From the NCBI GenBank assembly GCA_003193925.1, contig PSPG01000003.1, positions 40,797 through 104,796 of the forward strand: a stretch of 64,000 bases of DNA, read 5' to 3'. A program made the position numbers and the translations under genes. Positions 1-64,000 of the stretch are shown here, piece after piece (position 1 is the stretch's first letter; the number at the start of each line of letters is the position of its first letter). Below the pieces are notes generated by a model that saw only the letters and a list, made by a program, of their open reading frames with translations, was not told where the DNA came from and searched no databases. This DNA comes from Candidatus Thalassarchaeum betae. GTDB taxonomy: Archaea; Thermoplasmatota; Poseidoniia; Poseidoniales; Thalassarchaeaceae.

Positions 1-1409
1 TCGGTCGGGGTCATGTCCGGATTGGCCTGCATCATCAGCGCGGCTATTCCTGCCATCAGCGGTGTGGCCATGCTGGTGCCGGACTTGCTGGTGTAGCCGT
101 CCTTAGTGGCTGCATCGGGGGCCATGATGTTCGAGCCTATCGTGGCGACATCTGGCTTCACTCGCAAATCGGAGGTGTAGCCCCTGCTGCTGTAAATGGC
201 GAGGCTGAGGTCCTTGTCCAGGCTAGCCACCGTAACGGGCAGTCGGGCGTCGCCCGGGCTGTCGATGGTGTTGCAGCCTGCGAGGGTGGCACCGCCGAAC
301 TCGTTGCCCGCGGACAGCGTGGTGATGATGCCGGCCTCGACCACCATGTCCATCTGGCGGCTCCAGGCAGAGTTGCCGTCGTTGTCGACGTGGATCTCGA
401 ACTGCTGCTCGCCGAGCGAGGAGGTGAGGATGTCGATGCCATGACCACCATCCCACTGACGATCCTTGTTGTCGATAGCCCACTGGGCACCCTGCATGAT
501 GTCCTCGATGTCGCCGTCGCAGCACGACAGGATGTTGATCAGGAATGCTCCCGGTGCTGCTCCGATGTAGCGTAGCCCGGTGCTGGGGTCGGTCTGACCT
601 CCTCCCGTTCCAGCAGCGATGCCGGCAACATGGCTGCCATGGTCACTGGAGTCGTAGGACTCAGCCGGATCTTGCTCCGCGTCGGTTATCACGGCGTCGA
701 AGAAGGCGATGATCTTCGGGTCACAGTCGGCTGGTATTGGGTCGGGGTTGGGGTCTAGTGGATCAGGTGGGTCATCGAGGCAGGTGAACGGGTCGTCGTC
801 CATGTCGTTGAGGCCCTCATGGTCACCGCGAATCCCGGTGTCTAGGATCGCGATCACCGAGCCGGTGCCATCGAGGCCGAGTTCGGTCCAGACCTGGTCG
901 ACCCCTAGGGTCGGGACGGCTTCGTGCATGTTCGGCTCGGCCAGGCCGAGGTCCTCGACCATCACGACCCCGGGAAGGGCGCGGACGCCTTTGGGGTCGA
1001 GGAGCGCTGCGAAGGGGACCGTGGCAGCGAACAGGTCGAGGTACTTGGCCCGGAACGTGACCTCGGCGCCAAGCCGCTCGAGGACCCTGACGTCGGCGTC
1101 GGTAGGATGGTGGTCGTAGTCGACGAACACCCTGGCGCTCCCGGCCGGTGCTCGGCGCCACCAGTCCTGCTGGACGTCAGCCGGCTGCTCGAGCAGCCAC
1201 TCGAGCCTGTCATCCAGTTGGTTGGCGTCCTTGTCGCGGCTCCAGTAGAGCCACCAGTAGGCATGGATGTCGGATTCCACCGAGGCACTCCAGTTGCCGT
1301 CTGCGTCGAATCCGCCGCGCCCGTCCTCGGCCATTATGGTCGATGAGGCGAGTGGCAGCAGGAACAGCAGGACGACTGCTGAGGCCAACGCTGCACGCCG
1401 TCCTGCCAT
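1..1409 (-). CDS. Subtilisin-like (S8) serine protease, secreted, C-terminus beyond window start (partial)
   Basis: Open minus-strand frame from ATG at 1409 to base 1, missing from the ORF track because no stop lies in the window. Signal peptide MAGRRAALASAVVLLFLLPLASS; catalytic motifs VIAILDTGIRGDHEG (Asp), DHGSHVAGIAAG (His), SGTSMATPLMAGIAALM (Ser). Confidence 0.93.
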   Translation of the reverse strand, partial: MAGRRAALASAVVLLFLLPLASSTIMAEDGRGGFDADGNWSASVESDIHAYWWLYWSRDKDANQLDDRLEWLLEQPADVQQDWWRRAPAGSARVFVDYDHHPTDADVRVLERLGAEVTFRAKYLDLFAATVPFAALLDPKGVRALPGVVMVEDLGLAEPNMHEAVPTLGVDQVWTELGLDGTGSVIAILDTGIRGDHEGLNDMDDDPFTCLDDPPDPLDPNPDPIPADCDPKIIAFFDAVITDAEQDPAESYDSSDHGSHVAGIAAGTGGGQTDPSTGLRYIGAAPGAFLINILSCCDGDIEDIMQGAQWAIDNKDRQWDGGHGIDILTSSLGEQQFEIHVDNDGNSAWSRQMDMVVEAGIITTLSAGNEFGGATLAGCNTIDSPGDARLPVTVASLDKDLSLAIYSSRGYTSDLRVKPDVATIGSNIMAPDAATKDGYTSKSGTSMATPLMAGIAALMMQANPDMTPT

Positions 1410-1459
1410 GGGCAGGACGAAAGTGGGGTGGTGTTTGAGACTTAGGTCGTCATCAGTCG

Positions 1460-2341
1460 TCAACTGACCTTCATTCCCTGATTGTCGTAGTCCCACTCGA
1501 TGACTTCCCAGCCGGCCTCCTCGACCGCGGAAACCGCTGTACTGACGCCCGTCGGGGAGCATAGCAGGCCCACTGAGCCACCGCCGCCTGCGCCCAAAGC
1601 CTTCCAAGCCACCGCCGAGCCCGCCTCCAGAAGGGGGTCAATCACGCCTCGAAACGGGTCGTGGATCGCCGGATCCAGCATGTCGACTCCCTTGCAGACC
1701 TCATTGAGGGCATGGACCACGAGTTCGCGCCGATCGCGTTGAAGCCCCTCGGCCATGGTTCGTGCGGCCCCTCTGATGAGATGCAGGCCGCCGATCACCG
1801 ACTCGTCGCCCTGATCGTAGCGCTCCCAGACCCCGGAGTGCATGTCTCCTGAGGTGTGCTCGATTCCCGTATAGGCGATGACGAAGTGCTTGCGCAGCCA
1901 GTTCCTCGCCGAGCGCATCGGCTCGAACGGCATCTCCTCGACCTCGTCGCCGAGGAAGAGCAGGTGGTTGAATCCACCATGTGCGGCGGCCCACTGGTCC
2001 TGCCTGCCGCCGCGGTTCTCGAGCAGGGCCTCGAACTGGAAGGCGAGCTCGGCGATGTCCTCAGGGCTCTTGTCGCCACCGGCGATGGTCGCAATCAGTC
2101 CGACGTTCATCGCCCCGCTCGTCCCGAGGCCCGATCCCGTCGGCATGTCGCTGCTGTACTCGACCCGTATCCGCCCGTCCGCGTCCTTCTCCATGATGCT
2201 CCGGATGTATCGATTGATGGCGAAGTTGACGACCTCGCCCCCGAAATCGCCGCTGTACGGCTGGACGTCGGTCCAGCCTCCTGCGAGGTCGACGCGTACG
2301 GGAACCACCACTTCCACGCGTTCCGCCATCGAACACAGCAA
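1460..2341 (-). CDS. GHMP-family sugar kinase (HddA/fucokinase-like)
   Basis: VRVDLAGGWTDVQPY N-terminal motif, GSGLGTSGAMNV ATP loop, GAGGGGSVGLL C-terminal GHMP motif. Confidence 0.8.
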   Translation of the reverse strand: MLCSMAERVEVVVPVRVDLAGGWTDVQPYSGDFGGEVVNFAINRYIRSIMEKDADGRIRVEYSSDMPTGSGLGTSGAMNVGLIATIAGGDKSPEDIAELAFQFEALLENRGGRQDQWAAAHGGFNHLLFLGDEVEEMPFEPMRSARNWLRKHFVIAYTGIEHTSGDMHSGVWERYDQGDESVIGGLHLIRGAARTMAEGLQRDRRELVVHALNEVCKGVDMLDPAIHDPFRGVIDPLLEAGSAVAWKALGAGGGGSVGLLCSPTGVSTAVSAVEEAGWEVIEWDYDNQGMKVS

Positions 2342-2362
2342 ATCTCCGACCCATGAGAAGGA

Positions 2363-2379
2363 TTCGGTCTGCGACCGAA
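2363..2379. promoter_or_regulatory. 7-bp triloop inverted repeat in the divergent GHMP kinase / ribB intergenic region
   Basis: TTCGGTC-TGC-GACCGAA. Confidence 0.45.
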
Positions 2380-2411
2380 AATAACGGGTAGGTAAGGCCC
2401 CTCCGCCCTAC

Positions 2412-3125
2412 ATGGCCTCCGGTGTGGATCGAGCCATCGCCGCATTCGTCGCCGGTGAGCCAGTCATGGTGTTCGACTCAGCCTTCAGGGAGCGGGAGAC
2501 CGACCTGCTGTGGCCCGCGGACGCCGCGACGCCGGAGGTCATGCGGACTCTGCGCAAAGACTGCGGCGGCCTGCTGTTCCTCGCTATCGGAAACGAGATC
2601 GGCGAGCTCTTCGGGCTGCCATGGCTGCAGGACATCCATTCGCACCCTGCGCTGGTCAAGGAGAACCCGGTGCTCGCCGATCTCGTGACCAACGACCTGC
2701 AGTACGACACGCGCTCTGCATTCACAGTCTCACTGAACCACAGGGACACGTACACCGGAATCACCGACCGCGACCGCGCCCTGACCACCCGCAGATTCGG
2801 CGAACTGACCGGTGAACTGCTCGCCAGTGGGGCGGACGGTGAGGCTGCGCGAGCCGCACTCGGCGCCGAGTTTCGCACCCCCGGGCACATCCCAGTGTGC
2901 CGAGAGTCCCGGCAGGGGCTCAGGACGCGACAGGGGCACACCGAGCTGGCCGTCTCGATAGCGCGGCTCTCCGGGCACTCGCCGTGCACCATCGGCGCCG
3001 AAATGCTGCAGCCGGACGGCGACGGCGCTCTGGCTGTCGAGGATGCCCGCGAATACGCCCGCAAGCGTGGCATACCGATGATCACCGGGGCAGACATACT
3101 CGAGGCGCTTGGGATAGACGAATGA
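2412..3125 (+). CDS. ribB: 3,4-dihydroxy-2-butanone 4-phosphate synthase
   Basis: RibB-like sequence (FTVSLNHRDTYTGITDRDRALT ... RTPGHIPVCRES); first gene of the rib cluster. Confidence 0.88.
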   Translation: MASGVDRAIAAFVAGEPVMVFDSAFRERETDLLWPADAATPEVMRTLRKDCGGLLFLAIGNEIGELFGLPWLQDIHSHPALVKENPVLADLVTNDLQYDTRSAFTVSLNHRDTYTGITDRDRALTTRRFGELTGELLASGADGEAARAALGAEFRTPGHIPVCRESRQGLRTRQGHTELAVSIARLSGHSPCTIGAEMLQPDGDGALAVEDAREYARKRGIPMITGADILEALGIDE

Positions 3126-3168
3126 GGCGAAGGATTGAGGCAGGTCTGCGTTTCGGGGGTGTGAGAGC

Positions 3169-3627
3169 ATGGTGCGCGTGATGGCCGTCGGCATTTTCGA
3201 TCTCCTTCACGCCGGGCACCTGCACTACCTCGAGCAGGCCAAGTCGCTGGGCGACGAACTGGTCGTCGTGGTTGCTCACGATGACACGGTCCGCAATCAG
3301 AAGCACGAGCCCATAACGGGCCAGGAGTTGCGACGCAGGATGGTTGCCGGGCTGAAGCCGGTGGACGAGGCCATCGTGGGTAACCCCCCTTCAGTCCCGA
3401 TCTTCGACATCCTCGATGTCGTCAAGCCCGACAAAATCGCTCTGGGCTACGACCAGAAGCACTCGATCGAAGCCGTCCGGGCAGGTCTGGAGAGACAGGG
3501 CCATGGCCACATCGAGGTCGTAAGGGTAGAAGGGCTCTCGGACGACTTGGACGGGACTCGCAAGATCATCTCAAAGATCCTTGACCTCTGGACCGGGACC
3601 GAAGACGGCCCCTACGAGGAGGATTGA
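3169..3627 (+). CDS. ribL: FAD synthetase / cytidylyltransferase family (archaeal RibL)
   Basis: GIFDLLHAGHLHYLEQAK nucleotidyltransferase HxGH motif; size and operon context match RibL. Confidence 0.88.
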   Translation: MVRVMAVGIFDLLHAGHLHYLEQAKSLGDELVVVVAHDDTVRNQKHEPITGQELRRRMVAGLKPVDEAIVGNPPSVPIFDILDVVKPDKIALGYDQKHSIEAVRAGLERQGHGHIEVVRVEGLSDDLDGTRKIISKILDLWTGTEDGPYEED

Positions 3628-3628
3628 G

Positions 3629-4234
3629 ATGTTCACCGGTATCGTACAGGGCACCGGAGAGGTGACTTCGATCTCGGATGGCGGCACAGTGCGTCGGTTC
3701 TCCATTGAGATGAGTGGTCTGAGCGATGAGCTCGGGATGGGTGCGAGCGTATCCGTCGATGGCGTCTGCCTGACTGTATCCGGAATGGAAGGGAGCGTCG
3801 TCGACTTCGATGCGATTCCCGAGACGCTGGAGCGCTCGACTCTCGGGGGCCTGTGTGTCGGTGATGCGGTGAACCTCGAGCGCGCCCTGCGCATGGGCGA
3901 TGAGCTGGGAGGGCACGTCCTGTCCGGGCATGTAATGGCCACAGCGGAGGTGCTCGGCCGTAGCGAGGTCGGCGAGGGCGTCGACATGGAGATCTCCGTC
4001 TCGTCGGACATCAGGCCGTTTGTCATGGAGAAGGGCTACATCGCCGTCGACGGTATCAGCCTCACCGTCGGCCGGGTCAGGGCCGAGTCGTTCGACGTCC
4101 ACCTGATTCCCGAGACCCTCGAGAGGACGACCATCGGCAGCAAGTCTGAGAGCAGCCTTGTAAACATCGAGGTCGACCCAATGACCCAAGCTGTGGTCGA
4201 GACCATCTCACGGATGATGGAGGCACGCCAGTGA
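3629..4234 (+). CDS. ribE: Riboflavin synthase, bacterial-type (alpha chain, Lum_binding domains)
   Basis: MFTGIVQGTGEV start and duplicated lumazine-binding domains (GVCLTV..., GISLTV...). ORF track start 3581 is upstream; ATG at 3629 immediately follows the ribL stop. Confidence 0.92.
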   Translation: MFTGIVQGTGEVTSISDGGTVRRFSIEMSGLSDELGMGASVSVDGVCLTVSGMEGSVVDFDAIPETLERSTLGGLCVGDAVNLERALRMGDELGGHVLSGHVMATAEVLGRSEVGEGVDMEISVSSDIRPFVMEKGYIAVDGISLTVGRVRAESFDVHLIPETLERTTIGSKSESSLVNIEVDPMTQAVVETISRMMEARQ

Positions 4235-4626
4235 ACCTCGGCATCGTCTGCGGAGCCTTCCACCGCGAGCACGTCGAGAGTATGCTGGAGTACGCCCGCG
4301 ACGAGGCCGCATCGAAGAACTGGGAGGTCGCTGATGTGGTCTGGGTTCCCGGCTCGATGGAGGCTCCTCTAGCACTGGAGAGGATGCTCCAGCGAGAGGA
4401 CATCGATGGCGCTGTCGCGCTCGGCATCATCGAGCGGGGCCAGACCGATCACGGTCTGGTCATGGGACAGTCCGTGACGAGGGCGATCATCGAGTTGCAG
4501 ATTGCACACAATAAGCCCATCGGGCTCGGGATAATCGGTCCTGGCGCCGAGCCAGAGCACATCGTGGCGCGGTTGGAACCGCATGCCCGCGCTGCTGTCG
4601 GCGCGGTCGCGGCCATGGTAGAGTGA
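4231..4626 (+). CDS. ribH: 6,7-dimethyl-8-ribityllumazine synthase
   Basis: GTG start overlaps ribE stop (GTGA); VWVPGSMEAPLALERML, GAVALGIIERGQTDH. Confidence 0.9.
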   Translation: MNLGIVCGAFHREHVESMLEYARDEAASKNWEVADVVWVPGSMEAPLALERMLQREDIDGAVALGIIERGQTDHGLVMGQSVTRAIIELQIAHNKPIGLGIIGPGAEPEHIVARLEPHARAAVGAVAAMVE

Positions 4627-5487
4627 TCACAGGCGCGTCGCCTTGAGGGTGAATGACAGAGGAATCGGCACGTGCCCTTCCTTGAGTCGCCAGTGGTTCG
4701 GGCGCGTCGGCTCGAACAGGTCAGGCCAAGGTGCGAAGAAGTGCTCGTCGCGCTCGTTGAGGAAATCTATGCGGAAGCCGTTCTCGAGAAGCGCGTTGAT
4801 GATCGTATCGTACCTGTACTCCCAGCAGTGCGTGGTGCGCTCTATGTCAGCCTCCGCGGTAGCGTAGCTGCCCTCGCCGACCTCTGAAATCGGACCCTCG
4901 TTGAAGAGATCGTACTTCGGAACCAGCCGAGGGCCGTCAGGCCCCTCCTCCACATCGAGGATGTTGACCATCGGGGTGCTCTCCTCCAGATACAGAACAC
5001 CACCCTGCTTGAGCAGAGCGGAGCACACTCGGGCCCACTCGCCTAGGTCCGGCAACCAGCACAAGGCTCCTCGGCCCGTGTAGAGGATGTCGAACTGCTC
5101 GCCGTTCAGCGCCTCGACAGCATCCCTGACCCTGCTGACGACGAACCTCGCGTCGTCGATTCTGAGGATCCTGGCGAACCTCTCGGCCTCGGCGATTGCG
5201 TTCGGCGAGAAGTCGAGGCCGGTCACCCTCGCGCCCTCGCGCGCCCAGGAGAGCGTGTCAGTGCCGATGTGGCACTGCATGTGGAGCAGCGACTTTCCCC
5301 CGACTCGGCCGATCTCCTCGATCTCCCAGGGCGATAGCTTGGACTCGCCGGCGAGCCACTGCTCGATGCGGTAGAACTCGGCACCGCTGCCCTGCGCGTG
5401 GAGGTGAGCCATCGCGTCCCACGACTCTAGGTTCTCCCGGATCGCCTCTTCGTCGTCGGCTGGAGGCGGTGCTGGTCTCCAGGCCAT
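4627..5487 (-). CDS. Class I SAM-dependent methyltransferase
   Basis: LLHMQCHIGTDTLSWAREGARVTGLDFS motif I region; downstream post-I-like motifs. Confidence 0.85.
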   Translation of the reverse strand: MAWRPAPPPADDEEAIRENLESWDAMAHLHAQGSGAEFYRIEQWLAGESKLSPWEIEEIGRVGGKSLLHMQCHIGTDTLSWAREGARVTGLDFSPNAIAEAERFARILRIDDARFVVSRVRDAVEALNGEQFDILYTGRGALCWLPDLGEWARVCSALLKQGGVLYLEESTPMVNILDVEEGPDGPRLVPKYDLFNEGPISEVGEGSYATAEADIERTTHCWEYRYDTIINALLENGFRIDFLNERDEHFFAPWPDLFEPTRPNHWRLKEGHVPIPLSFTLKATRL

Positions 5488-5636
5488 GCGAGTTCGTCGG
5501 GCGACTCCGATGAAACCCTATCGGCAACAAGGAGTGCCGTCATTCCTCGATTTCGATGCCTTGCGCCATCATCATCTCGGCCCCAGATTCGTACCATAAC
5601 CACGGAGCAGGGTTGAAGGACGTCCCACCGTTGCCG

Positions 5637-6572
5637 ATGCCCATGGGCGGTGAAGTCCGCAATGTGATAATCATCGGCTCCGGGCCTGCGGGCTACACTG
5701 CCGGCCTATACGCCGCCCGCGCTCTGCTCGAGCCTCTGATGTTCGCTGGCTACATGTCCGGCGGCCAGCTCATGCTGACCACGGACGTCGAGAACTTCCC
5801 CGGCTACCCGATGGGGGTCGGCGGCCCGGAGATGATGGTACACATGCGGGAGCAGGCCGAACACTTCGGCCTCGAGGTCCACGACAAGAACGTCGAGAGG
5901 GTAGATTTCTCCGAGCGCCCGTTCAGGGTCTGGGTCGAGGGCGAGGAGTTCCGCGCCGAGGCTGTGATCATCTGCACCGGCGCGGAGGCCATCTGGCTCG
6001 GCGTCGAGGGCGAGGAAGAGCACAGGGGACGAGGGATCTCATCATGCGCGACCTGCGATGGCGCTTTCTTCCGCGACGAGGAGGTCATCGTGGTCGGCGG
6101 CGGCGACTCGGCGATGGAGGAGGCGACTTTTCTCACCAGATTCGCGAGCAAGGTCACCATAATCCACCGACGCGAGGGTTTCCGGGCATCGAAGATCATG
6201 TACGAACGCGCTGCCATTCACCCCAAGATCGACATCAAGACGCACAGAAGGGTCAAGAGCTGGCTCTCCGATGACAACGGCCTGACCGGAGCCGTGCTGG
6301 AGGACCCCAGAGACGGCTCCGAGGAGGAGATCTCGTGCACTGGTGCCTTCGTCGCCATCGGGCACAAGCCGATGACGGGCTTCCTCGAAGGAGAGGTGGA
6401 GATGGATGGCTCCGGATACGTCCTGCATACCGAGCACACCATGACGAGCGTGCCTGGTGTGTTCGCCGCGGGCGACGTAGTCGACAAACGGTACAGACAG
6501 GCGGTCACCGCTGCTGGCATGGGCTGTCGAGCGGCCATGGATGCCGAGAAGTGGTTGGAAGGCCAGCATTAG
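5637..6572 (+). CDS. trxB: Thioredoxin-disulfide reductase
   Basis: VIIIGSGPAGYTAGLYAARA FAD site; redox CATC (SSCATCDGAFF); GGGDSAMEEA; GVFAAGDV. Start chosen at the internal Met. Confidence 0.93.
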   Translation: MPMGGEVRNVIIIGSGPAGYTAGLYAARALLEPLMFAGYMSGGQLMLTTDVENFPGYPMGVGGPEMMVHMREQAEHFGLEVHDKNVERVDFSERPFRVWVEGEEFRAEAVIICTGAEAIWLGVEGEEEHRGRGISSCATCDGAFFRDEEVIVVGGGDSAMEEATFLTRFASKVTIIHRREGFRASKIMYERAAIHPKIDIKTHRRVKSWLSDDNGLTGAVLEDPRDGSEEEISCTGAFVAIGHKPMTGFLEGEVEMDGSGYVLHTEHTMTSVPGVFAAGDVVDKRYRQAVTAAGMGCRAAMDAEKWLEGQH

Positions 6573-6583
6573 GGGGTCTCGGA

Positions 6584-6970
6584 TTGGAGCCCGAAGTTGA
6601 CAAGGGTTGGCTCAGCAACCGGTTTGCCGACTTCTTCTATCTCCTGCACGTCTCAGTCACATTCTTCTGCGCTTTTGCGTGGCTGGGCCCCTACGAGTGG
6701 ATGTGGTGGGGTGTCTTCATCCTCTACGGGGCCACCGAGGTCCTGTGGCTGTTCAGAGACGAGTATTGCATCCTCACTGACGCCGAACAGTGGTTCAGAG
6801 GCATTCCTAAAGCGGACTCCCATCTCGATCAGAGTTTCATCCGACGACTGTTCAACCTCATACTCAGACGGGATATACAGCCTGAGAACGCGAGTACGCT
6901 CACGCGCGTGTGGGGTCGTATAGGTTGGCTGGTGGCGACGGCTCGCCTGTTCGTGCCGGGTGTGCCCTGA
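6584..6970 (+). CDS. Small membrane protein of unknown function
   Basis: Frame of ORF 6335..6970; TTG start at 6584 just after trxB; hydrophobic segments FFYLLHVSVTFFCAFAWLGPYEW and MWWGVFILYGATEVLWLF. Confidence 0.55.
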   Translation: MEPEVDKGWLSNRFADFFYLLHVSVTFFCAFAWLGPYEWMWWGVFILYGATEVLWLFRDEYCILTDAEQWFRGIPKADSHLDQSFIRRLFNLILRRDIQPENASTLTRVWGRIGWLVATARLFVPGVP

Positions 6971-6993
6971 CGAGGCTTGCGACCGAAGCGCAC

Positions 6994-8166
6994 ATGTTGG
7001 ATTGCCCCCCTCGGCGGAGCGTGTCCGACGAGCAGAGTGCTGGCGAGAGCGCGCGGTACGCGCGTCATCTGACGCTACCAGAGGTAGGTCCCGAGGGGCA
7101 GAAGCTGCTCAGCGAGGCCTCGGTCCTCGTGGTGGGAGCAGGCGGCCTCGGCTCGCCAGCCCTGCTGTACCTCGCAGCGGCGGGAGTTGGCAGGATAGGC
7201 GTCATAGACGACGATTCGGTCGACATCACTAACTTGCAGAGGCAGGTGATTCACGGAACTGCGGAGCTGGGAGAGCCGAAGGTGGCGTCCGCTGAGCGCA
7301 GGCTCGCCGACCTCAATCCGGAGGTCGAAGTAGAGTCGTTGGAGTTCAGGCTGGAGGTGGACAACGCCCTGGACGTCATAGGCAGCTACGACTTGGTGAT
7401 AGACGGCTCTGACAACTTCTCCACCAGGTACCTCATTGGCGATGCGTGCGAAATCCTCGGCAAACCGTGGGTATTCGGCAGCATACACAGGTTCGAGGGG
7501 CAGGTGTCCACATTCAACCTCGACGGAGGGCCCAACTACCGCGACCTGTTTCCAGAAGCCCCTCCGGCCGAACTCGCTCCCAACTGCGCTGAGGCGGGAG
7601 TCCTCGGAGTCCTGCCCGGGATAGTCGGGTCAATCCAAGCCACCGAGGCAATCAAGGTGATCCTCGGAGTCGGCGAACCACTCAGCGGCAGGCTGCTGGT
7701 AATCGACGCGCTCAGCATGGGCATGCGCTCCCTCTCATTCTCCCACGACCCCAGCCGCCAGACAGTGACCGAGATTTCCAAGGAGGCCATAGAATGCTCA
7801 GCCAGACCGGGTTCGATGGAGGAGATGCAGGGGGGCATGCGGGAGATCAGCCCCTCCGAGTACGTCACCCGCGTAGACGGCGGATGGTCCCCGTTCCTAC
7901 TCGACGTCAGGAGGAGGGACGAGGAGATGATCGTCTCCCTCAACGGGACGGCCCTGCGAATCCAACACCTGTCGATCCCCTCGCGTACGGACGAGGTCCC
8001 CAAGGACCGAGACGTGGTCGTCTACTGCAGGACGGGGGGCAGGTCCGCTACCGTTGCGCGCTTCCTAGTAGCCATGGCAGGCTGGTCTGAGGAGCGCGTC
8101 TACAACCTCTCCGGAGGGATTCACGAGTGGTCGGATACTGTTGACTCTTCCGTCCCAAAATACTAA
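6994..8166 (+). CDS. ThiF/MoeB/HesA-family adenylyltransferase fused to C-terminal rhodanese domain
   Basis: VLVVGAGGLGSPALLYLAAAGVG, DLNPEVEVE, NCAEAGVLGVLPGIVGSIQATEAIK; C-terminal VVYCRTGGRSATVARFL rhodanese Cys loop. Alternative GTG start at 7021. Confidence 0.92.
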   Translation: MLDCPPRRSVSDEQSAGESARYARHLTLPEVGPEGQKLLSEASVLVVGAGGLGSPALLYLAAAGVGRIGVIDDDSVDITNLQRQVIHGTAELGEPKVASAERRLADLNPEVEVESLEFRLEVDNALDVIGSYDLVIDGSDNFSTRYLIGDACEILGKPWVFGSIHRFEGQVSTFNLDGGPNYRDLFPEAPPAELAPNCAEAGVLGVLPGIVGSIQATEAIKVILGVGEPLSGRLLVIDALSMGMRSLSFSHDPSRQTVTEISKEAIECSARPGSMEEMQGGMREISPSEYVTRVDGGWSPFLLDVRRRDEEMIVSLNGTALRIQHLSIPSRTDEVPKDRDVVVYCRTGGRSATVARFLVAMAGWSEERVYNLSGGIHEWSDTVDSSVPKY

Positions 8167-8321
8167 TTGTGGTGACTATTAGTTAAGACTAACTATTATT
8201 TGCGGTATTTTCTATCTTTTTCGATTTGAGAATACCTAGAGTATACGTATTTTCACTATTTGTGGGGATAACTGGTGCAGTGAGTCGAAGAATTGTTGTA
8301 TAAGCAGACCTTCGGGATACC

Positions 8322-11198
8322 ATGGCGATTACCCGGCAGGGAGTCTGGAGATGCCCCTCCTGTGAGCATCATCAGACATGGAGGACGAAAGAATCGATCG
8401 AGAGAATTGACAGGAGGTGCAAGCACTGCGGCAAGCGGGTCCGGGCGATCCTCGACCGTTCTTCGAGCGGACAGGGTAGGCAGCGGGCGGTGCAGATCTG
8501 GGAGCGTGATACCACCTTGGACCTGGATGAGCTCAAGGATGAGGCCCTTCGCAGAGACCAGGAGTCAGAGCGAAGGGTCGAGCGGGCGGACTCGATCCGC
8601 TCTTATGCTTCCGGGACTGCTTCCCAGAGCGACCTGCCTACGATATGGGGGGCGGGCTGGGAGCCTAGCTCCGCCCTCGACTTCCCGACCCCGCTGAGCT
8701 CCTCGTCAGCCCGGGCCGAACTGCTCAGATTCGTCGTCGAGAGACATGACGGTCACCTCGGCGCTGCAGCCTCAAGTTGGGACGAGCTAGGGGCTCCGGA
8801 GTCATTCGGAGGAGAGGCTTTCCACGAGTTCTCGAAGCGTTATGTGAGTGCCCTTGAAGAGTCCCTGCACGAGCGTCTACTGACTCCTGCGCTATCCTCG
8901 TTGGGAGATGCCGAGGTCATACCCAGAAGGTCGGGTGAACTGCATCTGGAACGGCGTGCTGCGAGGCTATTGCTCGACATCGTACTATGCTTGAGGCGAA
9001 TCGCCCACTACGCTTCAATCACCCTCGAGCAACGCATGGAGTGGCAGAGGATGATGACTAGGACGAGAGCAGTAGACGAGCACCTCAAGGACCTCTTCGC
9101 GAACGGCCTGCCCACGCCCGATGGCGGAACCTTCGGAGGAAAGGGATTCCGTTCGACCTGGCAGGAGGGAGTGGTCGCGTGCGCGGGCGCGATGCGAAGG
9201 GGCATCGATATCCCAGAGGAGGAACGCGCTCGAGCCGACATCGTAGCCCCGATGATCCGGGACGTCGGACTCGCACTGGCCATGGGACAGACTGCGACCG
9301 AGGTCTTCGCCGCCCAGATAGGCAAGTCCGGCTCGTACATGGACGGCGGGCAGGAGGGCTCGGGCGGAAGGGACCTGCACATCGGCAACTGGGAGAAGGG
9401 GATCCTGCCCCCGACCGCTCCCCTGCCGATAGCGAGCGCCACCACCACCGGAGTTGCTCTCGCGGCGTCTAGGCTCGGAGTGGACCGTTTTCACCTCGCG
9501 CCAGTCGGTGAGGGCTGCAGCAGCAGCGGCGAGTTCTGGGAGGCGATGAACCTCGCAGGAGCCCGCGGACTACCGATATCTTTCATGATCCAGAACAACC
9601 AGATCGCCCTAGACACCTTCGTGACCGGCCAGTCCGGAGTCGAGACCTTCGGCGACAAGGGGCATGCCATGGGGATGCCGGCCTGGACGATGGACGGCTC
9701 GGACCCGGGGCTGTTCTACGCCTCCACCGCCGTCGCGAGGGAGTTCGCGACCGGTGGAGGGGGGCCGACCCTGATACACGTCGAGACGATGCGGGGCTGC
9801 GGGCACGCGCACCACCATGACGACCTGTACCTCGGTGCAGCCTCGGGGAACCCGCCCGGCTACGTCGACCGAGAGCTGCTCACCTACTGGGCGGAGAAGG
9901 ACCCAGTCCCGAACCACCGGGAACTGATGATCCAGCTCGGTGCGGACGAGAGGGAGATCGAGTCGATGGAGGCTCTAGAGCAGGCGTTGGTGGATGCCTC
10001 CCGGGAGGAGATGGAGGAGATGCCGTGGCCCGAGGGCCACACCGTGACAAAGGGCGTGACGAGCCTACATGACGCTACCGGACACGCCGAGCAGTACGAG
10101 AGGTTCGGGCGCGAGGTGGCTGTGGTCGATTCGCCTCTGGCTCCGGGTGAGAGCTCTCTAGAGTTCTCTGACGCCTCCAACTCCTGGACCTTCAGTCGAG
10201 CCATCCAAAGAGGGATGGTCTCGATCGCCGAGAAGCACGGCGACAAGGTCGTGTTCATGGGGCAGGACATGGAAGTCGCCGGTGCCTTCGGCATGACTAT
10301 TCCACTGATTGCCAAGGGGCATTCGGACAAACTCCTCGACATGCCACTGTCCGAGTCCGTCATCGTCCACTCCGCTATTGGCGCGGCCTTAGGCGGGATG
10401 CGCCCGGTAGCAGAGATCCAATTCGGCGGCTTCGCTGCTCTGGCGATGAACGCACTCGTCAACAACGCGGCCCAACTGCGCTGGCGCTGGGGTGCGAATG
10501 TTCCGGTCACCGTCCGGATACCCCTCGGTGGGAAGACGCGTAGTGGGCCGTTCCATGCAAACATGATCGAGTCTTGGTTCCTCAACGACCCGGGCTTGGT
10601 GATAGTCTTCCCGAGCACTCCGCAAGACGCCTACGACCTGCTCATCGAGTCTCACGAACTCGCTGACCCGGTCGTCTTCCTCGAGCACCTCGGGCTGTAT
10701 GGATTGAAGGGGGGCTTGACCGGCTGGGGGGAGTTGATCAACCAGCTCGTGGACACCGAGTCAGTCCACCAGCGACTTGCCGCTGGAGAGAACTCATTGG
10801 GAGAGGCCCGCGTCGTCCGGGGTGGCAAGGACCTGACCATCGTCACCTGGGGTGCGATGGTCCATGTCGCGATGAAAGCGGCCTCCGAGGCGGCCAAGAA
10901 GGGGATCGAAGTCGAAGTGGTCGACCTTCGGACCATACTGCCCTTCGACGCCCGGACCTGCATCGAATCGGTGCGACGGACCGGACGCCTCGTAGTCCTG
11001 CAGGAAGCGCAGTGGACTGGGGGCTTGGGCAACACCGTGAGCAGTCGCATCCTCGAGGAGGCGTTCTGGTGCCTCGAGTCCCCTCCCGTGGTCATAGGCG
11101 CGCTCGACACCCCTGTCCCCTTCGCCCCCACTCTGGAGGACTACACCATACCCACAGCCGAACTGGTGTCCCGTCACATCGAGAGGATGTGCGCCTGA
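8322..11198 (+). CDS. Fused alpha/beta E1 2-oxoacid (branched-chain-type) dehydrogenase with N-terminal zinc-ribbon extension
   Basis: N-terminal CPSC...CKHC pair; E1-alpha-like and transketolase-type E1-beta halves (VAEIQFGGFAALAMNALVNNAAQLRWRWG; VTVRIPLGG; VVVLQEAQWTGGLGNTV). Confidence 0.88.
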   Translation: MAITRQGVWRCPSCEHHQTWRTKESIERIDRRCKHCGKRVRAILDRSSSGQGRQRAVQIWERDTTLDLDELKDEALRRDQESERRVERADSIRSYASGTASQSDLPTIWGAGWEPSSALDFPTPLSSSSARAELLRFVVERHDGHLGAAASSWDELGAPESFGGEAFHEFSKRYVSALEESLHERLLTPALSSLGDAEVIPRRSGELHLERRAARLLLDIVLCLRRIAHYASITLEQRMEWQRMMTRTRAVDEHLKDLFANGLPTPDGGTFGGKGFRSTWQEGVVACAGAMRRGIDIPEEERARADIVAPMIRDVGLALAMGQTATEVFAAQIGKSGSYMDGGQEGSGGRDLHIGNWEKGILPPTAPLPIASATTTGVALAASRLGVDRFHLAPVGEGCSSSGEFWEAMNLAGARGLPISFMIQNNQIALDTFVTGQSGVETFGDKGHAMGMPAWTMDGSDPGLFYASTAVAREFATGGGGPTLIHVETMRGCGHAHHHDDLYLGAASGNPPGYVDRELLTYWAEKDPVPNHRELMIQLGADEREIESMEALEQALVDASREEMEEMPWPEGHTVTKGVTSLHDATGHAEQYERFGREVAVVDSPLAPGESSLEFSDASNSWTFSRAIQRGMVSIAEKHGDKVVFMGQDMEVAGAFGMTIPLIAKGHSDKLLDMPLSESVIVHSAIGAALGGMRPVAEIQFGGFAALAMNALVNNAAQLRWRWGANVPVTVRIPLGGKTRSGPFHANMIESWFLNDPGLVIVFPSTPQDAYDLLIESHELADPVVFLEHLGLYGLKGGLTGWGELINQLVDTESVHQRLAAGENSLGEARVVRGGKDLTIVTWGAMVHVAMKAASEAAKKGIEVEVVDLRTILPFDARTCIESVRRTGRLVVLQEAQWTGGLGNTVSSRILEEAFWCLESPPVVIGALDTPVPFAPTLEDYTIPTAELVSRHIERMCA

Positions 11199-11259
11199 GT
11201 ACCCCGGTCGCCCAACCAAATGGTCATGAGCGTAGTGCCGTCTCCCGAGAGCGAGTCGC

Positions 11260-12204
11260 ATGGCCTTGGCAGAGACTGACGGGATGCTTGTCATTGCCGG
11301 GTTCGTCCTCCTGATGCTGGGGGGCGAGTTCGTCGTCCAAGGAGCCATCACCATAGCCAACAGGCTGAAGGTCCCGCCGCTCCTGATCGGATTCACCGTC
11401 GTCGCCATCGGGACATCGCTGCCGGAGTTGGCAGTTGTCTTGGAGGCAGTCAGCGAAGGCACCCACGAGATCGCCGTCGGAGCTGTTCTCGGCTCCAACG
11501 TGGCCAATGTGATGCTGGTTCTGGGAACCGCGGCCCTGCTTGGCGCGGCATCGGACCCCGGGCCCGGCATCCGTCGCGACGCGATAGCCGTCGCCGTCGC
11601 CACCGTGATCCTGCTGGCTGCCGTGCTGATCGGGGAGATCGCGTCGCAGTTCGGCGTCCTCATGCTGCTGGGCCTCGCCGCCTACTACACCTACTCCTAC
11701 CGTGCCTCCAAGGCAGATGGGAACGATGTCGAGGACAGCAAGTCCTGGTTGCCTGACAACGTGAAACTGGCAATCCCGACCACCGTCGCGGGTGGCTACA
11801 TGATCTGGACTGGCGCTCAGATGCTGGTCGAGGGGGCCACTGGACTAGCGACCGACTACGGCATCTCCGAGTCCGTCATAGGCCTCTCGATAGTGGCGCT
11901 GGGAACCTCCCTCCCCGAGTTAGCGGTGACTCTGGTCGCTGGGCTCAGGGGGCAGGGGGGCGTTGCCCTGGGCAACGTGCTTGGCTCCAACGTCATCAAC
12001 ATCCTCGGCATCCTGGGTGTGGCCTCTACATACGCGGGAGGGCTAATCGTAGCTCCGGAATTCGCTGTGCGGGACATCTGGGTCGTCGTCCTCACATCGG
12101 GCTTCATCGTAGCCATGCTGCTGGACGAGCGTCACATCGGCAGGCGGGTGGGAGCGACGATGGTCGCCGGTTACCTGGCGTACATGGTGTTCCTGTACCT
12201 CTAG
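11260..12204 (+). CDS. Calcium/sodium (CaCA family) antiporter, YrbG-like
   Basis: Two alpha repeats: VVAIGTSLPELAVV...GSNVANV and IVALGTSLPELAVT...GSNVINI. Confidence 0.93.
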   Translation: MALAETDGMLVIAGFVLLMLGGEFVVQGAITIANRLKVPPLLIGFTVVAIGTSLPELAVVLEAVSEGTHEIAVGAVLGSNVANVMLVLGTAALLGAASDPGPGIRRDAIAVAVATVILLAAVLIGEIASQFGVLMLLGLAAYYTYSYRASKADGNDVEDSKSWLPDNVKLAIPTTVAGGYMIWTGAQMLVEGATGLATDYGISESVIGLSIVALGTSLPELAVTLVAGLRGQGGVALGNVLGSNVINILGILGVASTYAGGLIVAPEFAVRDIWVVVLTSGFIVAMLLDERHIGRRVGATMVAGYLAYMVFLYL

Positions 12205-12263
12205 GTCCGGTTAGCGCTATCCGGGGTGCGAACCGCTAAGACCGAGGCCTCGCCCCTAGGGCC

Positions 12264-13409
12264 ATGGTCGACTTCAGCCTGTCAGAGGAGCAGCGTATGC
12301 TCCAGGAGGCGGCGCGCGAGTTTGCTGCTGCGGAAGTCCAGCCGCACGCTGAGAAGTGGGACCGTGAGAGCACCTTCCCGCGAGAGGCGATACGCAAGGC
12401 CAACGAACTCGGTCTGCTCACCGTCAAGATTCCCGAGGAGTACGGCGGCTACGGCATGGGCTCCTTCGAGGAGGTTCTGATATGCGAGGAAATCGGATGG
12501 GGCGACCCTGGGTTCGCCACCGCATCTGGCAGCACGATGCTGGCTTCCTACCCACTCATCACAGGCGGCACTGAGGACCAGAAGCAGCGCTACCTGTCCA
12601 AGGTCGCCGATGGCTGCATCGCAGCCTACTGTGTGACGGAACCCGGTGCCGGTAGCGATGTGCAGTCGATTCGGACGCAAGCCGTCAGGGACGGTGACGA
12701 CTATGTCGTCACCGGCAGCAAGATGTGGATCACCGGAGCCGGTCACGCTGACTGGTTCTTCGTTCTGGCATACACCGACAGGGAAGCTGGGTACAGGGGA
12801 ATGAGCGGTTTCATCGTCGACGCCGACAGCGCCGGCGTCGTGCTCGGCAAGAAGGAGGAGAACATGGGCCAGCGCTGCTCCGACACGCGCGCGGTCGACT
12901 TCAACGACGTTCGCGTGCCGGCGGAGAACCTCATCGGCGGCGAGGAGAACGGCGGCTGGATGAATGCGATGAGGGCGTTCGACCTCTCGAGGCCCACGAT
13001 ATCCGCGCACGCCGTCGGCAATGCCAGGGGCGCCATGGAAGAGGCCCTGAGGTACGCCAATGAGCGCAGCACCTTCGGAAAGCCGATCTACAGGCACCAA
13101 GCGATCTCGTTCATGATCGCTGACATGGCGACCAAGATCGAAGCTGCCAGGCTTCTGACGTGGTGCGCGGCGAAGAAGGCCGACGCCGGCGAGCGCAACA
13201 CACTCGAAGCCGCCCACGCCAAGCGCTTCTCCGCCGACATGGCGATGGAGGTGACCACCGACGCGGTGCAGGTGTTCGGCGGATACGGCTACTCCGAGGA
13301 GTATCCCGTGGCCCGCCGCATGCGAGGTGCCAAGGTGGTTCAGATCTTCGAGGGTTCGAGCCAGATTCAGAGGATGATCATCGGGCGAGAGCTGCTCCGG
13401 GGCATGTGA
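12264..13409 (+). CDS. Acyl-CoA dehydrogenase
   Basis: AYCVTEPGAGSDVQSIRT, SKMWITGAGHADWFFV, DAVQVFGGYGYSEEYPVARRMRGAKVVQIFEGSSQIQR. Confidence 0.95.
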   Translation: MVDFSLSEEQRMLQEAAREFAAAEVQPHAEKWDRESTFPREAIRKANELGLLTVKIPEEYGGYGMGSFEEVLICEEIGWGDPGFATASGSTMLASYPLITGGTEDQKQRYLSKVADGCIAAYCVTEPGAGSDVQSIRTQAVRDGDDYVVTGSKMWITGAGHADWFFVLAYTDREAGYRGMSGFIVDADSAGVVLGKKEENMGQRCSDTRAVDFNDVRVPAENLIGGEENGGWMNAMRAFDLSRPTISAHAVGNARGAMEEALRYANERSTFGKPIYRHQAISFMIADMATKIEAARLLTWCAAKKADAGERNTLEAAHAKRFSADMAMEVTTDAVQVFGGYGYSEEYPVARRMRGAKVVQIFEGSSQIQRMIIGRELLRGM

Positions 13410-13419
13410 TGGTGGTGAG

Positions 13420-14001
13420 ATGGCCGAAGACGCCGTTGCTATCGGCTGCGTCGTCCTAGCGGCGGGTGGCAGCGGGCGCCTCGGGCAGCCCAAGGCGCTG
13501 ATCGAGGTGGGTCAAGGCACCCTGATCCAATGGCTGGTCGGAAGGCTCGAGAGCCACGGCCTAGCGCCAGTGGTCGTGACGCGGGGGGAGTTGCTGGAGG
13601 ATGTGGCGGCATCCGTCGCTTGCCGGGTAATCGTCAACCCTCGTCCGGAGGATGGGCGGACCGGGACCCTCCAAGTGGGCATCGCCCACCTCGATAGAGA
13701 GATCGGTCCCGGGTACGGCCTGCTGGTGGTGCCCGTAGACCGCCCGGGCTTCTCGGACTCGACTCTCCGGAGTCTCATCTCCTCGGAGCGCACCGCCTGC
13801 CCGACGAAGGACGGGAGGGGAGCGCATCCGATCGTCATTTTAGCCGCCGAAGTCGGGAGGATTCGAAGCGCTGCGCCCGACGCTCCGCTACGCGAACTGA
13901 TAGAACCTTTCCGACTAGAGGTCGAGGACCCCCACCTGCACCTCAACGTAGATCTGCCAGGAGATTTGATCGGTCTGGATGATTCGTTGGTGAATCTGTG
14001 A
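13420..14001 (+). CDS. MobA/MocA-like NTP transferase (molybdenum cofactor nucleotidyltransferase-like)
   Basis: CVVLAAGGSGRLGQPKALIEV nucleotidyltransferase motif; LLVVPVDRPGF. Confidence 0.82.
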   Translation: MAEDAVAIGCVVLAAGGSGRLGQPKALIEVGQGTLIQWLVGRLESHGLAPVVVTRGELLEDVAASVACRVIVNPRPEDGRTGTLQVGIAHLDREIGPGYGLLVVPVDRPGFSDSTLRSLISSERTACPTKDGRGAHPIVILAAEVGRIRSAAPDAPLRELIEPFRLEVEDPHLHLNVDLPGDLIGLDDSLVNL

Positions 14002-14065
14002 TACAGAGTGCTTTGGAATAGGAAGCATATTCTTTTCAGTCAATCCACTTTCGGGAGTCCGTAAC

Positions 14066-14884
14066 ATGGGCATCGTAGCATTCATGGAAGGTTTCGACCC
14101 CATTCAACAGGCCTTGATCGCGGGCCTCTTCACATGGTTCTTGACAGCGGCGGGAGCCGCTATTGTGATATTCTTCAAGGAAATAGATAGGAAGGTACTG
14201 GATGGTATGCTGGGATTCGCAGCTGGTGTCATGATAGCAGCCAGTTTCTGGTCACTTCTCTCTCCGGCTCTAGAATTATCGGAAGGCAAGGATCTGCCAG
14301 TCTGGTTCCCTGCGCTCGTGGGATTCCTACTTGGAGGATTCTGCATGAGACTAATCGACATGTTCCTTCCGCATCTTCACCCAGGAGCGCCTCCCGAAGA
14401 GGTAGAGGGAGTCGATAGCTCCTGGCACAGAAGCATGTTGCTCGTCTCGGCGATCACCCTCCACAATATCCCAGAGGGGCTCGCAATCGGAGTGGCATTC
14501 GGGGCCGCAGCCTCAGGATTCGAGGGTGCGACCACGGGCGGAGCGATAGCACTGGCAATAGGAATCGGTATCCAGAACTTCCCCGAGGGGGCGGCGGTCT
14601 CGCTGCCCCTCAGACGTGAGGGGCTCTCGAGGAGGGGCAGCTTCCTGTGGGGGCAATTATCCGCTAGCGTCGAGCCTGTGGCAGCCGTGTTGGGGGCTGC
14701 ACTGGTGATCGTTGCGACACCCATTCTTCCCTATGCCTTGGCTTTCGCGGCGGGTGCGATGATCTTCGTAGTGGTCGAGGAACTGATACCAGAGGCCCAC
14801 AGGGGCGGGAACGGCGATATCGCCACCATGGGCGCGATGTTAGGATTCGCCGTCATGATGGTTCTCGACGTCGCCTTCGCATGA
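14066..14884 (+). CDS. ZIP family divalent metal transporter
   Basis: HNIPEGLAIGVAFG and NFPEGAAVSLPLR motifs; VVEELIPEAHRG. Confidence 0.92.
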   Translation: MGIVAFMEGFDPIQQALIAGLFTWFLTAAGAAIVIFFKEIDRKVLDGMLGFAAGVMIAASFWSLLSPALELSEGKDLPVWFPALVGFLLGGFCMRLIDMFLPHLHPGAPPEEVEGVDSSWHRSMLLVSAITLHNIPEGLAIGVAFGAAASGFEGATTGGAIALAIGIGIQNFPEGAAVSLPLRREGLSRRGSFLWGQLSASVEPVAAVLGAALVIVATPILPYALAFAAGAMIFVVVEELIPEAHRGGNGDIATMGAMLGFAVMMVLDVAFA

Positions 14885-14890
14885 TTCCGG

Positions 14891-15760
14891 TTGCGCAACC
14901 ACAAAGGCACACTACCTGCTCTCAGGGACGTGACTCGCGCTGTCCTGACATGGGTGCTAGAGAGGCTCGAGGGCGGCGAGCGCGTCGCCATGGCCTCGGT
15001 AATCGAGGCCAGCGGCAGTGTGCCGGGCAAGCCTGGAGCGAGGCTCGCGATGACATCAGGGGGGGCAAAGTTCGGCACCGTCGGTGGAGCCGGGCTCGAG
15101 TTGAAGGTCGAGAACGCTCTGAAAGAGTTGCTCAACGGGAGCCGGGAGCCTGCCCGCAGCAAGGGGGGGAAGGTGGAGACCTTCCTGCTCTACAAGGATG
15201 CGAAGGGAGAAGAAGTGACGTCCCTTGACAGCCTATGCGGCGGCCGCGTTACCGTCGCCATGGAGGTCATCGAGCCCATGCCGCACATACTCATCGCAGG
15301 TGGCGGGCACGTCGGCCGCTCGGTCGCTATCGTATGCGACACGCTCGGCTGGTCGCACAGCGTTTTCGACGTTCGCCCCGAGTACGCCGACTCTGAGCGC
15401 TACCCCTTCGCAACCGAGTTGCACGCCAAGGCGGTCTCGGAGTTCCTGGACTCTGAGGACGCCGTCTCCCTGAGCAGATTCTCCGACGTTCTGCTGCTGG
15501 GCCACGACTGGGTCGTAGACCAGCAGATGCTGCTGGGGATGCTGAGCGAGTTCGACGGGGGCTCGCGGCCGAGGATTGGCGTCATCGGCTCGACCGTGAA
15601 GTGGAACGCTTTCCGTGAGGCCGCCGTCGAAGAGGGCATCTCACAGGCCGCAGTCGACTCGGTGAGATGCCCCATCGGACTCGACATCGGCGCGGACTCG
15701 CCGGAGGAGATCGCCGTAGCGGTCTGCGCCGAGATCATGGCTCTGGAGAAGCGGGATTAG
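14891..15760 (+). CDS. XdhC/CoxI family Mo-hydroxylase maturation protein
   Basis: GSVPGKPGARLAMT; PHILIAGGGHVGRSVAIVCDTLGW; CPIGLDIGADSPEEIAVAVCAEI. TTG start. Confidence 0.9.
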   Translation: MRNHKGTLPALRDVTRAVLTWVLERLEGGERVAMASVIEASGSVPGKPGARLAMTSGGAKFGTVGGAGLELKVENALKELLNGSREPARSKGGKVETFLLYKDAKGEEVTSLDSLCGGRVTVAMEVIEPMPHILIAGGGHVGRSVAIVCDTLGWSHSVFDVRPEYADSERYPFATELHAKAVSEFLDSEDAVSLSRFSDVLLLGHDWVVDQQMLLGMLSEFDGGSRPRIGVIGSTVKWNAFREAAVEEGISQAAVDSVRCPIGLDIGADSPEEIAVAVCAEIMALEKRD

Positions 15761-15763
15761 AAA

Positions 15764-16162
15764 TCACTCGACGAGTTCCGTCTCGTCCTCATCCGCTGCT
15801 CCCCTAGGTTCTATTTCGACGATATGGACATCCTGGCTCTCGGTGACATGAACTATTTCGGGTTGCCTTTCCAGACTTGGGATGAAAGTGGCTATTGACA
15901 CCCATATCAACACTATAATCAGAATAACAGTTAACGAATTCTGAACAGCATTTGTCAAGTCTTCCTGTTCAAAGGATGCTATCCATGCCCATACGAAACC
16001 AGTTGCGAATGCTATTGTTAGCAATATTGAGCCTACAATCGCTAGGCCCACTCTGACAGGCATCTTCCCGAAAGCGCCGAAAACAAGATTGATGATTTTT
16101 GAAATGTTACTAGTAGTGAACCTGAAAACGCTTGAGAATAGTTTCCTGCCTATGAATCCCAC
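15764..16162 (-). CDS. Small membrane protein with acidic C-terminus, unknown function
   Basis: Two predicted TM segments, acidic tail; AT-richer than neighbours. Confidence 0.6.
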   Translation of the reverse strand: MGFIGRKLFSSVFRFTTSNISKIINLVFGAFGKMPVRVGLAIVGSILLTIAFATGFVWAWIASFEQEDLTNAVQNSLTVILIIVLIWVSIATFIPSLERQPEIVHVTESQDVHIVEIEPRGAADEDETELVE

Positions 16163-16266
16163 TGTATCACCCTCGGATATGTTACGGTGAGTTCCTACAT
16201 GAATATGCCTGCAATTGCACTACAAATCCGACGAAGGCTGAAATCTCCCCAACGCCGCGGGAGAGC

Positions 16267-17487
16267 GTGCGCAACCTTGCCCTGATGCTCGCGCTTCTGG
16301 TTATCACGGCTCCGCTCAGCGGCTGCCTGTTCTGGGGGGACGACGAGGAACCCGAGGTACAGCCCGAGGAGGAGGTCGGTTTCGGTGCCTTCAGCGTGGT
16401 CGCCCCCATCGACACCGGAATCAACGTCTACCATAACCACTTCCGGATGAACGAGTCCTACCCGCAGTGGCTCCTCGACGGCTTCGGTGTGACCAAGGTC
16501 TGCGATGTGACGTTGAATGGGACCTGGCAGGAGAGGTACGAGGCCGACAAGACCACCTGCTGGGACAACATAACCTCACAGGACGTCGTCTGGTTCCGCG
16601 GCACCCGCATCATCGGCACCACTCCCGACGACAACACTGACATTCCGATCCTCGACGATCCGCAGGACGGGCACGGCACCGCCGTCACCGGAGCCGTACT
16701 CAACGCCAATCCGGATGCTGTCATTTTCTTCGTCGAGGGTTTCAGTGACGCTGCCGTGCTCGCAGCGGCCAACCAGCCCCTAGTGGATCTTATCACCACG
16801 AGTTTCGGCCCAATCCTCTCTGTTCCAGTGCCTGGCATCGAGGACGCCACAAAGTTCGCTGTGGTGCAGAAGAAAAAGCTCCACACGGGGGCGGCCGACA
16901 ACTCGCCCTCGCCGGCAGTCCAGGACTCGACGGCTGGCCCACCGTGGAGCATCGGCGTCTCGGGTTACGCCGAGGAGGGCGATGACCAGAAGGAGACGAT
17001 GAGCGGCTCCTACCCCGACGTCGCCGCGGACTGGACGCAGGTTCTGCCCAACCATGACGACATCGACGGCTACCACGAGACCTCGGGCACCTCTTTCGCC
17101 ACCCCTAGGACAGCAGGCCTGCTGTCGAAGGTCCTGATGCGGCTCCGAGCGGAGTTCGGGGACGCGTCTTCGGGAGCCGATCCTGACACACGCGACGGGC
17201 TGATGGTGAACGGGACGAACTTCACCCTGACCAACGACGACCTGCGCGACACCCTGAACCTCTCGGGATGGTATCCCTCGTTCAACACCTGGGACCCGCT
17301 CTCTGGCACCACTCCGATCTCGCCCATAGCGCCTTGCACGCAAGTAGGCTGGGGTGTGGTGAACGAGAGCAACGTCCTGCCCATAATCGGGCACTTGAAC
17401 GGCACTTCGACGATGGCTAACAGGCCCAGTGACGTGGTCATGTGCATGGAGGCCAATCAGGCTATTCGTGAGGCCTACTGGGAATAA
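16267..17487 (+). CDS. Subtilase-family lipoprotein
   Basis: Lipobox LSGC; APIDTGINVYH (Asp), GHGTAVTGAV (His), GTSFATPRTAGLL (Ser). GTG start. Confidence 0.82.
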   Translation: MRNLALMLALLVITAPLSGCLFWGDDEEPEVQPEEEVGFGAFSVVAPIDTGINVYHNHFRMNESYPQWLLDGFGVTKVCDVTLNGTWQERYEADKTTCWDNITSQDVVWFRGTRIIGTTPDDNTDIPILDDPQDGHGTAVTGAVLNANPDAVIFFVEGFSDAAVLAAANQPLVDLITTSFGPILSVPVPGIEDATKFAVVQKKKLHTGAADNSPSPAVQDSTAGPPWSIGVSGYAEEGDDQKETMSGSYPDVAADWTQVLPNHDDIDGYHETSGTSFATPRTAGLLSKVLMRLRAEFGDASSGADPDTRDGLMVNGTNFTLTNDDLRDTLNLSGWYPSFNTWDPLSGTTPISPIAPCTQVGWGVVNESNVLPIIGHLNGTSTMANRPSDVVMCMEANQAIREAYWE

Positions 17488-17519
17488 CAGCGACCGCTGA
17501 ATACAATATCCGACTTGGA

Positions 17520-17538
17520 TTGACCCCACAGGGGTCAA
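17520..17538 (+). other. 8-bp triloop hairpin between subtilase and Mo-hydroxylase operon
   Basis: TTGACCCC-ACA-GGGGTCAA. Confidence 0.5.
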
Positions 17539-17579
17539 ACCGAATGCTCAAAGGATGACACTGCTGGTGTGGCCACTGC

Positions 17580-18152
17580 ATGGTTCAGTTCCGACTCCCA
17601 ATGCTCCCGGCACCGGACGAGGTTTCGTGGTCCCCCAGCGTGAACGGAGTCAAGCTCGCGCTGCACATCGAGAGCAATGCGATTCTGCTCGACGTCCTGC
17701 GTGACCAGGCAGGCAGCCTGGGTACCAAGCGGGGCTGTGACATGGGAACCTGCGGGTGCTGCAGCGTACTCGTCGACGGGACTCCCAAACTGTCTTGCCT
17801 GATGCTGGCCCAGGAAGCCGACGGCTGTGAGATCACCACCATCGAAGGGCTCGCAGACGGACATCACCTACACCCCATCCAGCAAACCTTCACTGAGTAC
17901 GGCGGAAGCCAGTGTGGCTTCTGCACACCCGGTTTCCTAGTGGTCATCTCAGCTCTGCTGGACGAGAACCCAATCCCGTCAGACGACGAGATCAAGACGG
18001 CTATCGAGGGCAATCTGTGCAGATGCACCGGCTACCAGCAGATCGTCGACTCAGTGCGCGCTGCCTCTGACATCCTGGTCTCCGGCAGCGGCACGCCGAA
18101 TGCGACCGATGCGAAGAGCGATCCGGATCCGAGCTACGGCGGAGAGGCGTAG
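17580..18152 (+). CDS. Mo-hydroxylase [2Fe-2S] subunit (XDH/CoxS/HcrC family)
   Basis: GCDMGTCGCCSVLVDG and GFCTPGFLV...NLCRCTGYQQI cluster motifs. Confidence 0.94.
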   Translation: MVQFRLPMLPAPDEVSWSPSVNGVKLALHIESNAILLDVLRDQAGSLGTKRGCDMGTCGCCSVLVDGTPKLSCLMLAQEADGCEITTIEGLADGHHLHPIQQTFTEYGGSQCGFCTPGFLVVISALLDENPIPSDDEIKTAIEGNLCRCTGYQQIVDSVRAASDILVSGSGTPNATDAKSDPDPSYGGEA

Positions 18153-18162
18153 GTGATTCAAG

Positions 18163-20922
18163 ATGGTCGATGAAAAGGACAGAGTGGTCGGATACCGGCA
18201 GCAGGGTGGCAAGCTACTGTTCCCCAAGCCCGGTTCCGGAGGCAGTCGCGAGTACAGCGAACCGCGTGATGAGGACAGCATCGCCAAGAGCAGGGGAGCA
18301 GGGGGCCACAAGCACGATGAGTTGCTGACCGGTTCTGCAATCGGCAAGGCCACACCGCTGATCGACGGACGCTGGAAGGTCACAGGGCAGGCCCAGTACG
18401 GGGACGACGTTCGCCTGCCAGGCGAGCTCGTCGGCAGGATAGTCCGCTCCAAGCATCACTACGCCAGAGTCCTGTCCATCGACGCGACAGCAGCGCTGGA
18501 GCTGCCTGGCGTTCTCGCAATCGCAACAGGAGCGGATGCCAGCGGCTCCTTCGGCGTACTGCCCGTCACCAAGGACGAGCACGCCATGGCGCGGGACAAG
18601 GTACGCCACATCGGTGACCTGGTTGCCTGTGTAGCTGCTGTCGACGAGGCGACCGCGAGGGAGGCGGTCCGTCTGATTGAGGTCGAGTACGAGGAGTTGG
18701 ACGCGGTCCACGACATGCGAAAGGGGCTGGACGACGCAGACGAGCCTATTCATGACAGAGGCAAGTACCACATCGGTTCGTCGAACATCCAGAAGAGGGT
18801 GTTTCAGGAGTTCGGCGACATCGCCGGTATGACGGAGAACGCCGTCGCCAGCCACAAGTCGGACTGGCTGTTCGCCGGCGCCAACCATGGATTCACCGAG
18901 CCGCACGCGGTCGTCGCCCACTGGGAGCCGTCGGGCCGACTGACCATGTACACCCCCCAGCAGGTCCCGCACTACGTCCACCGGGCGCTGGCCGAGGTGC
19001 TTGAGATTCCCATGCACCAGATTAACGTCTACCGCACCTTCGTCGGCGGAGGGTTCGGCGGCAAGTCCGACCCGTTCCCGCACGAGATGTGCGCCGCAAT
19101 CCTGGCGCGCAAGACCGGGCGGCCGGTGCGAATAAACTTCGACCGCGAGGAGGTCTTCTTGGTCAATCGCGGTCGGCACCCCTCTAGGATAGAGATGAAC
19201 CTGCACGCCGACTCCGAGGGCAGGCTGTGCGGCATCGAGACTGACGCCCTGATCGACGGTGGCGCCTTCGCATCGTTCGGCCACGTCACCACTTACTACA
19301 ACGGCGTCCTGCACACCGCCCCCTACGAAATCGGCGCCTTCCACTACACCGGCGCGAGGGTATGGACGAACAAGCCAGCGAGCGGGGCCATGCGTGGCCA
19401 CGGGGCGGTAAACTCGCGCTGCGCCGTGGAGGTGGGCCTGGACGATCTGGCCGGGCAGCTCGGAGTCGACCCGATCACATTCAGGCTCGCTAACCTACTG
19501 CCTCCGCACTCGGCCACGATCACCGGATTCAGGGTCACCAGCATCGGCATGCGAGAGTGCCTCGAGAGGGTCAGGGAGGCTTCGGGCTGGGACGAGAAGT
19601 TCCGCAAGTTGCCGGATGGCCACGGAATAGGCGTCGGCTGCGGCTTCTTCATCTCCGGTAGCGGTCTTCCGATCCACTGGGATCCCAACAAATTCCCCCA
19701 CGCCACCGTCCACCTCAAGGTCGACATGGACGGTGGCGTGACCGTCCACACCGGCGCGGCCGAGATAGGGCAGGGCTCCGACACCGTCATCGCCCAGTCG
19801 GTCGCAGAGGTCCTCGGCCTGCCGTTGGAGATGATCAGGATCAGGAGCATCGAGACTGACACCGCTCCGGTGGACCTAGGCTCTTACTCGTCGCGTGTCA
19901 CTTTCATGAACGCGAACGCCGCCATCACTGCAGCAATGGACATTCGGCAGAAACTGCTGGACGCGGCTGCCGAGGTCACCGGCGCGCCGGTCGAGAAACT
20001 GGTCATCGGTGACCGGCGCATATTCCGCAAGGACAACCCCGCTGTCGGGGTCTCCTACCTCGAGGCGCTGCACAAGGCGCTGGAGGACACCGGGGCTCTG
20101 GTTTCATCCGGGGCATACCGCACCCCGCCGATGGGGCGCGTTCACAAGGGGGCGGGTGCGGGAATCGCCCCGGCCTACTCATTCTCGGCCTACATCGCCG
20201 AGGTCAAGGTCGACATCGAGACCGGACAGACCGAGGTGCTCAAGGTATGGGCTGCCCATGACTGCGGCAAAGCCCTCAATCCACTGGCGGTGAAAGGGCA
20301 GATGATCGGTTCGTGCCACATGGGGCTGGGGCAGGTGCTCAGCGAGGAGATGCGCTACAGCAGGAACGGGCATCTGCTGAACCCGGACCTGCTCGATTAC
20401 AAGATCCCAACAGTCCACGAGATGCCGGAGATCGTGCCCATCATCGTCGAGTCGAACGACTCTGAAGGCCCCTTTGGGGCCAAGGAGGCTGGAGAGGGGC
20501 CGTTGCTGCCAATCCTCCCTGCGGTCTGCAACGCGGTCTACGACGCAGTCGGCATCCGCACAAGTGAGTTGCCGATAACCCCCGACCGGATGCACAGGAT
20601 GATCGAGGCGAGATGCAAAGACGAGGGTGCCTCCAGCCCCCTAGATCTGGCTTCACCCAGGCTGCAGCACTCGGACCTCGAAGGCGTGCTGGAGGCTCGT
20701 GCTGCCGAGCACGCCGAGCGAGACCGCTCCCGTAACACCGACCCCGACCCACCCGATTACAACAACGGGGCCCTGTTCGGGTTCGACCCGGAAATCCCAC
20801 CCGACGAGCAGGACGAGCGCTGGGTCGTCAGCGTGACGCCTGGCGACGAGTACGTCGACAGCCCACGTCTGGCCGGCAGCGCGTGGAAGCACACCGAGCG
20901 ACGACACGGGGGTGGTGCCTGA
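18163..20922 (+). CDS. Mo-hydroxylase large (molybdopterin) subunit (XDH/HcrA family)
   Basis: YRTFVGGGFGGKSDPFPHE, GAMRGHGAVN, GAAEIGQGSDTVIAQ, GPFGAKEAGEGPLLP. No AYxCSFR loop of Cu-CO dehydrogenase seen. Confidence 0.94.
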   Translation: MVDEKDRVVGYRQQGGKLLFPKPGSGGSREYSEPRDEDSIAKSRGAGGHKHDELLTGSAIGKATPLIDGRWKVTGQAQYGDDVRLPGELVGRIVRSKHHYARVLSIDATAALELPGVLAIATGADASGSFGVLPVTKDEHAMARDKVRHIGDLVACVAAVDEATAREAVRLIEVEYEELDAVHDMRKGLDDADEPIHDRGKYHIGSSNIQKRVFQEFGDIAGMTENAVASHKSDWLFAGANHGFTEPHAVVAHWEPSGRLTMYTPQQVPHYVHRALAEVLEIPMHQINVYRTFVGGGFGGKSDPFPHEMCAAILARKTGRPVRINFDREEVFLVNRGRHPSRIEMNLHADSEGRLCGIETDALIDGGAFASFGHVTTYYNGVLHTAPYEIGAFHYTGARVWTNKPASGAMRGHGAVNSRCAVEVGLDDLAGQLGVDPITFRLANLLPPHSATITGFRVTSIGMRECLERVREASGWDEKFRKLPDGHGIGVGCGFFISGSGLPIHWDPNKFPHATVHLKVDMDGGVTVHTGAAEIGQGSDTVIAQSVAEVLGLPLEMIRIRSIETDTAPVDLGSYSSRVTFMNANAAITAAMDIRQKLLDAAAEVTGAPVEKLVIGDRRIFRKDNPAVGVSYLEALHKALEDTGALVSSGAYRTPPMGRVHKGAGAGIAPAYSFSAYIAEVKVDIETGQTEVLKVWAAHDCGKALNPLAVKGQMIGSCHMGLGQVLSEEMRYSRNGHLLNPDLLDYKIPTVHEMPEIVPIIVESNDSEGPFGAKEAGEGPLLPILPAVCNAVYDAVGIRTSELPITPDRMHRMIEARCKDEGASSPLDLASPRLQHSDLEGVLEARAAEHAERDRSRNTDPDPPDYNNGALFGFDPEIPPDEQDERWVVSVTPGDEYVDSPRLAGSAWKHTERRHGGGA

Positions 20923-21905
20923 TGCGCATGCCGCCGTTCACGCTGCACACTCCCGACTCTCTCGACGAGGCGCTGTCCATCGCAGGCGGGCTCGCCGACT
21001 CCGCCGAGGAGTTCGACTGGGTCGCAGGCGGCACCGACCTGCTGCCCAACTACAAGTGGCACCTGAACGTCAAGCCGCACGTCATCTCCCTAGCCAGAGT
21101 CTCGGAGCTCTCGGAACTCTCGTACACTCACATCGGAGCCATGGTCCGACTGCAGGACCTCGCCGAGTCCGACGCCGTCCACCCGCTGATCGCCAGGGTG
21201 TCGAGCATGATTGCGAGCGTGATGATACGGCGCTCCGGAACCGTCGGAGGCAACATCTGCCTGGATACGCGGTGCTTCTGGTTCAACCAGTCGGAGGAAT
21301 GGCGCGAGTCCATCGAGTGGTGCTACAAGTGCGACTGCGGGAGCGGTGCCGACTGCAGGGTCATACCGAACCAGAACACGCTCTGCGTCGCCACCTACCA
21401 AGCAGACCTCGCACCGGTGCTGATGTGCCTGGGCGCGACCATCCACCTAGCCACCCCCTCGGGCAAGCGGTCGGTGCCGCTGACCGAGTTCTTTGAACTC
21501 GACGGGATCACGCGCAACGTCCTAGAGCCCGGCGAGCTGGTGACCCACCTCACCCTGCCCGAGGACATCTCGGAATGGCAGGGGGACTACCAGAGACTTC
21601 GACAGAGGCAGTCGTGGGACTTCCCGGAGGCTGGCGTCGCGGTGCTTTGGAAATCTGGCTCCAACGGAGCCCCCTCTGACCTCCGGGTCGCTACCACCGG
21701 CCTCGAGGCGATTCCGGGTTACCACTCGGAGGAGGCCGCCGCCGCCCTCGAGGGCTGGAGCGGCGTGGACAGCATCGACGAGCTGGCCGAGGCGGTCAGG
21801 AAAGCGGTCAGGCCGGTGCTAAACACCTGGTACCCTCCGTCGTACAGACGCAAGATGGTCAGAATTTTAACGAAGCGAGCGAGCAGCGGTCTCTTGGAAG
21901 TCTAG
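20922..21905 (+). CDS. Mo-hydroxylase FAD subunit, 4-hydroxybenzoyl-CoA reductase beta-like with Cys-rich insertion
   Basis: WVAGGTDLLPNYK FAD motif; RRSGTVGGNICLDTRC; insertion CFWFNQSEEWRESIEWCYKCDCGSGADCRVIPNQNTLCVAT. ATG at 20922 overlaps the previous TGA. Confidence 0.92.
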   Translation: MRMPPFTLHTPDSLDEALSIAGGLADSAEEFDWVAGGTDLLPNYKWHLNVKPHVISLARVSELSELSYTHIGAMVRLQDLAESDAVHPLIARVSSMIASVMIRRSGTVGGNICLDTRCFWFNQSEEWRESIEWCYKCDCGSGADCRVIPNQNTLCVATYQADLAPVLMCLGATIHLATPSGKRSVPLTEFFELDGITRNVLEPGELVTHLTLPEDISEWQGDYQRLRQRQSWDFPEAGVAVLWKSGSNGAPSDLRVATTGLEAIPGYHSEEAAAALEGWSGVDSIDELAEAVRKAVRPVLNTWYPPSYRRKMVRILTKRASSGLLEV

Positions 21906-21906
21906 C

Positions 21907-22836
21907 ATGAAATCGAGACTGTGCATCGGCCTCGCCCTCCTGCTCCTGGCCTCCGCGACGCCAGTGCAGGGCCAGTTGGGAGCCTGGGACCTCGGGATCG
22001 AGTACCCCGGCGACAACGAGGACATGCCCTTCAACGTCGACAAGGACGGAAGGTCCACGATCCAGTTCTTCGTGAACAACGATGAGTTTCAGGACATCGA
22101 GGTCGAGTTCGAATACGACATTCCGTTCGCCGGCGAGGCGGATGGCCCCGAGTCAGAGACCATCAGCGGTGGCTCGAACGAGACCTTCACCCTCTCGGTC
22201 TCGGGAATAGACGTCTGGAACTACGCGGCAGACTCCAAGGGGGAGTTCACGATCACCGCTAACCTGGTCTCCAGAGCCGGTCTGCCCATCGGCCTGCCTG
22301 GAGAGAGCGAGGAAGCCAGCGGTTGGCTGAAGATCCCGAGAATCTACTCGATGGAGCTCGATGTCGCCGACCCTGTCGGCCCTATGAACGCGGGCTCGGA
22401 CGTCATCCTCCGAGTTACTGTGACCAACACGGGCAACGTGCAGGACAAGGTCGGTGAGGTGGAGGTCGCAGACAACTGTCCCCTGCTGACCACCGACAAC
22501 GGGCTCGACGTCCTGATGACCAGGGACATCAACGCGGGTCAGACGACCGAGGCTGATCTCAGAGCCACCGCATCAGAGAGCCATCCCCGGAGGAACTGCA
22601 AGATCGAGGTCACCGTCTCATCCAACGGAGCGATGAACTCGGGCGGCTCGGTGCTCGCCGGCGCGGAGACCACGGTCACCGTCGAGCCACCTCTCGAAGA
22701 ACCCGATGATAGCGGAGATTCCGATGATCCGGACGACCCTGTCGAGGTGATCAGCTCGAGTCTTCCGGCACCGGGTGTAGCATCGGTATTCTGTGCTCTG
22801 GCAATGGCATTAATCGCAAGCAATCGGAGGCGTTGA
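21907..22836 (+). CDS. Secreted/surface CARDB-like protein with C-terminal sorting-like signal
   Basis: Signal peptide; VTNTGNVQDKV; C-terminus SSLPAPGVASVFCALAMALIASNRRR. Confidence 0.7.
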   Translation: MKSRLCIGLALLLLASATPVQGQLGAWDLGIEYPGDNEDMPFNVDKDGRSTIQFFVNNDEFQDIEVEFEYDIPFAGEADGPESETISGGSNETFTLSVSGIDVWNYAADSKGEFTITANLVSRAGLPIGLPGESEEASGWLKIPRIYSMELDVADPVGPMNAGSDVILRVTVTNTGNVQDKVGEVEVADNCPLLTTDNGLDVLMTRDINAGQTTEADLRATASESHPRRNCKIEVTVSSNGAMNSGGSVLAGAETTVTVEPPLEEPDDSGDSDDPDDPVEVISSSLPAPGVASVFCALAMALIASNRRR

Positions 22837-23016
22837 AAATCAACGTCTGCGACGCTGATAAGGCGGTGCTGAGAAGGTGCATAAAGAACACCGAACATGC
22901 TGAAATCGGCTCGTGCGCGCGAACTACGCTCAGCAACATATAACTGTCAAATGACGGTCGCGCGAGCACCGTAGGTGCTACCATGGTATTCAATTAGGTA
23001 AAAGGTAGGAATTATA

Positions 23017-24621
23017 ATGGCTGACGAGGGTAAGGAAGAAGTCCAGTTCACCACCTACGTGGTGGGCTCCATCGCAATTACAATCGTACTCCTCCTGCTG
23101 CTCCCGATGCTGTTCGTGATGGGCAAGTCCACCGCCTATTCGGCATACGAGGACCAAGAACTCTTCCAGCTCTCTGATATGCGCGACTCGCTCGCAGATC
23201 CTGAAGGCGATGGGGACGACTCTGACGACGGTTACTTCATTGCCAACACGATGTCGACCCCCATGTTGGTCAACGACTGGAAGGACCCTCATCGCACCAT
23301 GCTCCTGATCATCGCTCCGGAGAAGCCGATCGACGAAACCGAGGCAAATGCAATCTACGACTTCGTCACCGAGAAGGGCGGCAAGGTGATAGTCGCAGCC
23401 GACGGGACAAACGCGAACCGGCTGGCCACCAAGTTCGGGGTCACATACTTCGGATACCCATTGAACGACGAGAACCAGCACTGGCTGGAATACGATGACG
23501 ATGGCCCGCTCTACCCCTCGTGGCTGAATGTCTGGAGCGTCGCCGCAGTGCATGAAGACGTCAATGAGATGGGAGCCGGGGCTGCTAGGAAGGGCTGCTC
23601 CGAGTTCCAGATCGTGAACCAGAATCCTAGCTCGTGCAGAATCCCAGTCATGTTCCGCTCGCCCACGGGCATGAAGTTCGAGCCCTCATTGAGGGACACC
23701 ACCCATCCCGATGAAAGGGATGTCAAGATACTCGCCAGGGCTTCGTCGTCCGCGTTCATCGACCTCATGGGGGACGGTGACGCCAGCAACCCGCTGAACC
23801 CCGCCCCGGGCGACCTGTCCCTGATGATCCGCTTCGACTACCCCCACATCAGCGCTTACGACCGGGTTCGCTCCGGACAGGGCGGCTTGGTCGGAGGCGA
23901 CATCGGTGAGATGAGCGTAACCGGCAGCATCGTCTTCGTCTCCGACGAGGAGGCCTTCTCCAACCGATTGTGGACCCTGCCCCAAGCAGTCGCAACCGGC
24001 TTGAGCTCCTCCTGCGAGGGCGTGGTGGGAAGCTGCTGGATGCAGGAGATAAGCGACAACAACGAGTGGCAGGGCAACGAGGTCTACTACAAGCTTCTGA
24101 TCCACTCGATGATGGAGTTCGACAATCTCGAACTGTCCGGCGAGATCAGGAACGATGTGTCGCAGTTCCAAGTCGTCTTCGACGAGAGCCGCCACATCAC
24201 CGGAGTGATCTCCGCGCCGTTCGTCGAGACCATGGGCACCGTAGTCCTGCTGACTTCGAACACGTTCCTCAAGTGGCTGGTCGTGCTGAACGTCGGCCTC
24301 CTCCTCCTGGTAGCCATGATGGTGGTTCCCGAGAAGGAGAACTGGCGTCACGTGTTCGATTTGACCAGATTCAACCAGCGTCCGAACAAGCTCGACCCGA
24401 GTACCTACCGCCTGCGCGTCCAGCAGTCCCTGTTCACCAAGATCAGGGTGTACCATGAACTGACCCGTGACCAGATGGCGGCGATGCCGCCAGCAGAAAT
24501 CCAATCGATGATTGGTGACCCCCGGCTCGTAGAGCTGGCATACAGCCAGAGCCGATCCTACTCCCCCAAAGAGCTGCGCCAACTAATGCAGGCAATCAGG
24601 CGATGGGGGAGAAGTAGTTGA
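23017..24621 (+). CDS. Membrane protein, DUF4350-like
   Basis: N- and C-terminal TM segments; GKVIVAADGTNANRLATKFGV; directly upstream of moxR/DUF58. Confidence 0.65.
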   Translation: MADEGKEEVQFTTYVVGSIAITIVLLLLLPMLFVMGKSTAYSAYEDQELFQLSDMRDSLADPEGDGDDSDDGYFIANTMSTPMLVNDWKDPHRTMLLIIAPEKPIDETEANAIYDFVTEKGGKVIVAADGTNANRLATKFGVTYFGYPLNDENQHWLEYDDDGPLYPSWLNVWSVAAVHEDVNEMGAGAARKGCSEFQIVNQNPSSCRIPVMFRSPTGMKFEPSLRDTTHPDERDVKILARASSSAFIDLMGDGDASNPLNPAPGDLSLMIRFDYPHISAYDRVRSGQGGLVGGDIGEMSVTGSIVFVSDEEAFSNRLWTLPQAVATGLSSSCEGVVGSCWMQEISDNNEWQGNEVYYKLLIHSMMEFDNLELSGEIRNDVSQFQVVFDESRHITGVISAPFVETMGTVVLLTSNTFLKWLVVLNVGLLLLVAMMVVPEKENWRHVFDLTRFNQRPNKLDPSTYRLRVQQSLFTKIRVYHELTRDQMAAMPPAEIQSMIGDPRLVELAYSQSRSYSPKELRQLMQAIRRWGRSS

Positions 24622-24641
24622 AAAACAATGGAGAGATGTAA

Positions 24642-25697
24642 ATGAATGCAACACCACCAGCAAAGAAAACGGAAAAACGCCCGCCAGATGATGTCGAGAA
24701 GGGTTACGCGAAGAAGGCCGAGGCCGCGCGTGGAAAGAAGAAGATGAGCGAGAGGCTGACCGCTGTCGGCGCAATCTCTGGTGCCATCGCCACCGAAGTG
24801 CAGAAGGTCATCATCGGAAAGGCACACGTGATCGACAACGTCCTAGTGGACATCCTAGCGAACGGGAACCTGCTGTTCGAGGACTACCCCGGACTGGCCA
24901 AGACCCTGATGACGAACACGTTCGCCGATGCGCTCGGTTGCGACTTCAAGCGTGTATCATTCACGCCTGACCTGCTGCCAGCAGACATCACCGGCACGAA
25001 CATCTACGACGCCAAGAAGGGAGAGTTCACCTTCAAGCCGGGGCCTATCTTCTGCAACCTGCTGCTATCTGACGAGATCAACAGAGCGCCACCGAAGACC
25101 CAAGCAGCTCTGCTTGAGGCGATGCAGGAGCATCAAGTAACCATCGGTATCGTGACTCACAAGCTACCGGCGCCCTTCCTGACGATGGCAACGCAGAACC
25201 CGGTCGAGCAGGAGGGCACCTACCCGCTGCCTGAGGCTCAGCTCGACCGATTCATGTTCAAGATGAGCGTCGGATACCCCGACCGCGCTGACGAGGTCGA
25301 GATTCTCAACCGGCGCATCGCCCGAAAGAAGGACGCGGTCGATGTCGAGGTAATCACCGACCCGGCCCGAGTCGTCGCTATGCAGCAGGCTATCGAGGAC
25401 GTCTACGTCGACCCCGCTGTCAGACTGTACATGGTCGAGATAGTCTCCAGGACCCGTGAGGACCCACGAGTGCTCGTCGGTTCCTCGCCGAGAGGTTCGC
25501 AGGCTCTCCTCAAGACCGGTCGTGCCGCTGCAGCGATGCGCGGTCGCGACTTCGTGACACCTGACGATGTCAAGTCGATTGCAGAGCTAGCATTGGCACA
25601 CCGCCTGATCCTGAAGCCAGAGCACCAGATTAAGGGACTCGAGCCCGGGGAAGTCATCCAAGACGTCCTCCGCCAAGTCCCCGTGCCGACCGTCTGA
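24642..25697 (+). CDS. MoxR-family AAA ATPase
   Basis: LFEDYPGLAKT, LLLSDEINRAPPKTQAALLEAMQE, FLTMATQNPVEQEGTYPLPEAQLDRFMFK. Confidence 0.96.
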   Translation: MNATPPAKKTEKRPPDDVEKGYAKKAEAARGKKKMSERLTAVGAISGAIATEVQKVIIGKAHVIDNVLVDILANGNLLFEDYPGLAKTLMTNTFADALGCDFKRVSFTPDLLPADITGTNIYDAKKGEFTFKPGPIFCNLLLSDEINRAPPKTQAALLEAMQEHQVTIGIVTHKLPAPFLTMATQNPVEQEGTYPLPEAQLDRFMFKMSVGYPDRADEVEILNRRIARKKDAVDVEVITDPARVVAMQQAIEDVYVDPAVRLYMVEIVSRTREDPRVLVGSSPRGSQALLKTGRAAAAMRGRDFVTPDDVKSIAELALAHRLILKPEHQIKGLEPGEVIQDVLRQVPVPTV

Positions 25698-25736
25698 GGG
25701 CGATGCATAGGGGTTCGAGCCAGGAGGTGAAGGGGC

Positions 25737-27056
25737 GTGGCATGGAGTCGGAAGTCGGCGATGTTCGCAGCGCTGGCTGTCGCTCTCTACCTGCTCGGCC
25801 TCGTCCTGCGCAACCCCCAGTTGGTGACAGTAGCCGTGGTGCTGCTGTCCTTCCTCACCTGGGCGGCGTTCCGAACCTCGCACGCGGATGTCGCGGCATC
25901 CGGAAGGAGGATGGAGGACGGCGAATCGGACGAGGGAGTCCAATTGCACTCGGTTTCGGCCCTTCGTCGGATCTCCTCTGCCAGGATATTCGAGGATGGC
26001 GAGATTGACATCACGCTGCGAATCCAGAACCGCTCAAATCTCTCCAAGGTTCTGGAGGTTCGTGATAGAGTACCGGAGGTAATGCGCATCAAGAAGGGTG
26101 CGAACTACGTACTGATGGAACTCGGCCCCCAGCGAGAGACGGAAATCTCGTACACCATCGAGACACCCCTGAGGGGTTTCTACACCATCGGCCCGGTGTG
26201 CATTAGAATCCAGGACGCCTTCGGGCTGTTCCACAACGAACGTGAGATACACCTCTACGACGACTTCCTCGTCTTCCCCAAGATGGAGGACATCAAGGAC
26301 GCCATGATCAAGAGCAGGGTGCCGAAGATCTTCACCGGAGCCGTAAACATCCGGAATCCCGGAGAGGGCTCTAACTTCTACAATCTGCGAGACTACATCC
26401 CGGGTGACCCGATGAAGAAGGTCAACTGGCACGCCACCGCCCGCAGCGGTGGCAAGATGATGGTGAACGAGTACGAGCGCGACGCCGTCAGCGACATCAT
26501 CCTGATAGTCGACAGCAGGTCGGTCGCCGAGACCGGCCCTGTGAGCCGGAACTCCCTGGTGTTCAGCACCAGAGCCGCAGCGAGCCTGTCGCAGTACTTC
26601 CTGGCTCGCCGGGACTCTGTCGGCCTGGTCACTTACGGTGACGAGATTGTCTCCGTTGATCGCGACACCGGGAAAAAGCAGCTTTACGTCCTCCTGACCA
26701 AGCTTGCCGGTGCGATGGCCAAGGGTAACACGCCGCTGAGGGTGGTGACCAACCGGATCATGCCTCACATCAACCGAGGCAGCCCGATCATCATCATGAG
26801 TCCGCTGGAGGACGACCCCACGGTGATAGACGCCGTGCGCGACCTGAGGGCGAGGAACTTCGACGTGACCATCCTCTCATCGAGCAGCCTCGAGTTCGAA
26901 TTCGACGCGAGGCGCCTTGACCGAACCGGTTACGAGGTCCTCAAGACCGAGCGGGACATTCTGCTCAGTGAGTTGCGTGGCCTAGGTGCGAACGTGATGG
27001 ACTGGGAGCCTGACATGCTGCTCAACACCGCCTTGGCAGGGGCGAGGGGATTCTAG
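25737..27056 (+). CDS. DUF58 domain protein
   Basis: RDYIPGDPMKKVNWHATARSGGKMMVNEYE is the DUF58 signature; N-terminal TMs. Confidence 0.92.
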   Translation: MAWSRKSAMFAALAVALYLLGLVLRNPQLVTVAVVLLSFLTWAAFRTSHADVAASGRRMEDGESDEGVQLHSVSALRRISSARIFEDGEIDITLRIQNRSNLSKVLEVRDRVPEVMRIKKGANYVLMELGPQRETEISYTIETPLRGFYTIGPVCIRIQDAFGLFHNEREIHLYDDFLVFPKMEDIKDAMIKSRVPKIFTGAVNIRNPGEGSNFYNLRDYIPGDPMKKVNWHATARSGGKMMVNEYERDAVSDIILIVDSRSVAETGPVSRNSLVFSTRAAASLSQYFLARRDSVGLVTYGDEIVSVDRDTGKKQLYVLLTKLAGAMAKGNTPLRVVTNRIMPHINRGSPIIIMSPLEDDPTVIDAVRDLRARNFDVTILSSSSLEFEFDARRLDRTGYEVLKTERDILLSELRGLGANVMDWEPDMLLNTALAGARGF

Positions 27057-27066
27057 AGGTGACAGG

Positions 27067-28023
27067 ATGGCAGATGACGATGTGCCTGATGAGGGAGACT
27101 ATGTCACCGTTGAGGGGGCTAGCGACACCGCGCACCTATACGAGGGCAAGAGGGTCAGTTCGGCCCCCCCGAGCCGCAGGAAGGCAGCAGGGCGCCTGAG
27201 GGGGAGCACTGAGATCCCGAAGGACGCGATTCCGGAGGTGCACGTCCCGACCATCATCGAGTCGTTCTTCGGAGGGCCCATTGTCAGCTCGATGAAGTTC
27301 CTGCCGCCGGACCGGATGGTGTCCTCGCTGCAGATTGGTTCAGCCGGGGTGCTGTTTTTGCTCTGCTTCCTGACCTTCACGGTGACTCCCGTATCAGGGA
27401 CCGTCTGGTTCACACTCACCAACATGCTGGGCTACCCGGCTTTCGGCGGCATTCTCCATATGGTAATCATACTGGCAGGCCTAATCGGCGGCGTCTACGG
27501 TATCTTCCAGAGGGACCAGAGGGCATTGCTGGCCTCCTACGTCCTGCTCATAGTGGTGACTCTGCGATTCGCCGGCAGCAAAGTCGAGTTCGGACTCAAT
27601 CTCCTCCCCGAAGAGGAGTTCTGGCAGAAAATCCTGCTGATCTTCTACGCGGTATTCCTCGTGATGTACATAGAACTGACGAGCGGCATCATCCGATTCT
27701 CGATGCTGGACACTTCAATCCGAACCGGTGAGGTGTATGTGATGCAGATCACCAAGATCACGTCGCGCTACCACAAGGCGCTGGTCATCACACCCCTCGT
27801 CGCTGGCACGGTGGCTCTCCTGACGCTGATGATCAACCTGATCATTCCTGCATTCGTCGGACTCTTCGATGAGGTGGCCGCGCATCGCCTCCGAGAGAGC
27901 GTTGAACTGACCAGCGTCTACGGAGTCGCTCTCGGTACCATCATGGTGTTCACGGTGATAGCGGCGATGTTCGCGGTCAACCTGCCTCTGCGCATCGAGC
28001 AGATGCGCGAGAGGCGCAGCTAA
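27067..28023 (+). CDS. Multi-TM membrane protein of MoxR/DUF58 cluster
   Basis: Several hydrophobic segments; co-directional with DUF58 gene, 10-bp gap. Confidence 0.65.
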   Translation: MADDDVPDEGDYVTVEGASDTAHLYEGKRVSSAPPSRRKAAGRLRGSTEIPKDAIPEVHVPTIIESFFGGPIVSSMKFLPPDRMVSSLQIGSAGVLFLLCFLTFTVTPVSGTVWFTLTNMLGYPAFGGILHMVIILAGLIGGVYGIFQRDQRALLASYVLLIVVTLRFAGSKVEFGLNLLPEEEFWQKILLIFYAVFLVMYIELTSGIIRFSMLDTSIRTGEVYVMQITKITSRYHKALVITPLVAGTVALLTLMINLIIPAFVGLFDEVAAHRLRESVELTSVYGVALGTIMVFTVIAAMFAVNLPLRIEQMRERRS

Positions 28024-29124
28024 TCACTCGGCCTCACCGATGAAGCCGCCGAGCATCCCGAGGTCTGCGATGACCAGCATCGCGACTGCCTCTACGATGG
28101 GAGCAGCTCTCGGTCCGATGACCGGGTCATGCCTGCCTCCGACCTTGAGTGGGCGCACCTCGTCGCTGGGCAGATGCAAGGTGAACTGCTCACGCGGCAG
28201 GCTGCTGGGTGGCTTGAAGTGGACCTTAACCCTGAGGGGGGCGCTTGTGGAGCGTCCTCCCAACGCACCGTCGGCCTGACCGGTGTGGGCGCCTTCGGGA
28301 GTCGGTTCGAAGTCGCCTGACAGCCAAGCGTCGTTGTGCTGTGAGCCGCGCATCGATGACGAGTCGACACCGTGGGCGAACTCGACGGCGCGGGCTCCGG
28401 GTATCGCCATCAGCCCGCGCGCGAGGGCGGGCTCGATACCGTCGAACCACGGTTCGCCCACGCCAATGGGAAGGCCTTCAATGAGGAGCTCGACGGTCGA
28501 ACCGACGGTGTCGAGGTCCTTCCTGACTGACTCGAGGTGCTCCGACATCCTAGCCGCCGCTTCCGGGTCCCTGCAGTTCAGACGGCCCATGTCGCTGGCT
28601 GGGTCCAGAGCCGCGGCCCTCTCCAACTCGAAAAGCGGTCTGGCACTGACTTCACCTATGCTGTGGAGATGAGCGGTGCAGGACCAGCCGACGTCATCAA
28701 GCAGGGCTCTGACCTGACTGCCGGCTGAGACCAGTCCGAAAGTCAGGCGAGCGGACTGCGAGCCTCCGCCGCGAGGGTCGTTGGCGCCATCCAAGCGAAT
28801 GCCCTCGACCATGTCTGCGTGACCTGGACGGGGATGATCGGGGAGGAAGGAGTAGTCGGATGAACGCACATCTGAGTTGCGGGTGAGCAAGAGTATCGGC
28901 CAACCGGTGGCCCTGCCCTCGTAAACACCGGAGAGGATCTCACACTCGTCGCGCTCAGAGCGAGAGGAGAGCCCCTTGCGCCCGGGACGCCGCCTAGCGA
29001 TGTCCTCGGCCAGGGCGGCTGGGTCAATCGGGGTGCCGGCTGGCATCCCCTCGATGAGAGCGCCGACGCAAGAGCCGTGACTCTCGCCGAAGAGGGTGAC
29101 TCGGAGTCTGTCGCCGAACCTCAT
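28024..29124 (-). CDS. aroC: Chorismate synthase
   Basis: MRFGDRLRVTLFGESHGSCVGALIEGMPAG; RPGHADMVEGIRLDGANDPRGGGSQSARLT. Start at 29124 gives an ATGA junction with aroK; the listed ORF start (29313) is too far upstream. Confidence 0.94.
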   Translation of the reverse strand: MRFGDRLRVTLFGESHGSCVGALIEGMPAGTPIDPAALAEDIARRRPGRKGLSSRSERDECEILSGVYEGRATGWPILLLTRNSDVRSSDYSFLPDHPRPGHADMVEGIRLDGANDPRGGGSQSARLTFGLVSAGSQVRALLDDVGWSCTAHLHSIGEVSARPLFELERAAALDPASDMGRLNCRDPEAAARMSEHLESVRKDLDTVGSTVELLIEGLPIGVGEPWFDGIEPALARGLMAIPGARAVEFAHGVDSSSMRGSQHNDAWLSGDFEPTPEGAHTGQADGALGGRSTSAPLRVKVHFKPPSSLPREQFTLHLPSDEVRPLKVGGRHDPVIGPRAAPIVEAVAMLVIADLGMLGGFIGEAE

Positions 29125-29987
29125 TCCCATCGGGACGCCTCCTCTCTCTGCATCTGGGATTGGGTGAATGCCGCCTCTAGGACTTCCATTCTGGATTCGC
29201 GCGCGAACTCGGCGAGCAAATCCGCGTGCTGCTCGTAGCAGATGATTGCGATAGCTGGCCCAGAGCCGGTAACCCCAGCAGAAATCGCGCCTCTGGCAAT
29301 AGCCGAGTTGCAAATGCGAAGGGCCTCGTCATCCCCGATCGCCGCGGCCACCGCCATCCCGTTAGCGGACATTGCTGCGAAGAGAGAGCCGCTGGAAAGC
29401 GAAGCTAGGGCCCTCTCGAACAATTTCGACTGTTTTTCGAAGGCTTCAGGCTCGACGCGAGAGTTTCTAGCGCCTCTGAGCGCTACGAGCACAGACAGGC
29501 CGGTCTCGATGTCGCCCTCAAGCAGAACTGAGTCATGCGATGTCTGCTCAGGGTCTACGAGCTTCCATCCGGGCGAGATAGCAGCCCATGCATCGTCCAT
29601 GCTGCCCGTGAGCGTGCAGCCTGATCTTCTCTGTGCAGCGACTGCGATGTCGACTATCTGGGGGTCGGAAAGCCCCGTCCACGATGCCTCATCGAGCGCG
29701 CGAGCGGCCGCGCAAGCCAGAGCGGCGCTCGATTTCAGACCCTGTCCCACAGGAACCTCGCTCTCGACCCTCCAGCCGGTATCGTCAGGCGTCGGGTAGC
29801 CGGACTCGCCCCATACGGCGAGCACTGAGTCGAGCACCCCGTGCTCGTCCTGCGGTACGAAAGCCGGCCCTTCGACCAGACTGACCTCGGTTTCCAGTTG
29901 GAGACCGACGGAGCAGCCCTTGCCTAGTCCTGCGGCGTGGAGGATCGATATCCCGCCGTTGGCTCGACCAGTTCCGAGGACCGTCAT
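29121..29987 (-). CDS. aroK: Archaeal-type (GHMP) shikimate kinase
   Basis: PVGQGLKSSAALACAAARALDEA ATP loop; GVTGSGPAIAIICYE; aro cluster context. Confidence 0.9.
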   Translation of the reverse strand: MTVLGTGRANGGISILHAAGLGKGCSVGLQLETEVSLVEGPAFVPQDEHGVLDSVLAVWGESGYPTPDDTGWRVESEVPVGQGLKSSAALACAAARALDEASWTGLSDPQIVDIAVAAQRRSGCTLTGSMDDAWAAISPGWKLVDPEQTSHDSVLLEGDIETGLSVLVALRGARNSRVEPEAFEKQSKLFERALASLSSGSLFAAMSANGMAVAAAIGDDEALRICNSAIARGAISAGVTGSGPAIAIICYEQHADLLAEFARESRMEVLEAAFTQSQMQREEASRWE

Positions 29988-30934
29988 CTCTCACTCATCT
30001 CCCCAGGCAGAGCCTGCCCGATGTGCCTCATGCTGCTGTCGAGGCGGACCAGCATCTCGTCGCCGGACTCCAGCTCGGTCACTGACACCGCCTCGCCAGC
30101 AGGAGAGACCAGGCGGACGGTCTCCGCCTGCTGGGCCATGAGTTGGCCCTCGGCGGAGCCGCACTCGAATCGTACTAGGAGGAAGGGGCGGCGCTCGATC
30201 TTGAGGCGTCCGATGCTAGCCGAGCGCCGAGCGCCGTCCGCAGCTAGCACGGCCACCATGTCACCGGCACGAAGTTCGCTGAGGTACTTGGTCGAGCCAT
30301 CTGCCATGAGGGCGTATGCATGCACCGCCCCGGCATTGATGCGGAAGGGTCGCGACGGCACATACTCTGAGGGCAGGGTCTCGCCGTGGACTAGGCAGAG
30401 GGCCCCTGAGACGGAGCCGATTGCCATTCCCTCCCCCGGAGCCAGCCTCTCGATCAGGTCGACGCAGAGTCTCTCACCGACGCCACCGGACTCTACTGAG
30501 AGCACGGTGGCCGTCGATAGCTCGCTGGAGAGCGGCTCGCCCTCGTCGTCCCCGGTACCCGCCGAGGCCCACTCCCTAGCTGCCGACCAGAGGGCCTCCG
30601 AATCGACCTCGGGCGGTAGCAGGACGGCGTCAACGCCGTGCTCGAGGGCGAAGGCCGCGCCCGGTAGGTCAACCTCGTTCGAGATGGCCGCGGCCACACG
30701 CGTCCCGCTGCCAACGGCAGCGGCGACGATGTTCTCCAGCGGTATCATCGTCCAGTCGGAGCATCGGACGAGAATCCAAGGCACCATCCCGACGAGGGAG
30801 CGGGCCTCGTCCTGTCCGCGGTAGTCGTCCAGTGCGACCTCAGCGACGTCGGGCGCGCTGCCGTCCCACACGCGACTAGCGCCCTCTGGGAGAGAGTTTG
30901 GGCCGGAGCCGGAAGCATCGAGCCAGAGTTCCAT
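29984..30934 (-). CDS. aroB': 3-dehydroquinate synthase II (archaeal)
   Basis: DWTMIPLENIVAAAVGSGTRVAAAI; GSVSGALCLVHGETLPSEYVPSRPFRINAGAVHAYAL; 4-nt overlap with aroK. Confidence 0.92.
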   Translation of the reverse strand: MELWLDASGSGPNSLPEGASRVWDGSAPDVAEVALDDYRGQDEARSLVGMVPWILVRCSDWTMIPLENIVAAAVGSGTRVAAAISNEVDLPGAAFALEHGVDAVLLPPEVDSEALWSAAREWASAGTGDDEGEPLSSELSTATVLSVESGGVGERLCVDLIERLAPGEGMAIGSVSGALCLVHGETLPSEYVPSRPFRINAGAVHAYALMADGSTKYLSELRAGDMVAVLAADGARRSASIGRLKIERRPFLLVRFECGSAEGQLMAQQAETVRLVSPAGEAVSVTELESGDEMLVRLDSSMRHIGQALPGEMSER

Positions 30935-30938
30935 GAAA

Positions 30939-31736
30939 TCACTCCCCGAGGAGCTCGGTGGCCTCAGCGGCGCTCGCCCCGTCGTGGACTATCGCTCGCA
31001 GAGCCCTGACGTGCGCGGTGGGATCTTCGGCGCCGAAAACCTGCCTGCCCATGCAGACGCCCCCGCCGCCCGCACCCATGGCCGCCTCTACGATGTCGAG
31101 GAGTTCGCGAAACGAGGTGTCTCGTGGACCCCCCGCGATGAGCACTGGAATCGGAACCGCGTCAGTGACTCGGTGGAATGAATCGGCGGAGCCGTTCCAG
31201 GGCACCTTGACGACGTTGCAACCGAGTTCCCAGGCAATCCTGGCTGCGTGGGCCACTCCACCTGTGTCATCGTCATCTGCGACTTTGAGATTTGGTCCGC
31301 GGGGGTAGACCATGCCCAGCACGGGCACGCCGAGTGGGAATGCCTCTGAGGTCAGGTTGCCTAGTTGTGAAATCATCTCCGGCTCGGCTTCGTCGCCGAG
31401 GTTGACTTGCCCGGAGACGCCCACGGCGCCACGCTGCCAGCACTCCTCGGCGCTTGCGACGCTGACCTTGTACTTCGAGCGAGGGCCCCCATGCACGGTC
31501 GAGGCGGAAACGTGGCAGACGAAACTGCCCCAGCCGGTCCTACCGAGCTGGTGGCTAAGGGCCCCCTTGTGCAAAACGATAGCGTCGGCCCCTCCCTCAA
31601 TGGCCGAATCGACCACCGAATCCATTCTCTCGAGACCAGACTCGGGATACCCCGAGACCCCGTGGTCCATCGGAATCCACACACCCCTTCCCCCGGGGAG
31701 GATACGCTCCAGTCGGTCGCCGAGGGTATCTGCCAT
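30939..31736 (-). CDS. 2-amino-3,7-dideoxy-D-threo-hept-6-ulosonate synthase (class I aldolase family)
   Basis: VWIPMDHGVSGYPESGLERMD; PVLIAGGPRDTSFRELLDIVEAAMGAGGGGVCMGRQVF. Confidence 0.88.
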   Translation of the reverse strand: MADTLGDRLERILPGGRGVWIPMDHGVSGYPESGLERMDSVVDSAIEGGADAIVLHKGALSHQLGRTGWGSFVCHVSASTVHGGPRSKYKVSVASAEECWQRGAVGVSGQVNLGDEAEPEMISQLGNLTSEAFPLGVPVLGMVYPRGPNLKVADDDDTGGVAHAARIAWELGCNVVKVPWNGSADSFHRVTDAVPIPVLIAGGPRDTSFRELLDIVEAAMGAGGGGVCMGRQVFGAEDPTAHVRALRAIVHDGASAAEATELLGE

Positions 31737-31796
31737 GCATCCTCGCCAGTGCCTCATCACTTGAAAGGTGGCCCATCCCCCCATTTGCAGGGAAAC

Positions 31797-31815
31797 CCGC
31801 TCCCGCAGGGAGCGG
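31797..31815 (-). other. 8-bp triloop hairpin immediately after xthA stop
   Basis: CCGCTCCC-GCA-GGGAGCGG. Confidence 0.5.
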
Positions 31816-31816
31816 A

Positions 31817-32605
31817 TCACATGTCTAGGTCGACTATCAGAGGCGCGTGGTCAGAGACGGTCAGACCCCCCTCACGAAGCACCTCGCCCGATCTGAACAG
31901 GGGTCTTGCTGCAGCATTTGCGAGCACGTAGTCAATCCTCCAGCCGCGGTCCAACTCCCTGGCACGACCGCGGTTCGACCACCATGTGTACGGCCCCTTG
32001 CCCGGACCGATGTAGATGCGCAGGAGGTCGTGCCAGCCACTGTCGAGCAGGCGGGCGAACCACTCACGCTCGTGGTCGAGGAAGCCGGAGGTCCGGCGGT
32101 TGCCTGAGGGATTCCAGATGTCGTCCTCGGTGTGGGCGATGTTGAGGTCGCCGCATAGGAGCACGGGCTCGTCCGAGTCAACGAATGCCTTTCCCCACGC
32201 CAGCATGTCCTCAATCCACCGGTCTTTGTACAGCTGGCGTTCGAGGCTTGACGAACCGTTCGGCAGGTACATGTTGACGCAGTGGAGTCTGCCGTGCTTG
32301 GTGTGCAGGACGCGGCCATCAGGGTCGCGAACCTCATCCAACTCCGTGTCGATTCCGCGACCAACCTCGACAAGGCCCACTCTAGAGCAGGTCATCACGC
32401 CCGAATAGCCCTTCTTCTGAGCCGGGTGCCAAATCACTTCGTGCCCAGCGGGTGCCGCCCAGTCGTCCGGCATCTGCTCGGGCAGCGCTCGCGTCTCCTG
32501 GAACAGCCAGATATCCGCGTCGATGCGTCTGACGAAGTCATCCAGCCCCTTGCGGTGGGCCGCACGGATGCCATTGAGGTTCCAAGTCGCTACGCGCACG
32601 ACCAC
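31817..32605 (-). CDS. xthA: Exodeoxyribonuclease III / AP endonuclease
   Basis: ATWNLNGIRAAHRKGL, WLFQETRA, LLCGDLNIAH, WRIDYVLA, VSDHAPLIVDL. Confidence 0.94.
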   Translation of the reverse strand: MVVRVATWNLNGIRAAHRKGLDDFVRRIDADIWLFQETRALPEQMPDDWAAPAGHEVIWHPAQKKGYSGVMTCSRVGLVEVGRGIDTELDEVRDPDGRVLHTKHGRLHCVNMYLPNGSSSLERQLYKDRWIEDMLAWGKAFVDSDEPVLLCGDLNIAHTEDDIWNPSGNRRTSGFLDHEREWFARLLDSGWHDLLRIYIGPGKGPYTWWSNRGRARELDRGWRIDYVLANAAARPLFRSGEVLREGGLTVSDHAPLIVDLDM

Positions 32606-32608
32606 GCC

Positions 32609-35071
32609 TCACTGCGAGAGGTCCTTGACCCTCTCGACGAGGTCCATCCTGCTGACGCGCCACATCCCGAACGGTGTTAGCGCCACTGAGATGAACACTA
32701 TGACGCCGATAAGGGTGACAGCAGCTGCTGGGTCCGCCTGCACAGAGAAGTAGAACGACCACTGAACCATGGCTGAGATTAGGTGTCGTGTCGCTACTAT
32801 GGTGAAGATGCAGGCCAGAATGCCGCCAATCAGCCCGATGGCGAAGTGCTCGCCGAGCATCATCGTCCCGATCCGACGTATAGGCGCCCCCAGGACCCGC
32901 AGGGTCGCAAGCTCGGAGTCGCGCTCTGCGAGGTTCATCAGCAGGGTGTTGAACAGCACGGCGATGGCTATGATGACGCCGAGTCCGAGGATGGCGCCGA
33001 AGATCTGCTCCTGCTGATCCATCAGCGTGTTGTATGACTCCACCATGTCCTGCTTCTGGGTGATTCCGATGGACAGTTCGCCTATCTCATCGTCCAGCTC
33101 GACTCCTTCTGGAAGTTGTATCAGCACTGTGGTGACCTCGAGTCCCACTGCCGCGGAAAGGTCAGCGCGGTGGAAGTACAGCGTGCGAGCGATTTCGCCC
33201 TGGGTAACGCCGGTAATCTCGACATCGAGGGAGTTCGACAGCCCGAACATGACCGTCTGGATCTGCCCGACCTCCCAATCCAGGAACAGCATGGTGCCCT
33301 CGTCGACCAGTACTTGAGTCGTCTCGGCTCCGGCGGCTGGGAGGGAGCCTTCTTTCAAGTCTAACACTAACATCGAATCGCTCTCGGTGGAGATGCGATC
33401 CAGCCCGTATGCGAGGAACTGCCTCGAGTCGCCCTCGGCTTTGCCGGGGAACACCAGCATGGACTCGTGGGCGGCCTCCCTATCCTCGGCCCATCCTATG
33501 ATGGCGTCCTCGCCGCCGAACGGGACATTGACCATCGCGTCCCAGTTCTGGTCCTTGATGCCCCCCGTGAAGAGTTCCTCCATCGAGCCCATCATCAGCA
33601 CCATGGAGCCGAACAACAGCATCGAGAGGCCCACGGCCACGAAAGTGAGGATGAGGCGAATCGGCTTGCGGATGCTCGAGCGAATGGTCAGTCCGACTGT
33701 TGCAGGCAGGCGAGAAGTGAGCCTCTGAATACCTCGAGATGACAGTCTGACCTCGTGTTGGCCGCTCAGTACCTCGAGAGGCTGCATCTTGGATGCCTGC
33801 CATGCCGGGCGGATACCGGAGAGCAGTGCTATGGCCATAGCGATGGCGCAGGTCTGGATGACCAAGGAGGCCTCAACATGGTAGCCTATGGCAGGAATGC
33901 CGATGATTGCCTCGTACATACCCACCATAGCAGGTGCGCCCAAAGTGATTCCCAGCACGGTGCCAATCACGCAACCGACCAGTCCGATCGCAATCGGGGC
34001 GATGATGTAGCCGGGCATTATGGAGGAACTGGGAATGCCCAGTGTTCGCAGGACGGCAATCTCCCTCGCCTGCGACTGGATGAGCCTCTGCAGGCTCAGG
34101 AAGATGGTGATGCCTGCCACTATCGCGATCATCCCTGTGATGAGCGGGAACGATAGTTGCGCGCCCTCGGCGTCGGCGCGCAGGAACTCGACGGACTGTA
34201 CACCTGAGCGGTCGTACACCAGCGAAGATTCGTGTTTGCCGACAAGGGAAAACCAGTCATCCACGATGCCGGAGATATCCCCTATCAACACACCGAGCTG
34301 TTCGCCCTCGACCTCGTCGGTCGACTGCAGGTCGTAATCCGGGGTGTCCTCGATGTCGAGCAGCAGCAGGTTGGCGGAGCCAGCGGTCAGATTGGCAAGT
34401 CGCTCTAGGCCGGCGTCCGACAAGTATCCTGTGGCGAAGGTCCCTGCCTCAGCGGGTAGCAGGACGCCTTCCTGCGCGAAGTATAGGTGATTGGAGTGGT
34501 AGCCGATGCCGACCACGGTGTAGTCCGTGATACCGTGTCCCGCGCCGAGCGAGATGCTGTCTCCCAGTTCGATTCCCATTCCCGAGGCGGCGTGCTCGTC
34601 GAGCACTATCTCATCGTCCGCAACTGCCATGGTGCCTGAGCAGCAGTCGTGGTCGGGGAACCAGACCCGATCGACCTCCCCCTCGTCGATGCCGTGCCAC
34701 ACTGCGACGACGAGCCTCTCCTCGCCTGCATCGTCTGTATGGAACATGAGGCCGTCCATGACCAATCTGGGCTCGCAGACATCGAGCGCGAGCGATGGCT
34801 CGGGCCATTGGTCCAAAATGGCCTGACAGAGCGAATCAGCGGTAGCCCCGTCCCACGTGCCGCTAGGGTTCTCGATCCACACATCCGGGAGGTTGACGCC
34901 TTCGTCATCATCGGCGTAGATGTCGTCGTACAGTCCTGCCGCGGAGTCGGCGTAGGAACCGAATGAGATGCCGGAGAAGACGCCGATGGCGATCATCAGG
35001 ACGACCGCTACCAGCCTGAGCTTGGTGCGCCACAGGCTCCGGGCGAGCCGCTTGGTGAGCAGCATGGACAC
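32609..35071 (-). CDS. FtsX-family ABC transporter permease (two FtsX domains)
   Basis: 820 aa; repeated TM triplets, EIAVLRTLGIPSSSIM and ELATLRVLGAPIRRIGTM FtsX motifs. Confidence 0.88.
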   Translation of the reverse strand: MSMLLTKRLARSLWRTKLRLVAVVLMIAIGVFSGISFGSYADSAAGLYDDIYADDDEGVNLPDVWIENPSGTWDGATADSLCQAILDQWPEPSLALDVCEPRLVMDGLMFHTDDAGEERLVVAVWHGIDEGEVDRVWFPDHDCCSGTMAVADDEIVLDEHAASGMGIELGDSISLGAGHGITDYTVVGIGYHSNHLYFAQEGVLLPAEAGTFATGYLSDAGLERLANLTAGSANLLLLDIEDTPDYDLQSTDEVEGEQLGVLIGDISGIVDDWFSLVGKHESSLVYDRSGVQSVEFLRADAEGAQLSFPLITGMIAIVAGITIFLSLQRLIQSQAREIAVLRTLGIPSSSIMPGYIIAPIAIGLVGCVIGTVLGITLGAPAMVGMYEAIIGIPAIGYHVEASLVIQTCAIAMAIALLSGIRPAWQASKMQPLEVLSGQHEVRLSSRGIQRLTSRLPATVGLTIRSSIRKPIRLILTFVAVGLSMLLFGSMVLMMGSMEELFTGGIKDQNWDAMVNVPFGGEDAIIGWAEDREAAHESMLVFPGKAEGDSRQFLAYGLDRISTESDSMLVLDLKEGSLPAAGAETTQVLVDEGTMLFLDWEVGQIQTVMFGLSNSLDVEITGVTQGEIARTLYFHRADLSAAVGLEVTTVLIQLPEGVELDDEIGELSIGITQKQDMVESYNTLMDQQEQIFGAILGLGVIIAIAVLFNTLLMNLAERDSELATLRVLGAPIRRIGTMMLGEHFAIGLIGGILACIFTIVATRHLISAMVQWSFYFSVQADPAAAVTLIGVIVFISVALTPFGMWRVSRMDLVERVKDLSQ

Positions 35072-35080
35072 CTGACCACC

Positions 35081-35764
35081 TCACTCGACCGGAACATCGG
35101 ACATTATCTGGCCGCTGTCCAACCTGACGACTCTGGTCGCGTATTGCATCAGAGACTCGTCGTGGGTAACGAAGACGCAGGTGATTCCCTCGGCCTCGCA
35201 AGCCCTCACGAGCACCTCCATCACCATCGCCGAAGTCTTGGAATCTAGGTTGCCGGTCAACTCGTCGCCCAGCAGCAGCCTCGGGCTCTTGGCGAGGCTG
35301 CGCGCGATTGCGACCCGCTGCTGCTGGCCGCCGCTGATCTCCGCGGGGAAGCGGTCGATCTCGACCTCTAGTTCAACGAGTTCGAGCAGCTGACGGGCGC
35401 GAGCCTCGTCACGCCTGCCTGCCAGTTCCTGTATCAGCAGGATGTTCTCGAACACGGTGAGGTCCTGCAGGAGGTTGAAGAACTGGAAGACATAGCCGAT
35501 GTTGTCCCTGCGGAAGGTGGTCATATCCTCCGAGTTGTGTCGTGGGACTGGAATGCCTTCGAAGGCGTAGGAACCCGCAGTGGGGCTGTCCAGCGCCGAG
35601 ATGCAGTTCAGCAGAGTCGTCTTGCCCGAGCCGGACGGGCCGAGCAGGATGATGCGTTCCCCTTGGTAGATGTCGAGATCTATCCCGTCGAGCGCCCTGA
35701 CGGTCTCCGAGGACATCACGTAGTGCCTCTCCATCCCCCTGATTCTCACCATAGGCTCCGCCAT
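35081..35764 (-). CDS. ABC transporter ATP-binding protein (LolD/MacB-like)
   Basis: LLGPSGSGKTTLLNCISALD, EISGGQQQRVAIARSLAKSPRLLLGDELTGNLDSKT. Start at internal Met (MAEPMVRIRGMERHYVM). Confidence 0.95.
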   Translation of the reverse strand: MAEPMVRIRGMERHYVMSSETVRALDGIDLDIYQGERIILLGPSGSGKTTLLNCISALDSPTAGSYAFEGIPVPRHNSEDMTTFRRDNIGYVFQFFNLLQDLTVFENILLIQELAGRRDEARARQLLELVELEVEIDRFPAEISGGQQQRVAIARSLAKSPRLLLGDELTGNLDSKTSAMVMEVLVRACEAEGITCVFVTHDESLMQYATRVVRLDSGQIMSDVPVE

Positions 35765-35765
35765 C

Positions 35766-35784
35766 TGAACTACTCCGTAGTTCA
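35766..35784 (-). other. 8-bp triloop hairpin 1 nt upstream of ABC ATPase ATG (35764)
   Basis: TGAACTAC-TCC-GTAGTTCA. Confidence 0.5.
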
Positions 35785-35823
35785 CCGAGAGTCGCGGACT
35801 AATCAACTTCACCGCGAGCAAGG

Positions 35824-37899
35824 TCAGGACTTCGAGGCCCCGGCGAAGAAGGCCATCGAGTCGCGGAACAGCTCTTCTCTGCGACGAATCTTGTTGTCCC
35901 TTACCTTGAGCCAGGTCAATGCGACTGCGATGGCCAGCAAGATCGGGACGAAGACCTCAGCCTGGTACCTCTCCATGAATTCGATTATCCCCCTAGCGGT
36001 GTAGGCCCAAGTCAGCGAAGCCGCAGTCCCCCCTATCATGCAGGCTGCGAGAACGCGCTCGAAGGGCATCCTAGCCACCAGTCCGAGCATCGCTCCGACG
36101 AGCACCCCGCTGGCCATGAAGGGGATCCAGACGAAGACGATGAGCCCCCAGTAACCGTAGCGGTCAATCCTACCCTGGTTCTTGTGGGCCACGTACTCCA
36201 CCGACGACAGGATATCCCCCATGAACGGGTTCTGCAGGAGGGCGCCTGCGATTCCGCCCATCTTGGCCACCATCGCCTCGCCGGTGTACTCTTTCACACC
36301 CTGCTCGACCCTGCCTGCGATGGCTCGGTCGGCCAAAGTCGATTTCTCGTTGCGGGCGCTGACCACCAATGACCGCCCGCGCAAGTGCGGCGCTAGGTCG
36401 GAGGAGAGCTGCTTCTCGAGGTCGTCTTGCAGGTCCTTGTAGGACGGTTTGAACAGGAAGTAGGCGAAGCGCTGCACGGGTCGGTAGATCACCCGTACGA
36501 AGACCGCTTCCTCATCGGCCATGATGGCGGTCCCGAAGCCGACGAGGTCGTGCTTCCTGAACCAGCGCGCCAGGCTCTCCTGACCCGCCACTTCGAGTTT
36601 GCCGAAGGCGCTCATCTCCGAGAAAAAGCCGCTGTAGTCCTCTGCGAGAGGTATTCTGCTGCTTCCCCAAGCCATGAAGTTCGAGTCCAAGGAGGTGAGG
36701 TCGTCGCCTGAGGTCACCGAATCGGTGCACACCACCTTCAACTGGAGTGGTCGCATCTCACCGAAGACCGCGTACTCCTCGAGCAGGTACTTGGTTATCT
36801 CAGTGCGAACGTCGATCGGGGTGGCAATGGTCTTGCCAGTGGTGCTGTAAGGCAGGTAGACATCGATGGATATCGGTCTGTCCTGCAGTTTCATCTCGTC
36901 GAAGTCGACATCGAAGCGGAGGTCCTTGGAGACCCTCCTGATGGTCCTCTCGATGAGTCTCCTCATCTGGGGAGTGGTCAGAAGGTCGGCGTCGTCCCTG
37001 TGGTAGAGTCTGTGCATCAGCGGGTACTGCACGCAAAGGAAGAAAATCGACATGCCCAGAGAGACGAATGCTAGCCACCAAGCAGGTATGCCCGCGCTGC
37101 CCCCCCAGAGCATGGCGGTCTCCCTGCCGCCACCCCACTCGGCGCCCATCAGCCTCCATCCCCACTTTCCCAATCCCTCGGTGGTCCAGCACGAGCGTGA
37201 CTCGGTGTCGATGATCTCGGCCTCCTTCTCCTTCACCTGACTGAAGGGTCCGCCAGTCGTTTCGGTATGCACTTCGACTGAGACCACCTTGACCTTGACT
37301 GGGAACAGCGAGGCTTCCTCTTCGTCGAAATCTTCCTGACTGGCTACGGGTGACAGGTCGACAGCGGAGTCCGAGGCGAACAGTGTGACGTTGACTGTGT
37401 AGGTGCCATCGGCCAGTTCGTCATCCAACAGCAGCTGCGACCTGATATCACCCAAGCCTCCCTTGAATATGGAGGTCATTGGGTTCTCACCGCTGACGAC
37501 CAGTGAGATGACGAGAACGGTGCCCCTCTCTGGTGCATTGTGGGTCTGGACGAAGATCTCGTCGTTAGAAGCCCAGATGTTGAACCAGAACTCCTCAGTG
37601 CGGTCGACGCACTGCTCGCCCGTGTCGAGGGGGGTCTTGGAGAGGGCCCCATCCACCACGACCGAATCGGCGGCGATGTAGCCGGATGACATCAGCATGA
37701 CGCCGCCGAAGAACACCACCCCGGCGATGAGGCCGAAGAGCAGGGTCCAGTCGTCGAAAGTCCCTCTGAAGAACTGCCTGCGACCCTCTCTGCGCTGCCG
37801 TATCCGATCCAGCTCCCTGTCGATGGGGGAGGGGGCCGTTGGGTCCTGCGGAACTTCTTGCGCTGCCGTCACGGTGGCGGCAGGAGAGGAGGGTCTCAT
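35824..37899 (-). CDS. Large multi-TM membrane protein of unknown function
   Basis: 691 aa, several TM segments; co-directional with ABC genes. Confidence 0.6.
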   Translation of the reverse strand: MRPSSPAATVTAAQEVPQDPTAPSPIDRELDRIRQRREGRRQFFRGTFDDWTLLFGLIAGVVFFGGVMLMSSGYIAADSVVVDGALSKTPLDTGEQCVDRTEEFWFNIWASNDEIFVQTHNAPERGTVLVISLVVSGENPMTSIFKGGLGDIRSQLLLDDELADGTYTVNVTLFASDSAVDLSPVASQEDFDEEEASLFPVKVKVVSVEVHTETTGGPFSQVKEKEAEIIDTESRSCWTTEGLGKWGWRLMGAEWGGGRETAMLWGGSAGIPAWWLAFVSLGMSIFFLCVQYPLMHRLYHRDDADLLTTPQMRRLIERTIRRVSKDLRFDVDFDEMKLQDRPISIDVYLPYSTTGKTIATPIDVRTEITKYLLEEYAVFGEMRPLQLKVVCTDSVTSGDDLTSLDSNFMAWGSSRIPLAEDYSGFFSEMSAFGKLEVAGQESLARWFRKHDLVGFGTAIMADEEAVFVRVIYRPVQRFAYFLFKPSYKDLQDDLEKQLSSDLAPHLRGRSLVVSARNEKSTLADRAIAGRVEQGVKEYTGEAMVAKMGGIAGALLQNPFMGDILSSVEYVAHKNQGRIDRYGYWGLIVFVWIPFMASGVLVGAMLGLVARMPFERVLAACMIGGTAASLTWAYTARGIIEFMERYQAEVFVPILLAIAVALTWLKVRDNKIRRREELFRDSMAFFAGASKS

Positions 37900-37901
37900 A
37901 G

Positions 37902-37925
37902 CCCTGTCCCCAGGGGGGGACAGGG
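37902..37925 (-). other. Perfect 10-bp hairpin between two minus-strand genes, 2 nt before ATG of 35824..37899
   Basis: CCCTGTCCCC-AGGG-GGGGACAGGG. Confidence 0.6.
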
Positions 37926-37947
37926 ACTACCTAGTTCGCAAGCAGAT

Positions 37948-40665
37948 TCAGTCGCGACGGGTCGCGAAAGCTGCTCCCAGAAGCACAACCACTGCCATCA
38001 GCGCGCCGAAGCCCGGTAGCATCTCAGCAGTGGCGAACGAATCGGATGTGTACTGGTCTGCCCAGGTGTCGTACAGCTCGACCTGGACGCCCGGCATGAG
38101 ATTGTCAATGACCAAAGTGTCCATGTCTGAAATCAATCCATCACCGTCGTAGTCTAGGTACTCGTAGGTGAATTCGTACTCGGCGATCGCGGGATCGACC
38201 GTAGCTGAGCCCTCGGTAAGTCCGTTCGAAGCGGCGATTGTGCAGTTCGAGATAGGGGGCTCGTTGCCCTCCTCGTCGGGCTCACCGCAATCGACAAGGA
38301 ACCTGACCTCGAAGTCCGAGATAGGAGCGTTCAGGGTCTGGCCCATGACCATCATGGTGACTCGGGAGGGCTCGTCGTCGCCTCCTTCACCATCGTCATC
38401 GTCACCATCGTCATCATCGGCACAGCAGAAGGCCCAGAAAATCTCGAACTCGTACAAATCCAGTCCGCCGCTGTCATCGTCGTCGAACATGTCAATGATG
38501 TCAGAGAGGCCATCAAAGTCTTCTTCTGACATCTCCTCGCCGTCCGTCTGATTATCGAAGTCAGCCCACTCCGAGGCAGTGAGTTGTCCGTCATCGTCAG
38601 CGTCCATCCAGTCGAAAATCTGCTCTGGATTCGCCTCCCCGGGATCGAACATGACTCCTATGCCATCGATGACGCACTGTACCTCGTTGATGTCGATCAT
38701 GTCGTTGCCATCATAGTCGCAATCATCCCACAGAGCTGCAATCGAGTCCGAGTCGAGTTCGGGGTTCGATGGGTCGGACTCCCAGAAATCCTCGAACTCC
38801 TGGAAGGACACGTAGCCGTCTTCATTCGCATCTGCCGCCTCCATGGCCTCCTCGGGAGTCGGTGCGCCATCATCGTCATCGTCTGATCCCGGCCACTCAT
38901 CTCCTCCAGAGGTCCACTCGTAGTCCTCGCTCTGTCCGAAGTCGTCAGTGCAGTGCCAGCCGTCATCCTCGTGGTCCTCGCAGTAATACCACCAAGTGTT
39001 CCATTCTGTTTCTTCAGAATACTTGCAATACCAAGCGTTCTCTTCTCCATCTGCGTCTCCTTCCCACTCGCAGTGGCCGCCCTCGTAAGATTGCCAGTAG
39101 ACGTCGTTTCCATCGTCGCCGCCATCGTCATCGCCAGAGGATTCCAACAATTGCGTAAATTCGTCGAGGTTCAGCAGGTCGTCCCCATCGATATCACCGC
39201 TGTAGAACCAGTTAGCCGTTCCCTCCTCGTCCTCGCTGGACATAGGAGGTTCCCCGTCCTGCTCGTTTTCGTTGTTGATGTAATCGATGAGTTCCTGCAG
39301 GCTCAGATAGCCGTCGTCGTCCGTGTCCATGTAGTCCATCATCTGCTCTGGATCCTCATCGCCACCATCGTCACCAAAGCCGCCCAACATGGCCCCGATG
39401 CCGTCGATGAAGCACTGCATCTCGTCGATGTCAATCAGGTCGTTGCCGTCATAGTCGCAATCATCGAACAGAGTTGCAACCTCTTCCGAATCGAGTTCGG
39501 GGTTTTCTGGATCGGATTCCCAGGCGTCCTGGAACTCCTGGTGGCTCATGTAGCCGTCACCGTCGGTGTCTACGTCCTCCATAGCCTCCTCGGGAGTCGG
39601 GATGTCGCCGCCTTCGCCGTCATCGTCAGACTCGTCGGAGCCGTCGCCACAGTCGTCCCAGCCGTCGTCGACCCAGTCCATCGGAATCTCGTTTCCGTTA
39701 TCGCAGTAGAACGTGTCATCGCCGCCATCGTCCTCAGGCATTCCCTCAATGTGGAAATTAATCGGTATCGAGGTCCTCGGCAGGGTGTCGTCGACCTCGA
39801 TGACCACGGCGTCTCCCCACATCACTGTGTAACTGATTGAAGAGCTGGCAGACCCAGGCGCGTTCCTCGACCCGTAGTCGGTTGATATCTCGTAGGACAT
39901 GAGGTCCTCGTTCTCATCGATCAGGATGACGATGGAGATGTCGTGCCCGGTGTCGTTGGTGTACTCGAGGGTCATGGTGTGGACCCCGGTCTCATCCTCG
40001 AAGGTGATTACGGGCTCCGTATCGGCAGGCATCTCGCTGGACAGGTCGCTAAGATCTCCCGTAGGCAGATCGAGGCCTATCTCTTCTCCGGTGTCGCCTG
40101 CATCAGACACACTCACCAGCGAGGATATGACATCCATGACGTCGGGGTCCGCATCCCTGGTCTGGTACGAGCCCATTCCGGCATTCTCAGCGGCCAACAT
40201 CCCACCCATGGTGTAGTGGATGTTGACGAGTTCGCCGACCTGGACCTGGATGTACTCGTAGGTCATGAAAGGCACCATCGACATGCCCATCTTCACGTAG
40301 ACCGAATCGGTATCTAAATCGGCCATCACCATCTCTTCGATGACTGTGTCCGTCTGCATGTTCATGTCGGTATTCCACTCACTCATCGTGATTGACATTG
40401 AATATCCCGCGCGCGGAATAATTTCGAGCATCTCGTCTATTTCCATCTGCTCGGTAGCGGCGGTCATGAACGCCTCCATCGAGGCTAGGTAGAAGCAGTC
40501 TCCCAACAGCTCCGCGGTGGCGTTATCGTCGTAGTTCTCGGCGTTCTCGTCCATGCAACCTAGGATATCGTCGACGATTTCCTCGATTTCAGGGCTGGAG
40601 GTGCATCCGGCCAAGGGGGTAGCGATCAACAACAGGCTAGCAAGTAGAGCATACGCTCGGGTCAT
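37948..40665 (-). CDS. Secreted EF-hand-repeat lipoprotein with PGF-CTERM-like anchor
   Basis: Lipobox LAGC; about nine DxDxDG loops (DVDTDGDGYMSHQEF, DCDYDGNDLIDIDE, DTDDDGYLSLQE, DIDGDDLLNLDE, DANEDGYVSFQEF, DCDYDGNDMIDINE, DADDDGQLTASEW, DDDDSGGLDLYEF, DYDGDGLISDMD); C-terminus LPGFGALMAVVVLLGAAFATRRD. Confidence 0.85.
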   Translation of the reverse strand: MTRAYALLASLLLIATPLAGCTSSPEIEEIVDDILGCMDENAENYDDNATAELLGDCFYLASMEAFMTAATEQMEIDEMLEIIPRAGYSMSITMSEWNTDMNMQTDTVIEEMVMADLDTDSVYVKMGMSMVPFMTYEYIQVQVGELVNIHYTMGGMLAAENAGMGSYQTRDADPDVMDVISSLVSVSDAGDTGEEIGLDLPTGDLSDLSSEMPADTEPVITFEDETGVHTMTLEYTNDTGHDISIVILIDENEDLMSYEISTDYGSRNAPGSASSSISYTVMWGDAVVIEVDDTLPRTSIPINFHIEGMPEDDGGDDTFYCDNGNEIPMDWVDDGWDDCGDGSDESDDDGEGGDIPTPEEAMEDVDTDGDGYMSHQEFQDAWESDPENPELDSEEVATLFDDCDYDGNDLIDIDEMQCFIDGIGAMLGGFGDDGGDEDPEQMMDYMDTDDDGYLSLQELIDYINNENEQDGEPPMSSEDEEGTANWFYSGDIDGDDLLNLDEFTQLLESSGDDDGGDDGNDVYWQSYEGGHCEWEGDADGEENAWYCKYSEETEWNTWWYYCEDHEDDGWHCTDDFGQSEDYEWTSGGDEWPGSDDDDDGAPTPEEAMEAADANEDGYVSFQEFEDFWESDPSNPELDSDSIAALWDDCDYDGNDMIDINEVQCVIDGIGVMFDPGEANPEQIFDWMDADDDGQLTASEWADFDNQTDGEEMSEEDFDGLSDIIDMFDDDDSGGLDLYEFEIFWAFCCADDDDGDDDDGEGGDDEPSRVTMMVMGQTLNAPISDFEVRFLVDCGEPDEEGNEPPISNCTIAASNGLTEGSATVDPAIAEYEFTYEYLDYDGDGLISDMDTLVIDNLMPGVQVELYDTWADQYTSDSFATAEMLPGFGALMAVVVLLGAAFATRRD

Positions 40666-40713
40666 TGTTCGTGGGCCGCTCTGAACCGCTTATGAAGAAT
40701 GGGGCGGCGTAGG

Positions 40714-41949
40714 TCACTCCCAATTTCCGGTGATGTCGCTCCACATCAACAGTGCTAGGGCATCGAGCCCGGTTTGCATTCCTGCCTCAAGGCCTCCGCG
40801 CCCGCCCGCTAGGGTGTACAGGACATCGACCCTGTCGGTGGGAGCGTGCTTGGGAGACTGCTCACAGGTGTCGTCCTCCTCCTGCAGGAACTCGTGCATG
40901 CCGCGGAACCAGGTCGCCGGCCAGCCTCGCGAGATGAAGTTGTAGTGATCCGAGTTGCCTTTGGTGTCGTCTAGGACGACTACCCATTCGGTCGGGTACT
41001 CGAGATGCTCGTACAGCACGACCCCCAGCCTGTCCTGCAGCGCTACTGCCTGCTCCCTCATCTCATCGGTCACGTTCACCCCTCGGTCCTCGTAGTACGA
41101 CCAGTCCTCGACCGGCGAGGTGAACAGGTAGAGGTGGAAGTAGTCCTCGTCGCAGCCGCTGAGCTGGCTGACCAACTGGGTCTCGACAGGCCAGTTCAGG
41201 CCGTACATGTCGAGATTGATGTATGTCGCTATCTCGACGCCTTCGGGTAGTGTGGTGACAAAGGTCTCGCTGCCATAGCCCGCACCCTCGGGGGAGCCGC
41301 TGCCCTGCCATTCCTCGTAGTCCCAAACTGCGAACTTCCAGGTGTGCTTCGGCTTGATATCCATTCCCGGTAGGGCCTCGGAGAGGTTCGACTGCCATTC
41401 CATCATCAGGCGTGCGAGCTCTAGCACAGAGGCAGTTCCAGTGGCATCGTCGTAGGCGCCTTGGGAGGTGCACCCGGGGTACTCTATCCCTATGACGATC
41501 TGCTGGCTGTAGCAGATGGCGTCGTAGTGGCCTCCGACGACGATCCACGAGTCCGGGTCCTCGCCCTCCATCGTGGCGACGTAGTTGCGGCAGTCTTCGC
41601 ATATCTGGGTGGTGAAGTTCTGGACCTCGACCTCGTAGCCCAGATCCTCGAACCTCAGTTGTACGAAGTCGCCCGCATTGGCGTGGGCGACGGTGTCGAT
41701 CTTGCGGTAGCCGAAGTCTGCTAGCGCCTCGATGTCGTCGGCTACGGCCGAAGCAGAGGGTAGTGAAGGCGGAGGGCTGTTCTCGAACTCCTCCTGCAAT
41801 TCGTCCTCGAGGTCCTCGACGAACCCCTTGAGGCCGAAGTAGATTAGCGCTCCGGCGAGCCCGGCTAGGATGATGCATGCACCGACGATTATCGACGTGA
41901 TCTTGAGCGCTGGCATGCCGTCAACTGGCTGGGTGTCCTGCTCCTCCAC
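40714..41949 (-). CDS. M28-family Zn aminopeptidase, membrane-anchored
   Basis: IVVGGHYDAICYS, GAYDDATGTASVLELARLM, WKFAVWDYEEWQGSGSPEGAGYGSE; N-terminal TM. Confidence 0.88.
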   Translation of the reverse strand: MEEQDTQPVDGMPALKITSIIVGACIILAGLAGALIYFGLKGFVEDLEDELQEEFENSPPPSLPSASAVADDIEALADFGYRKIDTVAHANAGDFVQLRFEDLGYEVEVQNFTTQICEDCRNYVATMEGEDPDSWIVVGGHYDAICYSQQIVIGIEYPGCTSQGAYDDATGTASVLELARLMMEWQSNLSEALPGMDIKPKHTWKFAVWDYEEWQGSGSPEGAGYGSETFVTTLPEGVEIATYINLDMYGLNWPVETQLVSQLSGCDEDYFHLYLFTSPVEDWSYYEDRGVNVTDEMREQAVALQDRLGVVLYEHLEYPTEWVVVLDDTKGNSDHYNFISRGWPATWFRGMHEFLQEEDDTCEQSPKHAPTDRVDVLYTLAGGRGGLEAGMQTGLDALALLMWSDITGNWE

Positions 41950-42002
41950 GGCCGACGGAAGGAGCGCCTTCGGGAAAGTGTTCTGCCACTGGCGGGAGAA
42001 GA

Positions 42003-42087
42003 TGGTGCAGGGGACAGGATTCGAACCTGCGAAGCACTACGCACAGCGACCTGAACGCTGCCCCTTTGACCACTCGGGAACCCCTGC
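42003..42087 (-). tRNA. tRNA-Leu(CAG), CCA encoded
   Basis: GCAGGGG...CCCCTGC-A-CCA; anticodon arm CAGCG-TTCAGGT-CGCTG; long variable arm TGCGTAGTGCTTCG; T-loop TTCGAAT. Confidence 0.95.
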
Positions 42088-42163
42088 TCCGCCTTCCGGC
42101 GGGCGCCGCTCGTCTTCAATGCAGCGTAATCGGATATTGGCTCAGCACAACTGCCTTCGATTG

Positions 42164-42248
42164 TGGTGCAGGGGACAGGATTTGAACCTGCGAAGCACTA
42201 CGCACTGGGACCTAAACCCAGCCCCTTTGACCACTCGGGAACCCCTGC
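42164..42248 (-). tRNA. tRNA-Leu(TAG), CCA encoded
   Basis: Same backbone as neighbour; anticodon arm CTGGG-TTTAGGT-CCCAG; T-loop TTCAAAT; encoded CCA. Confidence 0.95.
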
Positions 42249-42349
42249 TCGTAACCGTGCGAGCGATTTTCCGTCAATAAGGCAACGCCCCCGTTATCCG
42301 CTCCCCCATAGGGTCATAACGGGCAGGTTGGGCCCGAAGTCCGGTTAAT

Positions 42350-43360
42350 ATGGCACGGATAGGCGTACTCGGCTTGGGCAATTGGGGCACTGCTCTCGCA
42401 CATGTCTGGTGCGAGGACGGGCACAACGTCCTCGGATGGACCATCGAGCACGAAGTCTACGAGTCGATGATGACCGAGAGTATCAACAAGAAGTACCTAC
42501 CAGGCTACGAGATTCCTCGGCTTCAGGTGACGATGGAGATGTCAGACGTCACCGAGGAGTGCGAGATCCTAGTGCTCGCCCTGCCCAGCGGGGTCATACT
42601 CTCCGTGGTGGACGACCTGATTCCCCACCTGCGTCCCTCTCACGTCCTGCTCGATCTCGCTAAGGGGCTCGCACCCTCCGAAGAGGGCGGCTCGGGGATG
42701 ATCTCCGATGCCATCGGGAGGCGCCTCGAGGCAGCAGGCAAGTCCAACCCGGTCATCGTGATGACTGGCCCCACCATCGCACCCGAGGTAGCTCGCGGCG
42801 TGATGACTACCGCTTTGGTGGCCTGTCACGACCGCAGCGTGGCAGAGCGCATCGCAGAGCGCCTGTCGACCAGCAACCTGGTCCTCAAGGCCGCCGAGGA
42901 CCCCATGGGCGCGGAGCTCTGGGGCGCCTACAAGAACACGGTCGCGATCGCGTGCGGCCTCGTCGACGGGCTGCACGGCAGCATCGGCGGTGACAATCTC
43001 AAAGCCGCGCTGGTGCTAGCCGGATTCAGCGAGGGCATCAGACTGCTTGACGCCATGGGAGCAGAGCCCAGCACTGCCTTCGGGCCTGCGGGTATAGGCG
43101 ACCTGTACGTGACGGCCACGAGCCCGCGCAGCAGGAACCGCACGCTAGGCGAGAAGTTGGGCTCGGGACTGTCGCTGGAGGACTCCCTCGAAGAGATGCA
43201 CATGGTCGCTGAGGGTGTCCGAGCATCTCGGATGTTCATCGACCGGGCTCCCGGACTCGGGGTCGAGATCCCGTTCCTGACAGCTCTGGGTGGGCTGCTG
43301 GACGGTGAGTTGGAAGTCGAGGATGCCGTGCGTCGCATGGTAGACTCGTACGAAGGCTGA
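42350..43360 (+). CDS. gpsA: NAD(P)-dependent glycerol-3-phosphate dehydrogenase (bacterial-type)
   Basis: IGVLGLGNWGTALAHV; LLDLAKGL; MTGPTIAPEVARG; GAYKNTVAIACGLVDGL; GIGDLYVTATSPRSRNRTLG. Confidence 0.95.
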   Translation: MARIGVLGLGNWGTALAHVWCEDGHNVLGWTIEHEVYESMMTESINKKYLPGYEIPRLQVTMEMSDVTEECEILVLALPSGVILSVVDDLIPHLRPSHVLLDLAKGLAPSEEGGSGMISDAIGRRLEAAGKSNPVIVMTGPTIAPEVARGVMTTALVACHDRSVAERIAERLSTSNLVLKAAEDPMGAELWGAYKNTVAIACGLVDGLHGSIGGDNLKAALVLAGFSEGIRLLDAMGAEPSTAFGPAGIGDLYVTATSPRSRNRTLGEKLGSGLSLEDSLEEMHMVAEGVRASRMFIDRAPGLGVEIPFLTALGGLLDGELEVEDAVRRMVDSYEG

Positions 43361-43408
43361 TTTCGGCAAGGTTTGATTGGGTCGTTGCATCCTCAGGGGT
43401 CGAAGCCG

Positions 43409-43636
43409 ATGTCGTTCGAGGACCTCACGGAGTTCGAGTTGCGACTGCTCAAGTGGATCTCGGCTTCGGACTTCGTCGAGGTGCCGTGGTCGACCAAGCG
43501 CGCCGCAGACGCGTTCAAGGTCACCGAGAAGGAGGTCTACGAGGCACTGGCGGCGCTGACCTCCAAGGTACGCGACAACATCCACATCTCGTACGATGAA
43601 GGTGCCATCAGAATAGTCGCTGACGACACAGCCTAG
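43409..43636 (+). CDS. Small winged-helix-like protein
   Basis: MSFEDLTEFELRLLKWISASDFVEVPWSTKRAADAFKVTEKEVYEALAAL resembles a short wHTH; start at internal Met. Confidence 0.5.
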   Translation: MSFEDLTEFELRLLKWISASDFVEVPWSTKRAADAFKVTEKEVYEALAALTSKVRDNIHISYDEGAIRIVADDTA

Positions 43637-44394
43637 GCCGGAGAGGCGCTCCTCGGAGATCCCTCGGAGCCCTTCGTGGCCGCGTAGCCGATCAGAACCA
43701 GATACGCGATGAACAGGACGGCTCTAGTGACCTCGGTCATCGCGGTCTCCTCTAGCCCGAGGAAACCAGACTCGACGAGCTCCCAGAAGCCGGTTGACAT
43801 CAGATAGGCCCCGAAGAGCAGGAGGTAGACATTGGTGATTCTGAACACCCATCGGATGTCGACCCTCATCATACCGGAGAAGAGGGCCCATCCGATGACG
43901 GCTGCAGCGGTTATTCCGACGAAGACGCCGATCGAGCCGGAAGCAACATCGCCGAGTGCTAGGGTGAAGAGCACCGTCTCAGCGCCCTCGCGCCAGACAC
44001 ACAGCGCTGTGATCGCGGCAATTCCCAGAGTGTCGTAGCGTCCGTAGCTGTCATGGGCCCAGGATTGCAGGTCTTCCTTGCCCTGATGCCTGATGAGGTG
44101 CATTAGTACCCCTGCCAGTATGACTGCGGCGAACACCATCGTGACTCCCTCGAAAAGGTCGAGATTGACGCTGAGGGCGTCAAAGACCGAGAAAATCACG
44201 GCGGCAGTGACGACGCTGAGCGAAATGCCTCCAGCCACCCCCCACCAAACCCACTTCACGCCCTCGCGGCGGTCGGTCTTGGACAGGTATGATATGAGTA
44301 GGCCGGTGACGATTACTGCCTCCATGCACTCCCTCAGTCCTATGGAGGCGCCGGCGAGAAAAGAGCCACTCATGAGTGTGTCCAAGACTGCCAT
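43633..44394 (-). CDS. FTR1-family high-affinity iron permease
   Basis: Two RExxE motifs: GLRECMEAVIVTGLL and CVWREGAETVLFTLAL; multi-TM. Confidence 0.9.
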   Translation of the reverse strand: MAVLDTLMSGSFLAGASIGLRECMEAVIVTGLLISYLSKTDRREGVKWVWWGVAGGISLSVVTAAVIFSVFDALSVNLDLFEGVTMVFAAVILAGVLMHLIRHQGKEDLQSWAHDSYGRYDTLGIAAITALCVWREGAETVLFTLALGDVASGSIGVFVGITAAAVIGWALFSGMMRVDIRWVFRITNVYLLLFGAYLMSTGFWELVESGFLGLEETAMTEVTRAVLFIAYLVLIGYAATKGSEGSPRSASPA

Positions 44395-44424
44395 GGGACT
44401 GTGAAATAACTAGCACTTATGAGG

Positions 44425-44440
44425 TTTAGGGTTCCCTAAA
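44425..44440. promoter_or_regulatory. Palindrome in the divergent FTR1 / surface-protein intergenic region; candidate metalloregulator operator
   Basis: TTTAGGG-TT-CCCTAAA, 31 nt upstream of the FTR1 ATG. Confidence 0.45.
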
Positions 44441-44494
44441 TTCAATATGCACGCTGGCGATAGAATCATGTTGCTCGCTTCTGGTAGATGCCCG

Positions 44495-46495
44495 ATGGCC
44501 CGGGACACCAGTGCCTCTGCTCTCGCCCTTCTGCTGGTACTCTCGATGGTGGCATCGACGATGCCGCTCGGGTCCGGACCTGAGCATCTGGACGAGGGAG
44601 GCCTGCGTATGGAGCAAATCGGAGGAGGAGGTTCGCTCGAGGAGCAATGTGGCTCAATAACCTTCGAGGACATGTTCGCCTACACCAAAGCAGACTTCGT
44701 GATTCACATCAATGACGACTGGCAGAGCGCGGAGGTACAGGCGGTCGCCTGGGTGAACTGGACGCTCGCCGATGACCTCAGAGAGACGATGGACGAGTTC
44801 ATGGCTGAACTCGACCCCAACAACGGCGGTGACGGCTGGCTCTCCACCGACGAGCGGGAGTTCTTTCGGGCGCTCGCGAGCGAGTGCATCGAGCACACGC
44901 TGACCAGAATAGGGTTCAGGGATGGCTCGTACCACAGAGGTGGCGAGGGAGTCAGTTGGAAGAACACCAGCTGGGAGGAGGACGGAGTCGAGATTGAGGA
45001 GTTCAATCTGGTTCCCCTAAGGCACTCACAGATCCGCGACTGCACCTCCGCCTTTGGCAACGACTGCGAGGAGGTGCCTGTCGCACCCGATGAGAACCGC
45101 GACTGCGACACCGACATCCCGCCCTCGGATGGCGTCGACGAATGCAGGGCCATACTGTGGATGAACTCCACGTTGACTATCCCCGGAGTCTCTGACGGCA
45201 ACCAGTTCACTCTTGCAATCAACGCTTCCAACATGAGCAACGCCGCTCTGGAGTTCACCTTCCCAATCACTCCAGACCTCCGCCTAGACATGTGGGAGGA
45301 GTGCGAGGGGCGCGACGTGAGTTACGAGGAGGAAGCGGTGATCCCAGCCCCCATCCGTGGGACCTGTCTGGGTGATGGTTCCTCCACGTACACGCTCGTG
45401 GAGAACGACAACGGTGGTCTGACGATGACCATCCTGCCTGATGCAGATACTCTTGATTGGCCCTCGGGAGAGGACCTGTTCGCAGACTTCACCACCGCCC
45501 CCATACCCGTCGACAATCCGCCTGAGTGGACTGACGCTGCGCCTCCTGAGGGCGCCTGGTTCCCCTCTCCCAGCGGCGGGCAGCACGTCTGGGCGACCTG
45601 GCATGATGTCTCCACGTGGTTCACCGATGAGGGCAGCGTCACCCAGTTGGACATTCAGTGCACCGGCGCGTCCTCGCTCCAACTCAGCGAGGGCGCGGAC
45701 CGCTCATGGTGGGCAGAGATCCCGCGTGGAAGCACCGGAGAGGTGACCTGCCAAGCCGAGGACTCTGCCGGACAGAGCACTGGAAACAGAACCTGGAACC
45801 TCGGTGTCCCGTTCTCACTCTCGACATCCAGCCAGACGCTAGTCGACCCTCATCCGATTACCCTCAGCCCGACATCCGACTGGCCCGATCTAACCGTCGA
45901 GGTCGGACTGGTGCAGGATGGCCAGTCCTTGCCGACCTCCTCAGTCACTTTCACCGGGGAGGTCACATTGGACCTCGTGTCTTTTAACACGGTACCAGGG
46001 CCGGTGCAAGTCTGGGTCAGCGTCCAAGGTACCGACGTCTACTCGATGGAGCATGTGTATGAGCTCGGTCTGACTAAGGAGAGTTCTCCCCCGTTGCTCA
46101 CGATCACATCGACGGAATGGGACGGGTCAGAGTGGTCGATGCAGGGGCAGTATAGCGACCCTGACGGCGAAGCCGTCACCTTCACGATGGCAATAGACGG
46201 CTCCGCTACAGGCTCGGTTAGCTCGAGCGGCAACACTTGGTCGACCCCTAGAATAAACTTCGAGCTCTGGGATGAGGGAGAGCACGTGGTCACCATCGAG
46301 GGCTGTGATGCTTCGAGCAAATGCTCCAGTGTTTCGCAGACTGTGAACAACTCTCACCTCTTCGATGAGCCAGAACCAAACCCTCTCCCTACCACTGTTG
46401 ATGATGGAGGCAGTGGCTTGCTACCTGCTGCTGGCCTACCTGCACTCATCATTGCTGTAGTCGGTGCCCTCATGTATGGTAGGCGGCGCGGCTGA
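44495..46495 (+). CDS. Large secreted surface protein with C-terminal TM/RRR anchor
   Basis: Signal peptide MARDTSASALALLLVLSMVAST (start preferred over 44447); C-terminus LLPAAGLPALIIAVVGALMYGRRRG. Confidence 0.7.
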   Translation: MARDTSASALALLLVLSMVASTMPLGSGPEHLDEGGLRMEQIGGGGSLEEQCGSITFEDMFAYTKADFVIHINDDWQSAEVQAVAWVNWTLADDLRETMDEFMAELDPNNGGDGWLSTDEREFFRALASECIEHTLTRIGFRDGSYHRGGEGVSWKNTSWEEDGVEIEEFNLVPLRHSQIRDCTSAFGNDCEEVPVAPDENRDCDTDIPPSDGVDECRAILWMNSTLTIPGVSDGNQFTLAINASNMSNAALEFTFPITPDLRLDMWEECEGRDVSYEEEAVIPAPIRGTCLGDGSSTYTLVENDNGGLTMTILPDADTLDWPSGEDLFADFTTAPIPVDNPPEWTDAAPPEGAWFPSPSGGQHVWATWHDVSTWFTDEGSVTQLDIQCTGASSLQLSEGADRSWWAEIPRGSTGEVTCQAEDSAGQSTGNRTWNLGVPFSLSTSSQTLVDPHPITLSPTSDWPDLTVEVGLVQDGQSLPTSSVTFTGEVTLDLVSFNTVPGPVQVWVSVQGTDVYSMEHVYELGLTKESSPPLLTITSTEWDGSEWSMQGQYSDPDGEAVTFTMAIDGSATGSVSSSGNTWSTPRINFELWDEGEHVVTIEGCDASSKCSSVSQTVNNSHLFDEPEPNPLPTTVDDGGSGLLPAAGLPALIIAVVGALMYGRRRG

Positions 46496-46498
46496 GCC

Positions 46499-47389
46499 AT
46501 GAGTTTCTCCGGGACCGTGTCAAAGGCTTCGCATGAAGGAGGTCTTCTCATTGCCTTCGAGGGACGAGCCCCCAGACTCGGCGCCGCCATTCGGGTGGTC
46601 GGCGGCAAGACGCTGGGGCAGGTCGAAACGGTGATTGGCTCCGCCGGCGACCCGCTGATTCACATTCACCCTCTGTCAGAGGACGTGGATGCAAGGAGCG
46701 CCATCGGCTCGCCGGTCGAAATCGCCCCCCGTGGGAGAGCGAACCGAGGCCACCGGGACAAGCGACCCGGACCGGACCGCTTCAGGAGGGAGCGAGGGGG
46801 CAAGTCCGATGGCGACAGGGACTCGCACATGAGGCCGGGCGACTGGCGCTGCCCGAAATGCAAAAACCACAATTACGCAAACAAGAAGGTCTGCAATCGA
46901 ACTGGTTGTGAAGAGCCGAAACCGAGAGGCGGTGGCGGAAGAGACAGGGATTCTCGTAGCTATCGATCTAGTAACTCGGGTGGTTTCAGAGACTCAAATA
47001 TGAAGCCGGGCGACTGGCGCTGCCCGAAATGCAAAAACCGCAATTTCGCAAACAAGAAGGTCTGCAATCGAACTGGTTGTGAAGAGCCGAAACCGAGAGG
47101 CGGTGGCGGAAGAGGCGGGGATTCTCGTGGCCATCGATCTAGTAACTCGAGTGGTTTCAGAGACTCAAATATGAAGCCAGGGGACTGGAATTGCCCGAAG
47201 TGCAACAACCACAATTACGCGAGACGGGACGTTTGCAACCGCTGCGACACGAGAAAACCTGTGCCTGGGAGAGGATCCAAGACGACACCTCGGAGAGCGC
47301 GCAGACCCCACACTCGTATGAATTGGAAAGGGAAGGGGCCTTCCAAAGGTAGGAGGAACACACCTGCCAGAGGCGGAAGAGGTCGCTGA
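46499..47389 (+). CDS. Gar1-like RNA-binding protein with three RanBP2-type zinc fingers and Gly/Arg/Ser linkers
   Basis: Gar1-like beta-barrel pattern SGTVSKASHEGGLLIAFEGRAPRLGAAIRVVGGKTLGQVETVIGSAGDPLIHIHPL; GDWRCPKCKNHNYANKKVCNRTGCEEPKP x2 and GDWNCPKCNNHNYARRDVCNRCDTRKP fingers. Confidence 0.8.
   Translation: MSFSGTVSKASHEGGLLIAFEGRAPRLGAAIRVVGGKTLGQVETVIGSAGDPLIHIHPLSEDVDARSAIGSPVEIAPRGRANRGHRDKRPGPDRFRRERGGKSDGDRDSHMRPGDWRCPKCKNHNYANKKVCNRTGCEEPKPRGGGGRDRDSRSYRSSNSGGFRDSNMKPGDWRCPKCKNRNFANKKVCNRTGCEEPKPRGGGGRGGDSRGHRSSNSSGFRDSNMKPGDWNCPKCNNHNYARRDVCNRCDTRKPVPGRGSKTTPRRARRPHTRMNWKGKGPSKGRRNTPARGGRGR
46829..47170 (+). repeat. Tandem in-frame 171-bp (57-codon) repeat, 2 near-identical copies; third diverged finger follows at 47171
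   Basis: 46829-46999 and 47000-47170 compared by eye: about 8 mismatches in 171 nt. Confidence 0.93.
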
Positions 47390-47442
47390 TTCGGAATTTC
47401 AGGTACCCCAGCCTTCATGCATTATCAGCGCCAGCGGGTGCT

Positions 47443-48513
47443 ATGGCCAAAAGCGCCGAGTTGACTTGGCTCGATGCGTTGGAGGCCGAGGAGTCGGGCG
47501 ACAGGGAAGCCGCCCTCGAAGCCGCCAAGGAGACGGTGAGAATCGACCCGGGACACTCCGACGGGTGGATGGGGGTGGCCCGCTGGACCCTCCCTCTCGA
47601 GGTCAAGGGCCGGCAGGAGATGCCGAACCTGCAGCAGTCTGCCAAGGCCATGGCCGCCCTTCGTAAGGTCGTGGAGATCGACCCTGAGAATTCCGATGCT
47701 TGGAGGCTTGGAGGGGTGCTGTTGGTCGACCACCTTGGGATGCTTGAAGATGGCATCAGGTGGTGGGAGGCGCGGCGCGTGGTCGCGCCGTACGAGGTAG
47801 TACCCCTCATCGAGCAGATTGGGATACTCGTCAGGCTCGGTTACTACGAGGAGTGCGCCTTTCTCCTCGAGGAGCTGTTCAGCGAGGGTATGGATGCGAC
47901 CGACCGCAAGCAACTGGCCCAGATGGAGGCAGCCAGGCGCATGGTCTCCAGAGCTGCGAAGATGGAGAAGGACGAGATATTCAAGCCCCAGAACCCCAAG
48001 CACCCCCGTTGGGCCATTATCGGGAGGATGAAGAAAAAGAAGCCCATGTCTGACACCTTCTTCCTGTTCACCTTCATCGCTCCGTTGGTATTCATCCTCG
48101 GTACTCTAGCCATGTACGCAATAGGCGACTCGACCTCGGGCAGCATACTCGTCTTCCTGTTCATACTGCTCTCGTTCATGGCGATCTCACGCCTCACATC
48201 GGGTTTTCTGCACAAGCTGAATCGGCATGCTCTCGACCTTGACCGGGCGATAGACGTTGAGACCAGCGCCGGCAAGGTCTGCATTCCCACCTCGATAAGG
48301 GCGAGCAAGCTGTACCTGGCGATGACGAAGAAGCGGATGCCAGGACTCAATGAGAGGCTCGAACTGATCGTCGAGTCGGGGGACAAGCTGTCAATCAGGT
48401 GGAAGCCAGAGATGCCGGACTTTGCCCCCGAGGAAGGCCACGAGAATCCCTGGTGGGCCGAAGGGGATGAGTCGGGGGCAGAGCAGGGGGACCTAGAGCC
48501 GCTCGAGGACTAG
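47443..48513 (+). CDS. TPR-like protein with C-terminal TM segments
   Basis: Repeated helical N-terminus (AALEAAKETVRIDPGHSDGWMGVAR; AALRKVVEIDPENSDAWRLGGVLL); TM pair FIAPLVFILGTLAMYAI / ILVFLFILLSFMAI. Confidence 0.7.
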   Translation: MAKSAELTWLDALEAEESGDREAALEAAKETVRIDPGHSDGWMGVARWTLPLEVKGRQEMPNLQQSAKAMAALRKVVEIDPENSDAWRLGGVLLVDHLGMLEDGIRWWEARRVVAPYEVVPLIEQIGILVRLGYYEECAFLLEELFSEGMDATDRKQLAQMEAARRMVSRAAKMEKDEIFKPQNPKHPRWAIIGRMKKKKPMSDTFFLFTFIAPLVFILGTLAMYAIGDSTSGSILVFLFILLSFMAISRLTSGFLHKLNRHALDLDRAIDVETSAGKVCIPTSIRASKLYLAMTKKRMPGLNERLELIVESGDKLSIRWKPEMPDFAPEEGHENPWWAEGDESGAEQGDLEPLED

Positions 48514-49814
48514 GTCCCAAAACTGAAGTCACTGCCGTACGCTATCTGTTCGGGGGTGAGCTCATCGATGGTGACGCCTGTGGTCTCCAGCTTCAGAGCA
48601 GCCAGTTCACTGTCCTGCTCCACGCTGATGTCGTAGACCCTGTTCTCGTAGTTCCCGCCTTCCGAGGCGAGGCGGCAGAGAGCGAGGAACTGGTTCGCGA
48701 ATGACATGTCCATGACCTCGCTGGGGTGGCCCTCGGCTGCTGCGAGGTTCACCAGACGCCCGCGCGCGAGCAGGTAGATGGTGCGGCCGTCGGGCATCAG
48801 GAAGGCCTCGTTGTTCTCCCTCACAGCGTGGAACCCGTCGGCCTTCGACTCGATGTCGGGGATGTTTATCTCACAGTCGTAGTGGCCCGTGTTGCAGACG
48901 ATGGCTCCGTCCTTCATCAAGTCGAAGTGGCGGCCCACGATGACATCCTTCATCCCAGTGGCGGTGCAGAAGATGTCGCCGATGACTGCCGCCTCGTCCA
49001 TCCTCATGACCCTGAATCCATCCATCAGCGCCCGCAGTGCGGGCAGTGGGTCCACCTCGGTCACGATGACGTTCGCTCCCATTCCGCGGGCCCGAACTGC
49101 GAGACCCATGCCGCAGTGGCCGTAGCCCGCGATGACGAAGTTCTTGCCCGCCAGCAGCACGCTGGTCGCCCTGATTATACCGTCGAGAGTGGACTGGCCA
49201 GTGCCGTGCACGTTGTCAAAGTCCCACTTGGTGGCCGCGTCGTTCACCGCTATGACCGGGTAGAGCAGCTCGCCTGCGACGGCCATAGCGCGCAGCCTGT
49301 GCACCCCGGTCGTGGTCTCCTCGGTGCCGCCGATGATTCTCTCGGCGAGCTCGGGGAAGCGGCTGTGGACCCTGTAAATCAGATCCGCACCGTCATCCAG
49401 AGTGAGCGTGGGGCGGAGTTCGAGGGTTCGGTCGATGCACTGGTAGAACTCCTCTGTGTCCTGTCCGTGCCATGCGTGGACTCCATATCCCTCTCGCGCC
49501 AGCCACGCCGCCACGTCGTCCTGCGTGGACAGGGGGTTGCACCCTGACCACGAAATCTCGGCACCGGCTGCAGCCAGTGTCTCGACGAGGACAGCCGTCT
49601 CCTTGGTCACGTGCAGGCAACCGGCCACGCGCTGGCCGGCTAGCGGCTTCTCAGCCTCCGCATTCGCGCGCAGTTCCGCCAGTGCAGGCATCCTGCTGCG
49701 CGCCCAAGCCACGCGCCTCCCACCGGACTCGGCCAAGGAGATATCGGCTACGGTGTGTGGTCCGGAGGTGTCCACAATCTGTGCTGACATCACCCGGTCT
49801 TCAAGGTGCGTCAT
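48510..49814 (-). CDS. ahcY: Adenosylhomocysteinase
   Basis: AGCLHVTKETAVLVETLAAAGAEISWSGCNPLSTQDDVAA; GKNFVIAGYGHCGMGLAVRARGMGANVIVTEVDP. Confidence 0.96.
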   Translation of the reverse strand: MTHLEDRVMSAQIVDTSGPHTVADISLAESGGRRVAWARSRMPALAELRANAEAEKPLAGQRVAGCLHVTKETAVLVETLAAAGAEISWSGCNPLSTQDDVAAWLAREGYGVHAWHGQDTEEFYQCIDRTLELRPTLTLDDGADLIYRVHSRFPELAERIIGGTEETTTGVHRLRAMAVAGELLYPVIAVNDAATKWDFDNVHGTGQSTLDGIIRATSVLLAGKNFVIAGYGHCGMGLAVRARGMGANVIVTEVDPLPALRALMDGFRVMRMDEAAVIGDIFCTATGMKDVIVGRHFDLMKDGAIVCNTGHYDCEINIPDIESKADGFHAVRENNEAFLMPDGRTIYLLARGRLVNLAAAEGHPSEVMDMSFANQFLALCRLASEGGNYENRVYDISVEQDSELAALKLETTGVTIDELTPEQIAYGSDFSFGT

Positions 49815-49838
49815 AGGGAAGCCGCCCGGCGGCCCGCG

Positions 49839-52800
49839 TCAACCGCCGTCTCTGCGTTGCTGTTCGTAGTACTGGGCGTAGTACTGCTGAGCGTACTGTC
49901 TGGCCGTCTGCTCGTCGTAACCGGAGGCGACCATCTGCTGGACGTAGGCCTCGACCGGGTCCATCTCTTCGACGCCACCGAACTGCTCGACTGTGTCCTC
50001 GCCCGAGTCCTCTTTGCCTCGGCCGCGCATTACCACGGTTACAACGACAACCAGCAGGAGGATGACCACACCTATTCCTCCTATCAAGAGCATGCTCATG
50101 CCCTCGCCCTGGTCCTTCGATAGCACAGGAAGGTCTGGCAGGAGGTTGATGGCCAGCGTGTCTGAGATGACGTACCGGCTGCCGTCACCCTCGGTGATGC
50201 GCACGTAGATGGTGGCAGCGACGCCGGTTTCCTGGTACAGGTCGGAGATGTCCAGAGTCAGGGTGAACTGCTGCCCGTCAGCGAGGAGTCCTGTCTTGTT
50301 GTACTTGCCAATCGACTTCTGGGTGATCTTCTGGGTCGTCGTGTAGTCGAGGACGGCCTCGGTGAGGGCGACTTCGATGACGACATCGCTGTTCTCAGCG
50401 CCCGAGACGAGGCTTCCCGTGATCGTCACGAGGTCCTCGCTCTGGGAGTCTTGGGGCCTTGGCTTGGTGAAGTCCACGACAGGCTCGTCGTCGCCGAAGT
50501 CCTCTCCGACGACAACGAAGTACATCCTGGCCTTCTGGCTCTGCTTGCCGGCCTTGTCGTAGACAATCAGCTCGACGCGGATCTGGTTCTCGAGATTGCC
50601 GTCAGGGCTGCTGGTCAGGTTCCTGAACACATACGTCCAGTCGTCGCCGGCTGCTGCGGGAATCTGGAACTCGTGACCCTGCAGAGTCGGGTTCTGGCTG
50701 TCCCAGGGGTAGTCGAAGAAGACCTTCCACTCGTATAGCACAACGCCCTTCTCACCCTCAGGGGCATCGGGGTCGTAGCTGTCCTGCGCAGTGAAAGAGA
50801 TGCTCAGGTCGCCCGTGTCTGACAGTCTGGTCCTGTAGACTGGCCAATCGACTCCGGCTACGGTCTTGGTGCCGTCCAGAGTGACGTACTCGTCGGTGAC
50901 CTCGTTCTCGATCATGGAGGCGCTGGCGATGGGCCTGAATTCGTCGGCGAGGGTGTCATCGGTCACTAGGCGGATGTAGGTGATCCTAGTGTGGCCCTCC
51001 CCATCGTGCAGGTACAGGGTCAGCATCCACTCGGCGCCAATCCTGCAGCCTGTGTCCGAGGTGGTGTCTCCGACGCAGAACGAGCCCAGAGTCGGTATGG
51101 ATGGGTTGAGCTGCTGGGTGTGGCTAAACTCCCCAGCGTCGATAATCGAGCCGTCCCAACCAGTGACCGAGTCGTTGTTACCGGACTCAAGGGTCCAGTC
51201 TGCGACGACGCCCTCGGCGGTGGTGACATAGCTGAAGTCGAGGTCGGAATTGCTCTTGATGTACATCGTAGCGTAGGCCCCGGTCACCGTGTCAATCGAA
51301 GGCGCCTCACCGTTGATGGACAGATCGAAGCTCTCGCCCGCTATACCGAAGTCGAGCGGGTACGGAGTCAAGTGGTAGGCGAGCATGTTCGACAGCAGGG
51401 GCATCGACGAGCCGCCGTACTCCTCCGAGACACTCGGGTTCTCCACGTCGATCGTGGTGACGATCAACCCGCCGGCACCGCGATTGCACACGGACAGCAG
51501 GGACTGGGTCTCGTAGTTAGTGTCACGGATCAGCGTGTGGAATGTGCCAACGGGGTCGCTGATGCGACCGCCGCAAACCTGCGGTATCTGGGTCCCCTGG
51601 ACCTGTGCAGTGTCGAGGCCAGCAAGAGCGACGTAGGAGCCGCCGTGGACCCCGCTGAAAGCCACCGGGTCGACGTTGCTCAGAATCGGGTGGAACTGGT
51701 CGATGATGGTCAGGTTGCTGTAGTGGATCCTGTTGTCGACGGTGAAGTTAGCCTGGTTCCTCATGGCGATGTCCATGCCGAAGGGCAGCCTGTTGGGCTG
51801 GTACTCGTTCCTGTACGGCCCGAGGTGAATCTGCACCGTGCCGCCGCCGGTCATGTAATCCTCTAGGGTCTCAGTGACGGTGAGGCCATCGCTCTCGCGA
51901 GTCTCGTCGAGCTTCTCGTAGTAGTCACCGTAGTAGACGTTGTAGTCGGTCTGCCATGGCAGCAGTACCTTGTCGTAGTGCTCGACCCAATCGGGCGTGG
52001 CGTAGGTGTCCCAGTTCTCCATTTGCAGCTGGGTGTAGGTCTTGCCCATCGCCTCGAGGTCCCTCTTCACACTCTGCAGGCGGTTCTGATCAGTCGGGTT
52101 GGACAGGACAGCCACGTCGATCTGTTCGAAGAACTGGATCTCGAAGTAGCGGTCGTTGCCCGAGCGCTCGTTGTCCTCGGTCAGCGTCCCGTAGAAGCTG
52201 ATGTTGTAGGTGTGGCCGTCGTACCACGAGTTGTATGGATTGGTCCAGTTGGCCTGGTCCCTCGCGTGAGGCTCGAGGTCGAACGGCCCGTTGTCGCAGT
52301 CCTCCTCGTAGACTGTCTGGCCTGTGTCAAGGTCGACTATCTTCATCGTGATCTGGTACTCGCCTGCGATGACGCCGTTAAGCAGTGGCACAGCGAAGCT
52401 GTGGGCCGAGGCGTCATCGATCGGGTAGACGCACTCGTAGGTGATGTCGGCGACGCACTCGAGCACGTCGGGCTGCATCAGGGTGATGTCCGCGCTCGCG
52501 ATGCTGAAGATGATGGAGGAGTGGTTGTTCGCGATGTTGACCTCGGACTCGTTGTACCATGAGGTAAGCGGGTCCGTGTTGTCGAAGATGGTGGTCACGT
52601 CGATCTTGTAGATGCCGCTCTGGAAGTCGTGCGTGGCGAGGTTGACCTGCTGGCGCTGTGCGGCGTCGAGGCCGGTGACGTCGACTGTGTAGGTGCCATC
52701 GTCCTCGAAGGTGAACTCCTCGACGCGGATGTTGTCGATGCCGAAACCGGCCAGGCCGGCGTTGCCGTTGACGCCGTCGTCGTTGGACTGGAATCTCCAA

Positions 52801-55800
52801 GTCAGAGACACCTCGGAGCCAGCGAGGGTCGTGCACTCGTCCCTCCACTCGGAGGTGTCCTCGTTAGTGCGGTTGAGTATGACGATGTGAGTCAGGTCGA
52901 CGGTCACCGACTTGAGGATGTTCTCGGAGTCGAACCAGACCACTGAGTTGATTCTGTCAGAGTGGTCGCCGAAGTACTCGACCTCGTCGTACCCGTTCAG
53001 GTCGAAGTCCTCACAGCGATGGAAGTTCGGGTCGTCCGGGTTGGTGTTCTGAATGCCGTTCTCGTTGAGGTCGGTCCAAGTTCCGTACACCACGCCCTCG
53101 AACACCTCACCCTGCTTGGTCCAGGTAATCTCGAGGTTTGCTGCGTCCCGGATGGCCAGTATGTTGCCGTTGCTGTCCTTGAGATAGTCCCCTTCAGCGT
53201 AGTAGTCGTAGGTCAGGTAGGTGAAGTCGGCTCCTGTCGATGCGACCGGGATTGGATCCAGTGTCAGCGTCTCGTTCCAATTGTCGCCGTAGCCGTCACT
53301 CGGGTGGCCCAGCCAGTAGGCGTGGCTGTTGAACACGCCGCGGTTCTGTGGCAGCATGTCGTTCGAGCCGGTGGAGTCGTCCAGCCTGCTGCCGTTCTCG
53401 TTGCCGTCGTCGGTCCACATCGGCTCGATGCCCGAGAAGTCCTCGATAGCGACGAGATCGGGTTCGGCGTTCTGGATGAAGGCCTCGACCTGGAAGTCTG
53501 TCACCGTGTTGCCGCAGTTCTGCACGCGCACCTCCACGTCCCTCTCGCCCGAGGCGTACCTGACGCCGTTCTCGAGGTCAACCCAGTGCTCCTCTGCGAG
53601 GCACGGGTCGAACAGGTTGTTCACTGTCAGCTGGAATCTGATATCGTCGTTGAGGCCGTCCATGTCGATGAATCCGGACGGGTTGGTCAGCTCGGTCTTG
53701 ACGTAGTAGGTCCTGTTGTCTATGAAGTCCGCAGTCAGGCTTACCTCCTCGGAGGCGCCGGCCGCGAAGTCGTTGAAGATGAGTTGCTGCGAGACTGTCT
53801 CGGTCGACCCGAAGGTGACGTCCCTCTTCCTGATGGTTATGTTGTCGAAGGCGAAGCCGTCCAGACCGGTGTCCTGAGATGACCCAACGGGTCCAACGGA
53901 GCCCATCAGGCCGCTGCGGAAGCGGAAGCGGATGTCGATGACCTGCCCTGCGTAGCGCGTGAGGTCGATTGACTCCAACTCATTGGGGTCTTCCGAAGTG
54001 CCTCCGCCCTCAGTGTAGTTGATCCATCCTGTAGCAGTGTTGGCGAAGTTGTTGCCATTGTAGGTGTTGTACTCCGGGTCGACACCCTGCCAGTAAATGC
54101 GGAAGAAGCGCTCGTTGTCCCAGCCGCCGTTGAAGAAGACGGACTCCCAACCGTTGCCCTCGGACCAGACCTCGATGCCGCAAGAGTCCTCGTACAGCCA
54201 GCGCTCCACCACCGAGTACTGCTCGGCGAGATAGAGTTCGAAGTAGGCGGTGGTGCACATGACCGAGAGGTCCATGTACGCCGCATCGGCCCCGGTCAGG
54301 TCGACGTTTTCGAGAATCAGTGCCTCGTCCATATTGTTGTAGTATCCAGAATCGCTCTCGTTGTCTCCGTTGTAGTCGATGCCGGCCCAGTAGTAGTCGG
54401 TGGGGTTGCTGTCGGCCTCGTACCAAGAGACATTCTCGGTAGCCGCAGTCGAGTTGCTCTCGATGTGCCACGAGGATGCCCCGGTTTCGTACATTCCGGT
54501 GTAGGAGTTCTTGACGAAGGCGCAGTTGGCGCAGTTAGTCGTGTCCTCGTTGCCCTCGAAGTCGTTGGAGTAGACCACGGTGTCGGTTCCGCCGACGACC
54601 TCCTTGACCTCGAGATCGACGTTGATGGAGCCTGTCAGCGGGTTAAGTCCCGTGTTCTTCACGGTCACGTTGACCCATCTCGTTCCCTCGCCGATCTCGG
54701 CCTGTCCAGTGGCGGGATTGTAGGACGCAGGCGCGATGGTGACCTCGGTGATGCCGACATCCTCGTTGTCGAGCGTGAGTACTGAGAGGAAGTCTCCAGC
54801 GCCGGCCCACCCTTGGGTGTCCAGCCACATCGCGTTGTCGGCGAATCTGTAGCCGTAGTCGCGCTGTCCGATGACGATCTCGTAGGCGCTCTCGTCACCG
54901 CCTTGCAATTGGGCGGGGATTGCCATGGTAGGCCGGCGGCCTACGTTGAACGAGAGTGACGAGAGGTAACCGGGCCCGCTGGGGTCGGCGAGGATGATCT
55001 CTACCGAGTTGATCTCGCGCAGGTTGTCGAGCAGCAGGTAGGTCTGGTTCTGTGCGGTCGAGTCCTGCAGACGGGTCAGGGTGACCTCGGTCGGCACGAA
55101 GAAGTCGACCTCGCCGTCTCGGTTGATGTCGACGATGGTAAGCGAGGCGCCGAGGTAGTCGCCGAGATAGACGTAGTTCTGGGTGCTCCAGCTGCTGCCG
55201 CTCTTGGTGGCGTAGGAGATGTTGCCTGTGATGCCGTCGATAGCGGCGATGAGGTCGATCTCACCGTCATCGTCGGTATCGGCGATGTCGATGCCGTAGA
55301 GCGGATAGTTGTGATCGGCATCGAGCTTGAACTCGTGGACCCCCTGTGCGGTCGCGTCCATGGGATTGGGATACTGATTGGTCAGACAGTCATACTCGAG
55401 CACGGTCATGTTGTCGAAGTGACCGACCGAGTAGCCCACACCAATGTTGTACGGGGGGGTCCGGAGAAGCCAGATGTCGAGATCCTCGCAGTCTCCGATG
55501 CCACCGGGTATGCCACCTCCTTGGACGGTCTCGCCCCAGTGGCCGAGCATCACTTCAACGTACAAGCCATTGGTCAGAGGCACCGGGATGGACTGTTGGT
55601 TGGTCAGCAGAGATGGGTCGGGCCCACGGTAAATCTGGATGTACTGGTTGGCCGCCGTCGCGTCTTGGGTCACGAGCACGATGTCGGCGGCGCCGTCATC
55701 GTCGATGTCCGCGACGTCCATACCAAGGTGATACGGGTTTGAGACCGTGATTTCAGTGAGGTCCCACTCGTTGACCCTCTCATTGCAATCGCCCCACATC

Positions 55801-56267
55801 GTAGTGAGGTTGCCGGGCCTGACGAAACTCTCCCCGACGAAGCGGATGTTCTCTTGGTAGTAGATGATGTCATTCACTCCATCGTCGTCGACATCGGCTA
55901 TCTCGACATCGACGGAGTTTGCTGTATCGACGAAGCCTGCGCGCTGGGAGACGTTGTTGGAGATGAACACGTCCTGCCTGTCTTGGAAGCCGCCCGAGCC
56001 GTCATTGTACAGGACCGTGATGAAGTGCCCCATCATACTGACCGCGACGATGTCGTTGTGTCCGTCGCAGTCCAAATCACCCACTGAAAGATGGGACGGG
56101 TCACGTTGGACCGCGTACTGGGTGATGTGCGATGCGCTGACTGCTGGCACTAGGGCGACAATCAGCGAGCCCAGCATCAACAGCACGAGGAAGACGGCCT
56201 TCCGGCCCTCCTTTGTTCGATTTCTAGTAGCCCCAGACGTATGCAGCATGCTCAGCCGGACTTTCAC
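49839..56267 (-). CDS. Giant secreted surface protein (2142 aa), FG-GAP/VCBS repeats, C-terminal TM and Tyr/Gln-rich tail
   Basis: Signal peptide; GDLDCDGHNDIVAVSM, DVDDDGVNDIIYY, DIDDDGAADIVLV, DTDDDGEIDLIAA, DINRDGEVDFFVP; TM MLLIGGIGVVILLLVVVVTVVM; tail YDEQTARQYAQQYYAQYYEQQRRDGG. Confidence 0.85.
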   Translation of the reverse strand: MKVRLSMLHTSGATRNRTKEGRKAVFLVLLMLGSLIVALVPAVSASHITQYAVQRDPSHLSVGDLDCDGHNDIVAVSMMGHFITVLYNDGSGGFQDRQDVFISNNVSQRAGFVDTANSVDVEIADVDDDGVNDIIYYQENIRFVGESFVRPGNLTTMWGDCNERVNEWDLTEITVSNPYHLGMDVADIDDDGAADIVLVTQDATAANQYIQIYRGPDPSLLTNQQSIPVPLTNGLYVEVMLGHWGETVQGGGIPGGIGDCEDLDIWLLRTPPYNIGVGYSVGHFDNMTVLEYDCLTNQYPNPMDATAQGVHEFKLDADHNYPLYGIDIADTDDDGEIDLIAAIDGITGNISYATKSGSSWSTQNYVYLGDYLGASLTIVDINRDGEVDFFVPTEVTLTRLQDSTAQNQTYLLLDNLREINSVEIILADPSGPGYLSSLSFNVGRRPTMAIPAQLQGGDESAYEIVIGQRDYGYRFADNAMWLDTQGWAGAGDFLSVLTLDNEDVGITEVTIAPASYNPATGQAEIGEGTRWVNVTVKNTGLNPLTGSINVDLEVKEVVGGTDTVVYSNDFEGNEDTTNCANCAFVKNSYTGMYETGASSWHIESNSTAATENVSWYEADSNPTDYYWAGIDYNGDNESDSGYYNNMDEALILENVDLTGADAAYMDLSVMCTTAYFELYLAEQYSVVERWLYEDSCGIEVWSEGNGWESVFFNGGWDNERFFRIYWQGVDPEYNTYNGNNFANTATGWINYTEGGGTSEDPNELESIDLTRYAGQVIDIRFRFRSGLMGSVGPVGSSQDTGLDGFAFDNITIRKRDVTFGSTETVSQQLIFNDFAAGASEEVSLTADFIDNRTYYVKTELTNPSGFIDMDGLNDDIRFQLTVNNLFDPCLAEEHWVDLENGVRYASGERDVEVRVQNCGNTVTDFQVEAFIQNAEPDLVAIEDFSGIEPMWTDDGNENGSRLDDSTGSNDMLPQNRGVFNSHAYWLGHPSDGYGDNWNETLTLDPIPVASTGADFTYLTYDYYAEGDYLKDSNGNILAIRDAANLEITWTKQGEVFEGVVYGTWTDLNENGIQNTNPDDPNFHRCEDFDLNGYDEVEYFGDHSDRINSVVWFDSENILKSVTVDLTHIVILNRTNEDTSEWRDECTTLAGSEVSLTWRFQSNDDGVNGNAGLAGFGIDNIRVEEFTFEDDGTYTVDVTGLDAAQRQQVNLATHDFQSGIYKIDVTTIFDNTDPLTSWYNESEVNIANNHSSIIFSIASADITLMQPDVLECVADITYECVYPIDDASAHSFAVPLLNGVIAGEYQITMKIVDLDTGQTVYEEDCDNGPFDLEPHARDQANWTNPYNSWYDGHTYNISFYGTLTEDNERSGNDRYFEIQFFEQIDVAVLSNPTDQNRLQSVKRDLEAMGKTYTQLQMENWDTYATPDWVEHYDKVLLPWQTDYNVYYGDYYEKLDETRESDGLTVTETLEDYMTGGGTVQIHLGPYRNEYQPNRLPFGMDIAMRNQANFTVDNRIHYSNLTIIDQFHPILSNVDPVAFSGVHGGSYVALAGLDTAQVQGTQIPQVCGGRISDPVGTFHTLIRDTNYETQSLLSVCNRGAGGLIVTTIDVENPSVSEEYGGSSMPLLSNMLAYHLTPYPLDFGIAGESFDLSINGEAPSIDTVTGAYATMYIKSNSDLDFSYVTTAEGVVADWTLESGNNDSVTGWDGSIIDAGEFSHTQQLNPSIPTLGSFCVGDTTSDTGCRIGAEWMLTLYLHDGEGHTRITYIRLVTDDTLADEFRPIASASMIENEVTDEYVTLDGTKTVAGVDWPVYRTRLSDTGDLSISFTAQDSYDPDAPEGEKGVVLYEWKVFFDYPWDSQNPTLQGHEFQIPAAAGDDWTYVFRNLTSSPDGNLENQIRVELIVYDKAGKQSQKARMYFVVVGEDFGDDEPVVDFTKPRPQDSQSEDLVTITGSLVSGAENSDVVIEVALTEAVLDYTTTQKITQKSIGKYNKTGLLADGQQFTLTLDISDLYQETGVAATIYVRITEGDGSRYVISDTLAINLLPDLPVLSKDQGEGMSMLLIGGIGVVILLLVVVVTVVMRGRGKEDSGEDTVEQFGGVEEMDPVEAYVQQMVASGYDEQTARQYAQQYYAQYYEQQRRDGG

Positions 56268-56301
56268 TCATCTCTTATGCCTTCGCACCAAATGAGTTGG
56301 C

Positions 56302-56318
56302 CAACTCCATAGGAGTTG
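56302..56318 (-). other. 7-bp triloop hairpin between hypothetical gene and giant surface protein gene
   Basis: CAACTCC-ATA-GGAGTTG. Confidence 0.45.
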
Positions 56319-56336
56319 TTGGGTTAGGGGGTATGA

Positions 56337-57005
56337 TTACTGTGCTTCCAGCCAACTGGGATTCGGGGCGTACTGAGTTTCCACGCCGCCGTGTATCCGC
56401 TCAAGGCGCCCCATCGTCCACAGGCGGTCGAGGAAGATGTCCAGATCGATCCCGTGAAGGTTGATGCGTTCGCCGACCGCCTCGTCGATTTGACTCACTG
56501 GCAGTGAGGTGTGACCATGCTCCCTGACCACCAAAGTGAGCAGTAGTTGAATCCAGGCCTCGGCCAACGGGTTTCCGGACAAGTTGTCCTTCAGAGGCTC
56601 TATCTCGTCTTGGACCGCGTCGAGTACCTCGATGATTACTGAGATGTCGGGATCGCTACGCTCCCGGCCACCGAGCTCTGCGATGCCCGAATCGACGTCG
56701 AGGCTGCCGATGACCCTCAGCACTGGAGGTATCCGGGACGGATCTGGGGGAGGCCCTGGGAGGACCGCTTCCTCGGGCAGTGGGAGTTCCTCGAAGAATT
56801 CCTCATCCCCACCAGTAGCCGATTCGGGCTCGGGCTCGTCTGAGTCGACCATGCGAGCGGCCAGCGGCTGGACGATGCCGACCTCGCCTGCCAAACCGAG
56901 CTCCTCGCGCAGCGAGGCCACCCACTTCGAGTCGCCCTCCAGCAGCACATCGACATCGTGCTCGGGAGAACGGAAGCGGAATCTGACGGTTCCTCGCAAC
57001 TCCAT
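56337..57005 (-). CDS. Conserved hypothetical protein
   Basis: 222-aa ORF, soluble, acidic linker; no recognised family. Confidence 0.55.
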   Translation of the reverse strand: MELRGTVRFRFRSPEHDVDVLLEGDSKWVASLREELGLAGEVGIVQPLAARMVDSDEPEPESATGGDEEFFEELPLPEEAVLPGPPPDPSRIPPVLRVIGSLDVDSGIAELGGRERSDPDISVIIEVLDAVQDEIEPLKDNLSGNPLAEAWIQLLLTLVVREHGHTSLPVSQIDEAVGERINLHGIDLDIFLDRLWTMGRLERIHGGVETQYAPNPSWLEAQ

Positions 57006-57059
57006 CGTCTCACCTCTGGAACATCCGGGTCTTAACTGCGTGGGCTCGACATGCAGTTT

Positions 57060-59786
<2,727 letters not shown>

Positions 59787-59824
59787 GAAGTTGACTCATC
59801 GAAAGCCAGAGCAACCGGGCGGGT

Positions 59825-60889
59825 TCACTCGTTCACAGTCACGTGGATCAACTGGACTTCAGTCACAGGTTTGTCTCCTGATTCGGTCTGGACCTCGCTT
59901 ATCGCCGTGACGTGCTCCAAACCGCTGACCACCCGTCCGTAGACGGTGTGGCAGGACTCCTGGCTGCAGTCCTTGCCGGGCTCCCAATCGAGATGGGAGG
60001 GGGTGCTGTCCCCTGGTACGATGTAGAACTGGCTCGAGTCGGTGTTGAGCCCTGCGTGGGCGGCAGCGAGTGCGCCGGGGACGTGCTTCAGGCCGTTAGT
60101 GTGCTCGCCGGGCAGAGACCAATCTGACAGGTCGCATGTCTCGGGGCCGTACCGGTTGCCCGAATTGTCGAATTCCTGCCCGTCGCAGTAGCCGTACCAC
60201 TTCCCCGTGTATCCGCCCGTTCCGTCCCGATTTTCCATATCCCCTCCTTGGATCATGAAACCGTCGATCACCCTATGGAAGGTGGTGAAGTCGTAACGGA
60301 AGTCTTCGACGAGCAACAGGAAGTTCTCGACGTGCAGAGGGGCTTCCTCCTGGTAGAGCTCGATCTCGATGAATACAGTCGTCCTCTCGCTGGCTCCGTC
60401 GGGCATGTATGAGATCTCCAGCCTGACCACAGGGTTGTCGGCTGACTCGCCGAACCAGTCAGTCACCACCTTGAAGGCGACGAGGACGAGCATTCCCGCA
60501 ATCAGGATGGTCAGCAGCCCGAATGGGGTCGGGTTGCCCTCGTCGAACATCTGTAAACCGACCCCGAGAGAGATCGATTTCTCGTCCATCATGGACGCGA
60601 GCTTGTTCATGCTGCGTCGCGTCCCCTTGTCCTTGGGGTCGAGGTTCAGCGCTTTGCCGTAGTTCTTGTGCGCGCGCCGCCAGTGGCGCTTCTGGTTAGC
60701 AGCGTCAGCCTCGCCAAGCACTGTCCCCGCATCGCCCGCGAAACACAGGGTCCTGGCTTTCTGTGCGCCGTTCTCGCAGGCGTCCCAAGCCTCTGAGCGG
60801 AGGATTACTAGCGCCCCTTTGGGGTCTCCTGACTCGGTCAGGAGGTTCGCTTCGTCCCAAGCCTTCTGCAGCGCCTCCGGGATTGGCAT
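59825..60889 (-). CDS. Cyclophilin-type peptidyl-prolyl isomerase with N-terminal helical region and TM
   Basis: FRYDFTTFHRVIDGFMIQGGDMENRDGTGG; PGALAAAHAGLNTDSSQFYIV; TM PFGLLTILIAGMLVLVAFKVV. Confidence 0.88.
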   Translation of the reverse strand: MPIPEALQKAWDEANLLTESGDPKGALVILRSEAWDACENGAQKARTLCFAGDAGTVLGEADAANQKRHWRRAHKNYGKALNLDPKDKGTRRSMNKLASMMDEKSISLGVGLQMFDEGNPTPFGLLTILIAGMLVLVAFKVVTDWFGESADNPVVRLEISYMPDGASERTTVFIEIELYQEEAPLHVENFLLLVEDFRYDFTTFHRVIDGFMIQGGDMENRDGTGGYTGKWYGYCDGQEFDNSGNRYGPETCDLSDWSLPGEHTNGLKHVPGALAAAHAGLNTDSSQFYIVPGDSTPSHLDWEPGKDCSQESCHTVYGRVVSGLEHVTAISEVQTESGDKPVTEVQLIHVTVNE

Positions 60890-61050
60890 AACGGGCCCGA
60901 AAGCGCATCCCCTGAAAATGGCAGCGGATGCAATTTCAGTCGATGCTCAGTGAAATATGGACGGGAACGGCTAAGACTGAATTATCACCGGGCCATCATG
61001 CGCGAGAGCCTAGGTAGAGCCGAGCCGAGCCATGGGAGAAGCAGAAAACG

Positions 61051-62835
61051 ATGGAGCGCATCTACAACGACTTCACAATCAACATAGCAACAGCGAACGG
61101 GACTGGTTCCCAGTCCTCGAACCTGATTCTGCTCAATTCCATGTTCCAGATGGGCGTTCCAGTGAGCGGGAAGAACCTCTTCCCCAGTAACATCGCGGGC
61201 CTGCCCACCTGGTTCATCATCCGGGCCAGCGATGACGGCTATCAGGCTCCTGGGGACAAGGCGCATATCCAGGTTCTAATGAACAAAGACAGCTGGCACA
61301 GTGACCTCGAGAAGCTCGAGCCGGGGGCAGTCATAGTCTACAACGAAGACGTCAAGCTACCCGTCGACAGGGACGACTGCCCCGCCTTCGGGATGCCGAT
61401 GACGAAGATGGCCAGGGGAATCAACCCCAGGCTGGCCCGCCTGATGTGCAACATGTACTACGTCGGAGGGCTAGCCCACTTGCTGGGAATAGACGAGGAT
61501 GTGATCAACGACGCCGTGTCGAATCAGTTCGAGGGCAAGGAGAAGGCGATAGAGTTCAACCTGCGCGCGATAGGGGAAGGCCGAGCCTACGCGGCCGAGA
61601 ACTGGGCTGATGAGGTTCCCTATCGCGTCGAGTGCCGGGACAAGGACCCTGGCACCTTCCTCGTAGAGGGCAACGAGGCTGTGGCCCTCGGCGCCATATA
61701 CGGAGGCGTCAACCTGCTGTCCTGGTATCCCATAACCCCCGCGTCCTCGCTGGCCGAGAGCATGATCGAATGGTTGCCCGAGCTCAGAGAGGCTGACGAT
61801 GGCGGCACTACCTGCGCTGTTGTGCAGGCCGAGGACGAGCTGGCCGCTGCCGGAATGGTGGTCGGGGCCGGCTGGGCTGGCGGCCGAGGCATGACCTGCA
61901 CCAGCGGCCCGGGAATCTCACTGATGTCAGAGTTCATCGGGCTCGCCTACTTCGCCGAGGTCCCGGGCGTGATCTGGGACATCAACAGGGTTGGACCCTC
62001 CACCGGGCTGCCGACCCGCACCCAGCAGGGCGACCTCTCGATGCTCTACGAGGCAAGCCACGGCGACACCCAACACGTGGTGCTGATACCCGGCACCGTC
62101 GACGAGTGCTTCGAGTACGGCTGGAAGGCCTTCGACTACGCGGAGAGGCTCCAGACCATGGTCTTCGGCTTCAGCGATCTCGATCTCGGGATGAACCGAT
62201 GGTCAACAGCCGGCTTCCAGTACCCCGATGCGCCCATGGATCGCGGCAAGGTCGTACGCACGCAGGAGGAGATGGATGCGATAGCTAACTACGGGCGCTA
62301 CAGGGACGTCGACGGGGACGGCATCCCGTATCGGACTCTACCCGGCAGCGGCTTGGACCCTATCCTCTACCGTGGGACGGGGCACGACGAGGACGGCATC
62401 TACTCCGAGAACCCCGACGTGTACTACGCCACGGTCTCACGCCTGCGCAGGAAGATTGACGGCGCTCGCGACCTGCTTCCCGCCCCCGTCATCAGGGAGG
62501 AGGAGGAACAGCAGATCGGCGTGATCTACTACGGCTCGATGGAGAACTCCATCACCGAGATCGAAGATATGCTGGAGTCGACCGGCCTCTCGGTCAGCAC
62601 CTGCCGCCTCCGAGCGCTGCCGTACCACTCCGAGGTCGAGGGCTTCATCGAGCGCCACGAGAAGGTGATCGTGCTGGAGATCAATCGCGACGGACAGTTG
62701 TACGGCATCCTGCGCAAGGAACTGCCCTCCAACCTGCTGACGCGTCTGCACAGCGTCGCCTACACCGACGGCATACCCCCGCGTGCGCGGGTCTACGCCG
62801 ACAAGATACTGGATGTCCTGGAGGTGGTGGCGTGA
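61051..62835 (+). CDS. korA: 2-oxoacid:ferredoxin oxidoreductase, fused gamma-alpha subunit
   Basis: N-terminal gamma-like domain (GSQSSNLILLNSMFQMGVPVSGKNLFPSNI), alpha domain (SWYPITPASSLAESMIEW, GRGMTCTSGPGISLMSEFIGLAYFAEVP). Confidence 0.92.
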   Translation: MERIYNDFTINIATANGTGSQSSNLILLNSMFQMGVPVSGKNLFPSNIAGLPTWFIIRASDDGYQAPGDKAHIQVLMNKDSWHSDLEKLEPGAVIVYNEDVKLPVDRDDCPAFGMPMTKMARGINPRLARLMCNMYYVGGLAHLLGIDEDVINDAVSNQFEGKEKAIEFNLRAIGEGRAYAAENWADEVPYRVECRDKDPGTFLVEGNEAVALGAIYGGVNLLSWYPITPASSLAESMIEWLPELREADDGGTTCAVVQAEDELAAAGMVVGAGWAGGRGMTCTSGPGISLMSEFIGLAYFAEVPGVIWDINRVGPSTGLPTRTQQGDLSMLYEASHGDTQHVVLIPGTVDECFEYGWKAFDYAERLQTMVFGFSDLDLGMNRWSTAGFQYPDAPMDRGKVVRTQEEMDAIANYGRYRDVDGDGIPYRTLPGSGLDPILYRGTGHDEDGIYSENPDVYYATVSRLRRKIDGARDLLPAPVIREEEEQQIGVIYYGSMENSITEIEDMLESTGLSVSTCRLRALPYHSEVEGFIERHEKVIVLEINRDGQLYGILRKELPSNLLTRLHSVAYTDGIPPRARVYADKILDVLEVVA

Positions 62836-63866
62836 GCATGATCAAGCTCAATGTGATCGACTTGGAGAAGTCCGAGTACACCGGTGGCAAGTCCACACTG
62901 TGCCCCGGCTGCGGTCACGACCAGGTATCGAACGTCATCATCCAAGCCGCTTGGGAGAATGGCATCCCGCCGGAGGGCATCGCCAAGATGAGCGGCATCG
63001 GATGCTCCTCGAAGACACCGGCCTACTTCTTCGGCAAGAGCCACGGGTTCAACACCGTCCACGGCAGGATGCCCTCGGTCACCACCGGGGCCAACATGGT
63101 CAACAAGACCCTGTCATTCATCGCAGTGACCGGTGACGGAGACACCGCCAGCATCGGCATCGGGCAGTTCGTCCACGCCATCCGCAGGAACCTCGACATG
63201 GTCTACATCATCGAGAACAACGGAGTCTACGGGCTGACCAAGGGGCAGTACAGCGCTACGGTGGAGAAGGGCTCTAGGAAGAAGAAGGGAGAGGCCAACG
63301 CGCAGCCACCGATAGACCTCTGCGCCATGGCGATAAACCTAGGCTGCAGCTTCGTCGCTCGATCGTTCTCCGGCAGTAAGAAGCAGCTTACCGCACTGGT
63401 CCGAGCAGCCATGGGCCACCATGGCATGGCGGTCATCGACGTCATCTCGCCATGTGTCACCTTCTCCAACAACGACGAGTCCTACAAGTCGTACAACTAC
63501 GTCAAGGCGAACGACGAGGTGCTGCACCTGCTCGACTACATCCCGCACTTCACGCCAATGGAGGAGGTCGACATCCCAGAAGGCGAGTACGAGGACATCC
63601 AGATGTTCGACGGCTCGACCCTTAGGCTCGAGACAATCGGCAGTGACCACGACCCGTCCGACGCTATGTCCGCGCTCATGGCGATACACCAGGCAGAGCG
63701 TGAGAACAGGCACGTGACCGGTCTGCTGTACTACGAAGCGGGCCTGCAGACCGCGGACGAGGTGCTCGGCTTGACCGAGGCGCCTCTGTCCGGCCTCAGC
63801 GAGGCCGAGATGAGGCCCAGCAGGCAGAGCCTAGACGATGTCAACGCCGCCTTCCGCGTGGCCTGA
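62832..63866 (+). CDS. korB: 2-oxoacid:ferredoxin oxidoreductase, beta subunit (TPP)
   Basis: STLCPGCGHDQVSNVI; GIGCSSKTPAYFFG; AVTGDGDTASIGIGQFVHAIRRN. GTG start at 62832 (or ATG 62838). Confidence 0.94.
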   Translation: MSMIKLNVIDLEKSEYTGGKSTLCPGCGHDQVSNVIIQAAWENGIPPEGIAKMSGIGCSSKTPAYFFGKSHGFNTVHGRMPSVTTGANMVNKTLSFIAVTGDGDTASIGIGQFVHAIRRNLDMVYIIENNGVYGLTKGQYSATVEKGSRKKKGEANAQPPIDLCAMAINLGCSFVARSFSGSKKQLTALVRAAMGHHGMAVIDVISPCVTFSNNDESYKSYNYVKANDEVLHLLDYIPHFTPMEEVDIPEGEYEDIQMFDGSTLRLETIGSDHDPSDAMSALMAIHQAERENRHVTGLLYYEAGLQTADEVLGLTEAPLSGLSEAEMRPSRQSLDDVNAAFRVA

Positions 63867-63881
63867 GTGGCCTCTTTCGAC

Positions 63882-63912
63882 AGTCGGATTCGTTGAAATA
63901 GCGAATCCGACT
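63882..63912 (+). terminator. Candidate hairpin terminator after korB / before tRNA-Gln
   Basis: Perfect 11-bp arms AGTCGGATTCG / CGAATCCGACT, 9-nt loop TTGAAATAG, 16 nt after korB stop. Confidence 0.55.
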
Positions 63913-63924
63913 CCGTCGTTCGCT

Positions 63925-64000
63925 AGTCCCTTAGTGTAGTGGTCCATCATACGAGACTCTGGATCTCGTGACCCTGGTTCGAATCCGGGAGGGACTACCA
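63925..64000 (+). tRNA. tRNA-Gln(CTG), CCA encoded, ends at window edge
   Basis: AGTCCCT...AGGGACT-A-CCA; anticodon arm CGAGA-CTCTGGA-TCTCG; T-arm CCCTGG-TTCGAAT-CCGGG. Confidence 0.95.

Follow-up and report, generated by a model that had tools for sequence, protein, structure and literature searches.

In the Poseidoniales, the Marine Group II archaea that form an abundant marine order, a gene joins a Gar1-type β-barrel to a long basic tail bearing RanBP2-type zinc fingers. We studied it in a 64,000-nucleotide stretch of DNA (the window), where it lies on the plus strand (46499–47389) and encodes three fingers. The H/ACA RNP is an enzyme that, guided by RNA, turns uridine into pseudouridine. 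Gar1 is one of its helper proteins, and its textbook form in archaea is a small domain without additions. We consider it fairly probable that the protein is the Gar1 subunit of the Poseidoniales H/ACA RNP and that its tail acts as a GG-preferring RNA tether. What is new here is an archaeal Gar1 with a FET-like tail, predicted from its sequence to bind RNA. With it, most of the order departs from the core-only rule for archaeal Gar1 and adds zinc fingers best known from RNA-binding proteins of eukaryotes. This suggests that H/ACA enzymes are able to acquire RNA binding directed by protein. A review describes archaeal Gar1 as the core only, without the Gly/Arg-rich (GAR) regions of the eukaryotic protein (PMC7991803). 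In the open-access literature we found no earlier account of an archaeal Gar1 with RanBP2 fingers, although one may exist elsewhere, and no paper dealing with Gar1 together with Marine Group II.

In known systems, Gar1 binds Cbf5 at a distance from the guide RNA, and it controls the thumb loop of Cbf5 (PMC7991803, PMC4551948, PMC6138745). By prediction, the Poseidoniales barrel docks there too and, as Gar1 does in other archaea, would operate the thumb loop so that substrate is loaded and product released. The fingers and the Arg/Gly-rich linkers would grip single-stranded GG-containing RNA, with a GGU-like preference for the C-x2-C/Arg20 type of finger and a looser one for the C-x4-C/Lys20 type. 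The tail would hold the enzyme on pre-rRNA or on its own guide RNA; of the readings considered, we infer this tethering to be the most economical. Against this explanation as a whole stand the negative result with the Pfam Gar1 model PF04410, a Val at the Cbf5 position equivalent to R142 of the Pyrococcus furiosus (P. furiosus) protein, and N19/K20 in fingers 1 and 2.

Layout of the protein and character of its tail

The gene has an ATG start, encodes 296 residues and belongs to a 1.48-Mb genome that is 92% complete. A chance or mis-assembled open reading frame is ruled out because orthologues are present in 93 of the 98 order-mates, the gene is under purifying selection and its synteny is fixed. 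AlphaFold models the whole protein as beads on a string, in which the barrel and each of the three finger blocks are folded, with block-mean pLDDT values of about 70–93. The barrel comprises residues 1–79 (46499–46735). It is followed by linker 1 (residues 80–107, 46736–46819), which is basic and Arg/Gly-rich, finger 1 (residues 114–137, 46838–46909; GDWRCPKCKNHNYANKKVCNRTGC), linker 2 (residues 145–164, 46931–46990), finger 2 (residues 171–194, 47009–47080; GDWRCPKCKNRNFANKKVCNRTGC), linker 3 (residues 202–222, 47102–47164) and finger 3 (residues 228–249, 47180–47245; GDWNCPKCNNHNYARRDVCNRC). The three linkers and the C-terminal segment (residues 259–296, 47273–47386) are predicted to be disordered (pLDDT <50). 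Tandem Repeats Finder reports a 171-bp repeat of finger-plus-linker units at 46829–47220 (2.3 copies, 92% matches), which is made up of the finger 1 and finger 2 units.

The tail after residue 80 has a net charge of +40, and the C-terminal segment is basic, as an earlier note on this DNA had described it. That note had also called the linkers Gly/Arg-rich. Two PRGGGGR linkers and 10 RG dipeptides agree with this description, but the content is modest: the RG dipeptides (five of them RGG) are mostly scattered over the 216 residues and form no long arrays. Like eukaryotic GAR1 (and Naf1), the protein combines a Gar1 core with disordered Arg/Gly-rich sequence. In eukaryotic GAR1, however, RGG domains flank the core on both sides and there are no fingers, whereas the window protein has a C-terminal extension only, few RGG and added zinc fingers; its core has no flanking pair of long RGG-repeat domains. 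The likeness to eukaryotic GAR1 is likely convergent, because sister archaea have the bare core. A more far-reaching reading is that Poseidoniales independently evolved a eukaryote-like H/ACA particle of FET/GAR1 style. Its multivalent RG/zinc-finger tail would organise the modification of rRNA on the nascent precursor, which might take place in a nucleolus-like condensate, and would give an RNA-guided enzyme protein-directed (GGU) substrate capture. We regard this as rather unlikely.

Of the consequences that the earlier note offered, altered targeting and ribosome association are conceivable, and condensate formation is possible in its own right. The multivalent tail of RG and fingers might mainly drive self-association of H/ACA particles or their clustering on nascent pre-rRNA, as a scaffold comparable to the GAR domains of eukaryotic nucleolar proteins. 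A disordered basic tail containing RG is present in every genus examined, including those without fingers, and in the sorting of pre-rRNA the GAR domains of eukaryotic GAR1 can stand in for that of fibrillarin (PMC9957100). The RG content argues the other way, with only 10 in the 216-residue tail of the window protein and 0–4 in genus g6, and we hold clustering to be an improbable main function of the tail.

The RanBP2-type fingers and their predicted RNA contacts

The three fingers proposed in the earlier note are borne out by the Pfam model zf-RanBP (PF00641), which matches the protein in three stretches (E 1.1e-19, 69.8 bits against a cut-off of 27). Finger 3 follows the pattern W-x-C-x2-4-C-x3-N-x6-C-x2-C exactly. 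Fingers 1 and 2 deviate from it by a C-x4-C second knuckle, just as had been claimed, yet PF00641 matches both. Among the closest solved structures found by phmmer are ZRANB2 (1n0z, 2k1p/3g9y), RanBP2/Nup358 and FUS (6g99), with Nup153 also returned. The positions that contact GGU are D4, N14, an aromatic residue at 17, R19/R20 and N24 in the numbering of PMC6384913, where loss of this signature is linked to loss of RNA binding. Finger 3 has the full set (D4, N14, Y17, R19, R20 and N24). In fingers 1 and 2, N19/K20 replace both contact arginines, and these two probably bind RNA more weakly or differently.

We surveyed the contacts in 138 intact fingers. As their proteins are related, these fingers do not count as independent observations, and W5 and N16 were preconditions of the pattern used to find them. 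Fingers of the two Poseidoniales families were pooled because the family split made by the survey script is approximate. D4 and an aromatic side chain at 17 occur in every finger. Two of the 138 depart from N14 and two from N24, and a third cannot be read at position 24. Position 20 divides the fingers without exception: it is Arg in 86 of 86 C-x2-C fingers and Lys in 52 of 52 C-x4-C fingers. Position 19 is Phe in most fingers of the C-x2-C type, and Ser or Asn in those of the C-x4-C type. The suggestion that the knuckle types differ in metal site or RNA specificity is in this way sharpened to a strict association of C-x4-C with Lys20 and of C-x2-C with Arg20. The FUS and EWS fingers have a Trp at position 19 and bind GGU or GGG. 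The Phe of many relatives resembles this Trp, and RG tracts lie next to the fingers as in FET proteins. Taken together, the cysteine pattern and the contact residues fit RNA-binding RanBP2 fingers, as the earlier note had anticipated. The likeness to the fingers of ZRANB2, FUS, EWS and TAF15 covers the finger sequence and the contacts D4, N14, aromatic 17, R20 and N24. The differences are that the Poseidoniales fingers are archaeal, are joined to Gar1 instead of RRM domains, and include a second type with the C-x4-C second knuckle and Lys20.

The fingers are under strong purifying selection. Their dN/dS is approximately 0–0.1 in nearly all close pairs and usually no higher than that of the Gar1 domain; the linkers are looser. 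The exception is the pair formed by the window gene and its counterpart in genome G005 (dN/dS 0.33, at low dS), perhaps owing to recent duplication or conversion of a unit. Genus g10 (L159–L163) has a single degenerate finger, for example LPTWVCSACRSMNSRTSKCSKCG, in which the four cysteines are kept and the RNA contacts are lost.

Fingers of this Pfam family do not all bind RNA: those of Nup153 and RanBP2 bind Ran-GDP, and those of Npl4 bind ubiquitin. The Poseidoniales fingers might accordingly bind a protein and in this way bring a partner to the H/ACA RNP. The family spans both kinds, chains of Nup153 and RanBP2/Nup358 are among the phmmer matches, and the C-x4-C type, with Lys20 and Ser or Asn at 19, has the weaker RNA set. 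We nevertheless think protein binding quite unlikely. ZRANB2 and FUS are also among the closest matches, a strongly basic tail surrounds the fingers, and essentially all intact fingers preserve the RNA-contact signature, the loss of which is linked to loss of RNA binding (PMC6384913).

The Gar1 barrel and its predicted H/ACA partners

The identification of the N-terminal domain as Gar1, made in the earlier note on the basis of its barrel pattern, is upheld by profile, profile–profile and fold comparison. The HMM search proposed there succeeded for the fingers and failed for this domain: PF04410 gives no match to the window protein. This leaves an annotation gap, because the Pfam Gar1 model misses the protein. 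As a single sequence, it matches the NCBIfam Gar1 model NF009631 weakly and below the cut-off (E 0.0079); the finger-less orthologue L073 alone reaches E 3e-6. A profile of 38 orthologous N-domains searched against the PDB gave four P. furiosus Gar1 chains as the best matches (E 0.0011–0.0021) and yeast Gar1 as the fifth. The AlphaFold model of the N-domain has a pLDDT of 91.6, and its top 15 Foldseek matches are all Gar1 chains, from archaea, yeast, human and insect, with TM scores of 0.75/0.83 against 2ey4_D. Aligned by hhalign with canonical Thermoplasmatota Gar1, the family scored 97.1% (E 5e-11) over 76 columns, and twenty column-shuffled controls scored at most 4.4%. With archaeal Gar1 (P. 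furiosus 2ey4/2hvy; PF04410; NF009631), the domain shares the barrel fold and the conserved core pattern over these 76 columns. It differs in the long basic disordered tail with RanBP2 fingers, in scoring below the family cut-offs and in that its gene does not lie beside tfb. The Gar1 identity of the protein is well supported.

The window genome has homologues of the other H/ACA proteins, namely Cbf5 (E 3.3e-92), Nop10 (E 7e-11) and two genes of the L7Ae family. Among 40 relatives, Cbf5 scored over the cut-off in 39 and Nop10 in 38. A Gar1 HMM run over the 98 order-mates found a match in 69, and the best match was the finger–Gar1 gene in nearly all of them. Neither there nor in the window genome (92% complete) did this search give a convincing second Gar1. 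The check for another copy thus left the window gene as the sole candidate, and a single candidate copy alongside Cbf5, Nop10 and L7Ae homologues is again as in other archaea. In the thumb loop of P. furiosus Cbf5, V149 has been shown to be critical, and R142 contacts Gar1 in simulations (PMC4551948). The Cbf5 of the window genome keeps the thumb-loop core SAVK (within NVPPLESAVK) and the Val equivalent to V149; the R142 equivalent is Val. Within the 64-kb window, Rfam returned three tRNAs only, and no guide RNA was identified. In genome G019 (genus g8, rated 90% complete), Gar1, Cbf5 and Nop10 were all not found, possibly through loss of the H/ACA machinery or through assembly gaps; G047, of the same genus, is also without Gar1.

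Could the protein have left the H/ACA RNP, with the barrel now part of a protein that binds mRNAs or ribosomes in general and that its conserved gene neighbours possibly link to the membrane? The barrel is divergent enough for Pfam to miss it, the R142 equivalent of Cbf5 has changed, and order-wide the gene lies away from the usual tfb neighbourhood, between two membrane-protein genes. On the other hand, the protein has kept the complete Gar1 fold, nearly all genomes retain Cbf5 and Nop10 but yielded no other Gar1, and genes of one operon can differ in function. A moonlighting role is possible, but departure from the RNP seems very unlikely. Least credible of all, to the point of being extremely improbable, is a superficial resemblance of a translation-factor type barrel (RimM, IF5B domain II) to Gar1: PF04410 is negative and such barrels share the general fold, but the PDB profile search gives Gar1 first, hhalign sets the family far above its shuffled controls, and RimM (E 0.072 against 5e-4 for Gar1) and aIF5B rank below the 15 Gar1 chains that head the Foldseek list. 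Other small barrels, including domain II of IF5B/EF-Tu, were rejected because they rank under the Gar1 structures in this way.

Gene neighbourhood, distribution and history

The gene immediately upstream (44447–46495, plus strand) encodes 682 residues with hydrophobic segments at both ends, likely a signal peptide and a C-terminal anchor, and has no Pfam match. Its end and the gar1 start codon are 3 nt apart, and this gap recurs within the Thalassarchaeaceae, the family of the window genome. Downstream lies a gene for a 356-residue TPR protein with two hydrophobic segments (47443–48513, plus strand). Both neighbours have homologues in the same positions order-wide and flank gar1 in nearly all loci with enough flanking sequence; their identity falls to 25–37% in the other Poseidoniales family. 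Since the same two neighbours flank both, the finger-bearing and finger-less versions are orthologous. The conserved cluster is one of an RNP subunit gene with two membrane-protein genes. Adjoining it on the minus strand (49839–56267) is a 2142-residue open reading frame, conserved in close relatives; it apparently encodes a secreted protein of very large size whose C-terminus forms a hydrophobic anchor.

The combination of Gar1 with fingers, noted at first as a trait of some archaeal lineage, proves to be a property of the order Poseidoniales. The gene family is present in 93 of the 98 genomes, with 0–4 fingers per intact gene. In the five others, a family profile search also came up empty, and these may be assembly gaps. 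Genera of the second family mostly have 2–4 fingers, all of the C-x2-C type. Among the Thalassarchaeaceae, g1 mostly has 2–3, g4 2–3, g6 and g11 1–2, g5 and g3 at least one, and g8 up to two; genera g2, g7 and g9 have none. The basic Arg/Gly/Lys-rich tail is kept in these three finger-less genera and in g10. Fingers are therefore not needed for the core role, and with three genera finger-less and one bearing a degenerate finger, the proposed tether is not essential. The range from 0 to 4 fingers, of two types, offers a natural series for testing tail function.

Beyond the order, other members of the class encode a bare, finger-less Gar1 in open frames of 75–89 residues. One that was measured has 74 residues and matches Pfam Gar1 with E 1.5e-10. 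In the locus examined from this group, gar1 lies between a pseudouridine-synthase gene and a TFIIB gene. Across 293 genomes of the phylum, fingers above the Pfam cut-off were confined to Poseidoniales and one unrelated protein (L178 in genome G101), a membrane protein with one C-terminal zinc ribbon. The free RanBP2-finger proteins checked elsewhere in the order (L179–L181) were contig-end fragments of Gar1 tails. In the simplest history, Gar1 would have gained its basic finger tail on the Poseidoniales stem, where the gene would also have moved to its new neighbourhood, and fingers would then have been duplicated and, in some genera, lost.

Several loci call for separate mention. In genome G074, two Gar1–finger genes on contigs C37 and C38 reflect either a duplication or strain mixture. 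In L008 (genome G007), stop codons interrupt the gene in the finger region, through degradation or assembly error. A contig labelled Rhodobacteraceae (PARX01000028.1, L047) bears the Poseidoniales cluster; the protein it encodes shares 98% identity with its L049 counterpart, and the contig is probably mis-binned. Most complete proteins of the second family, and those of the Thalassarchaeaceae genus g2, carry a C-terminal motif of the GKxxGHAHNRxPK type, which the window protein lacks; L025, L097 and L165 are examples from these two groups.
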